Assembly (NCBI GenBank): GCA_947488605.1 | Contig: CANKZJ010000005.1 | Coordinates: 186,001-250,000 of the forward strand | Reading direction: 5' to 3' | Origin: an uncultured Paracoccaceae bacterium | GTDB taxonomy: Bacteria > Pseudomonadota > Alphaproteobacteria > Rhodobacterales > Rhodobacteraceae | DNA length: 64,000 bases | Shown here: one piece after another, positions 1-64,000 of the stretch | Numbering within the stretch: the first letter of the stretch is position 1 | How the letters are laid out: the number at the start of each line of letters is the position of its first letter | The notes under the pieces: model-generated | What the model saw: only the letters and a program-made list of their open reading frames with translations | What the model was told of the DNA's origin: nothing | Databases searched by the model: none | Translations under genes and position numbers: made by a program

Positions 1-498
1 CTACCGATGGGTTTGTTGGTCAAGGTGCCGATGATGTTTGATGGCGCGCGCCTCGGGTTGGGGGTGAACCATTGGGTGACCTATCAGGTGCCAAACGACA
101 TGCCCGCAAAAGCGTGCTACTTCATCGCTTGGCCATGTGGGCAGGATTACCTCTTTGGCAACATCGGCGGACAGCTTGGCTGGGATCTATCACAGGAAGA
201 CAGTCAGGTGACGGTCGACTTTGCGCTTGAAGAGATGGTGAAACTCGTCGGGTCCGATGCTCGCAAGCACTTCATCAAAGGTTTCCGCACCGACTGGGCC
301 AATGACCCTTTGAGCTTGGGCGCTTATGCTGCCGTGAAGCCGGGGCATCACGGCGTGCGCAAAATCCTGGAGGCCCCCGTCGGTGACAGGTTGTTCTTTG
401 CTGGCGAAGCGATGGGTGGCGGATATTCGGCCCTTGTCAGCGGCGCTTACAAAAGCGGAAAACGGGCAGCCCGGAAGCTTTGCAAAGCAATTGATTAG
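1..498 (+). CDS. Flavin-containing amine oxidase, C-terminal part (cut by window start)
   Basis: The reading frame is open from base 1, so the first ATG inside it is not the true start. The visible 166 residues match the C-terminal end of the FAD-dependent amine oxidase family (monoamine/polyamine oxidases). The key feature is the final FAD-contacting segment RLFFAGEAMGGGYSALVSG near residue 135, followed by a short Lys/Arg-rich tail. In this family the segment closes over the flavin in a cytosolic or periplasmic oxidase that deaminates amines. The N-terminal dinucleotide-binding motif lies outside the window, so substrate and targeting cannot be judged. The gene ends just before a strong hairpin shared with the convergent gene on the other strand. 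Confidence 0.75.
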   Translation, partial: LPMGLLVKVPMMFDGARLGLGVNHWVTYQVPNDMPAKACYFIAWPCGQDYLFGNIGGQLGWDLSQEDSQVTVDFALEEMVKLVGSDARKHFIKGFRTDWANDPLSLGAYAAVKPGHHGVRKILEAPVGDRLFFAGEAMGGGYSALVSGAYKSGKRAARKLCKAID

Positions 499-526
499 AT
501 CGCAGCGCCTCACCTCATAAAACGAA

Positions 527-555
527 AAAAGAGCGCCACTCGCATGGCGCTCTTT
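527..555 (-). terminator. Intrinsic terminator between convergent genes
   Basis: An 11-bp perfect inverted repeat (AAAGAGCGCCA / TGGCGCTCTTT, loop CTCGCA) lies between the stop of the amine oxidase gene and the stop of the minus-strand sensor gene. Read on the minus strand it runs into TTTTTTCGTTTT, a good intrinsic terminator. On the plus strand the tail is weaker (TTTGTGTTTG), so it may serve both genes. Confidence 0.8.
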
Positions 556-579
556 GTGTTTGTGCAATTCTTAAGAAAC

Positions 580-2058
580 CTACATCAGGTTTTGGACGTT
601 AATACCAAAGGTTACAGCGCCAATCACTTCGCCCGTGTCTGGGTCTTTGATCGAAAGTGATGCTTGCGACTGGTAGAACCCCGTACTGTCATCAAACTCA
701 ACTTCGCTGATATGCAGCGCGTTGGGGCCAACCTGATAGGTTTCCTGCCACTTTGCTTCGTCACCTTGCCAGTAGTCAGAGGTTTCGACGCTCTGTGCGA
801 CGTTCAGACCTTTGTTATCCATGATGAATACCTCGGTCACAAAGCCGGCTGTCGCGGTTTGCTGGCTTAGAAGCCATTGCGAGACAGGATCTGCCAACAG
901 TTTGGAGATCAGTGGTCCACCACCTTCACCCGCCTCTGCACGCCATTGCTGATCAAGTGCGATAACTTCGTCTTCTGTCAGGCCTGCATGGCGCGCGTTT
1001 TGTTCGTTGATTGCTGCAATCACAGCAGGTTCGACAAGCCAACCCGCAAGCTCGTTACGTGAATAAGCTTCGAGAGGGACCCGGTAAACACCGTCTTGGC
1101 CGGGCGTTGCGATCAGATAAAGCGTGATCGAGTTGTTCATGCCTTGTGACAGCTTCTTGGACAGCTCGGACGCAGCGATGACATCGTCAGCAGATGGTGT
1201 GTTGCCAGCGAGCGCACGATCAAACATGCTTCTATTGGCCAACCACACATCATAAGTCGCAACGAGGCTCGACGAGACAGCGTCATTTGGCGGTGCGTTG
1301 ATACCGGCAGCCGGGAATCCATCGCGCAAAGCGACGAGCGTTCTCTCGAAGAGATCGACTGTTTCTGCCAATTCTTCCTGCGTATCCGCATCCCCGGTAC
1401 CGGAGGCCAGTTCACACATAACGCGTGCCATGCGGTAGCCGAGCGCACGCTGTCTCACTGCAAAGTTCAAGACAGTCGCGTCGCTTTGCAAAAGCTGCTG
1501 GGGGTTAGAGTACTGACCCGAGATCGTTGCAGCTAAGCCTTCTGTCTTATCAAATAGAGCAGCGTAAGACGCGTTGATAGTGTTCGCTTCGGCAGCAGTA
1601 CCCCGACCAATCGACAGGTTTTCAGCAGCTTCATTCAAAGGTGCCCAAAATGAGGTCAGTTCTTGGATTGACTTGAGTGTCCGTGCGCGTGGTTCCGCAC
1701 CGGGCATGCCAAGCACGTCGCTGCCATTTTCGAGGCCAGCCAAGATGCTTGTGAATTCCTCGCGGTAGATTGCAAGGTCGGCTTCGGCTGTTTCCAGCCC
1801 GATGCCCGCATTAATCTGGCAACTGGTTGCCGCAACTGCTTCGCTCAATGACCGCAAACTTGCTGATCTGTTCACACGCGCCTTGGCACCATCATATGAG
1901 GCGTCGCTGAGTTGCTGTGCTTGTGCAGATGTCGCTGTGAAAGTGAATGTTGCTGGAGCAAGACCCAATACGGCGCAAAAAGCTGCCTTAGAGAGAATGC
2001 TCGTCGTGAATGAAGCAGAGTGCTTTCGCAGTGGAGGTATGTAGTTTTGATTCCGCAT
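580..2058 (-). CDS. Secreted sensor-like protein with PilJ-like repeats and a Cache-like C-terminus
   Basis: The 492-residue product starts with a long signal peptide or anchor (hydrophobic stretch about residues 25-48, ending SAQAQQ). Two helical segments then resemble the PilJ/type IV pilus methyl-accepting N-terminal domain, each with an RxxSLR or RQRALGYRM type helix (about 58-170 and 200-290). The C-terminal 100 residues (VFIMDNKGLNVAQS, SDYWQGDEAKW, GEVIGAVTFGINV) look like a single Cache/PDC ligand-binding domain. No kinase, HAMP, methyl-accepting or cyclase domain follows, so it would have to signal through a partner. The start has only a weak ribosome site. It lies 329 bp downstream of a PstS-like/OmpA gene on the same strand. 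The domain assignment is from visual pattern only. Confidence 0.6.
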   Translation of the reverse strand: MRNQNYIPPLRKHSASFTTSILSKAAFCAVLGLAPATFTFTATSAQAQQLSDASYDGAKARVNRSASLRSLSEAVAATSCQINAGIGLETAEADLAIYREEFTSILAGLENGSDVLGMPGAEPRARTLKSIQELTSFWAPLNEAAENLSIGRGTAAEANTINASYAALFDKTEGLAATISGQYSNPQQLLQSDATVLNFAVRQRALGYRMARVMCELASGTGDADTQEELAETVDLFERTLVALRDGFPAAGINAPPNDAVSSSLVATYDVWLANRSMFDRALAGNTPSADDVIAASELSKKLSQGMNNSITLYLIATPGQDGVYRVPLEAYSRNELAGWLVEPAVIAAINEQNARHAGLTEDEVIALDQQWRAEAGEGGGPLISKLLADPVSQWLLSQQTATAGFVTEVFIMDNKGLNVAQSVETSDYWQGDEAKWQETYQVGPNALHISEVEFDDSTGFYQSQASLSIKDPDTGEVIGAVTFGINVQNLM

Positions 2059-2387
2059 TACTTTAATCCATTTTTTGGACCTGTAGTCAGGTCATCAAGT
2101 GAGCAAGACGTTCGCCTGGTCTGATCCAAAACCGCAATCTTGAGGTGTGCGTTTGGATAAATTCAATGATTAACAGCGGTGACAATTTAACAACGACTAT
2201 GGCGGTTCTAACGCGACGCTTCGTGACCAGTAGCCAATAGCGAATTGCTCTTGTTTGGGTTTGACGTTGTCTCGGAGTAAGCGACGATGTCATTTGACCC
2301 GAAGGCGCGTTAGGCCTTGTGAGTGAATAGTATCGAGAGTGTTTGGCGGAACGATGCGCACTGTGAGGCGCGCATCGCTCACGTTAT
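2059..2387. other. Intergenic region, 329 bp
   Basis: This stretch between two minus-strand genes should hold the promoter of the sensor-like gene. An 8-bp inverted repeat (CGATGCGC at 2352-2359 and GCGCATCG at 2370-2377) directly follows the OmpA-fusion gene. It could be a weak terminator, but it lacks a convincing T run on the minus strand. I see no gene, RNA or repeat in the remainder. Confidence 0.4.
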
Positions 2388-3986
2388 TTAACCCTCAACA
2401 GAGTTCGATACCCACACTTCAACACGACGGTTGATGGAACGACCACGATCGGAGACGTTACATGCAGATGGCGCGACTTCGCCGTAACCAGATGTTGCCA
2501 TCTGAATGTTGGCAAGTCTATCACCAGCGATCGAAGTCATCTCATCGCGGACAGCTTGAGCGCGCTCAATCGCGAGCCTACGGTTCGCATCAAATGCACC
2601 AACATCATCGGTAAAGCCGACAAAGTTCACTGTTGTGCCGGCAGGCGCATTTTCAAGGTGTGAGATCAAACGCTGCATGTCCAAACGGCCACGCTCGTCG
2701 AGGCGCGAAGAGCCTGTCCGAAAGCGGAATGTCGTTGAGAGGCGGTCATAGTTGTCCATCTCGGCGAGCATCTCGTTCATGACTTCGCCTTCAAAGCCGA
2801 TGTCATAACGCGCCAACTCGGAAATCAACGCAGCGCGGCGGGGATCATTGGCACCCTGCGTACGCGTTTCGATGCCAAGGTCGATGAAACCAGACTTCGC
2901 AATAACAGCGTCGGCAGTTTCAGAGATTGCAAAGTCAAGCAGCGCTTGGCTCGGCGCATCAAGGTTGTCTGCGCGGTTGTAGAGGTACATCCGGCGGGCA
3001 AGCTCATATTCCTCTGTTTTCGCGGCAAAGGCGTCTGGCGTACTTGCAAGTCCACACTCGTTGATCAGTGTCATTGGTTTCGCGCCACGTTGGAACGCAT
3101 AACCAAGATACCCAATCGCGTTGCGATCGTGGAACATGACGTTCGACATCGCTTGGTCGTCTTCTGCGATGCCTTGAGGGCGGAAGTTCGGGCGATCTTC
3201 GCCATAGAGGTAATCCATGAAGAACGCATAGCTTGCTGTATCTGGATAGCGTGTCACGACGTTGATATCGCGATCAGGGCCGCCAACTTCGGACCAGTTT
3301 GTAATCTGACCCGCAAAGATTCCAGAAAGCTGAGCCTCAGTGAGCTGCTCAACTGGGTTAGATGCGTGCGTGACGACAACCATACTATCAACAGCAACGA
3401 TGCGCTCTTGGTTGGGGCTAACCATGCTGCCTGCGCCTGCGTCGCGCAATGCGCGTGCTTCGTCGACCGTGATGCGGCGTGAGGACATACCAACCGTTGC
3501 AGTGCCTTCAAGCAGTGCTTCAAAGGCTGCGTCATCGTCGGATGCCGTAACGAGGTAAGAGCCGATCTCATCACCAAAGCCACCGTCGCCAACCAAGGTT
3601 GCGAGAGTTTCACCAGCGGATGTGTTTGTGATTTCTGCGTCGGCATCAAGTGATGACGCGAAGCCTGTCATCAACAATGGCATCATGCCAAGGCCAATAG
3701 CTTCGGAGCCGACGATTGCGACGTCAGCGGACACGTTTTCAAATGTTGGGCAGGCGTCCCCTTCGCAGATCATGCTGCTTGCGGAGATACGCAGATCGCC
3801 AAGTGCTGTCCGGATAACATATGTATCATCAACAAAATCGATGAATTCGCCAGCCACGTTGATCGTGCCATCTGTTGATTTCAGAGTAATTTCTGAGGCG
3901 AAAGCGGTGGCAGGGAAAACCAATCCCGTCGCCAAAGCAAGTCCGGCTGCAGACGCTTTTAGTTGTTTCTTGAGATTGTAAACCAC
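2388..3986 (-). CDS. Phosphate-binding-protein-like (PstS family) / OmpA fusion protein
   Basis: The product is about 532 residues from a GTG start at 3986. That start is chosen because AGGA lies 9 bases upstream and a clean signal peptide (NLKKQLKAS ... AFASE) begins there; an ATG at 4043 is open in frame but lacks this context. A small N-terminal domain ending in a Cys pair (CEGDACP) is followed by a periplasmic type-II binding-protein fold. This shows PstS-family motifs such as ASNPVEQLTEAQLSGIF and ITNWSEVGG. The last 120 residues form an OmpA/MotB peptidoglycan-binding domain (FVGFTDDVGAFDANRRLAIERA). The architecture suggests a solute-binding protein anchored to the cell wall. No transporter genes are adjacent, so it is probably a sensor or scavenger rather than an ABC component. 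Confidence 0.8.
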   Translation of the reverse strand: MVYNLKKQLKASAAGLALATGLVFPATAFASEITLKSTDGTINVAGEFIDFVDDTYVIRTALGDLRISASSMICEGDACPTFENVSADVAIVGSEAIGLGMMPLLMTGFASSLDADAEITNTSAGETLATLVGDGGFGDEIGSYLVTASDDDAAFEALLEGTATVGMSSRRITVDEARALRDAGAGSMVSPNQERIVAVDSMVVVTHASNPVEQLTEAQLSGIFAGQITNWSEVGGPDRDINVVTRYPDTASYAFFMDYLYGEDRPNFRPQGIAEDDQAMSNVMFHDRNAIGYLGYAFQRGAKPMTLINECGLASTPDAFAAKTEEYELARRMYLYNRADNLDAPSQALLDFAISETADAVIAKSGFIDLGIETRTQGANDPRRAALISELARYDIGFEGEVMNEMLAEMDNYDRLSTTFRFRTGSSRLDERGRLDMQRLISHLENAPAGTTVNFVGFTDDVGAFDANRRLAIERAQAVRDEMTSIAGDRLANIQMATSGYGEVAPSACNVSDRGRSINRRVEVWVSNSVEG

Positions 3987-4618
3987 AGTCTTGTTCCTAT
4001 CTAATTTCAAAGGCCGATTGGACGAGTCACTCAAAACCAACAAATCCTTAGCGCCACGAACGATTCATGACTGTCCAACTTCATTTTGGAAACAAAACAG
4101 TCAAATTGGCTTTAGTTGTGTCCAAAACATGACTCTTTTTAAGGATTTTTTTGACTGACCGAAGACTGGTGAACTGTGGTTCGGCGGCGTTTTCGGCAGC
4201 AAGATTTTTGACTGCTGCGTGCTCTAAAGTGTTGAATCTTTTGGACTGGCAGTGGCCTGCGGCCCTAAATCTGATGGTTTTGGCAGGTGCATATTGGAAG
4301 ACTTCCGCGCACTGGAAACAATACCAGCAACGCATTTGCGCATAATTGTGCCATTTTAGGCCGCCTTAATTTTGCCCCGCTCGGCCAAACAGACGATCCA
4401 AGTGATTCATAACTTCGCTCAAAGCAGGCTTCTCGAAGCGTTCCTGCTTGGGCAGTGAACCGTAGAAATCATTCCGCCAGAAGGCTTTGGTGCGACGCTC
4501 CACCGCGCGGATTTGGTGTTCGACTGTTTTATTGCTATTTCTAAATCTCCTTATTTTACACGATTCCTGTTTCAACGCATTTCATACAATCCATTTGAAA
4601 TTCTCTCGGAGTAAGAAG
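3987..4618. other. Divergent intergenic region, 632 bp
   Basis: This long region separates the minus-strand PstS/OmpA gene from the plus-strand S41 peptidase gene, so both promoters should lie here. It is visibly more AT-rich than its neighbours. An imperfect dyad, TGACTGT at 4068-4074 with ACAGTCA at 4097-4103 and an inner TCCAA/TTGGA pair, lies about 80-120 bp upstream of the GTG start at 3986. It may be an operator or a small hairpin. A 69-codon minus-strand frame (4366-4575) has only a TTG start and no supported ribosome site, so I did not call it. Confidence 0.4.
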
Positions 4619-6601
4619 ATGGCTCAGAAAAAGCCTAAGACGTCTCAGAAGGGCTCTGATCAACTGGCGGCGCCGTTTCTTGCTGATGCGCATTCGGCCG
4701 TGAAGACCGTGATGGCGGCGACACAAACCCTGCCGGAGTTCCGTCTGTCACAAAGCGCGCTCGACAAAGACGACAAGCTGCGGTTGGTCGAGCAAGCCAT
4801 CATTCTCATGCGTGACAATTACGTGCATCTCCCGCTCAAGCAGAACATGCATGCCGTCCGGCCGATCCAAGCACTGAACCTGCTATTGCAGAAATTGGAA
4901 AGCTCCGAAGGCGAGATGTCTGACCTAGAGTTTCATGGCAGAATGATCAGTATTTTTACCTCAGTACGTGACTTGCATACGAATTACTTCCTTCCAGCAC
5001 CCTACAATACGAAGACTGCTTTTGTTCCGATCCTGCTGGAAACGTACTTCGAGAATGGAAAACGACGCTATCTAGTGGCGCACCTGCTGGCGGGGTTTAG
5101 TCAGCCGCCCTTTGAGGCAGGTGTCGAGGTTACCTATTGGAATGGTGCGCCGATTGAATTGGCGGTTGCTGCGAATGCATTCCGTTTTGCCGGATCAAAT
5201 GCCGAAGCGCGTCGCGCGCGCGGCATTGAGCGTATGACAATTCGACCCCTCGTGCAGTCTTTGCCACCAGACGAGGATTTCGTTCTTATCGGCTATCGTA
5301 CGCCAGATGGTGTGGATCATGAAATCCGTCTTGATTGGTTAGTGTTCTCGCCTGATCAAGCAGACGGAATGGGTGAAAGCATGGGATGGTTTGCGCCGGG
5401 CTCTTATGCTGTTGGCATCGATATTGACGCGCAGATGGCGTCTATTGCTAAGAAGTTCTTGTTTGCGCCACGTGTTGTGGCCGCAGAAGCATCAGTGAAA
5501 GGCGGCGTGACGGCCCCGAGAGGCAAGAAGTTAGCAACGGGCGAAACCATTCCGTCTGACATGCCGCAAGTGTTTAACGCCAAGACCGTGTCGACTGCGC
5601 AAGGCGACTTTGGTCATATCCGGATTTTCACCTTTAGTGTGGATAATGCCGATGACTTTGTCGCCGAGTTCATCCGGCTTGTTGAGCAGCTGCCGCAACG
5701 CGGTTTGATCCTTGATGTGCGGGGCAACGGCGGTGGGCTTGTATTTGCCGGAGAGTGCCTGCTGCAAACGCTGACGCCAAAGCGGATTGAAACGCAGCGT
5801 ACCCAATTTATCAACTCGTCCCTCAACCTTGATATTGTCCAGGCGAACTCTCCCTCGCTCCAATACCCGGAACTGGACCTTAGCCCATGGAGAGCATCCA
5901 TGGAGGAATCGGTTGCGACTGGTGCGGTTTATTCACGTGGTTTTCCGATCACCGACGTGGATTGGGCCAACAGTATCGGCCAACGCTATCAAGGACCGGC
6001 AGTCCTGATCACCGATGCCAAGTGTTATTCAACAACGGATATCTTTGCTGCTGGATTTCAGGATCATGATATCGGTCCGATTATAGGCGTTGACGGGAAC
6101 ACTGGTGCTGGCGGTGCAAATGTTTGGACCCACTCATTGTTGGATTTTATTGCAGGTCAAGATGGCCCCTACGCAAGCTTGCCAAATGGCGCTAATATGC
6201 GGGTCGCGATCAGGCGGACGCTACGTGTAGGCCCGCGCGCGGGTACACCGGTGGAGGACTTAGGCGTGCAGCCCGATATCCAGTACAATGTAACTAAGAA
6301 CGATCTGATCAACGGCAATGCAGATTTGATCGAGTTTGCGGCGACAAAGCTTGCCGAACGGCAACCGCATGTCCTTAAAGCAGTTGTCGCGGATCGGCAT
6401 GGGCACAATATGATCGTTGTGATTACGACCAAGAATGTGCAACGCGTCGACATATATCTGGATGATCGACCGATGGGCGCGCATGATCTAAGCGAAGGAC
6501 AGACAGAGCTTACGATCAAGGACGCGGGTTTGTTCCAAACTGTCTTCTTCTATGGTTTCAATGAAAGCGAATTGGTCGCCGCTTGCCGGATCGCGTCCTA
6601 G
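4619..6601 (+). CDS. S41 family (tail-specific type) peptidase
   Basis: The product has 660 residues. The ATG at 4619 is chosen because GGAG lies 7 bases upstream; the frame extends further upstream without such a site. The core shows the S41 fold: GLILDVRGNGGG at about 362-373, then DAKCYSTTDIFAAG, where Ser471 is in the position of the catalytic serine. IIGVDGNTGAGGAN follows. There is no obvious signal peptide; the N-terminus is charged (MAQKKPKTSQK), which suggests a cytoplasmic enzyme or unusual export. The N-terminal 340 residues and the last 80 are not recognisable as a PDZ domain, so this is a divergent S41 member. Substrate unknown. It stands alone, 289 bp from the next gene on the same strand. 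Confidence 0.75.
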   Translation: MAQKKPKTSQKGSDQLAAPFLADAHSAVKTVMAATQTLPEFRLSQSALDKDDKLRLVEQAIILMRDNYVHLPLKQNMHAVRPIQALNLLLQKLESSEGEMSDLEFHGRMISIFTSVRDLHTNYFLPAPYNTKTAFVPILLETYFENGKRRYLVAHLLAGFSQPPFEAGVEVTYWNGAPIELAVAANAFRFAGSNAEARRARGIERMTIRPLVQSLPPDEDFVLIGYRTPDGVDHEIRLDWLVFSPDQADGMGESMGWFAPGSYAVGIDIDAQMASIAKKFLFAPRVVAAEASVKGGVTAPRGKKLATGETIPSDMPQVFNAKTVSTAQGDFGHIRIFTFSVDNADDFVAEFIRLVEQLPQRGLILDVRGNGGGLVFAGECLLQTLTPKRIETQRTQFINSSLNLDIVQANSPSLQYPELDLSPWRASMEESVATGAVYSRGFPITDVDWANSIGQRYQGPAVLITDAKCYSTTDIFAAGFQDHDIGPIIGVDGNTGAGGANVWTHSLLDFIAGQDGPYASLPNGANMRVAIRRTLRVGPRAGTPVEDLGVQPDIQYNVTKNDLINGNADLIEFAATKLAERQPHVLKAVVADRHGHNMIVVITTKNVQRVDIYLDDRPMGAHDLSEGQTELTIKDAGLFQTVFFYGFNESELVAACRIAS

Positions 6602-6890
6602 CGGCAGGGCGGTGAAAGTATCACATCAAAGTCTTGCATGTCATTGTTTGGCTTCGCTCGCTTTACCGTTGTGTGCGTTCAATAGGCCGAAAAGCATGGG
6701 CACCGCCGCAAGCGGACGGTTCTTGGCTCACTGCTTTTGTCAAAAACATCGTTCAGTATGGGCAAGAGGCCGCTATTTGCGAAAATCGGCCGGATCAGGC
6801 GTAAGAAAGCAAATGACGGTTTCGACAACTTTGCATTGAAAACGAATGCACCTGCGCTACAGTTCGTTTCAGAATTCAAAGGAGATTTTT

Positions 6891-8429
6891 GTGCCGGATA
6901 CGCTGAAAGAATTAATCGCAAGTCACCCGGAAACCGCCCCTGCTATCGGCGCACCTTCTCGTGAATGGCTGAGTTATGGGGGCCTTCGGGCGCTGTCATC
7001 TTCGGTTGCCGATGCGCTTCACCAAGCTGGCATTGGGCGCGGCGACCGGGTCGCAATTGTTTTGCCGAATGGTCCTGAAATGGCTACCGCGTTTATCACG
7101 GTCGCACAGACCGCAGTAACAGCACCGTTGAACCCCGCTTACCGCGAAGACGAGTTCGCGTTCTACATTGATGACCTGAAAGCCAAAGCCGTCGTCTTGA
7201 TGGAAGGCGACGAAGGGCCAGCGTCCGCTGCGGCCAAGAGACTTGGCGTGACTGTCCTACGGCTTGCCTTCGACGAGGCACAGCCAGCGGGGAAATTCAC
7301 ATTACACACCGAAAGCACAGGAACATGCGATGAGACAGCACCCGATGCCAGCGATGTCGCACTTATTCTGCACACATCTGGCACGACATCGCGTCCTAAG
7401 ATCGTTCCTTTGTTGCAATCGAACGTCGCAGCGTCGGCACAAAATATTGCGAAATCGCTGGCACTGACTGCGGATGATCGCTGCATGAATGTTATGCCAC
7501 TCTTCCATATCCATGGATTGTTGGCCGCGGTTTCGGCGACGCTTTCGACCGGTGGACAGGTCTGGTGTGCCCCTGGATTTGATGCACTCCGGTTCTTTGG
7601 ATGGCTGCGTGATTGCGACCCGACATGGTACACTGCCGTGCCGACAATGCATCAGGCGATCCTGTCACGCGCTGGGCGCAATGCCGATGTGATCGAAGCC
7701 GCAAGGTTGCGTTTCTTGCGGTCATCCTCGGCGTCTCTGCCCGGTCCCGTTATGGAAAAACTGTTCGAGACCTTCGGCGCACCTGTGATCGAAGGTTACG
7801 GCATGACAGAAGCCGCGCATCAGATGTGTTCCAACCCGCTTGCACCCGGCGCGCAAAAACCCGGTGCTGTCGGCGTACCTGCCGGCCCCGAAGTGCGTAT
7901 CGCCCATGAGATTGAGCCATTGCTGACCGATGGAGCCGTCGGCGAAATCGTCATTTCCGGTCCCAACGTGACCCCAGGCTATGAGAGCAATCCCGAAGCC
8001 AACGCCAAGAACTTCTTTGAGGCGGACGGCAAGCGCTGGTTCCGCACCGGAGACCAAGGCATGTTTGATGCAGACGGGTATCTGTCCCTGACGGGCCGTT
8101 TGAAGGAAATCATCAACCGAGGTGGTGAAAAGGTCAGTCCGCTTGAGGTGGACGGTGTGTTGTCCGCGCATCCTGCCGTTGCGCAGGTTGTGACCTTTGC
8201 TTTGCCGCATCCCAAGTTGGGCGAGGAAGTTGCCGCCGCTGTTGTCTTGCGGGAAGGCGAAGAGGTCACAGACCGTGACATTCGCGCCTTTGCGACAGAA
8301 CGGCTTGCTGATTTCAAAGTGCCGCGCAAAGTAATCATTCTGGATGAAATCCCGAAAGGGGCGACAGGTAAAATGCAGCGGATTGGTCTGGCAGAAAAGC
8401 TGGGCCTTGTTGATGCGGCCGCATCATGA
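6891..8429 (+). CDS. AMP-dependent acyl-CoA synthetase, oxalyl-CoA-synthetase-like
   Basis: The GTG at 6891 is the start: AAAGGAG ends 6 bases before it, whereas the upstream in-frame ATG at 6846 has no such site. The 512-residue product has the ANL adenylation motifs: P-loop-like LHTSGTTSRPK (about 160-170), GYGMTEAAHQM, the hinge TGRLKEIINRGGEK and the catalytic C-terminal Lys in PKGATGKMQR. The stretch TWYTAVPTMHQ and the MTEAAHQMCSNPL motif resemble the plant/fungal AAE3/Pcs60 group, which activates oxalate. That substrate is an inference. It overlaps the next gene by ATGA, so it is translationally coupled to a 2-hydroxyacid-forming reductase. A tricarboxylate-type transporter follows on the other strand. 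Confidence 0.8.
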   Translation: MPDTLKELIASHPETAPAIGAPSREWLSYGGLRALSSSVADALHQAGIGRGDRVAIVLPNGPEMATAFITVAQTAVTAPLNPAYREDEFAFYIDDLKAKAVVLMEGDEGPASAAAKRLGVTVLRLAFDEAQPAGKFTLHTESTGTCDETAPDASDVALILHTSGTTSRPKIVPLLQSNVAASAQNIAKSLALTADDRCMNVMPLFHIHGLLAAVSATLSTGGQVWCAPGFDALRFFGWLRDCDPTWYTAVPTMHQAILSRAGRNADVIEAARLRFLRSSSASLPGPVMEKLFETFGAPVIEGYGMTEAAHQMCSNPLAPGAQKPGAVGVPAGPEVRIAHEIEPLLTDGAVGEIVISGPNVTPGYESNPEANAKNFFEADGKRWFRTGDQGMFDADGYLSLTGRLKEIINRGGEKVSPLEVDGVLSAHPAVAQVVTFALPHPKLGEEVAAAVVLREGEEVTDRDIRAFATERLADFKVPRKVIILDEIPKGATGKMQRIGLAEKLGLVDAAAS

Positions 8430-9403
8430 AGATCTGTATTTTTGGTGCGGGCGCCATTGGTGGCTATATGGGTGCGAAATTGGCCGAGGCTGGTGCGGAC
8501 GTTAGCCTTGTTGCCCGCGGTCCGCATTTGGCGGCGATGCAGGCGAATGGCCTGACATTGATTGAAGAAAGCGGCACGAAGAACCTGCCTGTGACAGTCT
8601 CTGATAATCCTGCTGATCTGGGGCCGCAGGACTATGTCATCGTGACGCTCAAGGCGCATTCGGTGCCGCCGGTTGTTGATAAGATGAAACCATTGATCGG
8701 GCCCAACACAACAATCGTGTCGGGTGTGAACGGCGTGCCGTGGTGGTATTTCCACAAGATTGGCACTGATCTAGAAGGCACGAGGCTGGCCAGTGTTGAT
8801 CCGGGCAATGCGCAATGGGACGGCTTTGGACCTGACAACGTCTTGGGTTGCGTGGTTTACCCCGCCGCAGAAGTTATCGAGCCCGGTGTGATCAAACATA
8901 TCGAAGGCAACCGCTTTTCATTGGGCGAGCCGTCTGGCGAAAAATCAGAACGTGCGATGGCGTTGTCGAAAGCTCTCAGTGCTGCGGGTCTTAAAGCGCC
9001 TGTGCGTCCAAAGATCAGAGATGAGATTTGGGTGAAACTTTGGGGGAACCTGTCGTTTAATCCAATTTCGGCGCTTACGCATGCGACATTGGATGTCTTG
9101 TGCACCGAACCCGGAACGCGCGAAGTGGCCCGCAATATGATGCTTGAGGCGCAGGCTGTCGCCGAAACGCTTGGTGTGAAATTCCCCATTGATGTGGATC
9201 GTCGCATCCAAGGTGGCGCTGACGTAGGTGCACACCGCACGTCCATGTTGCAAGACCTTGATGCGAACCGACCGATGGAAATTGATGCGCTGGTTGGTTC
9301 GGTACAGGAATTGGGCCGTGTGACAGGCATACCGACACCCACCATCGATACGGTTCTGGCGCTGGTGCAGTTGCGCGGTAAAGTGGCCGGACTATACGGC
9401 TGA
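8426..9403 (+). CDS. 2-dehydropantoate 2-reductase family protein (ApbA/PanE)
   Basis: The 325-residue product begins with a Rossmann NADP-binding motif (FGAGAIGGYMGAKLAEAG, about 5-22). The family signature continues with a VTLKAHS segment and a catalytic-Lys helix in IRDEIWVKLWGNLSFNP (about 193-209). Family members reduce ketopantoate to pantoate for coenzyme A synthesis, but many paralogues act on other 2-oxoacids. Its ATGA overlap with an acyl-CoA ligase suggests a catabolic paralogue rather than the biosynthetic PanE. It is followed by a strong terminator that overlaps the end of the convergent tctA. Confidence 0.75.
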   Translation: MKICIFGAGAIGGYMGAKLAEAGADVSLVARGPHLAAMQANGLTLIEESGTKNLPVTVSDNPADLGPQDYVIVTLKAHSVPPVVDKMKPLIGPNTTIVSGVNGVPWWYFHKIGTDLEGTRLASVDPGNAQWDGFGPDNVLGCVVYPAAEVIEPGVIKHIEGNRFSLGEPSGEKSERAMALSKALSAAGLKAPVRPKIRDEIWVKLWGNLSFNPISALTHATLDVLCTEPGTREVARNMMLEAQAVAETLGVKFPIDVDRRIQGGADVGAHRTSMLQDLDANRPMEIDALVGSVQELGRVTGIPTPTIDTVLALVQLRGKVAGLYG

Positions 9404-9435
9404 TAAGCGCCCTAAAAATCTAGCAAAATCCCAAG

Positions 9436-9463
9436 AAGCCAGCGTCACGACGCTGGCTTTTTT
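9436..9463 (+). terminator. Intrinsic terminator after the reductase gene
   Basis: A 10-bp stem (AAGCCAGCGT / ACGCTGGCTT, loop CACG) is followed by TTTT on the plus strand. It ends the ligase-reductase operon. Its upstream arm overlaps the tctA stop codon at 9445-9447, so part of the stem encodes the last residues of TctA on the other strand. Confidence 0.88.
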
Positions 9464-10965
9464 GCACTGGTGCGCATCCGGCGCAGGGCTTTGAGAAGCG
9501 GCAGAAAGATCAGGATCAATGCGATGATCGTGATCGGTCCGGCGACTGGGCGCGTAAAGAAGATGGACGGATCACCTGAGGATAGTAGCAGTGACTGGCG
9601 CAATGTAGGCTCTGCGATTGGTCCCAAGACGATGGCAAGAACCGCAGGTGCTAGTGGATAGTCAAACTTGCGCAAGAAGAACGCGCCGATACCAAAGACG
9701 ACCATCAGCCAGATGTCGAACATATCGCGCGTCGCGGCATAGCCCCCTGCGATGGACAACACGAAAATCATCGGTGCGAGGATCGTGAAAGGCATCCGCA
9801 GCATCCAGATGAACACCGGGATGAACGCGAGGTTGATCAGCAGGGCTGCCACGTTAGAGATGTAGAAAGATCCGATCAGGCCCCAAACGAATTCTTGCTC
9901 GTCGACAAACAAGCGTGGTCCGGGCACCAAGCCCCAGATGACCATGCCACCCAACAAGATCGCGGTGGTAGGCGAACCCGGAATGCCCAAAGTCAGCATT
10001 GGCAGCATGGACCCTGTGGAAGCGGAGTTATTTGCAGCCTCTGGTGCTGCAACGCCGTCGACGGACCCTTTGCCGAATTCGTCCGGGTTGCGCGATACCA
10101 TCTTGGCCACGCCGTATGACATCAATGACCCCGGCGTTGCCCCCGCAGCGGGCAAGACACCTACAAAGAACCCAAGGAAGGACCCAATTGCGGTGCCTTT
10201 CCAGCCCTTCTTGGCAGCTTCCTTGGTGTCCGAAGCCATACCTTTGATCGTCATTTTTGGCGTTGTTGCTGTCACGTCGCCGCGTGTTTGCTCGATTGTC
10301 CAAAGCATTTCGCCAATGCCGTAGACACCGATCGCCAGCACAAGGAAGCCGATTCCTTGTAAGAAGCCGTTGTATTCAAACAAGACAAGACGCGGCGCAC
10401 CCGAGATTTGATCAAAACCAACCGCGCCCAAGACGAGACCAAAGCAGATTGAGAAGATGGTTTTTGGGATGTCATCCCCGCCAAGACCTACGAATGTGGC
10501 GAATGCCAACAACATCAGGGCGAAGACCTCGGGCGGGCCGAAAGACAGTGCAACAGAGGCCAAAAGCGGCGCAAAAAGCGTGAACAATACGTTCGCGACG
10601 GTGCCGCCAACGAAAGACGCAAGTGCGGCTGTCACGAGGGCAAGGCTTGCCCTGCCTTGTTTGGCTAACGGTCTGCCGTCAAAGGTCGTTGCAACTGCGG
10701 TCGATGCGCCGGGAATGCCCAACGTGATAGAAGAAACAGCGCCGCCATACATCGCGCCATAATAGATCGCGGCAAGAAAGATAATTGCTGAACTTGGCGG
10801 CACAAGAAACGTAATCGGCAGCAAGATCGCCACGCCATTGACTGATCCCAACCCCGGCATTGCGCCAATGAACAATCCGATCGTAACGCCGATCAGGATC
10901 ATTGTCAGGTTCAGAGGTTGCAGCGACAAGAGCATGCCATCGCCAAGGAGGGAAAGAACTTCCAT
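9445..10965 (-). CDS. tctA: Tripartite tricarboxylate transporter, large permease TctA
   Basis: The 506-residue polytopic membrane protein has the TctA family hallmarks: GAMPGLGSVNGVAILLPITF (about 34-53), ITLGIPGASTAVATTFDG, and in the second repeat GVLPAAGATPGSLMSYGVAK and MLTLGIPGSPTTAILLGGM. These duplicated Gly/Pro-rich loops are thought to form the substrate path. It is the last gene of tctC-tctB-tctA. The family imports di- and tricarboxylates and other organic acids using an ion gradient and an extracytoplasmic binding protein. The substrate here is unknown. The neighbouring acyl-CoA ligase and reductase suggest an organic acid. Confidence 0.93.
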   Translation of the reverse strand: MEVLSLLGDGMLLSLQPLNLTMILIGVTIGLFIGAMPGLGSVNGVAILLPITFLVPPSSAIIFLAAIYYGAMYGGAVSSITLGIPGASTAVATTFDGRPLAKQGRASLALVTAALASFVGGTVANVLFTLFAPLLASVALSFGPPEVFALMLLAFATFVGLGGDDIPKTIFSICFGLVLGAVGFDQISGAPRLVLFEYNGFLQGIGFLVLAIGVYGIGEMLWTIEQTRGDVTATTPKMTIKGMASDTKEAAKKGWKGTAIGSFLGFFVGVLPAAGATPGSLMSYGVAKMVSRNPDEFGKGSVDGVAAPEAANNSASTGSMLPMLTLGIPGSPTTAILLGGMVIWGLVPGPRLFVDEQEFVWGLIGSFYISNVAALLINLAFIPVFIWMLRMPFTILAPMIFVLSIAGGYAATRDMFDIWLMVVFGIGAFFLRKFDYPLAPAVLAIVLGPIAEPTLRQSLLLSSGDPSIFFTRPVAGPITIIALILIFLPLLKALRRMRTSAKKPAS

Positions 10966-11001
10966 TCTCAGGTGCTTTCTTCAAACAGGCGTGCCATGGC
11001 C

Positions 11002-11505
11002 TTAGTAAATGACGTCGTAGAGGAAATTGAACACAGGGTCCGTGAACGGCAGGCCAGACGGCATCGTGATCCGCATGGCGCCTTCAAAAAAGAAGAACAG
11101 CGCTACGGGTACGACCAATGACATTGTGACGCTCAGCCAGAGGCTATGCCGACCCAGAAACCAAAGGTAGTAGAACAAGAAGACAGCAATCGCGCCGTAC
11201 ATTGAGATGATGCTGATCAAAGCAACAAAGCCGATGACTCCGCCACCTACAAACAGCAGCGTTCGCCAACCATGGCTATCGAGAACGGGGTCGTCTGACC
11301 GGGATGCCGGTGTTCGGCCGCGCCACCAGTCGACGGCGGTCCAACAGCAGCTGCCTAGCATGATGGCTGCCAGCCAAAATGGCCACGCGCCGCCTCCAGG
11401 ACCCGTGCCAGAAATGTATCCGATTGGCAGTTCGGTGCTCTTCCACATCAGGTAGATGGAAAGAAGGGCCAGAATCCCGGCGGTAAAGATCTCACCAACG
11501 CGCAT
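11002..11505 (-). CDS. tctB: Tripartite tricarboxylate transporter, small subunit TctB
   Basis: The product has about 167 residues and four predicted membrane segments, the normal size and pattern for TctB (for example GEIFTAGILALLSIYLMW at the start and LWLSVTMSLVVPVALFFFFE near the end). I prefer the ATG at 11505, preceded by a very strong AAGGAGG five bases upstream; the in-frame ATG at 11523 would place that ribosome site inside the gene. It lies between tctC and tctA with short gaps and should form the membrane complex with TctA. Confidence 0.88.
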   Translation of the reverse strand: MRVGEIFTAGILALLSIYLMWKSTELPIGYISGTGPGGGAWPFWLAAIMLGSCCWTAVDWWRGRTPASRSDDPVLDSHGWRTLLFVGGGVIGFVALISIISMYGAIAVFLFYYLWFLGRHSLWLSVTMSLVVPVALFFFFEGAMRITMPSGLPFTDPVFNFLYDVIY

Positions 11506-11528
11506 CTGGCCCTCCTTCTTCATTCAAA

Positions 11529-11542
11529 CCCCCTTTCGGGGG
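11529..11542 (-). promoter_or_regulatory. Intercistronic hairpin between tctC and tctB
   Basis: CCCCC-TTTC-GGGGG forms a short GC-only stem just after the tctC stop and immediately before the tctB ribosome site. It has no T run and is better explained as an mRNA-stabilising or attenuating hairpin than as a full terminator. It would favour excess binding protein over permease. Confidence 0.5.
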
Positions 11543-11557
11543 GCCTTCAGTGTTGTC

Positions 11558-12529
11558 TTACTCGCCGAGTGCAGAAAGCAAGGTTTTGTGGTTCTCAACC
11601 TGGAGCGCCCAGTAATCACGCTGCTCGGCTGCATCCATCCAGAGCGGTGAGAGGCTTTCGGATGTCAGGTAGCCCTGCCATTCTTCACTGTTATAAATCT
11701 GCGTAAAAACATCTTGGTAATAGGCTGCTGCCTCGTCCGACATGCCCGGTGCGCCAACAACGGCACGCTGGTTATAGTAGGAAAAGTCATGACCTTTTTC
11801 TTTGATCGTCGGCACATCAGGATACGCTGGCATCCGCTCGTCTGAGAATGCGAGAAGTGGGACAAAGTCACCAGCTTCATAGAAACCTTTGGCTTCTGCC
11901 GGGTTGTTCACGCTTGCCATGATCTGCTGACCTGCGAGGTCTTTGGCAACCGCGCCGCCGCCATCATATGGGATGTACTTGATGTCGAGGTCATACGCAC
12001 CAGACATAAATGCAATCACGATGCTGTCTTCTTGACCGGCACCTGTGCCGCCCATGACATATTCGCCGCCCATTTCTTTAACGGTCTCAATGTACTCTTC
12101 AAACGTTGTGATGCCGCTGTCCTTGTGGACCCAAAGCACGAACGGATCGACGCCCATCATGGCCACTGGCGTGAATGTCTGAATGTCGATGCCCAGATTT
12201 TCCTGACGCAACGGCGTTGTGAAGAAGGAGTTCAAAGTCACGAGAATCGTGTGGTCGGGGTCATTCGTGCCGCTCACGTGGATCAACGCCTCTGCGCCAG
12301 AACCGCCGCCTTTGTTGTTGGGAACAAGCGGACGGTTCACAAGGTCCTTTTGTTCGGCGACAGCTTGAATAAAGCGTGCAATCTGATCAGCGCCACCACC
12401 GGCACCCGCCATGATGACAAAGTCAATTGGCTTGCGCGGTTCCCAGTCTTGCGCGACCGCTTGCATCGGTGCTGTGGCTAGAAATGTGGCCCCCAGTAGA
12501 CCCATAACTGTGCGTTTCGTGAACTTCAT
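11558..12529 (-). CDS. tctC: Tripartite tricarboxylate transporter, periplasmic binding protein TctC
   Basis: The start at 12529 is set by AAGGAGG seven bases upstream and by the signal peptide that begins there (MKFTKRTVMGLLGATFLATA ... AVAQ, cut near residue 26). The mature part starts DWEPRKPIDFVIMAGAGGGADQIAR, the usual N-terminal TctC motif that closes over a carboxylate. The product is 323 residues, normal for the family. It is the first gene of tctCBA, so its own upstream region (12530-12681) should carry the operon promoter. The ligand cannot be told from sequence alone. Confidence 0.92.
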   Translation of the reverse strand: MKFTKRTVMGLLGATFLATAPMQAVAQDWEPRKPIDFVIMAGAGGGADQIARFIQAVAEQKDLVNRPLVPNNKGGGSGAEALIHVSGTNDPDHTILVTLNSFFTTPLRQENLGIDIQTFTPVAMMGVDPFVLWVHKDSGITTFEEYIETVKEMGGEYVMGGTGAGQEDSIVIAFMSGAYDLDIKYIPYDGGGAVAKDLAGQQIMASVNNPAEAKGFYEAGDFVPLLAFSDERMPAYPDVPTIKEKGHDFSYYNQRAVVGAPGMSDEAAAYYQDVFTQIYNSEEWQGYLTSESLSPLWMDAAEQRDYWALQVENHKTLLSALGE

Positions 12530-12681
12530 GAAATTTCCTCCTTGATGGTTTTTAAACCCGGGTTGTGATAGCCACACAACCAGAGACTGTTCATTTAAAA
12601 TTAACTACCGTTTATGAAGAAACAACTATCTTGTTCTAATCCCTTTTCAAGTAAAACTTTGTTGCGTAAGCAATGAATACC

Positions 12682-13536
12682 TTAGTGCACAAAAACGACA
12701 GGGATTTCTGCTTTATCTACAACAGCCTGCGTATTTCCACCAAAAAGAGTCTCGCGCTCGTGGTTTTGGCCGTATGCCCCCATAATCAGCATTGATGCGC
12801 CGACCTCTGCTGCTTTTTTGAGCAATGCTTTTCCGGGTTTGCGCGACTCAAAGCGGTGGGTTTGCGCCGTCACCCCGCGCAGCCGGTAATAGTCCACTAA
12901 TTCCTCGGCTGTGGCGCCATGTGGCTCACCCTTGCCGCCGGATAGAATCGTTACGGTCTCTGCCGCCCGCACCAAATCCAGGGTCATGGCAACGGCGCGC
13001 GATGCTTCCATTGATCCGTTCCATGCGATGGCAAGGTGGCGACCAAAATCTGCGTGGGTTTCACGCTTTGGCGGGCACATCAGGACAGGTCGGCCTGTGC
13101 GAAACAACGCAGACTTCAGCGCATTCGTGCCAAGGTTCCGGTCCCTATCGGGCTTGGCGACCACCACAAGATCAGCGAGCCGACCGTTGTGCTTAATAAC
13201 GTCGGCCATGGCACCGTATTCTTCAACGAACTGTATTGATGCTTTGCCGGGAACAGGTGTGTCTGTCGTCTCAAGGCCCAGCGATGGGGTAAGCTCGTCG
13301 AGCTGTTTTCTGACTTCTTGTTCTTGTTGGTCGGCAAGGACACGCGCCTGTTCGGTCATCGTATCACGGGCAAAGGACAGCAGTTGGGTGCTATAGGGAA
13401 TCAGATCCTCGGCGCGCGCACGACAATGGGCAACCACGATATGGGCGTCATGGCGATGCGCGAGAGTGGATGCATATCCAAGCACCGTTTCGGCCATACC
13501 ATCACCACGCACAGGTACCATTATCTTACTGACCAT
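12682..13536 (-). CDS. Universal stress protein with two UspA domains
   Basis: This 284-residue cytoplasmic protein contains two UspA-like halves. The first (about 1-150) begins KIMVPVRGDGMAETVLGYA. The second (about 160-284) begins HLAIAWNGSMEASRAVAMTL and ends with the family motif MGAYGQNHERETLFGGNTQAV, close to the ATP-binding G-2x-G-9x-G(S/T) pattern. Tandem Usp proteins are usually induced in stationary phase or energy stress. It is a single gene between the tct and frc operons on the same strand, with its own 235-bp upstream region in which I recognise no operator. Confidence 0.88.
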   Translation of the reverse strand: MVSKIMVPVRGDGMAETVLGYASTLAHRHDAHIVVAHCRARAEDLIPYSTQLLSFARDTMTEQARVLADQQEQEVRKQLDELTPSLGLETTDTPVPGKASIQFVEEYGAMADVIKHNGRLADLVVVAKPDRDRNLGTNALKSALFRTGRPVLMCPPKRETHADFGRHLAIAWNGSMEASRAVAMTLDLVRAAETVTILSGGKGEPHGATAEELVDYYRLRGVTAQTHRFESRKPGKALLKKAAEVGASMLIMGAYGQNHERETLFGGNTQAVVDKAEIPVVFVH

Positions 13537-13771
13537 TCTTGATCTTCCTCTTCTTCAACAGCCGTCTGGGGCCAAAAGACGGATGCCTAAAAGACAGTAA
13601 TTCCACCCTGTTGTTGCCGGTATTTTTCATGCCAGCAGCACAACCCAAGTTCCAGCGTAACCCGAATGCACGTTTTGGCCTAAACTTTATTCACGGATGA
13701 ACGCTAAAATTGCGCTGCGCCTCCGACAGTAAGGTCATTCTTATAAGATTAACTATCTGATTCTGAACCGC

Positions 13772-14563
13772 TTATGCTGCTATTTGCGGAGCCTCTTTCG
13801 CGCCGGTCATGAAGGCAACAGCATCGGACATTGTATAGTCTTTTGGGTCAATCACACACAGGCGTTTGCCAAGGCGATGCACGTGGATGCGGTCGGCGAC
13901 TTCGAAAACATGCGGCATGTTGTGGCTGATCAGAATGATCGGGATGCCGCGCGCCTTCACATCCAGGATCAGTTCCAAGACACGGCGAGATTCCTTGACG
14001 CCCAGTGCTGCTGTTGGCTCGTCCAGAATGATAACTTTGGACCCGAAGGCCGCCGCACGTGCCACGGCTACGCCCTGCCTTTGACCACCAGAGAGTGTTT
14101 CAACGGCTTGGTTGATATTTTGAATCGTCATGAGCCCAAGTTCGGTCAGCTTATCACGGGCCATTTGTTCCATGCGCGCGCGGTCAAGTTGGCGCAACCA
14201 TTTGCCGCGAAAACCGGGTTTGCGCAGCTCACGACCCATGAACATGTTATCCGCGATCGAAAGGGCAGGCGACATGGCGAGAGTTTGGTAAACGGTCTCG
14301 ATCCCTTCTTTTCGCGCATCGGTGGGCGATGTGAAATTTAGCTTGCGGCCCTCAAGAAACACCTCCCCCTCGTCAGGGATGATTGCACCTGACACAGCCT
14401 TGATCAAAGAGGATTTGCCCGCGCCGTTGTCGCCAATGACGGCAAGGATTTCACCGGGGTACAGATCAAAGTCGCAATTATCCAACGCCGTCACTTTGCC
14501 GTAGCGTTTTACAAGGCCGCGTCCCTTCAGGATTGGCTCTGTTGTGTCAGTTGAAGTGTTCAT
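13772..14563 (-). CDS. frcA: Sugar ABC transporter ATP-binding protein (fructose type)
   Basis: The 263-residue single ABC domain has Walker A GDNGAGKSSL (about 43-52), signature LSGGQRQGVAVARA, Walker B VIILDEPTAALG and the switch histidine in ILISHNM. Unlike RbsA it has only one nucleotide-binding domain, as FrcA-type proteins of alphaproteobacteria do. It overlaps the permease gene by 4 bases (ATGA on the minus strand) and is the last gene of frcB-frcC-frcA. The fructose assignment rests on resemblance of the binding protein and on the ROK regulator next door. Confidence 0.85.
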   Translation of the reverse strand: MNTSTDTTEPILKGRGLVKRYGKVTALDNCDFDLYPGEILAVIGDNGAGKSSLIKAVSGAIIPDEGEVFLEGRKLNFTSPTDARKEGIETVYQTLAMSPALSIADNMFMGRELRKPGFRGKWLRQLDRARMEQMARDKLTELGLMTIQNINQAVETLSGGQRQGVAVARAAAFGSKVIILDEPTAALGVKESRRVLELILDVKARGIPIILISHNMPHVFEVADRIHVHRLGKRLCVIDPKDYTMSDAVAFMTGAKEAPQIAA

Positions 14564-15645
14564 GCCGATACCTTTCTAATCCATTGGTCAACGGCCACCG
14601 CGCCAATGATAAGCGCGCCAATAAGCAGGAAGGTCCACTGCGCGTCCGCGCCGGCGAGCCGCAATCCAAGCGTGAAAACGCCCACGATCAGTGCGCCAAA
14701 TAGCGCGCCCAAGATCGAACCACGCCCGCCAAATAGCGAGATCCCGCCAATTACAACGGCAGTGATGCTTTCGATATTCAAGAGCTGGCCGGAAGTCGGG
14801 CTGACGCTGCCGATCCGTCCGATCAAAGCCCAGCCCGCGATGGCACAGATAAAGCCGGTCACAGCATACACAGAAATCAACATGCCGCGCACGTTCACAC
14901 CAGACAATTGCGCCGCTTCGGGATCATCACCAATGGCATAGACGTGACGCCCCCAGGCAGTGTGTCGCAGCACATAGGCAAGAAATAAGAAGATCGCGAC
15001 CATCGCAATGACACCAACAGTAAAGGTCGCGCCACCGCGGCCGTCCGCATCGGCGCCGATTTTGAAGGTTGTGCCAAGAAACTGCAGCAGCGGGGCCTGT
15101 TCCTCTATGTCCTGACTGCGAATTGTCGCGTTTTGCGAATAAAGGAAGTTCGCGGCCAGCACGATCTGCCACATGCCAAGCGTCACAATGAACGGCGGCA
15201 ATTTCATCACGGCAATCAACCAGCCATTGATCGCACCGATCATGGTGCCGACGGCAAGCCCGCAGGCGATCGCAACTTCGACCGGCAAGCCGTACCGGAA
15301 CGTGAATTGCCCCATGATAACGCTGGACAAAACTGCAATAGCACCAACGCTTAGGTCGATGCCCGCGGTCAGAATAACAAGGCTTTGCGCCGCAGCCACA
15401 ATTCCCACGATCTGCACCTGTTGCAGAATAAGTGTGAGCGCGAACGGAGAGAAGAACTTCGAGCCAAGCAATGCTCCAAACAGGACGATTGAGGCGACGA
15501 GAACGAACAAGGGCACCAGAGCGGGGTTGACGTGCAAAGCATGTTGTAGCCCTGCCAGCATGCCGCGACGCTCTTTGAAGGTTGCGACTACTTCGGATTT
15601 TGTTGAGCTTACGACAGCTTCATAGTCATCTGTGTTGCCAGACAT
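14560..15645 (-). CDS. frcC: Sugar ABC transporter permease (fructose type)
   Basis: The 361-residue polytopic inner-membrane protein is of the RbsC/FrcC family. It has the motif QSLVILTAGIDLSVGAIAVL (about 85-104) and ALIGRIGSVSPTSGQLLNIE followed by TAVVIGGISLFGGRGSILG, the conserved region that contacts the ATPase. GGAAGGGG lies just upstream of the start. It is separated from frcB by about 117 bp that carry a strong terminator-like hairpin, and overlaps frcA by 4 bases. Confidence 0.88.
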   Translation of the reverse strand: MSGNTDDYEAVVSSTKSEVVATFKERRGMLAGLQHALHVNPALVPLFVLVASIVLFGALLGSKFFSPFALTLILQQVQIVGIVAAAQSLVILTAGIDLSVGAIAVLSSVIMGQFTFRYGLPVEVAIACGLAVGTMIGAINGWLIAVMKLPPFIVTLGMWQIVLAANFLYSQNATIRSQDIEEQAPLLQFLGTTFKIGADADGRGGATFTVGVIAMVAIFLFLAYVLRHTAWGRHVYAIGDDPEAAQLSGVNVRGMLISVYAVTGFICAIAGWALIGRIGSVSPTSGQLLNIESITAVVIGGISLFGGRGSILGALFGALIVGVFTLGLRLAGADAQWTFLLIGALIIGAVAVDQWIRKVSA

Positions 15646-15706
15646 TGGGTGCCCCTTCCATGAATGAACCTTTTTGTTTGGGCAAGCATACCCCAGTTTG
15701 TAAAAA

Positions 15707-15727
15707 GGGGCGGGAAAAACCCGCCCC
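15707..15727 (-). terminator. Terminator/attenuator between frcB and frcC
   Basis: On the minus strand GGGGCGGG-TTTTT-CCCGCCCC forms a perfect 8-bp stem followed by TTTTTA. This is a textbook intrinsic terminator inside the operon, directly after the binding-protein stop. Partial read-through would give much more FrcB than FrcC and FrcA. Confidence 0.85.
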
Positions 15728-15762
15728 GATCATGCGCGCCTGATTTCAGACACGCCGTAGGT

Positions 15763-16782
15763 TTAGCCCCAGCAAAGATCAGTGCCATCGGCGACCGAAA
15801 TGCTATCGACACCTTCTGCTGGCTGGTCGGTGACAAGAGCAACGCCTGTGTCAAAGAAGTCCTTGCCAGGTGTGTTTTCGGGCAGTGAACCGTCCGCGGC
15901 GTAGGCCGCAATTGCTTGGATGCCCAAGGATGCCATACGCAGCGGATACTGCTGTGATGTTGCGCCGATTACACCGTCTGCGATGTTCTGGATACCGGGG
16001 CAGCCACCATCGACGGATACGATCAAGACGTCATTTTCGCGACCGATTGATTTCAGTGCCTCATAGGCGCCAGCGGCGGCAGGTTCGTTAATTGTGTAAA
16101 CAACGTTGATTGTTGGATCGACAGCAAGGAGGTTTTCCATCGCTTTGCGGCCACCTTCTTCGTTGCCTGCAGTGATGTCGTTGCCCACGATGCGCGGATC
16201 ATCTTCGTCGCCGTTTACGTTTGGATCCGCCAGATCAATACCAAAGCCCTGAAGAAAGCCTTGGTCGCGCAAAACGCCAACGGTTGGCTGGCTGACTGCA
16301 AGGTCAAGCAAAGCAATACGCGCATTCGCGGCGTCGTCGCCAAGCTGCGCTGCCGCCCACTTGCCGATCAGTTCGCCTGCAAGAAAGTTATCGGTTGCGA
16401 AAGTCGCATCCGCTGCATCAACAGGATCAAGGGGTGTATCCAAAGCGATAACCAAAAGCCCGGCTTCGCGGGCTTGCGTCACGGCACCAACAATCGAAGA
16501 TGTGTCAGACGCTGTCAGCAAGATACCTGATGCGCCGTCGGCAATGCAGGTCTCGATTGCGGCAACTTGTGTTTCGTGGTCACCGTCGATCTTGCCCGCA
16601 TAGGACCGCAACGTGATCCCTGCTTCAGCGGCGGCAGCTTCGGCGCCTTCACGCATCTTTACGAAGAACGGGTTGGTGTCGGTTTTGGTGATCAGGCACG
16701 CGGAAACGCTGTGGCCGTCGGCCATTGCAGACCCGGCGGTTGTGATAGCTGCAAGCGCAGTTCCGATTAGCAGTTTTCTCAT
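15763..16782 (-). CDS. frcB: Sugar ABC transporter periplasmic binding protein (fructose type)
   Basis: The start at 16782 is chosen over the longer frame because GGAGG lies five bases upstream and a signal peptide starts there ([23 protein letters not shown]). The 339-residue product is a Peripla_BP_4/RbsB-family protein. Residues after the cut ([20 protein letters not shown]) form the first sugar-binding strand and helix; [19 protein letters not shown] and [17 protein letters not shown] follow. The pattern is that of FrcB. It is transcribed divergently from a ROK regulator, with an AT-rich 172-bp region between them. Confidence 0.85.
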
Positions 16783-16954
16783 GATGTCCTCCCAGACGAT
16801 TATTTGGCAGGGACCTTGCCCTGACGATGCAACGATCAGCATTTGCCTATCGTTCGCCGCTAAAAAATACGATTCGGCTGCACCTGTCAATTAATTAGTT
16901 AACTTTCTTTATTAATACATTATGCTATATATTATTGGTTAGGAGACGCTTAGA
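16783..16954. promoter_or_regulatory. Divergent promoter region frcB / ROK regulator
   Basis: This 172-bp divergent region is strikingly AT-rich on the ROK side (about 16885-16940) and includes the near-palindrome TTAATTAGTTAA. It should hold both promoters and the operator of the ROK protein. I cannot define the boxes more precisely. Confidence 0.45.
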
Positions 16955-18157
16955 TTGCCGTTAATGGATGATGGACTCGTCAGATCAATCAGTGTTGGCT
17001 TAAGCCAACGGGGCGTGCGCGACCACAACGAGCGTTTGCTGCTTTCATTGATTCAACGTCACGGTGCGTTGCCTGGCAGTGATCTTTCACGCCTTGCGGG
17101 ATTATCGCCGCCGACAGTATCCAGTATCTTGCGCAGGCTTGAAGAAGAAGGCCTTCTTGAACGGGGCGATCCGGTGCGTGGCAAAGTCGGCAAACCATCA
17201 ATTCCGATGCGTCTTGCGGCATCAGGCGTCTACTCGTTTGGCCTCAAAATCGGGCGTCGCTCCGCAGATTTGCTGTTAATGGATTTCTGTGGTGACGTGC
17301 GTGAACAAAAGAAGATCACGTATGATTACCCGCAACCTGATGCGGTTTTTGCATTTCTATCAGATGGGATGGCGACGCTTACCGCTGACATGACACCCGG
17401 CGAGGTTGCCCGCATTTGCGGTATCGGCGTTGCAGCTCCATTTGAGCTTTGGAACTGGCATGACCTTGATGGCGAGCATGCGAAGACGTTTCAGTCGTGG
17501 CAGGATATCGATTTCAGTATCGAAATCGCGCGTTTCAGCAACTTGCCGGTCATGGTGATGAATGATGCTACGGGCGCATGTCAGGCGGAACATACCTACG
17601 GGCGTGGCAAAGAGTTTCGCGACTATGCCTATTTCTTTATCGGTGCGTTCGTCGGCGGTGGCATTGTCTTGAACAACTCTGTCTTTGGTGGACGCCAGGG
17701 GAATGCTGGCGCGCTGGGGTCATTGCGCAGTATCGGCCCCAACGGCGAAAGCATGCAGTTGATAGATATGGCTTCGATCCACCTGCTTGAAGAGCGCCTG
17801 CGAGAGGTTGATCTGGATGCCAGCCAGCTTTGGGAAGATCCTGATAGCTGGTTGCGGCTCTCCCGCTACATTGATCCGTGGCTGGGTCAGACGGCACAAG
17901 AACTTGCCAAAGCTGCCCTTTCGACCTGCGCGGTGATTGATTTTGAGGCCATTTTGATTGACGGCTCTTTCCCTGCGCAAATTCGTGAAGAACTGGTCAG
18001 CCGCGTACGCCGCTATGTGGCAACACAAGATTCGCGCGGCCTGCTGTTGCCACGTATCGAGGCAGGAAGCATCGGCGGCAACGCCCGCGCCCTCGGAGCC
18101 GCCTGCGGACCGATCCGAGCGCAGTTTTTATTGAACGCTCATAGCGGCGCCCATTGA
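16955..18157 (+). CDS. ROK family transcriptional regulator
   Basis: The product has 400 residues. The TTG at 16955 is the likely start because AGGAG at 16941-16945 is 9 bases upstream; the ATG at 16964 is too far away. Residues 25-75 form a winged helix-turn-helix (LSRLAGLSPPTVSSILRRLEEEG). A ROK domain follows, with the sugar-binding region HTYGRGKEF ... IGAFVGGGIVLNN ... GRQGNAGALGSL. The classical zinc motif CxCGxxGCxE and the usual GEIGH are absent, so this is a regulator rather than a sugar kinase. Its position suggests control of frcBCA by sugar. Confidence 0.88.
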   Translation: MPLMDDGLVRSISVGLSQRGVRDHNERLLLSLIQRHGALPGSDLSRLAGLSPPTVSSILRRLEEEGLLERGDPVRGKVGKPSIPMRLAASGVYSFGLKIGRRSADLLLMDFCGDVREQKKITYDYPQPDAVFAFLSDGMATLTADMTPGEVARICGIGVAAPFELWNWHDLDGEHAKTFQSWQDIDFSIEIARFSNLPVMVMNDATGACQAEHTYGRGKEFRDYAYFFIGAFVGGGIVLNNSVFGGRQGNAGALGSLRSIGPNGESMQLIDMASIHLLEERLREVDLDASQLWEDPDSWLRLSRYIDPWLGQTAQELAKAALSTCAVIDFEAILIDGSFPAQIREELVSRVRRYVATQDSRGLLLPRIEAGSIGGNARALGAACGPIRAQFLLNAHSGAH

Positions 18158-18605
18158 GAGCAAGATGTGATGAGTGACGCCAGTTGACAGTGACGGCGAT
18201 CGTTAACCGACGTCTCGTTTGAAACAAACCTGTGCGCGCTCGCAAGTCGTTCCGCAGCACATCTTGGATCGAGCTGAAGGGCCTTCTTCATCGACCTCAC
18301 CTGACCAAGCGTTGCTAGGAAGGCTGAGCATCACTTATTAGGTCGCCGGGTACGCTCAGCGATTTACGCGATCAATTGCTTAGTCCTTTGCACGTCCGAT
18401 TGGCGCACTTCCATGTTTGAAAATATGGAAAAGTAGAAATTTTAGCGTAAACGGCAACTGACCGCTTCGTCACGCATAGCAGTCATTGATCATTTCGCAG
18501 CGGAGCTTCCATTCCCGACCTTTGTCCGATCTGCACGAAACCACCACAGTGGGAAAACGGTGCTGAGCAAAAGGAAAAGCAATGCTGAATAGATTAAGGA
18601 GTGGA
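18158..18605. other. Intergenic region, 448 bp
   Basis: No gene, RNA or repeat is recognised between the ROK gene and the tRNA. The only local structure is a short GTTTG-AAA-CAAAC dyad at 18217-18229, too small to interpret. Confidence 0.4.
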
Positions 18606-18681
<76 letters not shown>

Positions 18682-18764
18682 ATCCTGACAGCGTTTCGCT
18701 GTGAGCCGCTGTCTATGCAGCGATCCGGGCGAGATCAAGCAAAAATCACGCCCGGGATTTGTGT

Positions 18765-19094
18765 TTAGTCGTCGTCGCTTGCTGGAACGTCGGCGAGTTC
18801 GTCCAATGACACGGTGTCATCATCGTCATCGTCTTCCAGCACGTCATCACCAAGATCGACATCGTCTTCTGTGTCGTCGTCATCGTCGAGCACCAGTTCT
18901 TCTTCGTCGGTGCTTTCTTTGCTTTTAGTTGTCTGCGCATCCTCAGCGTCCGCAACCATTGTGCGGGTCTTGGATGTGTCAACGGCCACTTCATTCCCGG
19001 TATAAGGGCTGATGATTGGCGTGGCGTTCAGGTCGTAAAAGCGTTTGCCGGTTTCGGGGCAAAGGCGCTTCGTGCCCCACTCTTCCTTAGGCAT
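18765..19094 (-). CDS. TIGR02300 family protein (FYDLN acid protein)
   Basis: The 109-residue product starts PKEEWGTKRLCPETGKRFYDLN, the diagnostic N-terminus of a small alphaproteobacterial family of unknown function. A conserved Cys and the FYDLN motif lie within the first 25 residues and resemble a zinc-ribbon remnant. The C-terminal half (about 60-105) is almost wholly acidic, with runs of Asp such as DDDDDTEDDVDLGDD. This explains the repetitive TCGTCATCG DNA there. AAGGGAT precedes the start. It stands alone upstream of tRNA-Ala on the same strand. Confidence 0.9.
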   Translation of the reverse strand: MPKEEWGTKRLCPETGKRFYDLNATPIISPYTGNEVAVDTSKTRTMVADAEDAQTTKSKESTDEEELVLDDDDDTEDDVDLGDDVLEDDDDDDTVSLDELADVPASDDD

Positions 19095-19203
19095 AGGCTA
19101 TCCCTTCAAAAACTTAGTCTTCCCTTGCGGGTGATCGGTGCCAACTGCCATAAGCGGCGCAGCGTGTCAAAGCATTTGGCACATGAATTATGAGTAGTTG
19201 GAT

Positions 19204-19893
19204 ATGGGCCGTCATACGCTTGAAGGCAACCCCCCGATTGAGGTCACTTTGCGCCATTCTGCCCGCGCAAAGCGATTGTCGTTGCGGGTGTCTCGGTTGG
19301 ACGGTCGTGTAACGCTGACATTGCCAAAACATGCCGCAGCGCGCGAGGGTGTTTCATTTCTGCGTGAGAAAGAAGCTTGGTTGCGCGGGCATCTTGCCGA
19401 CATAAAGCCGGTCATGTCGCTTGCGCTGGAAAAGACGGTTCTTTTTCGCGGCGAGCCGTGCGCAATAATCCCAAGCTCATCGCGCAAAGCAGCGTTCGAT
19501 GGCAACCGTATTCTTGTCCACCCATCACGTCCCATTGGCGCGCAGATCAAAGGTCTGTTCCGACAACAGGCACGCAATGCATTGGCTGCTGCGTCAGACA
19601 GGTACGCTTCCGCAGTTGGCCGCACGTACTCCCGGCTGACGATCAGGGATACGCGATCTCGTTGGGGGTCTTGCACGGCGGAGGGGGCTTTGATGTATTC
19701 TTGGCGTCTTATTATGGCACCGCCTGCCGTGCTGGACTATGTGGCGGCCCATGAAGTAGCGCATCTCGTTGAGATGAACCATCAGCCCGCGTTTTGGTCT
19801 GTCGTAGCCGGCGTGTGCCCGGACTACGAAGTGCATCGGCGCTGGCTTAGGCAAAACGGGGATCAATTGCATCAAGTCTCTTTCGACGATTGA
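19204..19893 (+). CDS. YgjP-type M48-like metallopeptidase (DUF45)
   Basis: The 229-residue cytoplasmic protein has the zinc metallopeptidase signature HEVAHLVEMNH about 50 residues from the C-terminus (two His and the catalytic Glu). It is followed by FWSVVAGVCPDYEVHRRWL, and preceded by RDTRSRWGSCTAEGALMYSW, the classic YgjP/DUF45 motif. The ATG at 19204 is used; a TTG at 19198 in the same frame is possible and neither has a strong ribosome site. The family role is unknown. The next gene, a GntR regulator, lies 31 bases downstream with a TGTGATCACA palindrome in the gap. Confidence 0.85.
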   Translation: MGRHTLEGNPPIEVTLRHSARAKRLSLRVSRLDGRVTLTLPKHAAAREGVSFLREKEAWLRGHLADIKPVMSLALEKTVLFRGEPCAIIPSSSRKAAFDGNRILVHPSRPIGAQIKGLFRQQARNALAAASDRYASAVGRTYSRLTIRDTRSRWGSCTAEGALMYSWRLIMAPPAVLDYVAAHEVAHLVEMNHQPAFWSVVAGVCPDYEVHRRWLRQNGDQLHQVSFDD

Positions 19894-19906
19894 CGCCGGC
19901 TCCGAA

Positions 19907-19916
19907 TGTGATCACA
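19907..19916. promoter_or_regulatory. TGTGATCACA palindrome before the GntR gene
   Basis: A perfect 10-bp palindrome ends 8 bases before the GntR start. The same 10-mer occurs as pairs upstream of sucC and sdhC. FadR-type GntR proteins bind GT-Nx-AC dyads, which this satisfies (GT-GATC-AC). It is probably an autoregulatory operator. Confidence 0.7.
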
Positions 19917-19924
19917 AATGACGC

Positions 19925-20575
19925 ATGATGCTTCAACCGCGCACCCCTGATAGCAAAACACCCACACATGAACGGGTTTACCGCGCGCTGCGCACCCGCA
20001 TCATGCATGGTGAGATTGCACCTGGCGATGCTTTGACCCTCAGAGGAATTGGCAAGACCTTTGACGTGTCCATGACCCCGGCACGCGAAGCCGTGCGGCG
20101 GCTTGCGGCAGAAGGGGCGTTGTTCTTGTCATCCTCGGGTCGGGTGTCTGCGCCCGCCTTATCGAACGAGCGTATCGAAGAGCTGGCTACGCTCAGAGCG
20201 CTGCTAGAGCCTGAACTGGCATCCCGCGCATTGCCACGTGCGCACTTTGCATTGATTGAGCGGCTTGAGGCGATCAACCAAGGTGTCAATCAAGTGATCG
20301 CGCGCCATGATGCAAGTGGGTATTTACGCATGAACCTGGAGTTCCACCGAACGCTATACCTGCGCGCACAGGCCCCCGCGATGCTTGCCATGACAGAAAC
20401 CGTCTGGTTGCAGCTTGGACCGACGATGCGTGCGCTTTATGGGCGGTTGAACCGAACTGAGCCCCCATACCATCACAAACTGATTTTGGCGGCGCTAAAA
20501 GCAGGGGACGAACCGGGTTTGCGATTGGCTGTGCGGGCCGACGCCACACAAGGTCTTCGGATGTTGAAAGGGTAG
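19925..20575 (+). CDS. GntR family regulator, FCD subfamily (candidate AkgR-like TCA regulator)
   Basis: The 216-residue product has an N-terminal winged helix (THERVYRALRTRIMHGEIAPG, then FDVSMTPAREAVRRLAAEG, about 13-62). An all-helical FCD ligand domain follows (ELATLRALLEPELASRAL, MNLEFHRTLYLRAQAP, HHKLILAALKAGD). The histidine usually found near the end of the FCD domain is replaced in RADATQG, so its metal or effector site may differ. The gene is preceded by TGTGATCACA, also present upstream of sucC and sdhC. R. sphaeroides has a GntR regulator, AkgR, known to activate TCA genes; equivalence is my inference from the shared motif, not from alignment. Confidence 0.75.
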   Translation: MMLQPRTPDSKTPTHERVYRALRTRIMHGEIAPGDALTLRGIGKTFDVSMTPAREAVRRLAAEGALFLSSSGRVSAPALSNERIEELATLRALLEPELASRALPRAHFALIERLEAINQGVNQVIARHDASGYLRMNLEFHRTLYLRAQAPAMLAMTETVWLQLGPTMRALYGRLNRTEPPYHHKLILAALKAGDEPGLRLAVRADATQGLRMLKG

Positions 20576-20578
20576 GCG

Positions 20579-21424
20579 CTAGCGTCGCACGGGTGGGAAC
20601 AGGTCCAGATCATTCAGGGCCAAATTCATCACGCGGCGGAAGTCTTTGCCCGGCATGCCAAGACCGTGTGCAAGCTCGGAAATAAACGCATATTCTGACG
20701 GCAGGATGCGGCCTTTGGACAGTGCCACATAGAATGCCCCGCGCATCATGATATCCTTCTCGGAATCGCGCAGACCTCTGCCAAAATCGATATAATCCTG
20801 CAGACTTAGGTCCATATCGATGTGATCCGTGATCCTGATGATATCTGCGGGCTGAAAGTTTCTTCTGGTCAGGCGGCTTGCTTGATTGCTGATCAACGCA
20901 ATCTCGTTAGACGCAACAATACCGTCGCATTTGCCGACATAACACATCGCGGTAAGTATCCGGTCAGCGGCTTTTTTGCGCATGCCGGCCCGTAAATCGA
21001 ACCCCATCAGTGACTTGATACGGCGTATGATCACGGCCAAGAGGGCCAAACCGATGGCGACCCAGAGGCCGTAGTTGCGCAGGTTGCGTTCCATGCTGTT
21101 TGTGGCTTCAGGTGCGATCGACGCATCCAAAAGGTTCAGCGATTGTGCGGTTTCGACCTGCGCGGTCGTAAAAGGACGGTCAGCACCCACAAGGCAACCG
21201 TCGCTTGAGAGGACATAGCCTTTCACGGTGCTGGTCAGCGTGTAGCCAAAAACGCGCAAATCTTCGGTGCGGTAACACAGTGACATCGTGGTGCCACCAG
21301 GACCGGGAATCATCGTTTCAGCGACAAGTTCAAAATCGGTGAACTTGCCCGTACCTGCAGTAAATGCATATGCCGGGGCGCCAAGCCACATACTTAGGAA
21401 CAAGGTGATTATGAAACGTTTCAT
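20579..21424 (-). CDS. Membrane protein with TerB-like C-terminal domain
   Basis: The 281-residue product has a signal peptide (FIITLFLSMWLGAPAYAF), a periplasmic part of about 100 residues with a Cys pair (SLCYRTEDL and SSDGCLVG), a membrane helix (LWVAIGLALLAVIIRRI, about 133-150) and a cytoplasmic helical domain. The last resembles TerB/DjlA N-terminal domains: RILTAMCYVGKCDGIVASNE followed by DYIDFGRGLRDSEKDIMMRG. TerB-like domains are metal-binding helical modules in envelope stress contexts. The precise role is unknown. It is convergent with the GntR gene, stops three bases apart, and has its own upstream region (21425-21633). Confidence 0.6.
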   Translation of the reverse strand: MKRFIITLFLSMWLGAPAYAFTAGTGKFTDFELVAETMIPGPGGTTMSLCYRTEDLRVFGYTLTSTVKGYVLSSDGCLVGADRPFTTAQVETAQSLNLLDASIAPEATNSMERNLRNYGLWVAIGLALLAVIIRRIKSLMGFDLRAGMRKKAADRILTAMCYVGKCDGIVASNEIALISNQASRLTRRNFQPADIIRITDHIDMDLSLQDYIDFGRGLRDSEKDIMMRGAFYVALSKGRILPSEYAFISELAHGLGMPGKDFRRVMNLALNDLDLFPPVRR

Positions 21425-21633
21425 CGGGTTCTCGGATATTTTAGTCTTGCGATTTTAGTGACGTGGACGCGCGTAAAGCGGTCACTGCGTCAAAGCATAG
21501 GCGAACGCCCGCAACATTGTGAGTGCTATTGTGCAAGTCCGGCAGCAATATTGTCACAGTGTGGTGTGATACGCACGCTTTCTCAGCATGCGTATCCGGT
21601 GGCGCCTAAACTGAGGTCGCATTTTCTAATCCA

Positions 21634-23022
21634 TCAAGCGTGAATGGCGCCGTCTCCGCAGGCCAATGCCGCTTCGCGGACGGCTTCTGAATAGGTCGGG
21701 TGTGCATGACACGTCCGTGCGAGATCTTCGGCAGCGGCGCCGAATTCCATCGCGACGCAAATCTCGTGGATCAAATCGCCAGCCATCGGGCCAATGATAT
21801 GTGCGCCCAAGACCCGATCTGTCGTGGCATCAACAAGGATTTTGACAAAACCGTCGCCTGCGAAATTCGCCTTGGCGCGGGCGTTGCCCATAAAGGGGAA
21901 CTTGCCAACCTTGTAGGTACGTCCTTGTTCTTTCAGGGATTCTTCGGTCTCGCCTACGTTCGCGACCTCTGGGTGCGTATAGATGACACCGGGGATCACG
22001 CCATAGTTCACATGCGGGTGTTGGCCTGCGATGCCTTCGGCGACCGCCATGCCTTCGTCTTCGGCTTTGTGGGCCAGCATGGGGCCTGCGATTGTGTCGC
22101 CAATGGCATAGATGCCCGCGACGTTGGTGGCATAGCGGTCGTTGGTTTTGATCTGCCCCCGCTCTGACATCTCAACACCAAGGGCATCAAGGCCAAGACC
22201 ATCTGTGAAGGGTTTGCGCCCTGTGGCCACCAGAACCGTATCCGCCTGAAGCGTGTGTTCGCTGTCGTCTTTGCGCAGTTTGTAGGTGACTGTCGCCTTG
22301 TTGTTCTTGACTGTAACGCCTTGGACAGCCGCGCCAAGCGTGAACTTAAGTCCTTGCTTTGTGAGCATCTTCTGGAATTGACGGGCGATTTCTTTGTCCA
22401 TACCGGGGGTGATGGCATCAAGGAATTCAACGACTTCTACGTCCGCGCCAAGGCGGGCGTAGACCGAACCGAGCTCAAGCCCGATAACGCCAGCGCCGAT
22501 CACGACTAGTTTCTTGGGGATTTTGCCCAGTTCCAGCGCACCGGTAGAGGTGACAACTGTCTTTTCGTCAACCTCTACTCCGGGCAGGGATGATGCTTCA
22601 GAGCCTGATGCAATCACGATATGTTTGGCCTCGTGGACCTCATCGCCGACCTTGACTTTGCCCGTCTCAGGGACCGATCCCCAGCCTTTCAGCCAGTCTA
22701 TCTTGTTCTTTTTGAACAGAAATTCTATGCCGCCTGTGTTCTGGGCAATTGTTTCGTCCTTGTAGGTCAGCATCTGTTTCCAGTCGACAGACGGTGCTTT
22801 GCCTTTCAGGCCCATGGATGCAAAATTATGTTCTGCCTCATGCAGCATATGCGTCGCGTGCAGCATCGCTTTTGATGGGATGCAGCCGACGTTCAGGCAG
22901 GTGCCGCCCAAGGTTTCGCGCCCTTCGACAACAGCGACTTTCATGCCCAGTTGGGCGCAACGAATAGCGCAGACATAGCCGCCGGGGCCGGCGCCGATTA
23001 CGATGACATCATAGCTGGACAT
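21634..23022 (-). CDS. lpdA: Dihydrolipoyl dehydrogenase (E3)
   Basis: The start at 23022 follows AAGGAG by five bases; the upstream frame is not needed. The 462-residue flavoprotein has an FAD motif ([16 protein letters not shown]), redox disulfide [13 protein letters not shown] (about 41-53), an NAD motif ([20 protein letters not shown]) and the C-terminal active-site [13 protein letters not shown]. It reoxidises dihydrolipoamide in the 2-oxoglutarate dehydrogenase complex, passing electrons to NAD. It is the last gene of the suc cluster, two short genes downstream of sucB, so this copy probably serves SucAB. Confidence 0.96.
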
Positions 23023-23083
23023 GGGGTCTCCTTGGTGGTGTTCAAAGCGTACACAGGCTGTACACAACCTGTGCAGACGTTTG

Positions 23084-23494
23084 TCATATTACGGCTGACA
23101 GTATCATCAGCATGGTTGAGAGGAACCCCACAAACCAGATCAGCGACCGCCATGGGGTCAGACCGAAATAATAGGCGGGGATGTAAAGGATGCGGGCTGT
23201 GAGGTAGGTCCATGCGCAGACCGCACTGAACCCGGTGCCTTTGTCGCCAAGGGTGATGACGACGACAGCGATGGTGAAGAGGATGAGTGCTTCGAAATGG
23301 TTGTTCATCGCGCGGATCAAGCGGCCGGTTTTGTCGCTGACCTGTTCGATGAGAGGCTTGCCAAGACGGCTGCTGTCACGTGGCGACAGGGTTTTGCCAA
23401 CACCAACTTCGATGTTGGTGGGGATCGCCATAAGGGCGAATTGGACAGCTTGGAGAAGGGCCGCGAGGGCGAGGACGGTGAGTTCGGGGGTCAT
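23084..23494 (-). CDS. MAPEG family membrane protein
   Basis: The product has 136 residues from the ATG at 23494 ([15 protein letters not shown]); the longer frame would overlap the upstream gene. Four membrane segments and the conserved region [18 protein letters not shown] match the MAPEG superfamily (small integral membrane proteins related to microsomal glutathione transferases). The bacterial substrate is unknown. It lies between a small secreted protein and lpdA in the 3' part of the suc cluster and is probably co-transcribed. Confidence 0.8.
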
Positions 23495-23513
23495 GGGTAT
23501 TTCGCAAACGAGG

Positions 23514-24032
23514 TCATTCGCTGTCGTCACGCCATAGTGAGCCATCTGCAAACACGACAGCAGTTACATCGGTCTGAACACTACCCGTCCCGCTTGATTC
23601 AAATATCTTTAGTTTGTCATAGGGTTGTCCAGCCATAAACTGGTTATCTTTCCATAGGTAAAACGTATCCGAGGAAGACGTTTGACCTTCTGCAATCCGC
23701 TCGCTCGACTCGCCTGAGAAGGCAAATACCTCGTCGCCAAAAGCACTCAAAAATGTTGAGGTAAACTGAAATCCTACGATTTCTTTTCCAGTAGCATTCT
23801 GGATTACTGGCATAAATCGCATTGAATTTTGATCAAACTCACCTGCGTGATGTTGGAAAAACGGTTCCAGAATATTTATGTCAAGCGTAGTTCTAGAGAC
23901 TGTCTCACTAAACTCATACGTACCATCTTCATTCAGGACTACGACGCGACCGTCAGTCAGTTCAACTGTTTCTGCAAAAGAAAAGGTCGAAAGACATGAA
24001 AATGCAATGGCAATGAACTTATTAGGATGCAT
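23514..24032 (-). CDS. Secreted protein of unknown function (DUF3157-like)
   Basis: The product has 172 residues, with GAGGA seven bases before the ATG and a short signal peptide (FIAIAFSCLSTFSFAE). The mature N-terminus VELTDGRVVVLNEDGTYEF resembles the DUF3157 opening motif (charged residues around LxDGRxVxLNxDGTY). The rest is a beta-rich domain with no recognised motif (GFQFTSTFLSAFGDEVFAFS). It is periplasmic by prediction. It sits between sucB and a MAPEG gene in the TCA cluster, with no obvious link to that pathway. Confidence 0.6.
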   Translation of the reverse strand: MHPNKFIAIAFSCLSTFSFAETVELTDGRVVVLNEDGTYEFSETVSRTTLDINILEPFFQHHAGEFDQNSMRFMPVIQNATGKEIVGFQFTSTFLSAFGDEVFAFSGESSERIAEGQTSSSDTFYLWKDNQFMAGQPYDKLKIFESSGTGSVQTDVTAVVFADGSLWRDDSE

Positions 24033-24078
24033 GTGATTATCCTCATGGAATTGACAACGATTCAGTAAGTAAAGCGGA

Positions 24079-25263
24079 CTACAAATCCATCAACAACCGA
24101 CGTGGATCCTCAAGCGCTTCTTTCACCCGCACAAGGAACGTCACCGCCCCTTTGCCATCCACGATCCGGTGATCGTAGGACAGGGCCAGATACATCATGG
24201 GCCGGATCACGACTTGTCCGTTGATTGCCATTGGACGGTCTTGGATTTTGTGCATGCCGAGGATGCCGGACTGTGGCGGGTTCAGGATGGGCGAGGACAT
24301 GAGCGAGCCGTAGACGCCACCGTTGGAGATGGTGAAGGTGCCGCCTTGCATTTCCGCCATGCTCAGCTTGCCGTCGCGCGCTTTGGCGCCCATTTCGGCG
24401 ATGGCCTTTTCGATAGCGGCAAAAGACATCTGGTCCGCGTCGTTGATCACTGGCACCACAAGGCCCGTGGGCGTGCCTGCGGCGATGCCCATGTTGACGT
24501 AGTTTTTATAGACCACATCGGTGCCGTCGATTTCGGCGTTGACCTCTGGCACTTCGTTCAGGGCGTGCACGCAGGCCTTGGTAAAGAAGGACATAAAGCC
24601 CAGCTTGACGCCGTGTTTCTTTAAAAACAGGTCTTTGTATTCGTTGCGCAGGGCCATCACCTCGGTCATGTCGACCTCGTTGTAGGTGGTCAGCATGGCG
24701 GCGGTGTTTTGGCTGTCTTTGAGGCGGCGCGCAATGGTTTGGCGCAGGCGGGTCATCTTCACGCGCTCTTCGCGTTCTGCCTGATCTGCGGCAACTGGTG
24801 CGCGGGGTGCAGCGGCTGGTGCAGGTGCGGGGGAAGCGAGGGCGTTTAACACGTCCTCTTTCATCACGCGGCCATCTTTGCCGGTGCCTGCGACGTCGGG
24901 CAGGTTGTTTTCGGCCATCAGTTTCTTGGCAGATGGTGCGTCTTCGACATCTTTGGCTGCTGCTGGGGCAGGGGCTGCCTCCGCTTTGGGTTCTTCTTTC
25001 TTGGCCGCGGGGGCCGGCGCTGCATCGCCTTCGGCGATTTGGGCCAGCAACGCGTCAACACCAACGGTTTCGCCTTCGGCTGCGACGATTTCAGACAAGG
25101 TTCCCGCAATCGGGCTTGGCACCTCGACGGTCACTTTGTCGGTTTCCAGCTCGCAGAGCATTTCATCAATGGCAACAGCATCGCCGGGTTGTTTGAACCA
25201 TGTGGCGACAGTGGCCTCCGTCACGGATTCGCCAAGGGTTGGGACGCGGACTTCGGTGCTCAT
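24079..25263 (-). CDS. sucB: Dihydrolipoyllysine succinyltransferase, 2-oxoglutarate dehydrogenase E2
   Basis: The 394-residue product has an N-terminal lipoyl domain with the lipoylated Lys in [13 protein letters not shown] (about 38-50) and an Ala/Pro/Lys-rich linker (about 82-112). The E1/E3-binding domain follows ([22 protein letters not shown]), then the acyltransferase core ending [17 protein letters not shown] with the catalytic His and Asp. The enzyme transfers succinyl from lipoamide to CoA. Its ATG overlaps the sucA stop by one base (TAATG), so it is translationally coupled. Confidence 0.97.
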
Positions 25264-28220
25264 TACTTTGTTCCTTCGACTGTCAGCGCATCATTCACGA
25301 GGGCTGCTTGTTCTGCTTTGTGTTTGCTGGCCAGACCTGTTGCAGGTGAGGCGGCGGCGGCGCGTCCGGCATAGACGGGCCGCGTGTGTTTGGCTTTGAT
25401 CCGGGTGAGGACCCATTCGATGTTGGGTTCCATGAAAGACCACGCACCTTGGTTGCGGGGTTCTTCCTGACACCAGACCATTTCAGCGTTTTTGAACCGT
25501 TCGAGTTCCTTGACAGCCGATTGGGCCGGGAACGGATAGAACTGTTCATAGCGCATGATGTAGACGTCGTTGATCCCGCGTGCGTCGCGTTCTTCCAGCA
25601 GGTCGTAGTAGACTTTGCCCGAGCACATCACGACGCGTTTGATCTTGTCGTCGGCGGCAAGTGTGGTGTCTGAATTGCCGTGTTGTGCGTCATCCCACAG
25701 CACGCGGTGGAAGGATGACCCGACAGTAAATTCCTCGCGTTTGGACACGGCCATTTTGTGCCGTAGTAGCGATTTTGGTGTCATAAGGATCAGCGGTTTG
25801 CGGAAGGTTCGGTGCAGTTGACGGCGCAGCAGGTGGAAGTAGTTCGCAGGCGTTGTGCAGTTGGCCACGATCCAATTGTCGCCGCCGCACATGGTCAGGA
25901 ACCGTTCCAGACGCGCGCTTGAGTGTTCGGGGCCCTGTCCTTCGTACCCGTGGGGTAGCAAGCACACGAGGCCAGACATCCGCAGCCATTTGCTTTCGCC
26001 CGAGCTGATGAACTGGTCGAACATGATCTGTGCGCCGTTGGCGAAATCGCCGAACTGGGCTTCCCAAAGGGTTAGTGCGTTGGGTTCTGCCAGTGAATAG
26101 CCGTACTCAAAACCCAGCACCGCGTATTCAGACAGCATCGAGTCGATGACTTCATACTGTGCTTGCCCCTCGCGGATGTTGTTGAGCGGGTAGTACCGAT
26201 CTTCGTTCTCCTGATTGATCAGGCCAGAGTGCCGGTGGCTGAATGTGCCGCGCGTACAGTCTTGGCCGGACAGGCGGACGGGATAGCCTTCGGTTAGCAG
26301 AGATCCGAAAGCCAATGCCTCGCCGGTGGCCCAGTCGATGTTTTCACCGGTCTCGAACATCTTGGCTTTGTTTTCGATCAGACGGCCAATTGTCTTATGT
26401 AACGGGAAGTTTTCAGGGGCTTTTGATAGTGCTTCGCCGACCGCATTAAAGGTGGCTTCTTCTATGGCTGTGACGCCGCGTTGATAGTCTTCGTCTTTGC
26501 GATCCAGGTGCGACCACTTGCCGTCCAGCCAGTCGGCTTTGTTCGGTTTGTAGGATTTGCCCGCTTCGAATTCTTCATTCAGATAGGCTTGGAATGCGGC
26601 CTTCATGTCTTCGATTTCGCCTTCGGGGATCAGCCCGTCTTGCACCAGACGTTCGGTATAAAGCGTCAGCGTCGTCTTTTGCTTTTTGATTTTCTTGTAC
26701 ATCACCGGGTTGGTGAACATCGGCTCGTCGCCCTCATTGTGACCAAAGCGGCGGTAGCAAATGATGTCGAGCACCACGTCTTTGTGGAACTTTTGACGGA
26801 ATTCTGTGGCGACACGTGCGGCGTGCACCACCGCCTCTGGATCGTCACCGTTGACATGGAAAATGGGCGCTTCGACCATCAGGGCAATATCTGTGGGATA
26901 GGGGCTCGAGCGGCTAAAGTGCGGGGCTGTTGTGAACCCGATCTGGTTGTTCACGACGATATGCATCGTGCCGCCGGTCTTGTGGCCCTTTAGTCCAGAC
27001 AGGCCAAAGCCCTCTGCCACAACGCCTTGGCCTGCAAAGGCTGCGTCGCCATGCAGCAGGATGGCCATGACTTTCGTGCGGTCAGCGTCGTTCTTTTGGT
27101 CTTGCTTGGCGCGGACCTTGCCGATGACAACAGGGTTCACGGCCTCAAGGTGGCTGGGATTCGCTGTCAGGGATAGGTGGACCGTGTTGTCATCAAAGCT
27201 GCGATCCGAGGACGCGCCGAGGTGGTATTTCACATCCCCAGACCCATCCACATCTTCGGGTTTGAATGATCCGCCCTGGAATTCGTTAAAGATCGCGCGG
27301 TATGGTTTTTCCATCACGTTTGCGAGAACCGACAAACGACCACGGTGCGGCATGCCAATGATAATCTCGTCTATGCCCAACTGACCACCACGTTTGATGA
27401 TTTGCTCCATCGCAGGGATCAAGCTTTCGCCACCATCAAGGCCGAACCGCTTGGTGCCCATGTATTTGACGTGCAGGAATTTCTCAAAACCCTCGGCTTG
27501 GACCAATGAATTCAGGATCGCCTTGCGCCCGTTCTTGGTGAAAGCGATTTCTTTACCGTAGCCTTCGATCCGCTCTTTCAACCAGCCCGCTTCTTCGGGG
27601 TTTGAGATATGCATGTATTGCAGCGCAAACGTGCCGCAATAGGTGCGTTGCACGATGGCCATGATGTCGTTCATGGTCGCCACTTCAAGGCCGAGGACGT
27701 TGTCGATAAAGATCGGACGTTCCATGTCTGCCGCAGTGAAACCGTAAGATGCCGGGTCCAGCTCTGGATGCGGTTTCTGGTCGCGCATGCCGAGTGGATC
27801 GAGGTCTGCAATCAAATGACCCCGAATACGGTAGGCGCGAATGATCATCAGCGCACGGATACTGTCGAGGACGGCGGATCGCACTTGGGATTCGTCGAGT
27901 GTGACACCTTTTTCAGCGGCTTTCTCTTTGATCTTTTTGCCTGCCGCCTCTGGCTCGGATGGCCACTGACCATCAAGGGCGGCGGTCAGATCATCGGTTG
28001 GGGCAGGGGGCCAATCGGTGCGTGCCCAAGAGGGGCCCGCGGCCTCGGATTTCGCATCAGCCGGGGCATCGCCCAAGGACCGGAAGAAGGCCTGCCAGCT
28101 TTCATCCACCGCACCGGGGTTGTCAGCGTAGCGGGCGTAGAGCTGCTCCACATACTCCGCGTTATGCCCTTGCAGGAAAGATGAGGCGTGGAAGACGTCG
28201 TTGGGGGAGTGGTCGTTCAT
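25263..28220 (-). CDS. sucA: 2-oxoglutarate dehydrogenase E1
   Basis: The 985-residue thiamine-diphosphate enzyme has the family's N-terminal helix ([23 protein letters not shown]). The catalytic region includes [20 protein letters not shown], the ThDP/metal motif [18 protein letters not shown], and [10 protein letters not shown]. The C-terminal transketolase-like half includes [16 protein letters not shown] and [15 protein letters not shown]-type sequence. It decarboxylates 2-oxoglutarate and succinylates SucB. GAGG precedes the ATG. It overlaps the upstream DUF805 gene by four bases. Confidence 0.97.
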
Positions 28221-28678
28221 GAGGGGACCTCGTGAGGGTTGGGGCCGTATTTGTTTGTACCGAACTTAGATGGAAAAATGGCGGCGATGATGAGCGCGAT
28301 GGACAAAACCGAGCATAGAATACCTATGTAGGAAAAGGGCTCGTCCCATGATTTACCCCAGTCGGTTGTGATCCAAATGATGAAAGTTGCGCCCGCTAAG
28401 ATCGCTGGCCAACCGGGTAGCGAAATGTCTTGAAGGCGTTTCGCGCCAACAGCTGTTAGCGGAATTGTTGATAGAATAGCGAAAGTATCCGACGCAGGCC
28501 AGAATGAGATCGTCGCTTCTTCGATGTCTTTGTTGAGCAAATAGAGGTCAATGCCCATCATCGGCAATGCCAGAACAAAGGTAGCGAGAAAGAACCACCA
28601 ATATTCAGACCGCGAGGCGCGCCCAGAAAATTGGAAAGACTTGGCAAAGCCGATGTTGATGGCTGTCGCGGGTCCCAT
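28217..28678 (-). CDS. DUF805 membrane protein
   Basis: The 153-residue product has the DUF805 motif FQFSGRASRSEYWWFFLATFV (about 15-35) and four membrane segments. KRLQDISLPGW follows, matching the family's RR/KRLHD-x-GxSGW region. The function is unknown. It overlaps the sucA start by ATGA and so is translated in the suc operon between the sucD/lipoprotein pair and sucA. Whether it matters for TCA enzymes or is only a passenger is not known. Confidence 0.85.
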   Translation of the reverse strand: MGPATAINIGFAKSFQFSGRASRSEYWWFFLATFVLALPMMGIDLYLLNKDIEEATISFWPASDTFAILSTIPLTAVGAKRLQDISLPGWPAILAGATFIIWITTDWGKSWDEPFSYIGILCSVLSIALIIAAIFPSKFGTNKYGPNPHEVPS

Positions 28679-28730
28679 TTAGTTATCCAGTCTGTTGCCA
28701 CATGAGTTACGCGTGACTTGGGTTCTATTT

Positions 28731-28976
28731 CTATTGTGCGTTTGAACAAACATAGGTGATCTTGCTGTCACCATTGGGTTGTAATTCGGGTTGTTCTGCT
28801 ACGCTGACCAACGGCAAACCATTACAGAAACTGCCACTTTGCACTTTGGCAGTCATGTCCGCAAAGGACGTAATGGCGGGGTCATAACTGACAGACCCGT
28901 TGATCGTTTCGGTGCCGCCGCATGCCGCAAGAACTGCAAGCCCCGCAACGCAAAAGAAGGTTTGTGTTTTAGTCAT
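28731..28976 (-). CDS. Small lipoprotein in the suc operon
   Basis: The 81-residue product has a lipoprotein signal (TFFCVAGLAVLAACGG, lipobox LAAC with Cys19). A short mature part carries two further Cys (SFCNGLPLVS and ITYVCSNAQ) that could form a disulfide. The start lies three bases after the sucD stop, so it belongs to the transcript. The function is unknown; no homologue is recognised by eye. Confidence 0.65.
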   Translation of the reverse strand: MTKTQTFFCVAGLAVLAACGGTETINGSVSYDPAITSFADMTAKVQSGSFCNGLPLVSVAEQPELQPNGDSKITYVCSNAQ

Positions 28977-28979
28977 GTT

Positions 28980-29861
28980 TTACCCAATCGCTTCCAGCAC
29001 AGCTTCGCCCAGTGTCGCGGGGCTGTCTGCGACGATGATCCCTGCGGATTTCATCGCTTCGATCTTGCTTTCCGCGTCGCCTTTGCCGCCGGCCACAATC
29101 GCACCGGCGTGGCCCATGCGGCGACCCGGAGGCGCTGTACGCCCGGCGATGAAACCTGCTGTTGGCTTCCAGCGCCCCTTTTTCTTTTGAGCGGTCAGGA
29201 ACTCGGCGGCTTCTTCTTCGGCGGACCCGCCGATTTCGCCAATCATGATCATGGAATGTGTTTCGTCATCGTTGAGGAACATGTCCAAAACGTCGATATG
29301 CTCGGTCCCTTTGATGGGGTCGCCGCCGATACCCACGGCTGTGGATTGGCCCAAACCGCTGTCGGATGTTTGCTTGACCGCTTCATAGGTCAGCGTGCCA
29401 GACCGGGACACAACGCCGACCGATCCGCGCTTGTGGATGTGGCCGGGCATGATACCGATTTTGCATGCATCCGGCGTGATGACACCGGGGCAGTTCGGCC
29501 CGATCAGGCGAGATTTGGACCCTTCGAGCGCGCGCTTGACGCGCATCATGTCAAGGACAGGGATGCCTTCGGTGATGCAGATGATCAGTTCCATCTCGGC
29601 GTCGATCGCTTCGAGGATACTGTCCGCCGCGAAGGGTGGGGGCACGTAGATAACCGAGGCGTTGGCCTCGGTCACATGCATCGCCTCATGCACCGAGTTG
29701 AAGATCGGCAGGTCGAGATGCGTCTGCCCACCTTTGCCGGGGGTCACGCCGCCGACCATTTTGGTGCCGTAAGCAATCGCTTGTTCAGAGTGGAATGTCC
29801 CCTGCGAGCCGGTGAGGCCCTGACAGATGACGCGGGTGTTTTCGTTTACGAGAATGGCCAT
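28980..29861 (-). CDS. sucD: Succinyl-CoA synthetase alpha subunit
   Basis: The 293-residue product has the CoA-binding Rossmann start ([21 protein letters not shown], conserved in SucD), the GPNCPGVI motif and the phospho-histidine segment [19 protein letters not shown] near residue 245. AGGA precedes the ATG. With SucC it interconverts succinyl-CoA and succinate with nucleotide phosphorylation. It is separated from sucC by one lipoprotein gene. Confidence 0.97.
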
Positions 29862-29913
29862 GTTTATTCCTGAATGCGTTGATATGTTTAGGTCTTGCAG
29901 GGCAAGAACAGCC

Positions 29914-30459
29914 TTATGAAGAGGGCAATCGGGCGCTGATCAGACTGCTTGACGCGCCGTTACGGGTGCTAATTCGGCCAGTTAGGGTGATGGTCCGGCC
30001 ATCTTTGCTTAACGCGCGGCGACCTGATGCGACCCATCCGTCAGCCCGTAGGCGATTGCCAAGATCATCTAACAGCGCTCTAACGCCTGAATCTCGTCCG
30101 GCACCAAAGTGCTTCAATTGGCAAGTTCGGCCACCAAATCTGCTTGTGATATATTCAATCTCAATCCTTCTGATGGTATCAGAGCTCGCAAAGAAGGAGT
30201 TGGGCACCTCTTTTGTGTAAGACACCTCTGCGGCAAACGCTGACCGAGAATAGCCTAACCCACTTAGGTCGAGCTGTGTGCCTTCAGCAATAAAGCGATA
30301 GCATGCATCAACAAGCGTTGCGTCATCAGTTTGAGCCGTGAGCACCATTACCTGGGAACCGCCGGATGCATTCTGAGAGCTGGATGCGCCGTTTGATGGC
30401 GCCTCACATCCGGCAAGAGTTGTGGCCAAGGCAATTGCGACGAAAGATGAGAACCTCAT
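29914..30459 (-). CDS. Lipoprotein of unknown function between sucC and sucD
   Basis: The 181-residue product has a signal with lipobox LAGC ([14 protein letters not shown], Cys18), a low-complexity Ser/Gly/Asn linker and a mature domain containing two Cys (VDACYRFI and [13 protein letters not shown]). Its ATG overlaps the sucC stop by four bases, so translation is coupled to sucC. I recognise no family. It may act in the outer membrane with no relation to the enzymes around it. Confidence 0.65.
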
Positions 30460-31649
30460 CCCTTCACCGCTTTCACGATCTTTTCAGCGCCGTCTTTCAG
30501 ATCGTCAGCTGCGATCACGTCCACGTCGCTTTCATTGATGATCTTTTTGCCCTCTTCAACGTTCGTGCCTTCGAGGCGAACGACGAGTGGGACTTGCAGG
30601 CCGACTTCTTTCACCGCGGATACAACGCCCTCGGCGATCACGTCGCAGCGCATGATGCCGCCGAAGATGTTCACGAGGATGCCTTTGACCTGTGGGTCGG
30701 AGGTGATGATCTTGAAGGCTTCGGTGACTTTTTCTTTGGTTGCACCACCGCCTACATCGAGGAAGTTGGCGGGTTCGGCACCGTAGAGTTTGATGATGTC
30801 CATCGTCGCCATCGCGAGGCCTGCGCCGTTGACCATGCAGCCGATTTCACCGTCCAGCGCGATATAGTTCAGGTCGAATTTCGACGCGGCAAGCTCTTTG
30901 GGGTCTTCTTCGGTTTCATCGCGCAGGGCGGCGACATCGGCGTGGCGGTAGACCGCGTTGCCGTCGAAAGCGACCTTGGCGTCGAGCACTTTAAGGTCGC
31001 CACCGTCAGTTACGATCAGCGGGTTGATCTCAAGCATCTCCATGTCTTTTTCGACAAAGGCTTGGTACAGCTGGCCCATCAGTTTCACGCATTGTTTGAC
31101 CTGATTGCCCGAGAGGCCAAGTGCGAAAGCGACCCGGCGACCGTGGAATGGCTGGTAGCCTGTTGCGGGATCAACGGTGAAGTTGACGATCTTTTCGGGT
31201 GTGGAAGCGGCGACCTCTTCGATGTCCATGCCGCCTTCGGTGGAGCAGACAAAACCGATGCGGCTGGTCTGACGATCAACTAGCAGAGCGAGGTAGAGTT
31301 CGGTTTCAATACCGGCGCCATCTTCGATATAGATGCGGTTGACGACTTTGCCTGCGGGGCCGGTTTGGTGCGTAACCAATGTGCGGCCCAGCATCTTTTT
31401 GGCTTCTTGGGCTGCTTCTTCGACTGATTTGGCCAGACGTACACCGCCTGCTTCGCCCGCGTCGGCCTCTTTGAATTTGCCCTTGCCGCGTCCGCCAGCG
31501 TGAATTTGCGCTTTGACGACCCAAAGTGGGCCATCAAGTTCGCCAGCGGCAGTTTTGGCATCTTCGGCGCGGGTGACTGGGCGTCCGTCCGAGACGGGGG
31601 CGCCATAGTTGCGCAACAAAGCTTTGGCCTGATATTCGTGAATGTTCAT
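30456..31649 (-). CDS. sucC: Succinyl-CoA synthetase beta subunit
   Basis: The start at 31649 ([18 protein letters not shown]) is the universal SucC N-terminus; the longer frame upstream is not coding. The 397-residue ATP-grasp protein includes [36 protein letters not shown] (metal/nucleotide site) and the C-terminal [16 protein letters not shown]. It is the first gene of the large leftward suc operon. Its upstream region carries two TGTGATCACA palindromes 21 bp apart. Confidence 0.97.
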
Positions 31650-31746
31650 GGGGACAATTCCAATTTGGCTACGGTTACCCGACCTAAACATAGAAAAATC
31701 GGGGGTTCTAAGTGAAAAGCGCCAAAAAGCCGGAAAATCGCACATT

Positions 31747-31777
31747 TGTGATCACAGGAAATTTTAGTGTGATCACA
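31747..31777. promoter_or_regulatory. Paired TGTGATCACA operators upstream of sucC
   Basis: Two perfect 10-bp palindromes occupy 31747-31756 and 31768-31777, centres 21 bp apart (two helical turns), about 98-128 bp upstream of sucC. The same pair with the same spacing precedes sdhC, and one copy precedes the GntR gene. The pair lies between sucC and a divergent glycosyltransferase, so either or both could be controlled. Confidence 0.78.
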
Positions 31778-31851
31778 AATTCACCTATGCTTTGATTTTC
31801 ATCAACTTTATTCAGTTTTTAAAGATTCGGTATGATGTTAGCAAAGTTGTG

Positions 31852-32871
31852 ATGGTGAATGACATTCCAACATGGGCCGTGGTTGCAACAGTGGATGAAC
31901 CGCCTGCATTGGTGCAGGCGTTTGTGGCTTGGCATTTATCACAGGGTGCTGCGCGAATTTTACTTTATTGCGATCAACCTGATGATCCCGTGCAAGAGAT
32001 GTTGTCCCACTTGCCGCAGGTCAGCGTCATTGTGTGCGATGATCTGCATTGGCAACGGGTCAACAAAAAGCGCCCCCATCGCCATGAGGTCCGCCAAGTG
32101 TGCAATGCCCGCGATGCTTATGCCAAGGCTGAAACAGACTGGGTTTTGCACATCGATGCTGACGAATTTGTTTGGTGCGACAGGGGCGTTGGTGAGGTGT
32201 TAGCCACGGTTTCCAGTGATGCAGATGCTTTGATCACCCCTGTTGCTGAGCGTGTTTATGATGGGAATGCACGCGGTACCACACTGTTTGATGGTGCGTT
32301 CCGCCGACCATTTAGGGGAAACGAAGAGGAAGGACTGCGCTTTTTCGGAGCTGACTATGCGCTGACCAATCGGGGATTGACGGGGCATGCACAGGGCAAG
32401 GCTTTCGTGCAGACGGATAGGCCGCTCAAACTCTCCATTCATCGTCCCCGGATGAAGCGGGGTGTTGGTGAGCCTCGATTTGTTCGTGCTGATGCAGGAG
32501 CGCTTGAACTCTTGCATTTCGAAGGGCTAACCCCGTCCCATTGGGCCTATAAATTGACGCGCATGGCACGCGCTTTTGCAATGGATGATGGGATGCCGCT
32601 GTCGCCGCACCGTCGAAAGCAAGCGGATCTGCTGATAGACGATCCTTATGGCGCAGTTGCGTTGCATGACCGTCTGAAGTGTCCGGATGAAAGACTGCGC
32701 GATCGGCTGAAACGGCGAGGTCTTTGGGCTGTGCCACCATTCGACATTCAATCTGCAATCGAGACTTGGTTTCCGGATCAGGCGATTGATCTCACGCCGC
32801 AGGCAATTGATGCTTGGTTGCAGCGTGAGAAGTCAGATGTGATGTCGTTCCTGCGGCATGACCCTAGTTAA
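31852..32871 (+). CDS. Glycosyltransferase family 2-like protein
   Basis: The product has about 339 residues from the ATG at 31852; a TTG at 31792 in the same frame would overlap the operator region and has no ribosome site. The N-terminal part reads as a GT-A fold of the Glyco_tranf_2_4 type: VVATVDEPPALVQAFVAWHLS, then a metal-binding DxD motif in WVLHIDADEFVW (about 115-126). ELLHFEGLTPSHWAYKL follows. Such enzymes are cytoplasmic and often modify surface glycans. Acceptor unknown. Its 3' end overlaps the convergent gene by 8 bases. Confidence 0.7.
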   Translation: MVNDIPTWAVVATVDEPPALVQAFVAWHLSQGAARILLYCDQPDDPVQEMLSHLPQVSVIVCDDLHWQRVNKKRPHRHEVRQVCNARDAYAKAETDWVLHIDADEFVWCDRGVGEVLATVSSDADALITPVAERVYDGNARGTTLFDGAFRRPFRGNEEEGLRFFGADYALTNRGLTGHAQGKAFVQTDRPLKLSIHRPRMKRGVGEPRFVRADAGALELLHFEGLTPSHWAYKLTRMARAFAMDDGMPLSPHRRKQADLLIDDPYGAVALHDRLKCPDERLRDRLKRRGLWAVPPFDIQSAIETWFPDQAIDLTPQAIDAWLQREKSDVMSFLRHDPS

Positions 32872-34063
32872 AGATGATCATAAAGAGTGCAGCGTCTCCG
32901 CCCAGCATCCGCTGAAATTGGCGCAGGCTTTGCCCGGACATGCGTGTGCCTTCTTCGATGTAGGGCAAGACACCTTCGCCTTGAATGATCGAGATGATGT
33001 CAATCTCTGGTGGGTTTTGCATGATGCTTGCCAGATTGATGCCTGCACCATTTCCAAGTCGCCAATGCGGAATAAGCAAGTCGCCCTTGAGGACGGCTTC
33101 TGCTTCGGCCAAAACCATCCGCCATTGGCTGCCGACATCGGCAGGAAAATCGAGCGGCAGAGCGCTGGTTTGATTGGGGTTCGGGATCCATTCCAGTTTG
33201 TTGTCAGTTTCAGTGGCGACGCGGGACCAGAAGGTTTGATTGTCTTCAATCATACCTAGGAAGTGCGCGTGCGCGTTGCGGGACCGTTCCACATCCGGTT
33301 GGCCTTCGATGGCGTGAATGAACATGGCTAGCACGTCGACCCATGTGTCTTCGTCGGGCATAAAGACCATTTGCCGCCCACCATCGTTAAGGGCGTCCAT
33401 CGCGGCGGCGCTCTCAGTCACACGCTGGATCGCTGATGTTGGATCAAGAGCAAGGACAGTTTCGCTGACACCGGACAGCAAATGGGCATAGGCCGAGAGC
33501 CAGGCAGCATCTGCGGTATCAAATCGCACGACGGGCGGTGTGCCTGCGCCATCAAGGCCACGGTTCATTTGTGTGGCGGCCGTTTCCAACATGCCTTCGC
33601 CAGCGTCGCGGGCGCCATTGGCGTTGATATCGAACCAAAGGTCAGCGGTATTGATAGTGACGGCAACGTTATCTGTGTCGGCAATCGTGTCGAGTGCTAC
33701 CAGGCTGCCGTCTAGTTCTTGCAGCGCATTTGCGAATGTATCAGCGATCACTTCAGGCGTGAAAGGTGCAGCATTTGGGTTGGGTGGCAGCGGTATGCGC
33801 AGAAAGGGCAGGTCGCTCATTTCAGCCATTTCGCGATTGATTTGGGTGGCGTAGAGCGTTTGCAAAGCACCTTCGATTGCGCCCAAAAAGCGGACGCCAC
33901 CCAAAACAAACATATCGGACGGTGTTTGATTTGGTAGCGCTGAAAGGTTGGCTTCGGTTGCTGTAAGACCGTCTTGTGCGATCATCGCAGAATAGTCTGT
34001 TTGGGCATTGGCGGTTGTGGCAAGCGTGATGCTGGCCAACGCGATAGCGGCGGGGATACGCAT
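32864..34063 (-). CDS. Secreted protein of unknown function
   Basis: The start at 34063 has AGGAG seven bases upstream and begins a signal peptide (RIPAAIALASITLATTANAQ). The 399-residue mature-type protein has no family I recognise. Visible features are a calcium-loop-like stretch DINANGARDAGEG, repeated Trp-containing helices (DTADLWFDI, DTADAAWLSAY) and a C-terminal motif HWRLGNGAGINLASI. It lies downstream of the mdh terminator and has its own putative operator (two TGAAC...TTCA 13-mers at 34087-34112), so it is a separately regulated periplasmic protein. Confidence 0.7.
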   Translation of the reverse strand: MRIPAAIALASITLATTANAQTDYSAMIAQDGLTATEANLSALPNQTPSDMFVLGGVRFLGAIEGALQTLYATQINREMAEMSDLPFLRIPLPPNPNAAPFTPEVIADTFANALQELDGSLVALDTIADTDNVAVTINTADLWFDINANGARDAGEGMLETAATQMNRGLDGAGTPPVVRFDTADAAWLSAYAHLLSGVSETVLALDPTSAIQRVTESAAAMDALNDGGRQMVFMPDEDTWVDVLAMFIHAIEGQPDVERSRNAHAHFLGMIEDNQTFWSRVATETDNKLEWIPNPNQTSALPLDFPADVGSQWRMVLAEAEAVLKGDLLIPHWRLGNGAGINLASIMQNPPEIDIISIIQGEGVLPYIEEGTRMSGQSLRQFQRMLGGDAALFMIIFN

Positions 34064-34086
34064 GTTGAAACTCCTATCTAGTAATC

Positions 34087-34112
34087 TGAACATAATTCAT
34101 GAACAATGTTCA
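34087..34112. promoter_or_regulatory. Tandem 13-bp operator-like dyads upstream of the secreted protein gene
   Basis: TGAACATAATTCA (34087-34099) is directly followed by TGAACAATGTTCA (34100-34112). The second is a perfect dyad with a central base and the first an imperfect copy. They end 24 bases upstream of the start codon. Such contiguous dyads are typical of TetR- or MarR-type operators. Confidence 0.5.
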
Positions 34113-34130
34113 GTCAATGGATAAAAAGAA

Positions 34131-34149
34131 GGGCGCCGGGTGGGCGCCC
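34131..34149 (-). terminator. Intrinsic terminator after mdh
   Basis: On the minus strand GGGCGCC/GGCGCCC form a 7-bp GC stem (loop of 5) followed by TTCTTTTTATCC. It lies directly downstream of the mdh stop and separates mdh from the next minus-strand gene. Confidence 0.8.
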
Positions 34150-34162
34150 CTCTCAAATCTAG

Positions 34163-36039
<1,877 letters not shown>

Positions 36040-36067
36040 GGGCCGCCCGTGGAGCGACCCCCGACCG

Positions 36068-36382
36068 TTAGCTTTGGCTGTCGAAATTCGCCAGTGGCTC
36101 GTTGACATATTGGTAAGCTTGCCCTGCAGCGACAAGGCAGGTTAGACCACCTGGCTGCGTGACAGTGATTGTCCAGGATCCGGTATCCATTGAGGCATAA
36201 ACCTCGACCACGGAATTGTCTGCGCCAAGCCCGATGGACTGTCTGCTTTCGCCGAAATGCGCGCCAAGCCGTTCCACGACTTGGGCATGATCGGCACAAT
36301 TGCTGCCTTGCGCATTTGCTGGATAGGCACCGATTAGCGCGGCACCGATCCCAAAGGACATCAAGAATAGTGTTCGTTTCAT
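36068..36382 (-). CDS. Small secreted protein of unknown function
   Basis: The start at 36382 has AAGGGA upstream and a signal peptide (MKRTLFLMSFGIGAALIGAYPANAQ). The 104-residue product leaves a mature domain of about 80 residues with two Cys (GSNCADHAQVVERLGAHFGE and GGLTCLVAAGQAY), likely disulfide-bonded in the periplasm. The His-rich opening CADHAQVVERL is seen in small roseobacter periplasmic proteins, but I cannot name a family. It is convergent with the TSUP gene. Confidence 0.65.
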   Translation of the reverse strand: MKRTLFLMSFGIGAALIGAYPANAQGSNCADHAQVVERLGAHFGESRQSIGLGADNSVVEVYASMDTGSWTITVTQPGGLTCLVAAGQAYQYVNEPLANFDSQS

Positions 36383-36577
36383 TTTATTCCCTTTCTGCGA
36401 GAAGCGACCGCAGTCATGGAGCGGCCTGCCAAGTGGGATAAATTCTGAGGTCAACTTGAGGGAAATTGGTTAACACACCGTAACGATGGCCTTTGTGCTG
36501 CATCGCGGCATTTATACCTTGAATGATTTGCGCATTTCTGGCGTTGTTCGCGCAACAATATTGCGAGGAAGATTCGA

Positions 36578-37420
36578 ATGCATGACCGTCCTTACCGTTC
36601 GGCGCTGTATATCCCCGGCTCGAAGGATCGTGCGCTAGAGAAAGCACGTGGTTTGCCGGTCGATGTGATCCTGTTTGACCTAGAAGACGCGGTTTCGCCT
36701 GATGCTAAAGTGTCGGCGCGTGATACGCTTTATGCGGCACTTGCCGACGATGGTTATGGCAGCCGGTTGCGCATTGTCCGTATCAATGGGCTTGATACCG
36801 AATGGGGTGCTGCTGATGCGGCTGCGGTCTCTGCAATGAATTGCGATGCGATTTTATTGCCGAAGGTGAATGGGCCTGCTGACGTGGACGCGCTCGCCGC
36901 GTTGGTGCCTGATCTGCCGATTTGGGCGATGATGGAGACACCGCAAGGCATTCTGAATGCGCAGAGTATTGCCGCACATCCGCGCATCGCTGGTTTTGTG
37001 TTGGGCACGAATGACCTTGCTAAAGACCTCAACTCGCGTAGCCGCGCAGCTCTTATGATGTCGCTTCAGCACTGCATGTTGGCAGCAAAGGCTGCCGGGA
37101 TCATCGCGCTTGATGGTGTCTATAATGCGTTCAAGGACGAAGACGGGTTGCGTGCAGAATGCGAAGAAGGCCGCGATATGGGGTTTGATGGCAAGACCCT
37201 GATCCACCCCGCGCAGGTCGCCATTGCCAATGCTGCCTTTGGCCCGACCGGAGCTGAAATTGATTTGGCGCGTCGTCAGATCGCAGCCTTTGAAGCGGCT
37301 GAGGCCGAAGGGCAGGGCGTTGCCGTGGTTGATGGTCGCATTGTCGAGAACTTGCATATCGTGACAGCCCGGGCGACGTTGGCAAAGGCTGAGGCAATCG
37401 CTGCATTGGAGACGACATGA
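36578..37420 (+). CDS. mcl2: (3S)-malyl-CoA thioesterase / CitE-like lyase
   Basis: The 280-residue product is of the HpcH/HpaI-CitE family: RSALYIPGSKDRALEKARG (CoA-binding arginines), LFDLEDAV (metal-binding acidic residues), ETPQGILNA and KTLIHPAQVAIAN. In R. sphaeroides a paralogue, Mcl2, hydrolyses (3S)-malyl-CoA to malate and CoA, the last step of acetyl-CoA assimilation by the EMC pathway. Mcl1, the lyase, is a close relative. I favour Mcl2 because it is grouped with mch and the TCA genes. It overlaps the NnrU-like gene by ATGA. Confidence 0.82.
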   Translation: MHDRPYRSALYIPGSKDRALEKARGLPVDVILFDLEDAVSPDAKVSARDTLYAALADDGYGSRLRIVRINGLDTEWGAADAAAVSAMNCDAILLPKVNGPADVDALAALVPDLPIWAMMETPQGILNAQSIAAHPRIAGFVLGTNDLAKDLNSRSRAALMMSLQHCMLAAKAAGIIALDGVYNAFKDEDGLRAECEEGRDMGFDGKTLIHPAQVAIANAAFGPTGAEIDLARRQIAAFEAAEAEGQGVAVVDGRIVENLHIVTARATLAKAEAIAALETT

Positions 37421-37971
37421 ATTTACTGATCGCTGGCGTTGTCCTTTGGTGGGCGGCGCATTTGTTCAAACGACTGGCACCCGGTCTTCGGCAATCTTTG
37501 GGTGGCGCTGGCTATCCGATCATGGCCGTGACGATTATTCTGAGCGTTGTGTTGATGGTGCTGGGCTACCGCGGTGCAGAAGGTGCGATTTTCTGGGGTC
37601 GTGACCCTATGTGGGTCGGCATCAATAACGTGCTGATGATCTTGGCGTTTTACTTTTACGCGGCCAGTGCTGCGAAGGACGCGAAAATCTGGCTTGGAAC
37701 AAAGGTGCGCCACCCGCAGCTGACAGGTTTCTCAATCTGGGCGTTTGCGCATTTGCTGGTGAATGGTGACACACCGTCGTTCATTCTGTTTGGCGGACTT
37801 CTCGTCTGGGCCATTGTCGAGATATTCTTGATCAACGCGCAAGAAGGGCCTTGGCAACGACCGGCCCGCGCGCCGTTCAAGAAAGAGATCGTCGCGGTCG
37901 TCGTGACCGTTGTTGTGACCGTTGTCGTGATGGGCGTGCACTATGCGCTGGGCGTCACACCTTGGGGATAA
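37417..37971 (+). CDS. NnrU family membrane protein
   Basis: The 184-residue polytopic protein has NnrU features: WWAAHLFKRLAPGLRQSL near the start, VRHPQLTGFSIWAFAHLLVNGD (about 97-118) and LFGGLLVWAIVEIFLI. NnrU was described beside nitric-oxide-related genes in denitrifiers, but no denitrification genes are present here. The last helix contains a direct DNA repeat (12-bp unit GTTGTTGTGACC, about 37889-37931) coding for VVVTVVVTVVV. It is translationally coupled to mcl2. Confidence 0.85.
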   Translation: MNLLIAGVVLWWAAHLFKRLAPGLRQSLGGAGYPIMAVTIILSVVLMVLGYRGAEGAIFWGRDPMWVGINNVLMILAFYFYAASAAKDAKIWLGTKVRHPQLTGFSIWAFAHLLVNGDTPSFILFGGLLVWAIVEIFLINAQEGPWQRPARAPFKKEIVAVVVTVVVTVVVMGVHYALGVTPWG

Positions 37972-37975
37972 CGCG

Positions 37976-38179
37976 ATGAAAATCTACCGCTTCCTGACCG
38001 AAGATGACACCTCGGCCTTTTGCCACAAGGTGTCTGACGCCCTGTCAAAAGGATGGGAGCTTTATGGTGATCCCACTTATGCCTTTGATCATGCCAACGG
38101 CGTTATGCGCTGTGGCCAAGCGGTGACCAAAGACATCGACGAACCCTATTCTGCTGACATGAAATTGGGTCAACAATGA
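37976..38179 (+). CDS. DUF1737 protein
   Basis: The product has 67 residues from the ATG at 37976 (MKIYRFLTEDDTSAFCHKVS). It matches the small DUF1737 family: an N-terminal strand, the helix CHKVSDALSKGWELYG and a following strand with the conserved Cys in VMRCGQAVTK. It probably forms a small soluble domain. It overlaps the mch start by ATGA and so is in the mcl2-nnrU-DUF1737-mch operon. Function unknown. Confidence 0.85.
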   Translation: MKIYRFLTEDDTSAFCHKVSDALSKGWELYGDPTYAFDHANGVMRCGQAVTKDIDEPYSADMKLGQQ

Positions 38180-39201
38180 CAAAGACAAACGCGGGCCGCT
38201 TTTTTGAGGATTATGCCGTCGGTGATGTGATCACGCATGCGGTGCCGCGCACGATCAAAATGGGAGAGCGCGCGCTGTATCACGCGCTTTACCCCGCCCG
38301 GCATGCGCTGCATTCGTCAGATCAGTTTGCCCAAAGCTGCGGTCTGCCGTTCAGCCCTTTGGATGACTTGATCACGTTTCACACCGTTTTTGGCAAAACC
38401 GTGCCGGATGTGTCGCTGAACGCCGTCGCGAACCTTGGCTATGCCGAGGGGCGTTGGATCACGCCACTTTGGCCCGGAGATACGATTACCGCGACCTCTG
38501 AAGTGATCGGGGTGAAGCAGAACTCGAACGGCAAAAGCGGTGTTGTTTGGGTGCGCACCACGGGGCGCAACCAGCATGATGAAGTGCTGATGTCTTATGT
38601 GCGCTGGGTCATGGTGCGCAAACGCGGTGAGGGTGACGCGCCGACACCGGTTATTCCTGAATTGGCTGCGGTTGTTGCGGTCGATGAGCTTATGATCCCG
38701 CAGGGTTTGGATTTTACGAACTACGATTTCGCACTTGCGGGCGAACCTCACCGCCTTGGTGATTATGCCGTAGGTGAGATCATTGATCACGTCGACGGCG
38801 TGACTATCGAAGAGGCCGAGCACATGCTGGCGACGCGCTTATGGCAGAATACGGCCAAAGTGCATTTTGATGCGACCAACAGGCCTGATGGCAAGCGTCT
38901 GATCTATGGTGGGCATGTCATATCGTTGGCACGTGCGCTGTCGTTCAATGGCCTCGCCAATGTGCAGATGATTGTTGCCCTGAATGGCGGCGCGCATGCG
39001 AACCCTTGTTTTGCAGGGGATACCGTGCGTGCGTGGTCCGAAGTGTTGGATATTGCACAAACATCTGCACCGGGTGTGGGTGCGATCAGGCTTCGGCTGG
39101 TTGCGACCAAAGGGGCCCCGGGAGTGCTGCGCGGTGAAGATGGCAAATACGATCCTGACGTGCTGCTTGATTTGGATTACTGGGCATTGATGCCAGTCTA
39201 A
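38176..39201 (+). CDS. mch: Mesaconyl-CoA hydratase (MaoC type)
   Basis: The 341-residue protein carries two hot-dog halves. The first begins FFEDYAVGDVITHAVPRTI and the second ALAGEPHRLGDYAVGEIIDH. The MaoC hydratase signature includes ARHALHSSDQFAQSCGLPFSPLDDLITFHTV-type catalytic Asp/His residues and, in the second half, KRLIYGGHVISLARALSFNGL. In the EMC pathway Mch hydrates mesaconyl-CoA to beta-methylmalyl-CoA. Grouping with mcl2 and the TCA genes strongly supports this call. In this orientation it ends the four-gene mcl2 operon. Confidence 0.92.
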   Translation: MTKTNAGRFFEDYAVGDVITHAVPRTIKMGERALYHALYPARHALHSSDQFAQSCGLPFSPLDDLITFHTVFGKTVPDVSLNAVANLGYAEGRWITPLWPGDTITATSEVIGVKQNSNGKSGVVWVRTTGRNQHDEVLMSYVRWVMVRKRGEGDAPTPVIPELAAVVAVDELMIPQGLDFTNYDFALAGEPHRLGDYAVGEIIDHVDGVTIEEAEHMLATRLWQNTAKVHFDATNRPDGKRLIYGGHVISLARALSFNGLANVQMIVALNGGAHANPCFAGDTVRAWSEVLDIAQTSAPGVGAIRLRLVATKGAPGVLRGEDGKYDPDVLLDLDYWALMPV

Positions 39202-39250
39202 CATCCTAGATCTGATTTGAGTTTGCACAGTTGCCCGCTAATGTGGCGTC

Positions 39251-39913
39251 ATGCGTACAATACTCTGTGCCAGCTTCATGACCTTTGCCGCCCCTGCGCA
39301 GGCCTGCGAAGTGGCGTTGATGCTGGCAGTGGATGTGTCCGGGTCGGTTGATCCGCAAGAATATCGGACACAAATGGAAGGATTGGCGGCGGGGTTGCTG
39401 GATGGTTCCGTTTCGGCAGCGCTGGTGGGAGGGCAATCAAAGCTTGCCCTCATGCAATGGACCGGGACCAATCGGCAAGAGGTCGTGATCGGTTGGACCA
39501 CGATCAGGGACGATGCTGACGTGTTGGCATTTTCCAATAAGGTAGTCGCAACGCCGCGCCTTTGGCGGAATTATTCGACAGCTATTGGAGAGGCTTTGGC
39601 GCTTTCACTGACCTATTTCGCGCAAGTGCCCGAGTGCGATCGCCATGTCATTGATATCTCGGGTGATGGACCCAGTAACGAGGGGCGGGTGCCGCAAACG
39701 GTCTGGCCTGCGTTGCGCGCCGCTGGTGTGACTGTGAATGCGCTCGTGATCGAGGCCAGCTTACCGGGACTTACGCGTTACTTTGAGACTGACGTGATCA
39801 CAGGGCCGGGTGCTTTTGCCGCAACCGCCAACACCTTTGATGAGTATCCAGAGGAAATCGCGCGCAAGCTTTTGCGCGAGTTGACCAAGTCACTTGCAGT
39901 ACTTGATCCCTAG
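39251..39913 (+). CDS. DUF1194 von Willebrand factor A-like secreted protein
   Basis: The 220-residue product has a short signal (TILCASFMTFAAPAQAC) and a VWA-type MIDAS motif, LAVDVSGSVDPQEYRTQMEG (about 25-44). DISGDGPSNEG follows with the second metal-coordinating region. This matches the DUF1194 family, periplasmic VWA-like proteins common in Rhizobiales and Rhodobacterales, with unknown partners. It is between mch and sdhC on the same strand. The sdhC upstream operator pair follows its stop, so it is probably not part of the sdh transcript. Confidence 0.85.
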   Translation: MRTILCASFMTFAAPAQACEVALMLAVDVSGSVDPQEYRTQMEGLAAGLLDGSVSAALVGGQSKLALMQWTGTNRQEVVIGWTTIRDDADVLAFSNKVVATPRLWRNYSTAIGEALALSLTYFAQVPECDRHVIDISGDGPSNEGRVPQTVWPALRAAGVTVNALVIEASLPGLTRYFETDVITGPGAFAATANTFDEYPEEIARKLLRELTKSLAVLDP

Positions 39914-39924
39914 TCCTTTGCATT

Positions 39925-39955
39925 TGTGATCACGCCTTTTAAAAGTGTGATCACA
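39925..39955. promoter_or_regulatory. Paired TGTGATCACA operators upstream of sdhC
   Basis: TGTGATCACG (39925-39934, one base off the palindrome) and TGTGATCACA (39946-39955) have centres 21 bp apart, exactly as upstream of sucC. They lie about 140-170 bp before sdhC and just after the DUF1194 stop. Confidence 0.78.
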
Positions 39956-40096
39956 AGATTAACAAAACATTTCAAATCGCGACCTTTTTTCACGCCCATG
40001 CGGGGTCAGCCTGCGTGACTCTTGTGAAATGATGGTGCTACAAGAGTGCGAATGGTGTCGTCTCGCCGGCGATGCTAGCCAACGAAGGGAACTGAC

Positions 40097-40480
40097 ATGG
40101 CTGACGTAAACCGGGGCAATCGCCCTTTGTCGCCGCATCTGACGATATATCGTCCGCAGTGGACATCAATCTCATCAATTCTGGTACGTATCACGGGTAA
40201 CGCGTTGATCGTGGCTGCCCTGATGATCGTTTGGTGGTTTGTTGCCGCCGCATCTGGACCCGAGGCATTTGCCGTTGCGAATGGTTTTGTGACCAGCTGG
40301 TTTGGGGATCTGATCATGACACTTTCGGTGTTAGCCCTGTGGTATCATCTGCTGGGTGGCCTGCGCCATTTGGTGTGGGACAGTGGCCGTATGCTTGACG
40401 TGGACAAGTCCGAGATGGCCGCGCAGATGATGATGGTGCTGGCGGTATTGTTGACGATCTTCACGATCATCGCGACGTAA
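40097..40480 (+). CDS. sdhC: Succinate dehydrogenase cytochrome b556 subunit
   Basis: The 127-residue protein starts NRGNRPLSPHLTIYRPQWTS, the SdhC signature, and has three membrane helices. The haem ligand histidine is in LWYHLLGGLRHLVWD (about 82-96). It anchors the SdhAB catalytic head and takes part in ubiquinone binding. GAAGGGA precedes the start. The long upstream region carries the paired TGTGATCACA sites. It is the first gene of sdhC-D-A-x-x-B. Confidence 0.95.
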   Translation: MADVNRGNRPLSPHLTIYRPQWTSISSILVRITGNALIVAALMIVWWFVAAASGPEAFAVANGFVTSWFGDLIMTLSVLALWYHLLGGLRHLVWDSGRMLDVDKSEMAAQMMMVLAVLLTIFTIIAT

Positions 40481-40494
40481 GGGGGACTTCAAAC

Positions 40495-40866
40495 ATGGCT
40501 TTTTTGACCGACCGCAAACGCGCGAATGGCATGGGTTCCGCCAAGACCGGAACCGAGCATCATTGGCAGATGATGGTGTCCTCCGTGGCGCTGTTGTTTC
40601 TTGTCCCTCTTTTTATCTTCACTTTCGGATCGATCCTTGGATCGTCGTATGATGAAGTTATCGCCTATTATCAGCGCCCGTTCCCGGCTGTTGTCGCCGC
40701 GTTGACGATGCTGGTTGGCTTTTTCCACTTTCGTGGTGGTGTCCAAACCTTGATCGAGGACTACGTTCATGGGTTCGCCCGTAAGGTGCTCCTTATTGGC
40801 ATGATCTGTCTGTCCTACGGTGCCGCAGCGTTTGCGGTTTTCGCAATCGTGCGCATCGCCCTTTAA
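40495..40866 (+). CDS. sdhD: Succinate dehydrogenase membrane anchor subunit
   Basis: The 123-residue protein has a hydrophilic N-terminus ending in GSAKTGTEHHWQMMVSSVAL and three membrane segments. The region FHFRGGVQTLIEDYVHG contains the Asp-Tyr and His typical of the SdhD quinone/haem site. GGGGGA lies upstream of the ATG. It lies 14 bases after sdhC and 21 before sdhA. Confidence 0.94.
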   Translation: MAFLTDRKRANGMGSAKTGTEHHWQMMVSSVALLFLVPLFIFTFGSILGSSYDEVIAYYQRPFPAVVAALTMLVGFFHFRGGVQTLIEDYVHGFARKVLLIGMICLSYGAAAFAVFAIVRIAL

Positions 40867-40887
40867 TTCCCCCGGAGCTTTTGACTT

Positions 40888-42693
40888 ATGGCTGCATATG
40901 AATACGAAACGCATACCTACGACGCGATTGTTGTAGGGGCAGGCGGCGCTGGGCTGCGGGCGACTTTGGGTCTGGCCGAGCAAGGCTTGCGCACGGCCTG
41001 TATCACAAAGGTTTTCCCGACCCGGTCGCACACTGTTGCAGCACAGGGCGGTATTGCCGCGTCTTTGGGCAACATGGGTCCAGATAGCTGGCAGTGGCAT
41101 ATGTATGACACCGTCAAAGGCTCTGACTGGTTGGGTGATACCGACGCGATGGAGTATCTGGCACGTGAGGCGCCTAAGGCGGTTTATGAGCTTGAGCACT
41201 ACGGCGTGCCATTTTCGCGCACCGAAGAAGGCAAGATTTATCAGCGGCCCTTTGGTGGCCACACAACCGAGTTTGGTGAAGGCCCACCCGTGCAGCGCAC
41301 CTGTGCGGCTGCTGACCGGACCGGCCACGCAATCCTGCACACGCTTTATGGTCAGTCGCTGAAACAGCAGGCTGAATTTTATATCGAATACTTCGCGCTT
41401 GATCTGATTATGTCTGACGATGGCATTTGTCAGGGTGTCATCGCTTGGAAACTTGATGACGGCACAATGCACGTGTTCAATGCCAAGACAGTTGTTCTGG
41501 CGACGGGCGGTTATGGCCGTGCGTATTTCAGCGCCACATCTGCCCACACCTGCACAGGTGACGGCGGCGGTATGGTGGCCCGTCAGGGTCTGCCGCTGCA
41601 GGATATGGAATTCGTGCAATTCCACCCAACTGGCATTTATGGTGCGGGTTGCCTGATTACCGAAGGCGCACGCGGTGAAGGTGGTTATTTGACCAACTCC
41701 GAGGGTGAGCGATTTATGGAGCGTTATGCGCCTAACTATAAAGACCTCGCACCGCGCGACTATGTCAGTCGCTGTATGACGATGGAAATCCGCGAAGGGC
41801 GCGGTGTGGGTGCGGGGGGTGATCATATTCACCTCAACCTCAACCACCTTCCCAAAGAAGCTTTGGCCGAACGCCTGCCAGGCATTTCGGAAAGCGCACG
41901 CATTTTTGCGGGTGTTGATGTGACCAAGGAAGCGATCCCTGTTCTGCCGACTGTGCACTATAACATGGGCGGTATTCCGACGAACTATTACGGTGAGGTT
42001 CTGAACCCCACCAAGAAAGACCCAACCGCTGTTGTGCCGGGTCTGATGGCCGTCGGTGAAGCTGGTTGCGCGTCTGTGCATGGTGCGAACCGTCTTGGGT
42101 CAAACAGCCTGATCGACCTTGTGGTCTTTGGCCGCGCTGCCGCGATCCGTGCAGGTGAGGTAGTGGACCGTACGGCACCAAATCCGACATTGAACCAAGC
42201 GTCTGTGGATGCATGTTTTGATCGTTTTGACGGGCTACGCCATGCCAAAGGCACCGTTGGCACTGCCGAGCTGCGATTGGAAATGCAAAAGGCGATGCAG
42301 GCAGATGCTGCTGTGTTCCGCACCGACAAAACACTTGGCGAAGGTGTCGCGAAGATGACGGCTATCGCGGAAAAGATGGATGATATTTCTGTCACGGACC
42401 GCAGTCTTGTTTGGAACAGCGACCTGATGGAAACGCTGGAGCTGACGAACCTGATGCCAAATGCATTGGCGACCATCGTAGGTGCCGAGGCGCGCAAAGA
42501 AAGCCGCGGTGCGCACGCGCATGAGGACTATGCGACGCGTGATGACGAGAAATGGCGCGTACATACGCTCAGCCATATTGATGCGGCGAAAGTGAAACTA
42601 AGCTATCGCCCTGTGATCACCAAAGGCCTCACGACAGAAGCCGAGGGCGGCATTTCCGAGGCAAGAATTGCACCGAAAGAACGGACATTCTGA
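40888..42693 (+). CDS. sdhA: Succinate dehydrogenase flavoprotein subunit
   Basis: The 601-residue product has a FAD-binding motif ([20 protein letters not shown]), the flavin-attaching His in [18 protein letters not shown], and the substrate region [37 protein letters not shown] is near the C-terminus. It oxidises succinate to fumarate on the cytoplasmic face. GGAG precedes the ATG. Its stop overlaps the following lipoprotein start by one base. A 530-codon antisense frame here is a composition artefact. Confidence 0.98.
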
Positions 42694-43025
42694 TGCGTAT
42701 TCTGGCTTCACTTGCTGTTGGGTCGGCCCTGCTAGCAGGGTGCATGCAGGACCTTGGTCCCGCTGGTGATACCTTGGCCCGTGATGCTGCGAAGGGCGTG
42801 GTGAATAATGTCGTTCAAACCCGGTTCCCGGGTGTCGATGCGCGGCCCTATACTGATTGCATTATCGACAATGCGTCGACGTCAGAGATTTTCCAAATCG
42901 CTGAGGCGGCCTTGGTTGGGACAACACAAACCACAACCAACTTGATCGTTGATATTGCGCAGCGGCCTGACACTGTGCGCTGTGCGTTGAATAACTCGCT
43001 TGGTTTGGGTGGGTTGGTTTTATGA
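42693..43025 (+). CDS. Small lipoprotein between sdhA and sdhB (1)
   Basis: The 110-residue product has a lipoprotein signal with lipobox LLAGC (Cys17 in SALLAGCMQDLGPAG). The mature part begins with an amphipathic segment (DTLARDAAKGVVNNVVQTRFPG) and carries two Cys (YTDCIIDNAS and TVRCALNNS) that could form a disulfide. It starts at the last base of sdhA, so translation is coupled. No known family is recognised. Its location inside the sdh operon suggests conserved co-expression. Confidence 0.7.
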   Translation: MRILASLAVGSALLAGCMQDLGPAGDTLARDAAKGVVNNVVQTRFPGVDARPYTDCIIDNASTSEIFQIAEAALVGTTQTTTNLIVDIAQRPDTVRCALNNSLGLGGLVL

Positions 43026-43306
43026 TCCGCGTGGCGTTCATAATCGGCGCGGTTTTTGTCGCAGCCTGCACGCCCATGACGCCGGAACGCGCAGCAGACC
43101 GTTGCGAAGAGCGTGCGCGGTCGGCGCAAGGTCCAGACGTCGGATTAAGCATTGGCGCAAATAGCAATTCCGGTCCTTTTGGGGCGGCCAGTATCGGGTT
43201 CAGTACAGATTTTCTGCGCGGTCGCGATCCACTTGAAGTTTATGAAAGCTGTGTGATTGACCTGACGGGTCAGCCACCCATCCGGCCTGTCAGGTTGCGG
43301 GCCTAA
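43022..43306 (+). CDS. Small lipoprotein between sdhA and sdhB (2)
   Basis: The 94-residue product has a signal ending in lipobox VAAC (Cys16 in [15 protein letters not shown]). A Cys-containing helix ([15 protein letters not shown]) and a Gly/Ser-rich stretch follow, ending near [12 protein letters not shown]. It overlaps the preceding lipoprotein by ATGA. The two adjacent lipoproteins may act together in the envelope. The domain is not recognised. Confidence 0.7.
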
Positions 43307-43335
43307 GCCCCGGCCAAGCGAGAAGAGAGAAGAAA

Positions 43336-44115
43336 ATGGTACAACTGACACTTCCCAAAAACTCCCGCATGAAGGTGGGTAAGACATGGCCAAAGCCAGA
43401 CGGTGCCACGAACTTGCGCAAGGTGCAGGTCTATCGTTGGAACCCCGACGACGGCGAAAACCCGCAATTGGACACGTATTTCCTTGATATGGATAGCTGC
43501 GGTCCGATGGTTCTGGACGCGCTGATCAAGATCAAGAACGAGATTGACCCGACCTTGACCTTCCGCCGGTCATGCCGCGAAGGCATTTGTGGGTCTTGTG
43601 CGATGAACATCGACGGGATCAACACGCTGGCCTGCATTTATGGCATGGATGAAATCAAGGGCGATGTGAAGATCTACCCATTGCCGCATATGCCGGTGAT
43701 CAAAGACCTGATCCCAGATCTGACGCATTTCTACGCGCAGCATGCGTCGGTTATGCCGTGGCTAGAGACGAAAACAAACCGCCCCGCAAAAGAGTGGAAG
43801 CAGTCTGTGGATGACCGCAAAAAGCTTGATGGGCTTTATGAGTGTGTCATGTGCGCGTGTTGTTCGACGTCTTGCCCATCTTACTGGTGGAATGGTGATC
43901 GGTATCTGGGGCCAGCTGCGTTATTGCATGCGTATCGCTGGATCATCGACAGCCGTGATGAAGCAACAGGCGAACGGTTGGACGAGCTGGAAGATCCGTT
44001 CAAGCTTTACCGTTGTCACACGATCATGAACTGTGCAAAGACATGTCCGAAGGGTTTAAACCCTGCCAAGGCGATCGCGCATATCAAAGGCATGATGGTC
44101 GAGCGGGTCGTCTGA
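43336..44115 (+). CDS. sdhB: Succinate dehydrogenase iron-sulfur subunit
   Basis: The 259-residue product has the [2Fe-2S] ligands in [15 protein letters not shown], the [4Fe-4S] motif in [16 protein letters not shown] and the third cluster in [20 protein letters not shown]. It carries electrons from the SdhA flavin to the membrane quinone site. A purine-rich GAGAAGAGAGAAG lies upstream of its start. It closes the sdh operon after two small lipoproteins. Confidence 0.98.
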
Positions 44116-44125
44116 AAGAGGCTTG

Positions 44126-44149
44126 CCCTCAATAGGCTGGTCTTGAGGG
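44126..44149 (+). terminator. Possible hairpin after sdhB
   Basis: CCCTCAA / TTGAGGG form a 7-bp stem with a 10-base loop shortly after the sdhB stop. No T run follows, so any termination would be partial or Rho-assisted. A C-rich stretch and CCCCCGAGGATATTTTT follow it. Confidence 0.35.
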
Positions 44150-44344
44150 GGCTGTCTGCCCCCGCTTCGCGCCCCCGAGGATATTTTTGGGCCAATAATA
44201 GCGGATTATTGACTCTGTTTTTGTAAGAATCTGATGCGGTACAGGCGGGGACGCTGATGACCGTGGCAGGCAATGACCGGATGGGTTCGTCTTTTGGGGC
44301 GGACCCATTGTTTATTGTGGACTTAACGCGTCACGTTCTTGGGC

Positions 44345-45049
44345 TCATTTGAAAGCTGCCGTAAGTGCGATCTCGACCATGTCTCCAAAGGATCGTTCCC
44401 GGTCTGCCGCGGGCAATGCTTCGTGTGTGGTCAGGTGATCGCTGACTGTCAGTACCGCCAATGCGCGACGACCGTACCGCGCCGCAAGAATATAGAGTTC
44501 GGCGGCTTCCATCTCGACGCCGAGGATGCCGTGGCGCATCATTTGTTCGTTCAGATCAGGGCGTTCATCGTAAAAGACATCCGATGAATAAATGCCCCCG
44601 ACATGGGTTTTCACGGATTTGTCTTTCGCGGCATCATGTGCGGCTGCAAGCAATCCATAGTCGGCGCAGGGGGCAAAGTTCAGTTCTTTGAAGAGGCCCC
44701 GCGATGGTGTCGAGAGGGTCGATGCAGTCATCGCCAGGATCACATCACGTATCCCGACATGGTCTTGCATGCCGCCGCAGGAGCCAATGCGGATCAGCGT
44801 TTGTACGTCATAGTCCTTGATCAACTCATTGGCATAAATTGACAATGAAGGCATGCCCATGCCCGACCCCTGGATTGTCACGGGATGGCCTTGCCATGTG
44901 CCAGTGAAGCCCAACATGCCGCGCACTTCGTTGATGCAGCGCGCGTCGGTCAGAAAAGTCTCGGCGGCCCATTTGGCGCGGTAGGGGTCGCCGGGCATCA
45001 AGACAGTAGGTGCAATGTCGCCTTTTTCCGCGCCGATGTGGATTGTCAT
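44345..45049 (-). CDS. deoD: Purine nucleoside phosphorylase, DeoD type
   Basis: The 234-residue trimer/hexamer-type phosphorylase has the phosphate-binding start [18 protein letters not shown] and the ribose/base motif [26 protein letters not shown] follows with the base-contacting Glu residues, and [11 protein letters not shown] with the catalytic Asp. It splits (deoxy)purine nucleosides to base and sugar-1-phosphate. A second, unrelated-fold purine phosphorylase of the PNP class lies at 54933. It stands alone between sdhB and the H-NS-like gene. Confidence 0.93.
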
Positions 45050-45106
45050 GCTAGGCCTCCTTCAGTGTTGAGGTCCAGCTTAGAGGTTGGTGCGCATTGG
45101 GGAAAG

Positions 45107-45445
45107 TCAGATTTCCATCGCGTCCGGTGTCGTGCCACTTGCGATTGCTGATTTGAACCAATCTGGCTGACGGCCTTTGCCAGTCCAGGTTTGGCTTTTG
45201 TCTGCAGGGTTTTGGTATTTTGGGACCGAGACCTTTTTGGGGCCGGTTTTGGCCTTGCGCGTTTTACGTGCAGGGGCGTCACCTGTGATTTCGGCCAGAG
45301 AAAATCCATGCGCAGCTGCGGCTTTTTCGGCGGCGGCCAGTGCAGCTTTCTTGTCTTTTTCAGCGAGCTTGACCAATGCTTTGTCGATATTGGCTTTTAG
45401 TTTCTCGAGTTCTTTGCGTGTCATTGATTTGAGGTCAGGTTTCAT
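45107..45445 (-). CDS. H-NS/HvrA family nucleoid protein
   Basis: The product has 112 residues from the ATG at 45445, with GGAG eight bases upstream; the earlier in-frame GTG sits on the ribosome site. A coiled-coil N-terminus (TRKELEKLKANIDKALVKLAEK) is followed by the DNA-binding C-terminal motif PKYQNPADKSQTWTGKGRQPDWF, the H-NS/HvrA hallmark. HvrA of Rhodobacter regulates photosynthesis and nitrogen genes. Here the targets are unknown. Confidence 0.88.
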   Translation of the reverse strand: MKPDLKSMTRKELEKLKANIDKALVKLAEKDKKAALAAAEKAAAAHGFSLAEITGDAPARKTRKAKTGPKKVSVPKYQNPADKSQTWTGKGRQPDWFKSAIASGTTPDAMEI

Positions 45446-45544
45446 ATTTACCACTCCAGTTCATTTGCACGCCAATAGCATGCGATGCATGAAGCAACAC
45501 GGTCAAACGCAAAAATATTATACTAAAGCGCAATTTTTCGCCAA

Positions 45545-47512
45545 TTACTCGGCGGCAACAGATCGAGGATCAACAAGCGTGACGATATCGCCCATGATTT
45601 TATTTAACTCAAAGTCTTTGGGGGTATAGACACGCGCGACGCCCATTGCGCGCAATTTAGCTGCATCGTCTTCGGGAATAATGCCGCCCGCAATAACCGG
45701 GATATGTGTGATACCGGCAGCGCGCAGCCTGTTCATCACATCGCTGACAAGCGGGATATGTGATCCAGATAGAATGGACAGCCCAATGACATGAACATCG
45801 CTATTTTGTGCGGCAGCTACGATTTCTTCGGGCGTTAGGCGAATGCCTTCGTATTCAATATCCATGCCGCAATCGCGTGCGCGCGCAGCTATTTGTTCGG
45901 CCCCGTTTGAGTGGCCATCAAGCCCCGGTTTGCCGACAAGGAATTTGAGGCGACGTCCTAGTGCCGCACTTACCAAATCGACCTGCTCGCGCAATTCCTC
46001 AAGTCCCTCGGTCCGGTTGGACGGGTTGTTGCTGACACCTGTGGGCGCCCGGTATTGGCCAAAGACGCTGCGAATAACGTCTGACCATTCGCCAGTTGTG
46101 ACACCGACGCGCGCGCAAGCGATTGATGGCGGCATGATGTTGCTGCCGTCTTTTGCTGCGGCGCGCAGCGCGTCGAGTGCTTCCTTCACGGCTTCGTCGT
46201 CACGCTCGGATTTCCATGTGCTGAGGCGGCCCAATTGATCTGCCTCTGCTGCGGGGTCGGACGCCATGACCGCGTCATCACCTGCAATCAGTGGCGACAT
46301 TTCCCCTGCCTGCCATCTGTTGACGCCGACAACGGTCGTTTCGCCACTTTCGATGCCGCTAATGCGTGCGGCATTACTTTCGACAAGCCGTGATTTCATG
46401 TAGGCAATCGCGCCAACAGCGCCACCCATGCCGTCAATTTGCGCGAGCTCTGCGCGGGCGCCGTCTTTGAGTTCGTTTACTTTGCGATCAATTGCGGGGT
46501 TGCCGTCGAATAGATCGTCAAATTCCAACAAGTCTGTTTCGTAGGCCAGAATCTGTTGTATCCGTATGGACCATTGCTGGTCCCACGGGCGCGGCAAACC
46601 GAGCGCTTCGTTCCATGCAGGCAATTGCACGGCGCGGGCGCGGGCATTCTTGGACAGTGTAACTGCAAGCGTTTCAAGTAAAATTCGGTAGACATTATTT
46701 TCGGGTTGTTGTTCCGTCAGGCCAAGTGAGTTGACCTGTACACCATAACGGAAACGGCGGTATTTCGCATCTTCGACACCGTATCGGGTCGCGCAGATTT
46801 CGTCCCAAAGCTCGACAAAGGCCCGCATTTTGCAAAGCTCGGTGACGAAACGAATGCCGGCGTTCACGAAAAACGATATGCGACCCACCATATCGGGGAA
46901 GTGTTCTGCGGGCACTTTCCCCTTAAGATCATCCAAGACGGCAGTGGCAGTCGCCAACGCGAACGAGAGTTCTTCCTCTGGCGTCGCACCCGCCTCCTGC
47001 AGGTGATAGGAACATACATTCATAGGGTTCCATTTTGGCAGATGCTCGCGCGTATAAGCTGCGACATCGGTAATCATCCGCATCGACGGTTCTGGCGGGC
47101 AGATGTAGGTGCCACGGGAAAGATATTCTTTGATAATGTCGTTCTGCACGGTGCCTTGCAGCGCTCTGACATCGACGCCTTGTTCTTCGGCCACTGCGAT
47201 ATACAAAGAGAGCAACCAAGGGGCCGTGGCATTGATCGTCATCGACGTATTCATCTGATCCAGCGGAATATCGTCAAACAAAGCCCGCATATCGCCCAAG
47301 TGGCTGACAGGAACGCCGACTTTGCCGACCTCACCTTTGGCAAGAATATGATCGCTGTCATAGCCTGTCTGCGTTGGCAAATCGAACGCAACTGAAAGAC
47401 CTGTCTGACCTTTGGCAAGGTTGCCGCGATAAAGCGCGTTAGATGCCTTTGCGGTGGAGTGACCGGCGTACGTCCGGAATAGCCAAGGGCGGTCTTTCTG
47501 CGGTTGCGACAT
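45545..47512 (-). CDS. ecm: Ethylmalonyl-CoA mutase
   Basis: The start at 47512 has AGGAG eight bases upstream and begins MSQPQKDRPWLFRTYAGHS; the longer frame upstream is not coding. The 655-residue B12 enzyme has the mutase barrel (GLSVAFDLPTQTGYDSDH, VQNDIIKEYLSRGTYICPP) and a C-terminal cobalamin domain with the DxHxxG motif in GKPGLDGHSNGAEQIA. It rearranges ethylmalonyl-CoA to methylsuccinyl-CoA in the EMC pathway. It differs from methylmalonyl-CoA mutase in the active-site segment. A GTAATTAAATTAC palindrome lies 26-38 bp upstream. Confidence 0.95.
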   Translation of the reverse strand: MSQPQKDRPWLFRTYAGHSTAKASNALYRGNLAKGQTGLSVAFDLPTQTGYDSDHILAKGEVGKVGVPVSHLGDMRALFDDIPLDQMNTSMTINATAPWLLSLYIAVAEEQGVDVRALQGTVQNDIIKEYLSRGTYICPPEPSMRMITDVAAYTREHLPKWNPMNVCSYHLQEAGATPEEELSFALATATAVLDDLKGKVPAEHFPDMVGRISFFVNAGIRFVTELCKMRAFVELWDEICATRYGVEDAKYRRFRYGVQVNSLGLTEQQPENNVYRILLETLAVTLSKNARARAVQLPAWNEALGLPRPWDQQWSIRIQQILAYETDLLEFDDLFDGNPAIDRKVNELKDGARAELAQIDGMGGAVGAIAYMKSRLVESNAARISGIESGETTVVGVNRWQAGEMSPLIAGDDAVMASDPAAEADQLGRLSTWKSERDDEAVKEALDALRAAAKDGSNIMPPSIACARVGVTTGEWSDVIRSVFGQYRAPTGVSNNPSNRTEGLEELREQVDLVSAALGRRLKFLVGKPGLDGHSNGAEQIAARARDCGMDIEYEGIRLTPEEIVAAAQNSDVHVIGLSILSGSHIPLVSDVMNRLRAAGITHIPVIAGGIIPEDDAAKLRAMGVARVYTPKDFELNKIMGDIVTLVDPRSVAAE

Positions 47513-47537
47513 GTACGGCTCTCCTGAATCAGCATGC

Positions 47538-47550
47538 GTAATTAAATTAC
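47538..47550. promoter_or_regulatory. GTAATTAAATTAC palindrome upstream of ecm
   Basis: This 13-bp near-perfect palindrome lies 26 bp before the ecm start in the divergent ecm/PlsC-like region. The same sequence, with the central base changed, lies upstream of ccr (49044-49056). It is probably an operator for an EMC-pathway regulator. Confidence 0.65.
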
Positions 47551-47649
47551 ACAAGTTGCTCTTTATCGGACATTTTATGGCGCTGTCAATTCGCTGCGTT
47601 GCGGCATGACGGGATTTACGTTGCGGTAGTTCCCTGTCACGGTCCGGGT

Positions 47650-49047
47650 ATGACGCAAACAATCTCTTTGCCCATTTGGGCGTTTGTCTTGATCTTGCTT
47701 TTTGCAGGTGTGACGTTTGCGTCGCATTTTCTGTTTCCATCTGTGCGATGGTTTTTTCGTAAACGTGCAGAGCGCGTCATCTCGAAGGTGAATCAAAAGC
47801 TGCAGCGCCCGATCGAGCCATTCAAGCTTGCGCGTCGCTACGACATGATCCAGCGCCTGATTTATGACCCCGAGGTCACGAAAGCAATTGTCGAGCATGC
47901 GCGCAAAGAAAAGATCCCCGAAAACGTCGCCTTTGAGCAGGCACGCCGCTATGCGCGCGAGATCGTGCCGGGGTTTTCCGCAACGGCCTATTTCAGCATT
48001 GGGATCAGGTTGGCGCGTTGGCTCTCGAAATCGCTTTACCGGATCAAGCTGGGCACTTTTGACCGGAAGCGGTTAGAGGAAATCGATCCTGATGCCGCCG
48101 TGGTCTTTGTCATCAACCATCGCAGCAACATGGACTACGTCCTTGTGACGTATCTGGCGGCCAATGCAGGCGCGCTGTCTTATGCGGTTGGTGAATGGGC
48201 GCGCGTTTGGCCGCTGTCTGCTGTCATTCGTGCTATGGGTGCTTATTTTATCCGGCGGCGGTCGCGTGGTTTGCTGTACCGTAAGGTGCTTGCGCGCTAT
48301 GTGCAGATGGCGACGCGGGGCGGTGTTAGTCAGGCTGTGTTCCCTGAAGGCGGGTTGAGTTTGAACGGTTTGCTCGCCCCGCCACGTATGGGGCTGCTGA
48401 ACTATATCGTTGATGACTTTGACCCGGACGTGCGCGAAGTGATCTTTGTGCCTGTGGCCGTGAACTATGATCGTGTGCTGGAAGACACCATCCTGATTGC
48501 GGCGAATAACTCTGGGACACGTAAATTCAAACCGCCTCTGATTGGTGTGTTTGCGCGTGTTGCGCGACATATTGTTTTACGACTGACGCGGCGCTTTCGT
48601 GGGTTTGGTGTCGCGTCGGTCAGTTTTGGTGAGCCGCTGGAGTTATCGAAATATCATGCGGACGGCACTCACGACCTGACCGAACAGATTGCAACGGAAT
48701 TGATGAAGCGGATTGCGGATGTCACCCCTGTTGTTGGTGTACCGCTTGTCTCGCGGCATATCCTGCAAGGCGCACCAATCAAGGTGGCGGATCTCGAGGC
48801 TTCCGTGGCGCGATCACTCACGCTTTTGAAAGACCGCAACCTGCCCAGCCCTAATCGCGCAGCTGCCGAAGTCGTCCATGACGCGTTAAGCCGATTAGAG
48901 GCGCGGCATCTGATCTTGGAATCACCAGATGGCGTGACTGTTACGGCAAAAGGAAAGGACATTCTGACCTTCTATGCGAACTCCATTTCACATCACTTCG
49001 ATGCAGTTGCAGCAAAATCAGATGATATTTCTGCGGTCGCAGAGTAA
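47650..49047 (+). CDS. PlsC-like glycerol-phosphate acyltransferase
   Basis: The product has 465 residues from the ATG at 47650 (MTQTISLPIWAFVLILLFAG). An N-terminal membrane helix is followed by a soluble part. The acyltransferase motif is INHRSNMDYVLVTYL (HX4D, His and Asp catalytic), then YFIRRRSRGLLYRKVL and VFPEGGLSLNG for glycerol-phosphate binding. The size is larger than a plain PlsC, so it may be a GPAT-like variant. It is divergent from ecm and ends inside the ccr upstream palindrome. Specific substrate unknown. Confidence 0.82.
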   Translation: MTQTISLPIWAFVLILLFAGVTFASHFLFPSVRWFFRKRAERVISKVNQKLQRPIEPFKLARRYDMIQRLIYDPEVTKAIVEHARKEKIPENVAFEQARRYAREIVPGFSATAYFSIGIRLARWLSKSLYRIKLGTFDRKRLEEIDPDAAVVFVINHRSNMDYVLVTYLAANAGALSYAVGEWARVWPLSAVIRAMGAYFIRRRSRGLLYRKVLARYVQMATRGGVSQAVFPEGGLSLNGLLAPPRMGLLNYIVDDFDPDVREVIFVPVAVNYDRVLEDTILIAANNSGTRKFKPPLIGVFARVARHIVLRLTRRFRGFGVASVSFGEPLELSKYHADGTHDLTEQIATELMKRIADVTPVVGVPLVSRHILQGAPIKVADLEASVARSLTLLKDRNLPSPNRAAAEVVHDALSRLEARHLILESPDGVTVTAKGKDILTFYANSISHHFDAVAAKSDDISAVAE

Positions 49048-49056
49048 TTTAATTAC
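49044..49056. promoter_or_regulatory. GTAATTTAATTAC palindrome upstream of ccr
   Basis: This 13-bp near-perfect palindrome overlaps the stop codon of the PlsC-like gene and lies 111 bp before ccr. It is the same motif as upstream of ecm. TTGCAAA occurs 20 bp downstream. Confidence 0.65.
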
Positions 49057-49166
49057 AAAAATGAACTTACTTGGGTTGCAAAGTTACTTTTAGATGACGT
49101 ATTCAAACCTTAACAGCATCGATTCTGCGGTGCGGCAACACTGGAACTTGAGTGATGGAGACTGAG

Positions 49167-50447
49167 ATGGCCCTCGACCAAACTGCGTACACCGCACCCG
49201 AAAAAGACCTGTATGAAGTCGGTGAGATGCCGCCGTTGGGTTATGTGCCTGGTCAGATGCATGCTTGGACGATCCGCCGTGAACGTCATGGTGAACCCGA
49301 CAAGGCGTTCCAATTGGAAGTTGTCGATGTTCCGCAGCCTGATAGTAATGAAGTGCTGGTTCTGGTGATGGCCGCTGGCGTGAATTACAACGGTGTCTGG
49401 GCCGGTCTCGGCGTCCCAATTAGCCCGTTTGACGTGCACAAGGCCGAATTCCACATTGCTGGATCGGATGCTGCAGGCATCGTTTGGGCTGTTGGCGACA
49501 AGGTAAAGCGTTGGAAAGTTGGTGACGAGGTCGTCATCCACTGCAACCAAGACGACGGCGATGACGAGCACTGCAATGGTGGTGATCCAATGTATTCAGA
49601 GAGCCAGCGTATCTGGGGTTACGAGACCCCTGACGGGTCGTTTGCACAGTTCACATGCGTGCAGTCTCAACAGCTGATGCATCGCCCGCAGCACCTGACT
49701 TGGGAAGAAAGCGCATGCTACACTCTGACGCTCGCAACCGCCTATCGCATGCTGTTTGGTCACGAGCCACACGACCTGAAGCCTGGTCAAAACGTTTTGG
49801 TCTGGGGCGCGTCAGGCGGTCTTGGCTCTTACGCGATTCAGTTGATTAACACAGCAGGTGCGAACGCCATTGGTGTCATCAGCGATGAAAGCAAACGCGA
49901 GTTTGTCATGTCATTGGGAGCAAAAGGGGTGATCAACCGCAACGACTTTAACTGCTGGGGTCAACTGCCGACCGTGAATACGCCAGAGTATAACACATGG
50001 CTTAAAGAAGCCCGCAAGTTCGGCAAGGCGATCTGGGAAATCACCGGTAAAGGCGTCAACGTTGATATGGTGTTCGAACACCCCGGCGAAGCGACGTTCC
50101 CCGTATCATCATTGGTTTGCAAAAAAGGCGGCATGGTTGTCATTTGCGCCGGTACGACAGGTTTTAACTGCACATTTGACGTCCGCTATATGTGGATGCA
50201 CCAAAAGCGTTTGCAGGGCAGCCATTTTGCGCACCTCAAGCAAGCGAGCGCGGCGAACAATCTGATGCTCGAAAAGCGGCTTGATCCGTGCATGTCGGAG
50301 TGTTTCGATTGGGGTGCTATCCCTGATGCGCATACCAAGATGCGCAAGAACGAGCACAAGCCGGGTAATATGGCAGTTTTGGTGCAGTCCCCTCAGAAGG
50401 GCTTGCGTACCTTTGCGGACACGCTTGAGGCGTCCAAGAACCGCTAA
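49167..50447 (+). CDS. ccrA: Crotonyl-CoA carboxylase/reductase
   Basis: The product has 426 residues from the ATG at 49167, which has GGAG six bases upstream; GTG at 49152 and ATG at 49155 are in frame but lack a site. It is a medium-chain dehydrogenase-like protein: GYVPGQMHAWTIRRERHGEP, GVNYNGVWAGLG, CNGGDPMYSESQRIWGYETP and the NADPH motif LVWGASGGLGSYAIQL. Ccr reductively carboxylates crotonyl-CoA to ethylmalonyl-CoA with CO2, the defining reaction of the EMC pathway. A good terminator follows. Confidence 0.97.
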   Translation: MALDQTAYTAPEKDLYEVGEMPPLGYVPGQMHAWTIRRERHGEPDKAFQLEVVDVPQPDSNEVLVLVMAAGVNYNGVWAGLGVPISPFDVHKAEFHIAGSDAAGIVWAVGDKVKRWKVGDEVVIHCNQDDGDDEHCNGGDPMYSESQRIWGYETPDGSFAQFTCVQSQQLMHRPQHLTWEESACYTLTLATAYRMLFGHEPHDLKPGQNVLVWGASGGLGSYAIQLINTAGANAIGVISDESKREFVMSLGAKGVINRNDFNCWGQLPTVNTPEYNTWLKEARKFGKAIWEITGKGVNVDMVFEHPGEATFPVSSLVCKKGGMVVICAGTTGFNCTFDVRYMWMHQKRLQGSHFAHLKQASAANNLMLEKRLDPCMSECFDWGAIPDAHTKMRKNEHKPGNMAVLVQSPQKGLRTFADTLEASKNR

Positions 50448-50480
50448 ACATTTCCAGTTTCACAAACAGGGCGTCGTTCG

Positions 50481-50501
50481 AAAGAGCGGCGCTCTTTTTT
50501 T
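50481..50501 (+). terminator. Intrinsic terminator after ccr
   Basis: AAAGAGC-GGC-GCTCTTT forms a 7-bp stem with a 3-base loop and runs into a T7 tract. It ends the ccr transcript about 34 bp after the stop. Confidence 0.85.
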
Positions 50502-50580
50502 GGGGACGGCTGAACGGAGTCTACGAACTCTTGCGTAATCCAGCATTCTTGAAAAAAACACCGCATGCACGCTAAAGTTG

Positions 50581-50596
50581 TTAAACGATAATTAAC
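50581..50596 (+). promoter_or_regulatory. CtrA box (TTAA-N7-TTAAC)
   Basis: TTAA-ACGATAA-TTAAC matches the full CtrA consensus. It lies 22 bp before the start of a 71-residue gene. In this lineage CtrA controls motility, gene-transfer and competence-like functions. Confidence 0.7.
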
Positions 50597-50617
50597 GAAA
50601 TACGAGGACGGTGCATT

Positions 50618-50833
50618 ATGGGACGCGATTGGATCATTGATGTATTGGCCGATCTGCGCAGTTTTGCGCGTGAGAACGACTTGCCACTATTACATCAGCA
50701 GCTTGAAGAAGCAGGTTTGGTCGCCGAAGTCGAAATTGCATCACTTGGCGATGATCCACAGCACAGACAAAACCGGGACTGTGAGGCGCCCGTTGTCGGT
50801 CCCGACAAGTTTGGACAGCCGCGGCAATCTTGA
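50618..50833 (+). CDS. Small protein of unknown function under a CtrA box
   Basis: The product is 71 residues, with GAGGA nine bases before the ATG. It is predicted to be soluble and acidic: a helical N-terminal half (WIIDVLADLRSFARENDLPL, LLHQQLEEAGLVAEVEIA) and a polar, disordered tail. It has no signal peptide or membrane helix and no recognised family. It shares no overlap with the helicase gene 64 bp downstream but could be co-transcribed. The CtrA box suggests cell-cycle or gene-transfer related expression. Confidence 0.7.
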   Translation: MGRDWIIDVLADLRSFARENDLPLLHQQLEEAGLVAEVEIASLGDDPQHRQNRDCEAPVVGPDKFGQPRQS

Positions 50834-50896
50834 CTGCAGCGCCTCTTGTGACCGAATGCGCTAGCACCGTCTTGGCGCGCCAGATACAGTTGTTGC

Positions 50897-52423
50897 ATGA
50901 ACGCGCCTTCAATTACTTTCTCTGACGATCAAGCCGAGGCATGGGACAATGTCGCTGCCGCCTTGCGCCAATCTGGTATTGATCTTGATGATAGTCTGCT
51001 GCAGCCACCGCAGTCTGACACAAGCTCTGTGATGGCCGTGATTGGTAAGGCGGGGTCGGGCAAAACGATGCTGCTGGCCAAGCTTTACCGCGCCCTAGAG
51101 GAGGCGGGTGTCGACATCATTTCAGGTGATTGGGAGGGGCGTAAACGCAAAGACAGGCGCACATTGGCGATCCTTGCGCCGACAAACAAAGCTGCGAGTG
51201 TGCTGCGCAACCACGGTGTCCCAGCGACGACTATTCACCGCATCCTTTATACCCCGGTCTATGATCCTGAGTATGAAAAAGTCGCGGAATGGTTGGCCGG
51301 GCAGGGCGAGAAACCAGACATCGAAGGGCTGACAGAGGTCGCGTTGGACCGCGCATTTGCCTCTTACCAGATCAACAAATCGGTGCCTGCCGCGTTGGCT
51401 GCTGCCGGTCTGCGTGGCAGCGATTTCATCACTGGCTGGAAGCGCCGTGAAGAGGCGCTGGATATTGGGTTTGTTGATGAAAGCTCGATGCTGGATGACA
51501 AGCAGTTTGAGGATCTCAAAGAGATTTTTCCAACGCTGCTGTTATTCGGTGATCCGGCACAGTTGCCGCCTGTGCAGTCGTCGGGCGGGATGGTCTTTGA
51601 GACATTGCCTGAGCCCCGGGTTCTAAAGCTAAGCCGTATTCACCGGCAGGACGCAGGCAACCCAATCCTTGATCTGGCACATGCTTTGGCTGATCCGCAG
51701 TTGGATTTTTATGCCTTTGAAAAGATGGTCGAGGACGCATCAAAAACAGACGAACGTGTTGTCATGGCCCAAAGGGTCGAGGCGGATTTGATGGCCCGCT
51801 CCCCTTGTTTGGTCTGGCGAAATGCCACGCGCATTCGGCTGATCCATGCGTTTCGCGCGGCGTTTAATGCGCCAGCGGATGAGTTGCTGGCGGGAGAGCC
51901 ATTGATTTGCGACGGTATCGAGTTGCCGCTCAAACATCGCAAAAAGCGGCTTGATCTGGAGGCCAAAGGGCTGATCAAGGGTGCGCAAGTCATCTACCTT
52001 GGGCCAGGCAGACGTCCCGGTTTTTCAAAGCTGCACGTCATGGGCGCAGAAGACCCCAGAGTTGGCGTCGCGAGCATCGTAAAGATCGAACAGGAAGGTG
52101 AAGAAGAGCCGTTCATCCCCTTTGCCGCCCGCATGGGGGCCACGTTTTTGCATGGTGCTGCCGTGACGATCCACAAAGCGCAAGGATCACAGTGGGATAC
52201 CGTTCAGGTCTTTGCCCCCGACATTTATGCAGCTTCGCGCATGGGGCGCGTCGAAGCAGGACAACCGTTGTGGAAACGTCTGGCCTATGTCGCGATCACG
52301 CGCGCCGAGACCCAGTTGCGCTGGGTGGTGCGAAACCGGTTGGCCCGCCCACAGGGTATCCTGCGGGTTGATGATTTAGATGTTCCTGTCACCACATTAG
52401 AGTTGAAGAGCGACGAGATATGA
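50897..52423 (+). CDS. RecD-like ATP-dependent DNA helicase
   Basis: The 508-residue SF1B-like helicase has Walker A in VIGKAGSGKTMLLAKLY (about 50-66), motif Ia LAPTNKAASVLRNHG, and Walker B/motif II FVDESSMLDDKQF. Motif III is LFGDPAQLPPVQSSGG, and a C-terminal UvrD_C_2-type region holds AVTIHKAQGSQWDTVQVF and YVAITRAETQLRWV. It lacks the RecBCD-type N-terminal domain, so it is a stand-alone RecD2-like or Pif1-like enzyme. It overlaps the SDR gene by four bases. Confidence 0.88.
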   Translation: MNAPSITFSDDQAEAWDNVAAALRQSGIDLDDSLLQPPQSDTSSVMAVIGKAGSGKTMLLAKLYRALEEAGVDIISGDWEGRKRKDRRTLAILAPTNKAASVLRNHGVPATTIHRILYTPVYDPEYEKVAEWLAGQGEKPDIEGLTEVALDRAFASYQINKSVPAALAAAGLRGSDFITGWKRREEALDIGFVDESSMLDDKQFEDLKEIFPTLLLFGDPAQLPPVQSSGGMVFETLPEPRVLKLSRIHRQDAGNPILDLAHALADPQLDFYAFEKMVEDASKTDERVVMAQRVEADLMARSPCLVWRNATRIRLIHAFRAAFNAPADELLAGEPLICDGIELPLKHRKKRLDLEAKGLIKGAQVIYLGPGRRPGFSKLHVMGAEDPRVGVASIVKIEQEGEEEPFIPFAARMGATFLHGAAVTIHKAQGSQWDTVQVFAPDIYAASRMGRVEAGQPLWKRLAYVAITRAETQLRWVVRNRLARPQGILRVDDLDVPVTTLELKSDEI

Positions 52424-53130
52424 AATCGATCATGATTACAGGCGCCAGCAGCGGTATCGGACGCGTGACGGCTGAACACTTTCTAGCACATGGTTGGCGT
52501 GTTGGGCTGATTGCACGACGCGCCGAAGCTTTGGCTGAAATTACCCACTACAATGCGGTGTTGTTGCCATGCGATGTTACGGACGAGGAGGCGGTTGATG
52601 CCGCATTTGCGGCGTTCGGGCATTTGGACGTGCTGTTCAATAATGCTGGCATGTTTGGTCCACAAACGACGATTGATCAGGTTGCTTTGTCCGATTGGAA
52701 ACAAGTCGTTGATGTGAATTTGACGGGGATGTTCCTCAGTGCGCGCGCTGCGTTTCGCCAGATGCGCCACCAGACACCCCGAGGTGGCCGGATCATCAAT
52801 AACGGCTCAATCTCGGCCTATACACCGCGTGAAGGCTCTATTTGTTATACTGCAACAAAGCATGGTGTAAGCGGGCTTACGAAGACGTTGTCTTTGGATG
52901 GACGCGCTTTTGATATTGCCTGCGGTCAGATTGATATCGGCAATGCGCGGACGGATTTGGTTTTGAACCTTGAGAAGACGCGCGCGGCCAAAGGTCTGGA
53001 GCCGCTGCCGAGCATGGCTGTGGACGACGTGGCCCGGTCAGTCTTTCACATGGCGACGTTGCCGCCCGAAGCGAATGTGCAATCCATGATGGTGATGGCG
53101 ACAAAGATGCCGCATATCGGACGCGGTTAG
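52420..53130 (+). CDS. Short-chain dehydrogenase/reductase
   Basis: The 236-residue Rossmann enzyme has the cofactor motif ITGASSGIGRVTAE (TGxxxGxG), NNAG in LFNNAGMFGP, catalytic Ser in NNGSISAYTPR and the YxxxK pair in CYTATKHGVSG. The coenzyme preference and substrate cannot be deduced. It overlaps the helicase by ATGA and the convergent TIGR02186 gene tail-to-tail by four bases. Confidence 0.88.
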   Translation: MKSIMITGASSGIGRVTAEHFLAHGWRVGLIARRAEALAEITHYNAVLLPCDVTDEEAVDAAFAAFGHLDVLFNNAGMFGPQTTIDQVALSDWKQVVDVNLTGMFLSARAAFRQMRHQTPRGGRIINNGSISAYTPREGSICYTATKHGVSGLTKTLSLDGRAFDIACGQIDIGNARTDLVLNLEKTRAAKGLEPLPSMAVDDVARSVFHMATLPPEANVQSMMVMATKMPHIGRG

Positions 53131-53876
53131 CGTCGCAGGACCGTGAAGATCGCAGATGCACCCCAGCCTGCTGCAATCGCAATTGAAAGCGACATCAGGC
53201 CGTAGAGAAACGGGTTGTCATGCGCGAGGTTGTAGAGCCAGCGTTCGAGCCCGACTTTTTTGACCGGTATGGTTGTGACGTAGAAATCGATGATTTCGCG
53301 ACCGCGGGTCAGGTAAATCTCGGCCTTGTAGTCACCTTCGGTCAGGTTTGCTGGGAGCGGGATCAGCGTGCGAAACAGCGCCTCTTCTGCGACGGACACA
53401 CCTTCTGGAATGGTCTGGTAAAGACCTTGAGATGCCCGAATGCGGATCAGTGCCTGCGTAAAGCTTTCGGCACTTTCAACAGTCGCGCCCACGGAACGGA
53501 TTGCACGCTGTGTGCTGATGCGGGTGTTTAGGTCTTCGGTGAAGGTCAGGATTTCCTCAAGAGGTCGGTTGGTAGCAACAGCATAAAATGTTGGTGCGAC
53601 ATCGACATCAACGGATTCAGTGTTCACCCAAATCCCGAACCGGCGGTCCTTTTTGCGCACTGTCACGGGTCGATCAGGCCCCGCAATTGTCACGATGACG
53701 CCAAGGTCACCTTCTGCTTCGACCGGACCATCACGTTTGATGGCGCCAAAGATCAGAATTTCGGAACCTTCAAAGGTTGCTGTGATCGCAACTTCATCCC
53801 GGCTTAGCCCCAGGACAATTTCTTCGGCCTTCGCGGGCACCGCAAGCAGCATCAGCAGCGTGATCAGGCGGATCAT
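53127..53876 (-). CDS. TIGR02186 family membrane-anchored protein
   Basis: The 249-residue product has a signal peptide (RLITLLMLLAVPAKAEE) and a periplasmic part with family motifs LGLSRDEVAITATFEGSEIL and PVTVRKKDRRFGIWVN. A C-terminal membrane helix ends the protein (LYGLMSLSIAIAAGWGASAIF). TIGR02186 proteins are almost always encoded next to a TSUP transporter, as here (4-base overlap), and probably form a complex or accessory subunit with it. Substrate unknown. Confidence 0.88.
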   Translation of the reverse strand: MIRLITLLMLLAVPAKAEEIVLGLSRDEVAITATFEGSEILIFGAIKRDGPVEAEGDLGVIVTIAGPDRPVTVRKKDRRFGIWVNTESVDVDVAPTFYAVATNRPLEEILTFTEDLNTRISTQRAIRSVGATVESAESFTQALIRIRASQGLYQTIPEGVSVAEEALFRTLIPLPANLTEGDYKAEIYLTRGREIIDFYVTTIPVKKVGLERWLYNLAHDNPFLYGLMSLSIAIAAGWGASAIFTVLRR

Positions 53877-54796
53877 GAATGACCTCCTGTCCCGAGCGAA
53901 TAGAGTTCGGATGGCATCACCAGCAAGTCAAACGCGAGCTTGCCGCAAACTGCCAGTACCATGATGGCCAGCCAGATGCGCAATTGCTCGGCCTTCATTT
54001 TCACGCCGATCCGTGTGCCGATCTGTGCGCCTATCACACCACCGACAAGCAGCAGAACCGCGAGGACGACATCAACGGTGAAGTTGGTCGTTGCGTGCAA
54101 CATGGTGGTGAAGGCAGTCACGAAGATGATCTGGAACAGTGATGTGCCGACAACCACTTTTGTGGGCATACCGAGCAGATAAATCATGGCGGGCACCATG
54201 ATAAAGCCACCACCAACACCCATGATCGCGGCAAGAATACCAACCAAGACGCCGACCAAGATCGGTGGAATGACTGAGATATATAGGCCGGAAACCCGGA
54301 ATTTCATTTTGAAGGGCAGGTTGTGAACCCAGTTATGCTTGCGCCGCTTCGGCACGGCGACACCACCGGTCTTGTTGGCATTACGGATAGCTTTGAGGCT
54401 CTCGAAGAACATCAAGGTGCCGATCATACCAAGGAAAACAACGTAGCAAAGCTGTACGAGAAGTTCGACCTGCCCAAGCGCCTTGAGGTAGTTGAAGAGA
54501 ATAATACCAAAGCCTGAGCCGACCAGACCCCCGATCAGCAGGACCGTCCCCATTCGGAGGTCCACCGTCTTTCGTTTGAGGTGCGCAAGCACGCCAGAGA
54601 AAGATGATGCAACGATTTGGTTGGCCTCAGTAGCCACGGCAACCGCCGGTGGAATGCCAATGAAGAAGAGCAGCGGCGTCATCAGGAAACCACCACCAAC
54701 ACCGAACATGCCCGATAAAACGCCCACAATTCCGCCTAGTCCAAGTAAAAGGAAGGCGTTCACCGAAACCTCGGCGATAGGAAGATAAATCTGCAT
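53873..54796 (-). CDS. TSUP family transporter (partner of TIGR02186)
   Basis: The 307-residue polytopic protein has two TSUP repeats: LGGIVGVLSGMFGVGGGFLM (about 19-38) and GVLVGILAAIMGVGGGFIMV (about 180-199). The Gly-rich MGVGGGF pairs are diagnostic. It overlaps the TIGR02186 gene, and this pair recurs in Rhodobacteraceae. It probably moves a sulfur-containing or other small anion. It is a second TSUP beside the one at 35284. Confidence 0.9.
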   Translation of the reverse strand: MQIYLPIAEVSVNAFLLLGLGGIVGVLSGMFGVGGGFLMTPLLFFIGIPPAVAVATEANQIVASSFSGVLAHLKRKTVDLRMGTVLLIGGLVGSGFGIILFNYLKALGQVELLVQLCYVVFLGMIGTLMFFESLKAIRNANKTGGVAVPKRRKHNWVHNLPFKMKFRVSGLYISVIPPILVGVLVGILAAIMGVGGGFIMVPAMIYLLGMPTKVVVGTSLFQIIFVTAFTTMLHATTNFTVDVVLAVLLLVGGVIGAQIGTRIGVKMKAEQLRIWLAIMVLAVCGKLAFDLLVMPSELYSLGTGGHS

Positions 54797-54932
54797 GAAC
54801 TAATCCGGGGGCGCTTGTGCCAGTAGGGGCACCAAAAACCTTTCAACCGAGTCTGTCAAATGTTGCGAGGCATTTCATGATGCAAATGCAGCATTTCCGC
54901 CACGTGGACTTATCGGTGCGGGTGTTTTGGAC

Positions 54933-55739
54933 TTAGGAATAATCCGCCAAGAAGCGGCGAAGGACCGTTTCCAGCTTGGCTGCACCAATCGGGGCCATCG
55001 CTTTGGTGTGCTCATGGCTGATTTTCTCATCGCTCATGCCGGCCGCCATATTGGTGATGGTGGAAATAGCTGCAGCTTTCAGTCCAAGAAAACGCGCAAG
55101 GATGACTTCTGGGACGGTCGACATGCCGACGGCATCGGCACCCAACATCGCAATGGCCCTGATCTCGGCTGGAGTTTCAAAGGATGGGCCTGAATACCAA
55201 GCATAGACGCCTTTGGACATTTCTGTTTCCGTCGCTTGGGCTGCCGCATGAAGGCGTTCGCGGACCCTAGGGTCATAGGCGTCCTTCATTGGCACGAAGC
55301 GCGCATCAGTCTGCTCGCCAATCAGCGGGTTCAAGCCGGAGAAGTTGATATGATCAGACAGGCACATGATAGACCCCGTTGGCATATCAGCCCGCATCGA
55401 CCCAGCGGCATTGGTCGCGATCATCGTATCAGCGCCGAGTTCTTTAAGCACCTCTAAAGGTAGCCGCATCGCGTCGCCGCGCCCGCTTTCGTAATAATGC
55501 GCGCGTCCTCCGAAGACGGCGACGCGCACGCCTTCAAGATCGCCAACTACGAGGTTGGGGTTGTGCCCGGATACGCCCGCATGGGGAAAGCCGGGCAGGT
55601 CGCCGTAAGGGATTGCGACGCCATCCACTTCGTTGGCGATATGTCCAAGGCCGGAGCCGAGGATCAGACCAATCTGAACCGGTGCATCGCCTGCGGTTGC
55701 CCTGATCTGTGCGGCGAGGTCTTTAGCGTTCTTTGACAT
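54933..55739 (-). CDS. Purine nucleoside phosphorylase, PNP/MTAP class
   Basis: The start at 55739 has GGAGG eight bases upstream. The 268-residue product has the PNP-class motifs GLILGSGLGHIANEV (phosphate site), FGGRAHYYESG with its conserved His and Glu, NAAGSMRADMPTGSIM and MSTVPEVILARFLGLKAAAI. It cleaves purine nucleosides. Its start overlaps the end of an ABC permease gene by 17 bases, linking nucleoside import to breakdown. It differs from the DeoD-type enzyme elsewhere in the window. Confidence 0.92.
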   Translation of the reverse strand: MSKNAKDLAAQIRATAGDAPVQIGLILGSGLGHIANEVDGVAIPYGDLPGFPHAGVSGHNPNLVVGDLEGVRVAVFGGRAHYYESGRGDAMRLPLEVLKELGADTMIATNAAGSMRADMPTGSIMCLSDHINFSGLNPLIGEQTDARFVPMKDAYDPRVRERLHAAAQATETEMSKGVYAWYSGPSFETPAEIRAIAMLGADAVGMSTVPEVILARFLGLKAAAISTITNMAAGMSDEKISHEHTKAMAPIGAAKLETVLRRFLADYS

Positions 55740-56691
55740 AAGGCTCGCCTCCGGCACGTGGCGGGATCGCCTTGCCGACAAAACCAGCCAGAATGACCAC
55801 TGTTAAGATATACGGAAGAACGTCGAGGAATTGTCCGTTCACCTGGAAACCGATCACGTTTTCAATGACGTCAGAGCGCAGTGACATCGCTTGCAGGAAG
55901 CCGAAAAGCAAACAGGCGTAGAGTGCATACCAAGGGCGCCATTTCGCGAAGATCAATGCAGCCAGAGCGATAAACCCGCGTCCGGCACTCATGTCTTTCA
56001 CAAAGCCCGCTTGGAGTGCAGTTGCGAGATAAGCGCCAGCAATACCGCAAAGAATACCGCAGATGCCGACAGCTGCAAAGCGCAGCCAGACGACCGAAAT
56101 GCCAGCGGTATCAACCGCAGCTGGGTTTTCGCCCACGGCGCGCAGGCGCAAGCCAAAGCGCGTTCGGAACAAGATCCACCATGTCAGCGGCACCATCGCA
56201 AGGGCCACATACACAAGGATCGTATGGCCCGAGATGAGTTCGTAGTAGATCGGCCCAAGTATGGGCACGTTCTGAAGTGCCTCTGCGAAAGGCAGCTCGA
56301 TTGGGTTAAAGCGTGCGTCACCCGTCAGTTGCGGTGTGCGTCCCCCTTGAGAGAACCAGCTTTGCGCGATCACCACTGTCAGTCCTGCGGCGAGGAAGTT
56401 AATCGCTACGCCTGAAATCAACTGGTTGCCCCGGAAAGTGATCGAGGCAAGCCCGTGGATGAGCGACAACAGCATGGACGCGCCAATACCCGCCAAGAGC
56501 CCAAGCCAAACGCTACCGGAAACGGCGGCAATGGCTGCAGATAGAAATGCGGCTGCCAGCATCTTACCCTCTAGCCCGATATCAAAGATACCGGCCCGCT
56601 CGGAAAACAGACCTGCGAGGCAAGCCAGAAGAAGCGGGGTTGCCAGACGCAACGTGGCGTCCAGCATCTGCAAAAGGGTCGCAAAGTCCAT
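55723..56691 (-). CDS. Nucleoside-type ABC transporter permease (second)
   Basis: The 322-residue polytopic protein is of the BPD_transp_2 class: LACLAGLFSERAGIFDIGLEGKML-type start (split motif ERAGIFDIGLEG, about 30-41) and GLRLRAVGENPAAVDTAGIS. This matches permeases that work with Bmp-type nucleoside-binding proteins. It lies between a 139-residue unknown gene and the phosphorylase gene. It overlaps the phosphorylase by 17 bases. Confidence 0.9.
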   Translation of the reverse strand: MDFATLLQMLDATLRLATPLLLACLAGLFSERAGIFDIGLEGKMLAAAFLSAAIAAVSGSVWLGLLAGIGASMLLSLIHGLASITFRGNQLISGVAINFLAAGLTVVIAQSWFSQGGRTPQLTGDARFNPIELPFAEALQNVPILGPIYYELISGHTILVYVALAMVPLTWWILFRTRFGLRLRAVGENPAAVDTAGISVVWLRFAAVGICGILCGIAGAYLATALQAGFVKDMSAGRGFIALAALIFAKWRPWYALYACLLFGFLQAMSLRSDVIENVIGFQVNGQFLDVLPYILTVVILAGFVGKAIPPRAGGEPYVKER

Positions 56692-57111
56692 TTAGGCAGC
56701 TTTCTCCATCAGGAAGGGGAAGAGACTAAAGAAGCGGTCTGCAACCTCTGGATTGCGATTGAGTGCCGCTTCGGCCTCTGCTTGGGTGATATCCACGGCC
56801 TGCGTGCGATCATTGCGCAAGAAAAACTGCAAGCCCAGCATAGCGTCAAACCGATCATCTGTGATGAACGGGTCATGTGGGACGCGTGGCATCACGTTCT
56901 TCGCGGGCATTAAAACGCTTGTTGGTTTTTTCATAGCGAGTAGCGCTACAAGATGCGGCGGTACGTCGGCTGCGGGTGTTTGGTCGATCACATAGTGAAC
57001 CCACTGGTGAAGCTCTTCCATCGTGATCATACCAAGTGCGAGACAGCTGAGCACGAAGCCCAAGTCTGCTCCTGTGTCGTCGTCGACACCTATTTTGAAT
57101 TGTCCTGTCAT
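56692..57111 (-). CDS. Unknown soluble protein inserted between two permease genes
   Basis: The 139-residue product has no signal or membrane helix. It has a helical N-terminus with FVLSCLALGMITMEELHQWV (about 19-38), a middle segment KKPTSVLMPAKNVMPRVPHD and a C-terminal helical region DITQAEAEAALNRNPEVADR. It overlaps the upstream permease by four bases and abuts the downstream one, so it is an integral part of the operon. No family recognised. It could be a cytoplasmic accessory or regulatory subunit of the nucleoside transporter. Confidence 0.7.
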   Translation of the reverse strand: MTGQFKIGVDDDTGADLGFVLSCLALGMITMEELHQWVHYVIDQTPAADVPPHLVALLAMKKPTSVLMPAKNVMPRVPHDPFITDDRFDAMLGLQFFLRNDRTQAVDITQAEAEAALNRNPEVADRFFSLFPFLMEKAA

Positions 57112-58199
57112 GTTTTTGCTCTCCTCATTGCCAGGAATAGCCGCTCGAGCGGCATGCGCACCATATTGTCTAGTGCGCCCGTAAAGAGGATCACCAATGC
57201 CTGTATTACGATGATCAACTCACGGGGGATCGACGTCCATAGGGCGAGTTCTGCGCCGCCTTGATATAGAAAGCCGAAAAGAAGGGCCGCCAGCAATACC
57301 CCGAAAGGATGGCTGCGCCCCATCAGTGCGACGGCGATGCCAATAAAGCCCGCCCCCTCCACTGCGTTCAGGACCAGCCGTTCGGCCTCGCCCTGTACGT
57401 TGTTGATGGCCATCATGCCGGCAAGAGCGCCTGAGATAAGCATGGTCACCATGATAATTTTTGTCGGGCTGATGCCCGCGTATTTCGCCGCAGATTCCGA
57501 ATGTCCAAAGGACCGGATTTCATAGCCAAGGCGTGTTTTCCAGATCAGCGCCCAAAGGGCGACGCAAGCGGCAAGGGCTACGAAGAATGTCACGTTTGCA
57601 GGCGCGCCACGGAAGAACGTGGTTTCACCAAAGTTGAACATATCCTGGAAAGACGGCAGATGCGTGGCTTCGGGGAACTTCGGCGTCGCAGGTTCCATGC
57701 CAGGTGCTTTGAGAGCGCCGATCAGGAAATAATTCAGCACAGCCGCCGCGATAAAGTTGAACATGATCGTGGTGATCACGATGTGGCTGCCGCGTTTGGC
57801 CTGCAAAAACGCAGGGATTGCGGCCCAAGCGGCACCAAAGATGGCGGCACCGATGGATGCGCCCAGTAATGCCAATGACCAATGCGGCCACGGAATATAA
57901 AGGCAGATAATCGCGACACCGAGGCCGCCAATCAACGCTTGGCCTTCGCCGCCGATGTTGAAGAGGCGCGCATGGAATGCGATGGAAACGGCCAAACCTG
58001 TGAAAATGAAATTGGTTGCGTAGTAAAGCGTGTAGCCCCAGCCGTAAGTCGAGCCGAGCGCACCATCGACCATCAGCTTGAGCGCTTCCCATGGGTTTTC
58101 CCCAATAGCAAGGATCACAAGTGCCGAAAGGATCGCGGCCAGAAGGATCGAGATCAAAGGGATCAAGATCACATCAGCCCACTTTGGCATGACGTCCAT
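57108..58199 (-). CDS. Nucleoside-type ABC transporter permease (first)
   Basis: The 363-residue BPD_transp_2 permease has the diagnostic GLAVSIAFHARLFNIGGEGQ (about 73-92) and YEIRSFGHSESAAKYAGISP. The helix pattern and the ATPase-contact loop match the YufP/BmpA-system permeases. It starts at the last base of the ATPase gene (TAATG) and overlaps the unknown gene by four bases. All four transporter genes are thus co-translated. Confidence 0.9.
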   Translation of the reverse strand: MDVMPKWADVILIPLISILLAAILSALVILAIGENPWEALKLMVDGALGSTYGWGYTLYYATNFIFTGLAVSIAFHARLFNIGGEGQALIGGLGVAIICLYIPWPHWSLALLGASIGAAIFGAAWAAIPAFLQAKRGSHIVITTIMFNFIAAAVLNYFLIGALKAPGMEPATPKFPEATHLPSFQDMFNFGETTFFRGAPANVTFFVALAACVALWALIWKTRLGYEIRSFGHSESAAKYAGISPTKIIMVTMLISGALAGMMAINNVQGEAERLVLNAVEGAGFIGIAVALMGRSHPFGVLLAALLFGFLYQGGAELALWTSIPRELIIVIQALVILFTGALDNMVRMPLERLFLAMRRAKT

Positions 58200-59737
58200 T
58201 ACGCTGCTTCCCCGCTCATGCCTGCCATCAGCAGTCCGAGTTCTTTTTCATCTGTGTCTTGAGGCATCCGCTCGCCCATTATTTTTCCGTCAAACATAAC
58301 GGCAATGCGATCAGAGAGCGACAAAATCTCTTCTAACTCTACAGAAACCAACAAAATTGCTTTGCCCTGATCCCTAAGTGCAACAATCTGTTGGTGGATA
58401 AATTCGATCGCACCAATGTCCACACCGCGTGTCGGTTGGCCGATCAGTAGCAAATCAGGGTTTTGTTCGATCTCGCGCGCGAGGACGATTTTTTGCTGGT
58501 TTCCGCCTGAAAAGCTCTTGGCAGCAAGGCTTGGATCAGGGGGGCGCACGTCGAAACGTGCCATTTTCTCTTCGGTGTCTTTGCGGATCGCTGCGTTGTC
58601 CATGAACAGCTTAGAGCGTTGGTATTCAGCGTCGTGGTGGTAACCAAAGGCGGTGTTTTCCCACGCGTGAAAATCCATGATCAGACCTTCGCGTTGGCGA
58701 TCTTCTGGCACATGGCTGATTCCGCGGGCACGGCGGCTTTGGCCGTCTGATTTGGCACCTGTCAAATCGATCTCTTCGCCATTCACTATGATTGTGCCAG
58801 TGCCCTTCTCATAGCCGCCCAACACTTCGAGCAATTCGGACTGCCCGTTGCCTGCAACACCAGCAATGCCAAGGATTTCACCGGCGTGGACATCAAAACT
58901 GACGCCTTTGACACGGTGCACGCCTTTGTCATCGGTCACGTTCAGATCTTTGACCTCAAGAATTTTGCGCCCGATTTGCGCAGGCGATTTGTCGACCTGT
59001 AACAGGACTTTGCGACCAACCATCAGTTCGGCCAATGCCGGTGGGCTTGTCTCGGATGTCTTGACTGTCGCGGTCATCTCGCCACGGCGCATCACGCTGA
59101 CGGTGTCGGTGATTTCCATGATCTCGCGCAGTTTGTGCGTGATCAGGATGATGGTCTTGCCTTCGCGTTTGAGGTTCTCAAGGATGCGGAACAGATGGTC
59201 AGCCTCGGCGGGGGTCAGCACACCGGTCGGCTCATCAAGGATCAGAATATCGGCTTTGCGGTAAAGCGCTTTGAGGATTTCAACACGCTGCTGCATGCCC
59301 ACGCCGACCTCTTCGATCAGGGCATCAGGATCGACATTAAGCTCGTATTCTTCAGCAAGGCTTTTGAGTTCGCGGCGGGCGCGGGCGAGTGACGGGCGCA
59401 AAAGCCCGCTGTCTTCGGCACCAAGAACGACGTTCTCAAGAACTGTGAAATTCTCAACCAGTTTAAAGTGCTGGAACACCATTCCGATCCCCGCGGCGAT
59501 GGCAGCTTGGCTATCAGGAATTGCAGTTTTCCGACCAGAAATAAAGATTTCACCCGCATCTGCCTTATAGAACCCATATAAAATCGACATCAGCGTCGAT
59601 TTGCCTGCGCCATTCTCTCCGATGATTCCGTGGATCGTACCGGGCATCACGCGAATCGAGATATCTTTGTTTGCTTGAACAGGGCCAAAGGCTTTGGAGA
59701 TGCCTTTGAGCTCAATTGCGGGGGCTTGGTCGGTCAT
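58199..59737 (-). CDS. Nucleoside-type ABC transporter ATP-binding protein (two domains)
   Basis: The 512-residue protein has two ABC domains, as in RbsA/YufO. The first has Walker A GENGAGKSTLMSILYG (about 40-55) and VEILKALYRKADILILDEPT. The second has GVAGNGQSELLEVLGG and SGGNQQKIVLAREIEQNPD. The second Walker A is degenerate, as in this family. It energises import of nucleosides with the two permeases and the Bmp protein. Confidence 0.93.
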   Translation of the reverse strand: MTDQAPAIELKGISKAFGPVQANKDISIRVMPGTIHGIIGENGAGKSTLMSILYGFYKADAGEIFISGRKTAIPDSQAAIAAGIGMVFQHFKLVENFTVLENVVLGAEDSGLLRPSLARARRELKSLAEEYELNVDPDALIEEVGVGMQQRVEILKALYRKADILILDEPTGVLTPAEADHLFRILENLKREGKTIILITHKLREIMEITDTVSVMRRGEMTATVKTSETSPPALAELMVGRKVLLQVDKSPAQIGRKILEVKDLNVTDDKGVHRVKGVSFDVHAGEILGIAGVAGNGQSELLEVLGGYEKGTGTIIVNGEEIDLTGAKSDGQSRRARGISHVPEDRQREGLIMDFHAWENTAFGYHHDAEYQRSKLFMDNAAIRKDTEEKMARFDVRPPDPSLAAKSFSGGNQQKIVLAREIEQNPDLLLIGQPTRGVDIGAIEFIHQQIVALRDQGKAILLVSVELEEILSLSDRIAVMFDGKIMGERMPQDTDEKELGLLMAGMSGEAA

Positions 59738-59762
59738 CTTGGCACCTGTTCTTTAAACGCAA

Positions 59763-59792
59763 AAGGCCGCGCAGATTTCTCAGCGCGGCCTT
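59763..59792 (-). terminator. Terminator/attenuator between the Bmp gene and the ATPase gene
   Basis: A 10-bp perfect stem (AAGGCCGCGC / GCGCGGCCTT, 10-base loop) follows the Bmp gene on the minus strand and ends in TTTTGCG. It should terminate a portion of transcripts, so Bmp can exceed the membrane components. Similar placement is seen in frcB and tctC. Confidence 0.78.
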
Positions 59793-59815
59793 GATATTAT
59801 GGCCTGAGCGTTGAC

Positions 59816-60811
59816 TTAGAAGTCGAGCGCTGGGCAGCTTTCGTCGGATGTGTAGTCGTGCACCATCAGCTCACCCGATGCCATGTCAGCAGCCGCACCG
59901 TATGTGGCCTCCAGCATTTCATAGGAAACGATGGGCTCGTTATTCGCGTCCATTGCGAAGCCAACACCGCGGTTTGCAACGCTCATGACGTTGAAGCCTG
60001 TTTCAAGGTCTTCACCAGCCAGCATCGCCTCATAAACCGCGTTATCGACGCGCTTCATCATGGATGTCAAAACCTGACCGGGGTGCAGATAGTTTTGGTT
60101 CGCGTCAACGCCGATTGACAGCATGCCCTCATCAGCGGCTGTCTGTAGAACGCCAACGCCTGTGCCGCCAGCGGCAGCGAAGACCACGTCAGACCCTTGG
60201 CTCATCTGTGCCAGTGTCAACTCGGAACCCTTAACCGGGTCATTCCAAGCGGCTGGTGTTGTACCCGTCATGTTTGCAATCACGTTGATGTCTGCGTTAA
60301 CAGCCTTGGCACCCTGTGCGTAGCCACAAGCGAATTTACGGATTAGCGGGATATCCATGCCGCCGACGAATGAGACGGTGCCTGTTTCAGACGCCATCGC
60401 AGCCATCATGCCGACAAGGTAAGATCCCTCATGTTCGTTGAAGACAACAGAGCGGACGTTTGGTGCGTCAACAACCATGTCGATGATTGTGAACTTTGTG
60501 TCTGGATAGTCGGCTGCCACCTCTGCCAATGGTGTGGCCCAAGAAAAGCCTGCCATGACAATCGGGTTTGCACCGGATTCAGCGAAACGGCGGATCGCCT
60601 GTTCACGCTGGGCGTCGGATTGGATTTCAACTTCGGCGTAAGAGCCGCCAGTTTCTTGCGCCCAACGCTCGGCACCGTTGTAGGCGCTTTCGTTAAAGGA
60701 CTTGTCGAACTTGCCGCCAAGATCGAACAGAATGGCAGGATCAGCCGCAGCAGTTCCGGCTGTCAAAGCCAGTGCAGCAGATGCGCCAAGGAATTTTTGC
60801 ATAAGTGTCAT
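59816..60811 (-). CDS. BMP family periplasmic nucleoside-binding protein
   Basis: The 331-residue product has a signal peptide (KFLGASAALALTAGTAAADP). The mature start is AILFDLGGKFDKSFNESAYN, the Bmp/Med motif that contacts the nucleoside. IVMAGFSWATPLAEVA and FVGGMDIPLIRKFACGYAQG follow. It starts the operon Bmp-(hairpin)-ATPase-permease-unknown-permease-PNP. Its 191-bp upstream region should hold the promoter. Nucleosides, as opposed to other Bmp ligands, are favoured by the PNP gene in the same operon. Confidence 0.92.
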   Translation of the reverse strand: MTLMQKFLGASAALALTAGTAAADPAILFDLGGKFDKSFNESAYNGAERWAQETGGSYAEVEIQSDAQREQAIRRFAESGANPIVMAGFSWATPLAEVAADYPDTKFTIIDMVVDAPNVRSVVFNEHEGSYLVGMMAAMASETGTVSFVGGMDIPLIRKFACGYAQGAKAVNADINVIANMTGTTPAAWNDPVKGSELTLAQMSQGSDVVFAAAGGTGVGVLQTAADEGMLSIGVDANQNYLHPGQVLTSMMKRVDNAVYEAMLAGEDLETGFNVMSVANRGVGFAMDANNEPIVSYEMLEATYGAAADMASGELMVHDYTSDESCPALDF

Positions 60812-61002
60812 TGATATTTCTCCCAGGTCGTTACGCGAGGTCTTTTGCGGGCGCCACGCACCCCCTCAGTTAAAGGCAGAGCCGATCTTAGGTCGGTCAT
60901 CGTCTGATAAGGCCTTGCCTTGGGGCGAAGATCAACTGCTTTTTGGGAGATTTGACAGGCAGATGCCTCAAAAACAGGTGTTATCCACAGCCTGACGCAG
61001 GG

Positions 61003-61422
61003 TTAGGTTGTGATGAGCGACTTGCGCAGCACCAAAGCGGCAATAGGTGCTGCGTCTTTGGGCAGATAATACCCGGAACGCCGCCCAATTTGGCTATACC
61101 CGGATGATGTATAAAGCGTAATTGCGGCCACATTGTCTTCGGCCACCTCCAGAAAGATTGTGGCTGCGCCGCGCTCCTTCGCTTGTGTTTCGGCGCGTTG
61201 CAGAAGCGTCCGCGCCAAGCCTTGCCGACGCATGGCCGCAGCAGTTGCAATTGTCAGAACTTCAGCTTCATCAAGCACGGTCCGGATCAGACAAAAGCTG
61301 TTGGTATCTGCGATGGCAAACACACCGGGTTGCGACAGCAGCTCTGCAATTTCCGGTGCAGACCATGCACGCGTCGCGCTGAAGGCATCTGCATGAAGTC
61401 TGGCAAGGTCCTGCGGCGTCAT
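61003..61422 (-). CDS. rimI: Ribosomal-protein-alanine N-acetyltransferase
   Basis: The 139-residue GNAT has the acetyl-CoA motif TAAAMRRQGLARTLLQRAE (about 79-97) and FLEVAEDNVAAITLYTSSGY, the RimI-typical segment. RimI acetylates the N-terminal alanine of ribosomal protein S18 in enterobacteria. The substrate here is inferred. It overlaps tsaB by ATGA, a conserved gene order. Confidence 0.85.
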   Translation of the reverse strand: MTPQDLARLHADAFSATRAWSAPEIAELLSQPGVFAIADTNSFCLIRTVLDEAEVLTIATAAAMRRQGLARTLLQRAETQAKERGAATIFLEVAEDNVAAITLYTSSGYSQIGRRSGYYLPKDAAPIAALVLRKSLITT

Positions 61423-61994
61423 GGCAGCAGAACGGGTGCGGGGTCGCGCGGCGGGGCAGCGTCGGCGCTGCGGATATAGAGGGGGGCAGGGCGTTCCAAC
61501 TTATCGCTCAAACGCGATGCCGCAATTCTTGCAACTGCGCAGATAAGCTCGGCCGCTGATTTTTGCGGTAGAGCGGGTGATGCGACATGGACAGGTTTCG
61601 TGGCTTCACCGGCACGGAATTCTTGAACATAGGATTGATCGCGCGGTGCCGGAATAGTTGCTGTGAATGGCAAGGCTTCGCCAAATACACGCGCATCAAA
61701 CCCATTCACACCAATAGCCGGTTTTCCCAAGCCCAGAGCCAAGCCGCGAGCGGCTGACAGCGATATACGGATACCGGTGAAATTGCCGGGTCCGACGGCC
61801 ACGCCGATACCGTCAAGATGCTGCCAAGTCAGGTTTTCTGCCGCCAACATCTCTTCGAGCATTGGCATCAGATGTTCAGCTTGCCCCTTTGCCATTTCAT
61901 CGACCCGCGTCACGACACGGTCGTCCAACAGCAAAGCGGCGGCGCAGTGCGCCGCCGATGTATCAAATGCGATCAGTGTTGGATTAGGCGGCAA
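61419..61994 (-). CDS. tsaB: tRNA threonylcarbamoyladenosine biosynthesis protein TsaB
   Basis: The 191-residue product starts at a TTG at 61994 (LPPNPTLIAFDTSAAH), supported by GAGGTG eight bases upstream; no ATG in a suitable place precedes the conserved LIAFDTSAAHCAAALL. The family motifs GVAVGPGNFTGIRISLSAARG and LPQKSAAELI-type tail follow. TsaB is the inactive ASKHA partner that activates TsaD to make t6A37 in tRNA. Its start lies inside the end of nfu, an 11-base overlap. rimI overlaps its end. Confidence 0.88.
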   Translation of the reverse strand: MPPNPTLIAFDTSAAHCAAALLLDDRVVTRVDEMAKGQAEHLMPMLEEMLAAENLTWQHLDGIGVAVGPGNFTGIRISLSAARGLALGLGKPAIGVNGFDARVFGEALPFTATIPAPRDQSYVQEFRAGEATKPVHVASPALPQKSAAELICAVARIAASRLSDKLERPAPLYIRSADAAPPRDPAPVLLP

Positions 61995-62547
61995 CGGGCC
62001 GCACCTCGACCACCTCGGGGATGTAGTGGCGCAGCAAGTTTTCAATGCCCATTTTCAGCGTCAATGTGGATGACGGACAACCGGCGCACGCGCCTTGCAT
62101 GTGCAGATAAACGATGCCGCGCTCAAACCCGTGGAACGTAATATCACCACCATCTTGGGCGACAGCAGGGCGCACGCGTGTGTCGAGCAGCTCTTTGATC
62201 TGGCCTACAATTTCACCATCTTCGCCGGTATGTTCGGCATGTCCACTGGCGGGCTTATGATCTTCCGCCATCACCGATTGGCCAGACTGATAGTGCTCCA
62301 TGATCGCACCGAGGATGCCCGGCTTGATGTGGTCCCACTCGACGTCATCCGCCTTGGTCACCGTTACGAAATCAATGCCGAAGAAAACACCAGTCACGCC
62401 GCCGACAGCAAAGATGCGTTTTGCAAGTGGTGAGTTTTCAGCAGCTTCGATCGATGGAAAATCTGCTGTGCCAACCTCAAGTACATTCTGACCGGGCAGA
62501 AACTTGAGCGTTGCGGGATTAGGTGTTGATTCAGTCTGGATGAACAT
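61984..62547 (-). CDS. NifU-domain iron-sulfur carrier (Nfu type)
   Basis: The 187-residue protein has an Nfu N-terminal domain (MFIQTESTPNPATLKFLPGQ). The C-terminal NifU domain carries the CxxC cluster site in MQGACAGCPSSTLTLKMGIE. It binds a [4Fe-4S] cluster and delivers it to target enzymes, for example lipoate synthase and aconitase in mitochondria-like systems. It overlaps tsaB. In alphaproteobacteria this order nfu-tsaB-rimI is common. Confidence 0.92.
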   Translation of the reverse strand: MFIQTESTPNPATLKFLPGQNVLEVGTADFPSIEAAENSPLAKRIFAVGGVTGVFFGIDFVTVTKADDVEWDHIKPGILGAIMEHYQSGQSVMAEDHKPASGHAEHTGEDGEIVGQIKELLDTRVRPAVAQDGGDITFHGFERGIVYLHMQGACAGCPSSTLTLKMGIENLLRHYIPEVVEVRPVAA

Positions 62548-62639
62548 GAGGGCAAACCTTTTTTGTCAGGCTTTACATATGAGACTGACAAGCCGTTCTG
62601 TCAAGGTTTGGAACGGTTCTAAACTGGCGGTGACCGCGT

Positions 62640-63095
62640 CTAAGTGATCGCTTCGAGCCGTTCTTTGGAAATGTCACCCGGCACGATCGTGATCGGGATC
62701 GGCAGGCTGCCGGACTGACGGCTGAGATGTGTGACAAGCGGACCGGGACCTTTGTTGTCGTCATTTGCACCGAGAATCAGAACACCTATGTCGGGGTCCT
62801 CTTTCACATGCGCGATGATCTCGGCCAAGGGTTCACCTTCGCGGATCACCAACTCGGGATGCACGTTTTGCTTGTCGCGCATCCATTTGGCGAAGACTTC
62901 GTAGTGGACTTCAATCCGCTCACGGGCTTCTGCGCGCATGATTTCACCAACACCGATCCAGTGGTTGAACTCATCTGGTGGGATAATGGACAAGATCGTT
63001 ACGCCACCGCCGGTGTGCGCCGCACGCATCGCTGCAAACCGCATCGCGTTGAGGCATTCGCGGCTATCATCCAGAACGACTAGAAACTTACGCAT
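62640..63095 (-). CDS. Universal stress protein (single UspA domain)
   Basis: The 151-residue product starts at 63095 with AAGGA about eight bases upstream (MRKFLVVLDDSRECLNAM). The ATP-binding loop is present in VLILGANDDNKGPGPLVTHL, not a perfect G-2x-G-9x-G(S/T). It resembles small cytoplasmic Usp proteins of the lineage. It is distinct from the tandem Usp at 12682. The aminotransferase gene precedes it on the same strand. Confidence 0.88.
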   Translation of the reverse strand: MRKFLVVLDDSRECLNAMRFAAMRAAHTGGGVTILSIIPPDEFNHWIGVGEIMRAEARERIEVHYEVFAKWMRDKQNVHPELVIREGEPLAEIIAHVKEDPDIGVLILGANDDNKGPGPLVTHLSRQSGSLPIPITIVPGDISKERLEAIT

Positions 63096-63154
63096 TTTGG
63101 CATCCTTCTTCGGCCCGATTGTGGCCCATCCTTGCAGGCGTGGCAACGGAACAA

Positions 63155-64000
63155 TTAGCCGATGCTTTTTGCCCAATCCCAATACATGTCGCGGACCTGC
63201 CGTGTCACAGGGCCGATCTGATACTGACTGTCCTCAAATGCAGTGACGGGTGTGACCTTTGACATATTGCCAGACAGGAACACTTCGTCTGCGCCGCGAA
63301 AATCATCAAAAGTCAAAACTGTTTCATGGACGGCAATGCCGTCTGCTTTGAGGTTTGCGATGTGCCGTGCACGTGTGATGCCTGACAAGAAAGTGCCGTT
63401 TGGAATAGGCGTAAACACCTCGCCATCTTTTACCATAAAGACGTTGGCAGTGGCACTTTCGGCGACATTGCCCATCGCGTCAGCCACCAGTGCGTTCCCG
63501 AACCCGCGTCCGCGTACTTCGACCAACATTCTGGCATTGTTAGGGTAAAGACAGCCGGCCTTGGCGTTCACCACTGCATCCTCGATCACGGGACGTCGGA
63601 ATTTGGTTAGCCCAAGCGTGGTTGACGCCGTTGCGGGCGCAAAGGGGATTTCTTCGAGGCAGATCGCAAAGCCGGTTTCCTCGCGGCTTGGTACGATGGC
63701 AGTCGGGTCACCGTGGATCGCCCAATACATTGGACGAATATAGACCGGAGTGCCTGCGGGGTATTGCGCTAATCCTTCCTTGGTGATCGCAATCATGTCT
63801 TGAGTGCTAACGGTCGGGGTAATCATCAAGGCTTCGGCCGACCGATTGACACGTGCGCAATGCAAATCAAGGTCAGGGGTCAAACCGTCCACGCATCGCG
63901 CGCCATCAAAAACTGTGGTACCCAGCCATGATCCGTGGTCGGCCGCGCGCATAATCGGGACATCGCCGTCATGCCATGTACCTTCAAAATATGTGCGAAT
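63155..64000 (-). CDS. Branched-chain amino acid aminotransferase (cut by window end)
   Basis: The frame is open to the last base, so only the N-terminus (a few residues by usual length of about 288) is missing. It is a PLP fold-type IV enzyme: YFEGTWHDGDVPIMRAADH near the start, GTTVFDGARCV, catalytic Lys in VVNAKAGCLYPNNARML, and GNVAESATANVFMVKDGEV with TFLSGITRARHIANL for the phosphate cup. Family members interconvert Val, Leu, Ile or D-alanine with their oxoacids; exact specificity is not shown. The gene ends about 60 bp before the Usp gene. Confidence 0.85.
   Translation of the reverse strand: MRTYFEGTWHDGDVPIMRAADHGSWLGTTVFDGARCVDGLTPDLDLHCARVNRSAEALMITPTVSTQDMIAITKEGLAQYPAGTPVYIRPMYWAIHGDPTAIVPSREETGFAICLEEIPFAPATASTTLGLTKFRRPVIEDAVVNAKAGCLYPNNARMLVEVRGRGFGNALVADAMGNVAESATANVFMVKDGEVFTPIPNGTFLSGITRARHIANLKADGIAVHETVLTFDDFRGADEVFLSGNMSKVTPVTAFEDSQYQIGPVTRQVRDMYWDWAKSIG

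Follow-up and report, generated by a model that had tools for sequence, protein, structure and literature searches.

Introduction

Going by excerpts of two papers, the combination of a GntR-family regulator, the suc and sdh operons and the motif GTGATCAC is a known kind of switch in Rhodobacter sphaeroides, because the GntR protein RSP_0981 has been predicted to regulate RSP_0967-6, 0974-6 and 0965-62 (PMC4344238), and GTGATCAC is given among the sites of AkgR, which is called a transcriptional activator (PMC6365646). In the excerpt of PMC4344238 the predicted targets of RSP_0981 are the same enzymes as those treated here, namely sucCD, sucAB-lpd and sdh. A further system comes from Pseudomonas simiae, where a PS417_07240-type GntR regulator of deoxyribonate catabolism, 32% identical to AkgR, has been proposed to bind GTGATCAC; according to the same excerpt, this system differs in its target genes and in the single palindrome that lies upstream of the regulator's own cluster (PMC6365646).

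Here we compare with these systems a stretch of 64,000 nucleotides from an uncultured Paracoccaceae bacterium, which we call the window and in which coordinates are given unless stated otherwise. We take AkgR to be RSP_0981, and AkgR reportedly acts on TCA genes, a result attributed to Imam, Noguera and Donohue 2015 (mBio e02461-14). The best solved relative of the window's regulator is McbR (PDB 4p9f; E 6.2e-18), presumably from Escherichia coli, which is distant in sequence. What is of interest in the locus is the fixed pitch of its operators, their helical phasing and their dual architecture, a strict geometry that relatives keep to an unusual degree; a 21-bp tandem geometry is not mentioned in excerpts of four papers that name AkgR. 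We consider it highly probable that the pairs described below are tandem operators of an AkgR-type GntR protein, predicted to activate suc and sdh and to repress gntR itself.

Results

Operators and genes of the window

The preliminary description had claimed twin palindromes upstream of sucC, their exact recurrence before sdhC and a single copy before a GntR gene. We found TGTGATCACA at both positions before sucC, separated by an 11-bp spacer and thus 21 bp apart from centre to centre, and confirmed the lone copy preceding the GntR gene. Before sdhC, however, the recurrence is exact in spacing but not in sequence, since the distal arm carries one mismatch. The operators, promoter elements and genes are as follows.

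19890..19894, plus strand: TTGAC, probable -35 of the gntR promoter
19907..19916, no strand: single operator of the gntR promoter, TGTGATCACA, 8 bp short of the gntR ATG
19925..20575, plus strand: gntR, GntR regulator with an FCD domain and very probable orthologue of AkgR
21634..29861, minus strand: rest of the suc operon (sucD to lpd)
21634-23067, minus strand: lpd
24079-25263, minus strand: sucB
25263-28220, minus strand: sucA
28980-29861, minus strand: sucD
30456..31649, minus strand: sucC, ADP-forming succinate-CoA ligase beta subunit, first gene of sucCD-sucAB-lpd (NF001913)
31747..31756, no strand: suc pair, sucC-proximal operator, TGTGATCACA
31768..31777, no strand: suc pair, sucC-distal operator, TGTGATCACA
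31792-32871, divergent from sucC: glycosyltransferase (PF13704)
39925..39934, no strand: sdh pair, distal operator, TGTGATCACG, one mismatch
39946..39955, no strand: sdh pair, proximal operator, TGTGATCACA
40014..40019, plus strand: CGTGAC, conserved, probable -35 of the sdh promoter, 59 bp past the proximal operator core
40097..44115, plus strand: sdh operon
40097-40480, plus strand: sdhC
40495-40866, plus strand: probable sdhD, named from its position
40888-42693, plus strand: sdhA
43336-44115, plus strand: sdhB

The names of sucD, sucA, sucB and lpd follow from their Pfam domains and gene order. The open reading frame listed for sucC (start 31745) is over-extended: the NF001913 model begins at its residue 33, and for this reason the start was placed at the ATG at 31649, which puts the core of the suc pair 98 bp upstream of sucC. 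The gntR gene lies near suc and sdh, beyond lpd. Regulation of the divergent glycosyltransferase is improbable, because mdh occupies that side of sucC in 13 of 15 sucC loci of relatives; a distant glycosyltransferase-like match was seen in one of the 15 (L018). In the window, the interval between sucC and mdh (31792-34093) holds the PF13704 glycosyltransferase and a gene with no match in Pfam.

Four exact copies of TGTGATCACA occur in the window, where 100 dinucleotide shuffles gave a mean of 0.05 and a maximum of 1, and the core pair GTGATCAC-N13-GTGATCAC is found exactly twice in the whole genome. A literature search for TGTGATCACA combined with GntR found no paper. In favour of a chance origin or a non-regulatory repeat, single copies recur, five of the nine exact TGTGATCACA in the whole genome lying outside the window; moreover, allowing up to three mismatches, the genome contains 66 pairs, two of them exact, against 4 for the reversed control, an excess that is mostly unexplained, with a control that is perhaps too low because reversal creates CTAG. 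This word is avoided by many bacteria. We nevertheless regard this explanation as negligible, given that exact pairs stand before the same genes across genera, at one spacing and with varying spacers (see below). The palindromes can also be read as TGTGA and TCACA half-sites, which the CRP consensus resembles, and hence as CRP/FNR-type sites. CRP, however, needs six bases between the half-sites (TGTGA-N6-TCACA), whereas they abut at the suc, sdh and gntR sites, and the distance that is fixed here is the one between palindromes; we therefore rejected this reading as extremely improbable.

Conservation of the pair and of its 21-bp pitch

A scan of related genomes for the pair at suc and sdh promoters had been named beforehand as the check, and the pair proved to be conserved. 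The family sample comprised 295 genomes of 294 genera from the window's family, which we infer to be Rhodobacteraceae, and 249 of these contained the exact core pair, about 177 of them twice, about 67 once and five three times. The reversed pattern was absent from all 295, which is a weak control because reversal makes CTAG. In a better control, any gap of 0-30 bp was allowed between the cores in 61 genomes; a match was obtained in 51 of these, and among the matches listed (75 places in 37 of the 51 genomes, counted manually) 66 had the N13 gap, 3 had N12, 2 had N10 and 4 had other gaps. A class-wide draw of 190 genomes yielded the pair in three, these being the window's genome, one of the two other family members and G446, and the reversed pattern in one.

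As to the genes downstream, we first placed 83 distinct pairs, two from the window and 30, 11 and 40 from relatives. Forty-one of them lie 96-150 bp upstream of sucC and 40 lie 107-191 bp upstream of sdhC, the remaining two preceding sucA (G177) and fumC (G042). Four of the five three-pair genomes contributed 12 further pairs, 11 of which precede sucC or sdhC, while one (G276, L282) is upstream of genes that could not be linked to the TCA cycle. Altogether, 94 of the 95 placed pairs, a count that leaves out the G446 pair, stand before TCA genes, nearly all of them sucC or sdhC. The spacer sequence between the operators varies across genomes, so that what is conserved is position and pitch rather than a copied block.

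Some variations on this arrangement were observed. In G135, G191 and G285 (loci L276, L278 and L284), which represent three genera, sucC is preceded by a run of three operators spaced exactly 21 bp apart. In G042 the pair before fumC (L031, 1501-1529) is the third of that genome, and the AkgR-type regulon may extend to fumarase there. In G446, which belongs to another family, a 21-bp pair at 992-1020 of L192 directly precedes an open reading frame for an FCD GntR protein (1028-1903), which suggests that related regulators share this operator geometry outside the family.

The regulator gene and its own operator

Both the GntR helix-turn-helix domain (PF00392) and the FCD domain (PF07729) scored over the cut-off in the protein encoded at 19925-20575. 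A match to it at E 1e-30 or better was present in 274 of the 295 family genomes, a few weak matches among these being possible paralogues. Where gntR was absent, 18 genomes lacked the pair and 3 had it, and where gntR was present, 28 lacked the pair and 246 had it (Fisher p about 1e-13, a value that overstates independence because the genomes are related). Recounting seven weak matches as absent changed these numbers to 21, 7, 25 and 242 (p about 6e-14). The three genomes with a pair and no gntR match are G096, G256 and G264, of 77, 93 and 77% completeness, the last of which was placed among the 21 genomes without gntR by inference. A pair with one mismatch was detected in 10 of 25 tested out of the 28 genomes that have gntR and lack the exact pair, and in 2 of 14 tested out of the 18 genomes with neither, so some of the one-mismatch pairs are due to chance.

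The exact operator was found in 56 of 74 gntR upstream regions, 45 of these 56 having the arrangement TTGAC-N13-GTGATCAC. The 74 regions come from the 30 best matches, one of which is the window, from 40 hand-picked among the matches listed and from four named genomes; they lean to close relatives and leave out Rhodobacter capsulatus, which has the operator in its gntR promoter, and Cereibacter changlensis, whose gntR is cut by a contig end. Since the operator is missing in 18 of the 74, including those of Cereibacter johrii, C. azotoformans, C. ovatus and Fuscovulum, autoregulation is not universal. In the window, the stop codon of a YgjP-like metallopeptidase gene (19198-19893) overlaps the TTGAC of gntR, and of the 30 best gntR loci, window included, 29 have such a gene upstream of the regulator.

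The co-occurrence counts cover the 19925 gene, one of ten FCD matches in the genome, and one of the nine others might act on the pairs instead. Related proteins can share the motif, as is evident from the G446 pair before an FCD GntR gene outside the family and from the excerpt that reports GTGATCAC before a P. simiae gntR-like gene (PMC6365646). On the other hand, exact GTGATCAC occurs at only two of the ten FCD loci, just upstream of the 19925 gene and at L073, where it lies some 120 bp before the likely regulator start and within the 3'-terminal part of an adjacent open reading frame. Moreover, it is the 19925 gene that is near suc and sdh, and its absence tracks the loss of the pair. We thus deem another FCD regulator very unlikely. 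The proposal of the preliminary description, a single FadR-type GntR protein, that of 19925, at both suc and sdh, is supported on several counts: the pair is conserved, stands before sucC and sdhC and co-occurs with gntR; the gntR promoter carries an operator; and what the published excerpts say of RSP_0981 and AkgR fits.

Relation to AkgR

Six named genomes, sampled through a search for reaction-centre proteins, were examined for gntR and the pair: C. johrii, C. azotoformans (filed as Luteovulum), C. ovatus, C. changlensis, R. capsulatus and Fuscovulum blasticum. All six contained a gntR homologue of 72-77% identity, and all contained the pair, five of them twice and R. capsulatus once. In C. 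johrii there is a sole close homologue (74% identity, the next one 29%) and the gene order is sucC, mdh, further genes, sdhC, sdhD, sdhA, a small ORF, sdhB, a small ORF and gntR. The orthologue is thus the second gene beyond sdhB, which is about the position reached five tags beyond 0976, in accordance with RSP_0981 as far as the excerpt goes.

With C. johrii standing in as a proxy for R. sphaeroides, the gntR gene of the window is very probably the orthologue of AkgR. In common with AkgR/RSP_0981, as described in the excerpts, it has the GntR family, the predicted suc and sdh targets and the site: GTGATCAC is present both in the window and in the family, and the targets agree as judged by the sites before sucC and sdhC. 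There are also differences. The C. johrii orthologue lies beyond sdhB, whereas the window gene lies beyond lpd; and an operator stands in the promoter of the window gntR, as in that of R. capsulatus, in contrast to three Cereibacter loci and Fuscovulum.

Promoter geometry

Downstream of the sdh pair, a promoter-like element CGTGAC...TA is conserved. When the first match was taken, 33 of 40 sdh sequences contained [CG]GTGAC, 7 being without it by that pattern, and in 29 of the 33 it lies 56-59 bp past the proximal operator. The other four distances are 47, 68, 77 and 78 bp. Relative to the mode of 58, the first is shorter by 11 bp and the rest are longer by 10, 19 and 20 bp; these displacements are close to whole helical turns, those of the elements at 77 and 78 being 19-20 bp and not 21. 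The suc promoter is less clear, with a loose [CG][GTC]TT[TC] element 44-46 bp downstream in 31 of 41 sequences, counted manually, and absent at that distance from the window itself. At gntR, the operator lies over the place where a -10 region would be expected, its GTGATCAC core beginning 13 bp after TTGAC.

Discussion

We propose the following mode of action. Two dimers of the FCD GntR protein from 19925-20575 would occupy the same side of the DNA, separated by two helical turns, and the fixed spacing makes cooperative binding at the pair likely. Placed upstream of the suc and sdh promoters, the dimers would activate sucCD-sucAB-lpd and sdhCDAB, and contact of the activator with RNA polymerase would account for the fixed distance between the sdh pair and its element. 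At gntR, a single operator over the expected -10 region would lead to autorepression. It is from the geometry of operators and promoters that we infer both modes: activation at suc and sdh is suggested by that geometry together with AkgR being called an activator, and autorepression at gntR is suggested by geometry alone.

The same protein, bound to the same sites, could instead repress suc and sdh. Repressors are common among the characterised FCD GntR proteins, and the operator at the regulator's own promoter does overlap the expected -10. A pair located 56-59 bp upstream of a -35-like element, as in 29 of 33 sdh sequences, nevertheless suits contact activation better than occlusion, and AkgR is called a transcriptional activator in the excerpt (PMC6365646). 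We consider repression of suc and sdh unlikely and prefer activation.

Going one step further, we incline slightly towards the view that the mode of the regulator is written in an architecture kept by the family, in which promoter-phased operators at a 21-bp pitch, two or in some genera three, mark TCA-cycle activation and a single operator fixed in the regulator's own promoter marks autorepression. Such an arrangement would tie one regulator to TCA-cycle control across a large bacterial family, by a simple and testable geometry of a two-turn pitch and a near whole-turn displacement from the promoter. It would also make it possible to predict AkgR-type regulons from the DNA of hundreds of genomes, with hints of growth, as at fumC in one genome, or of loss.

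A further observation concerns the FCD domain, in which the candidate metal positions N137, H141, H184 and D206 are invariant in 22 aligned sequences, these being the window protein and 21 of 36 orthologues tried, as a strict anchor pattern left out 15 orthologues and three of four paralogues. The metal ligands of the FadR subfamily (FCD) are Asp-His-His-His. We take N137 and D206 to sit where the Asp and a His ligand are expected, and perhaps the effector site of the window's FCD domain is altered.
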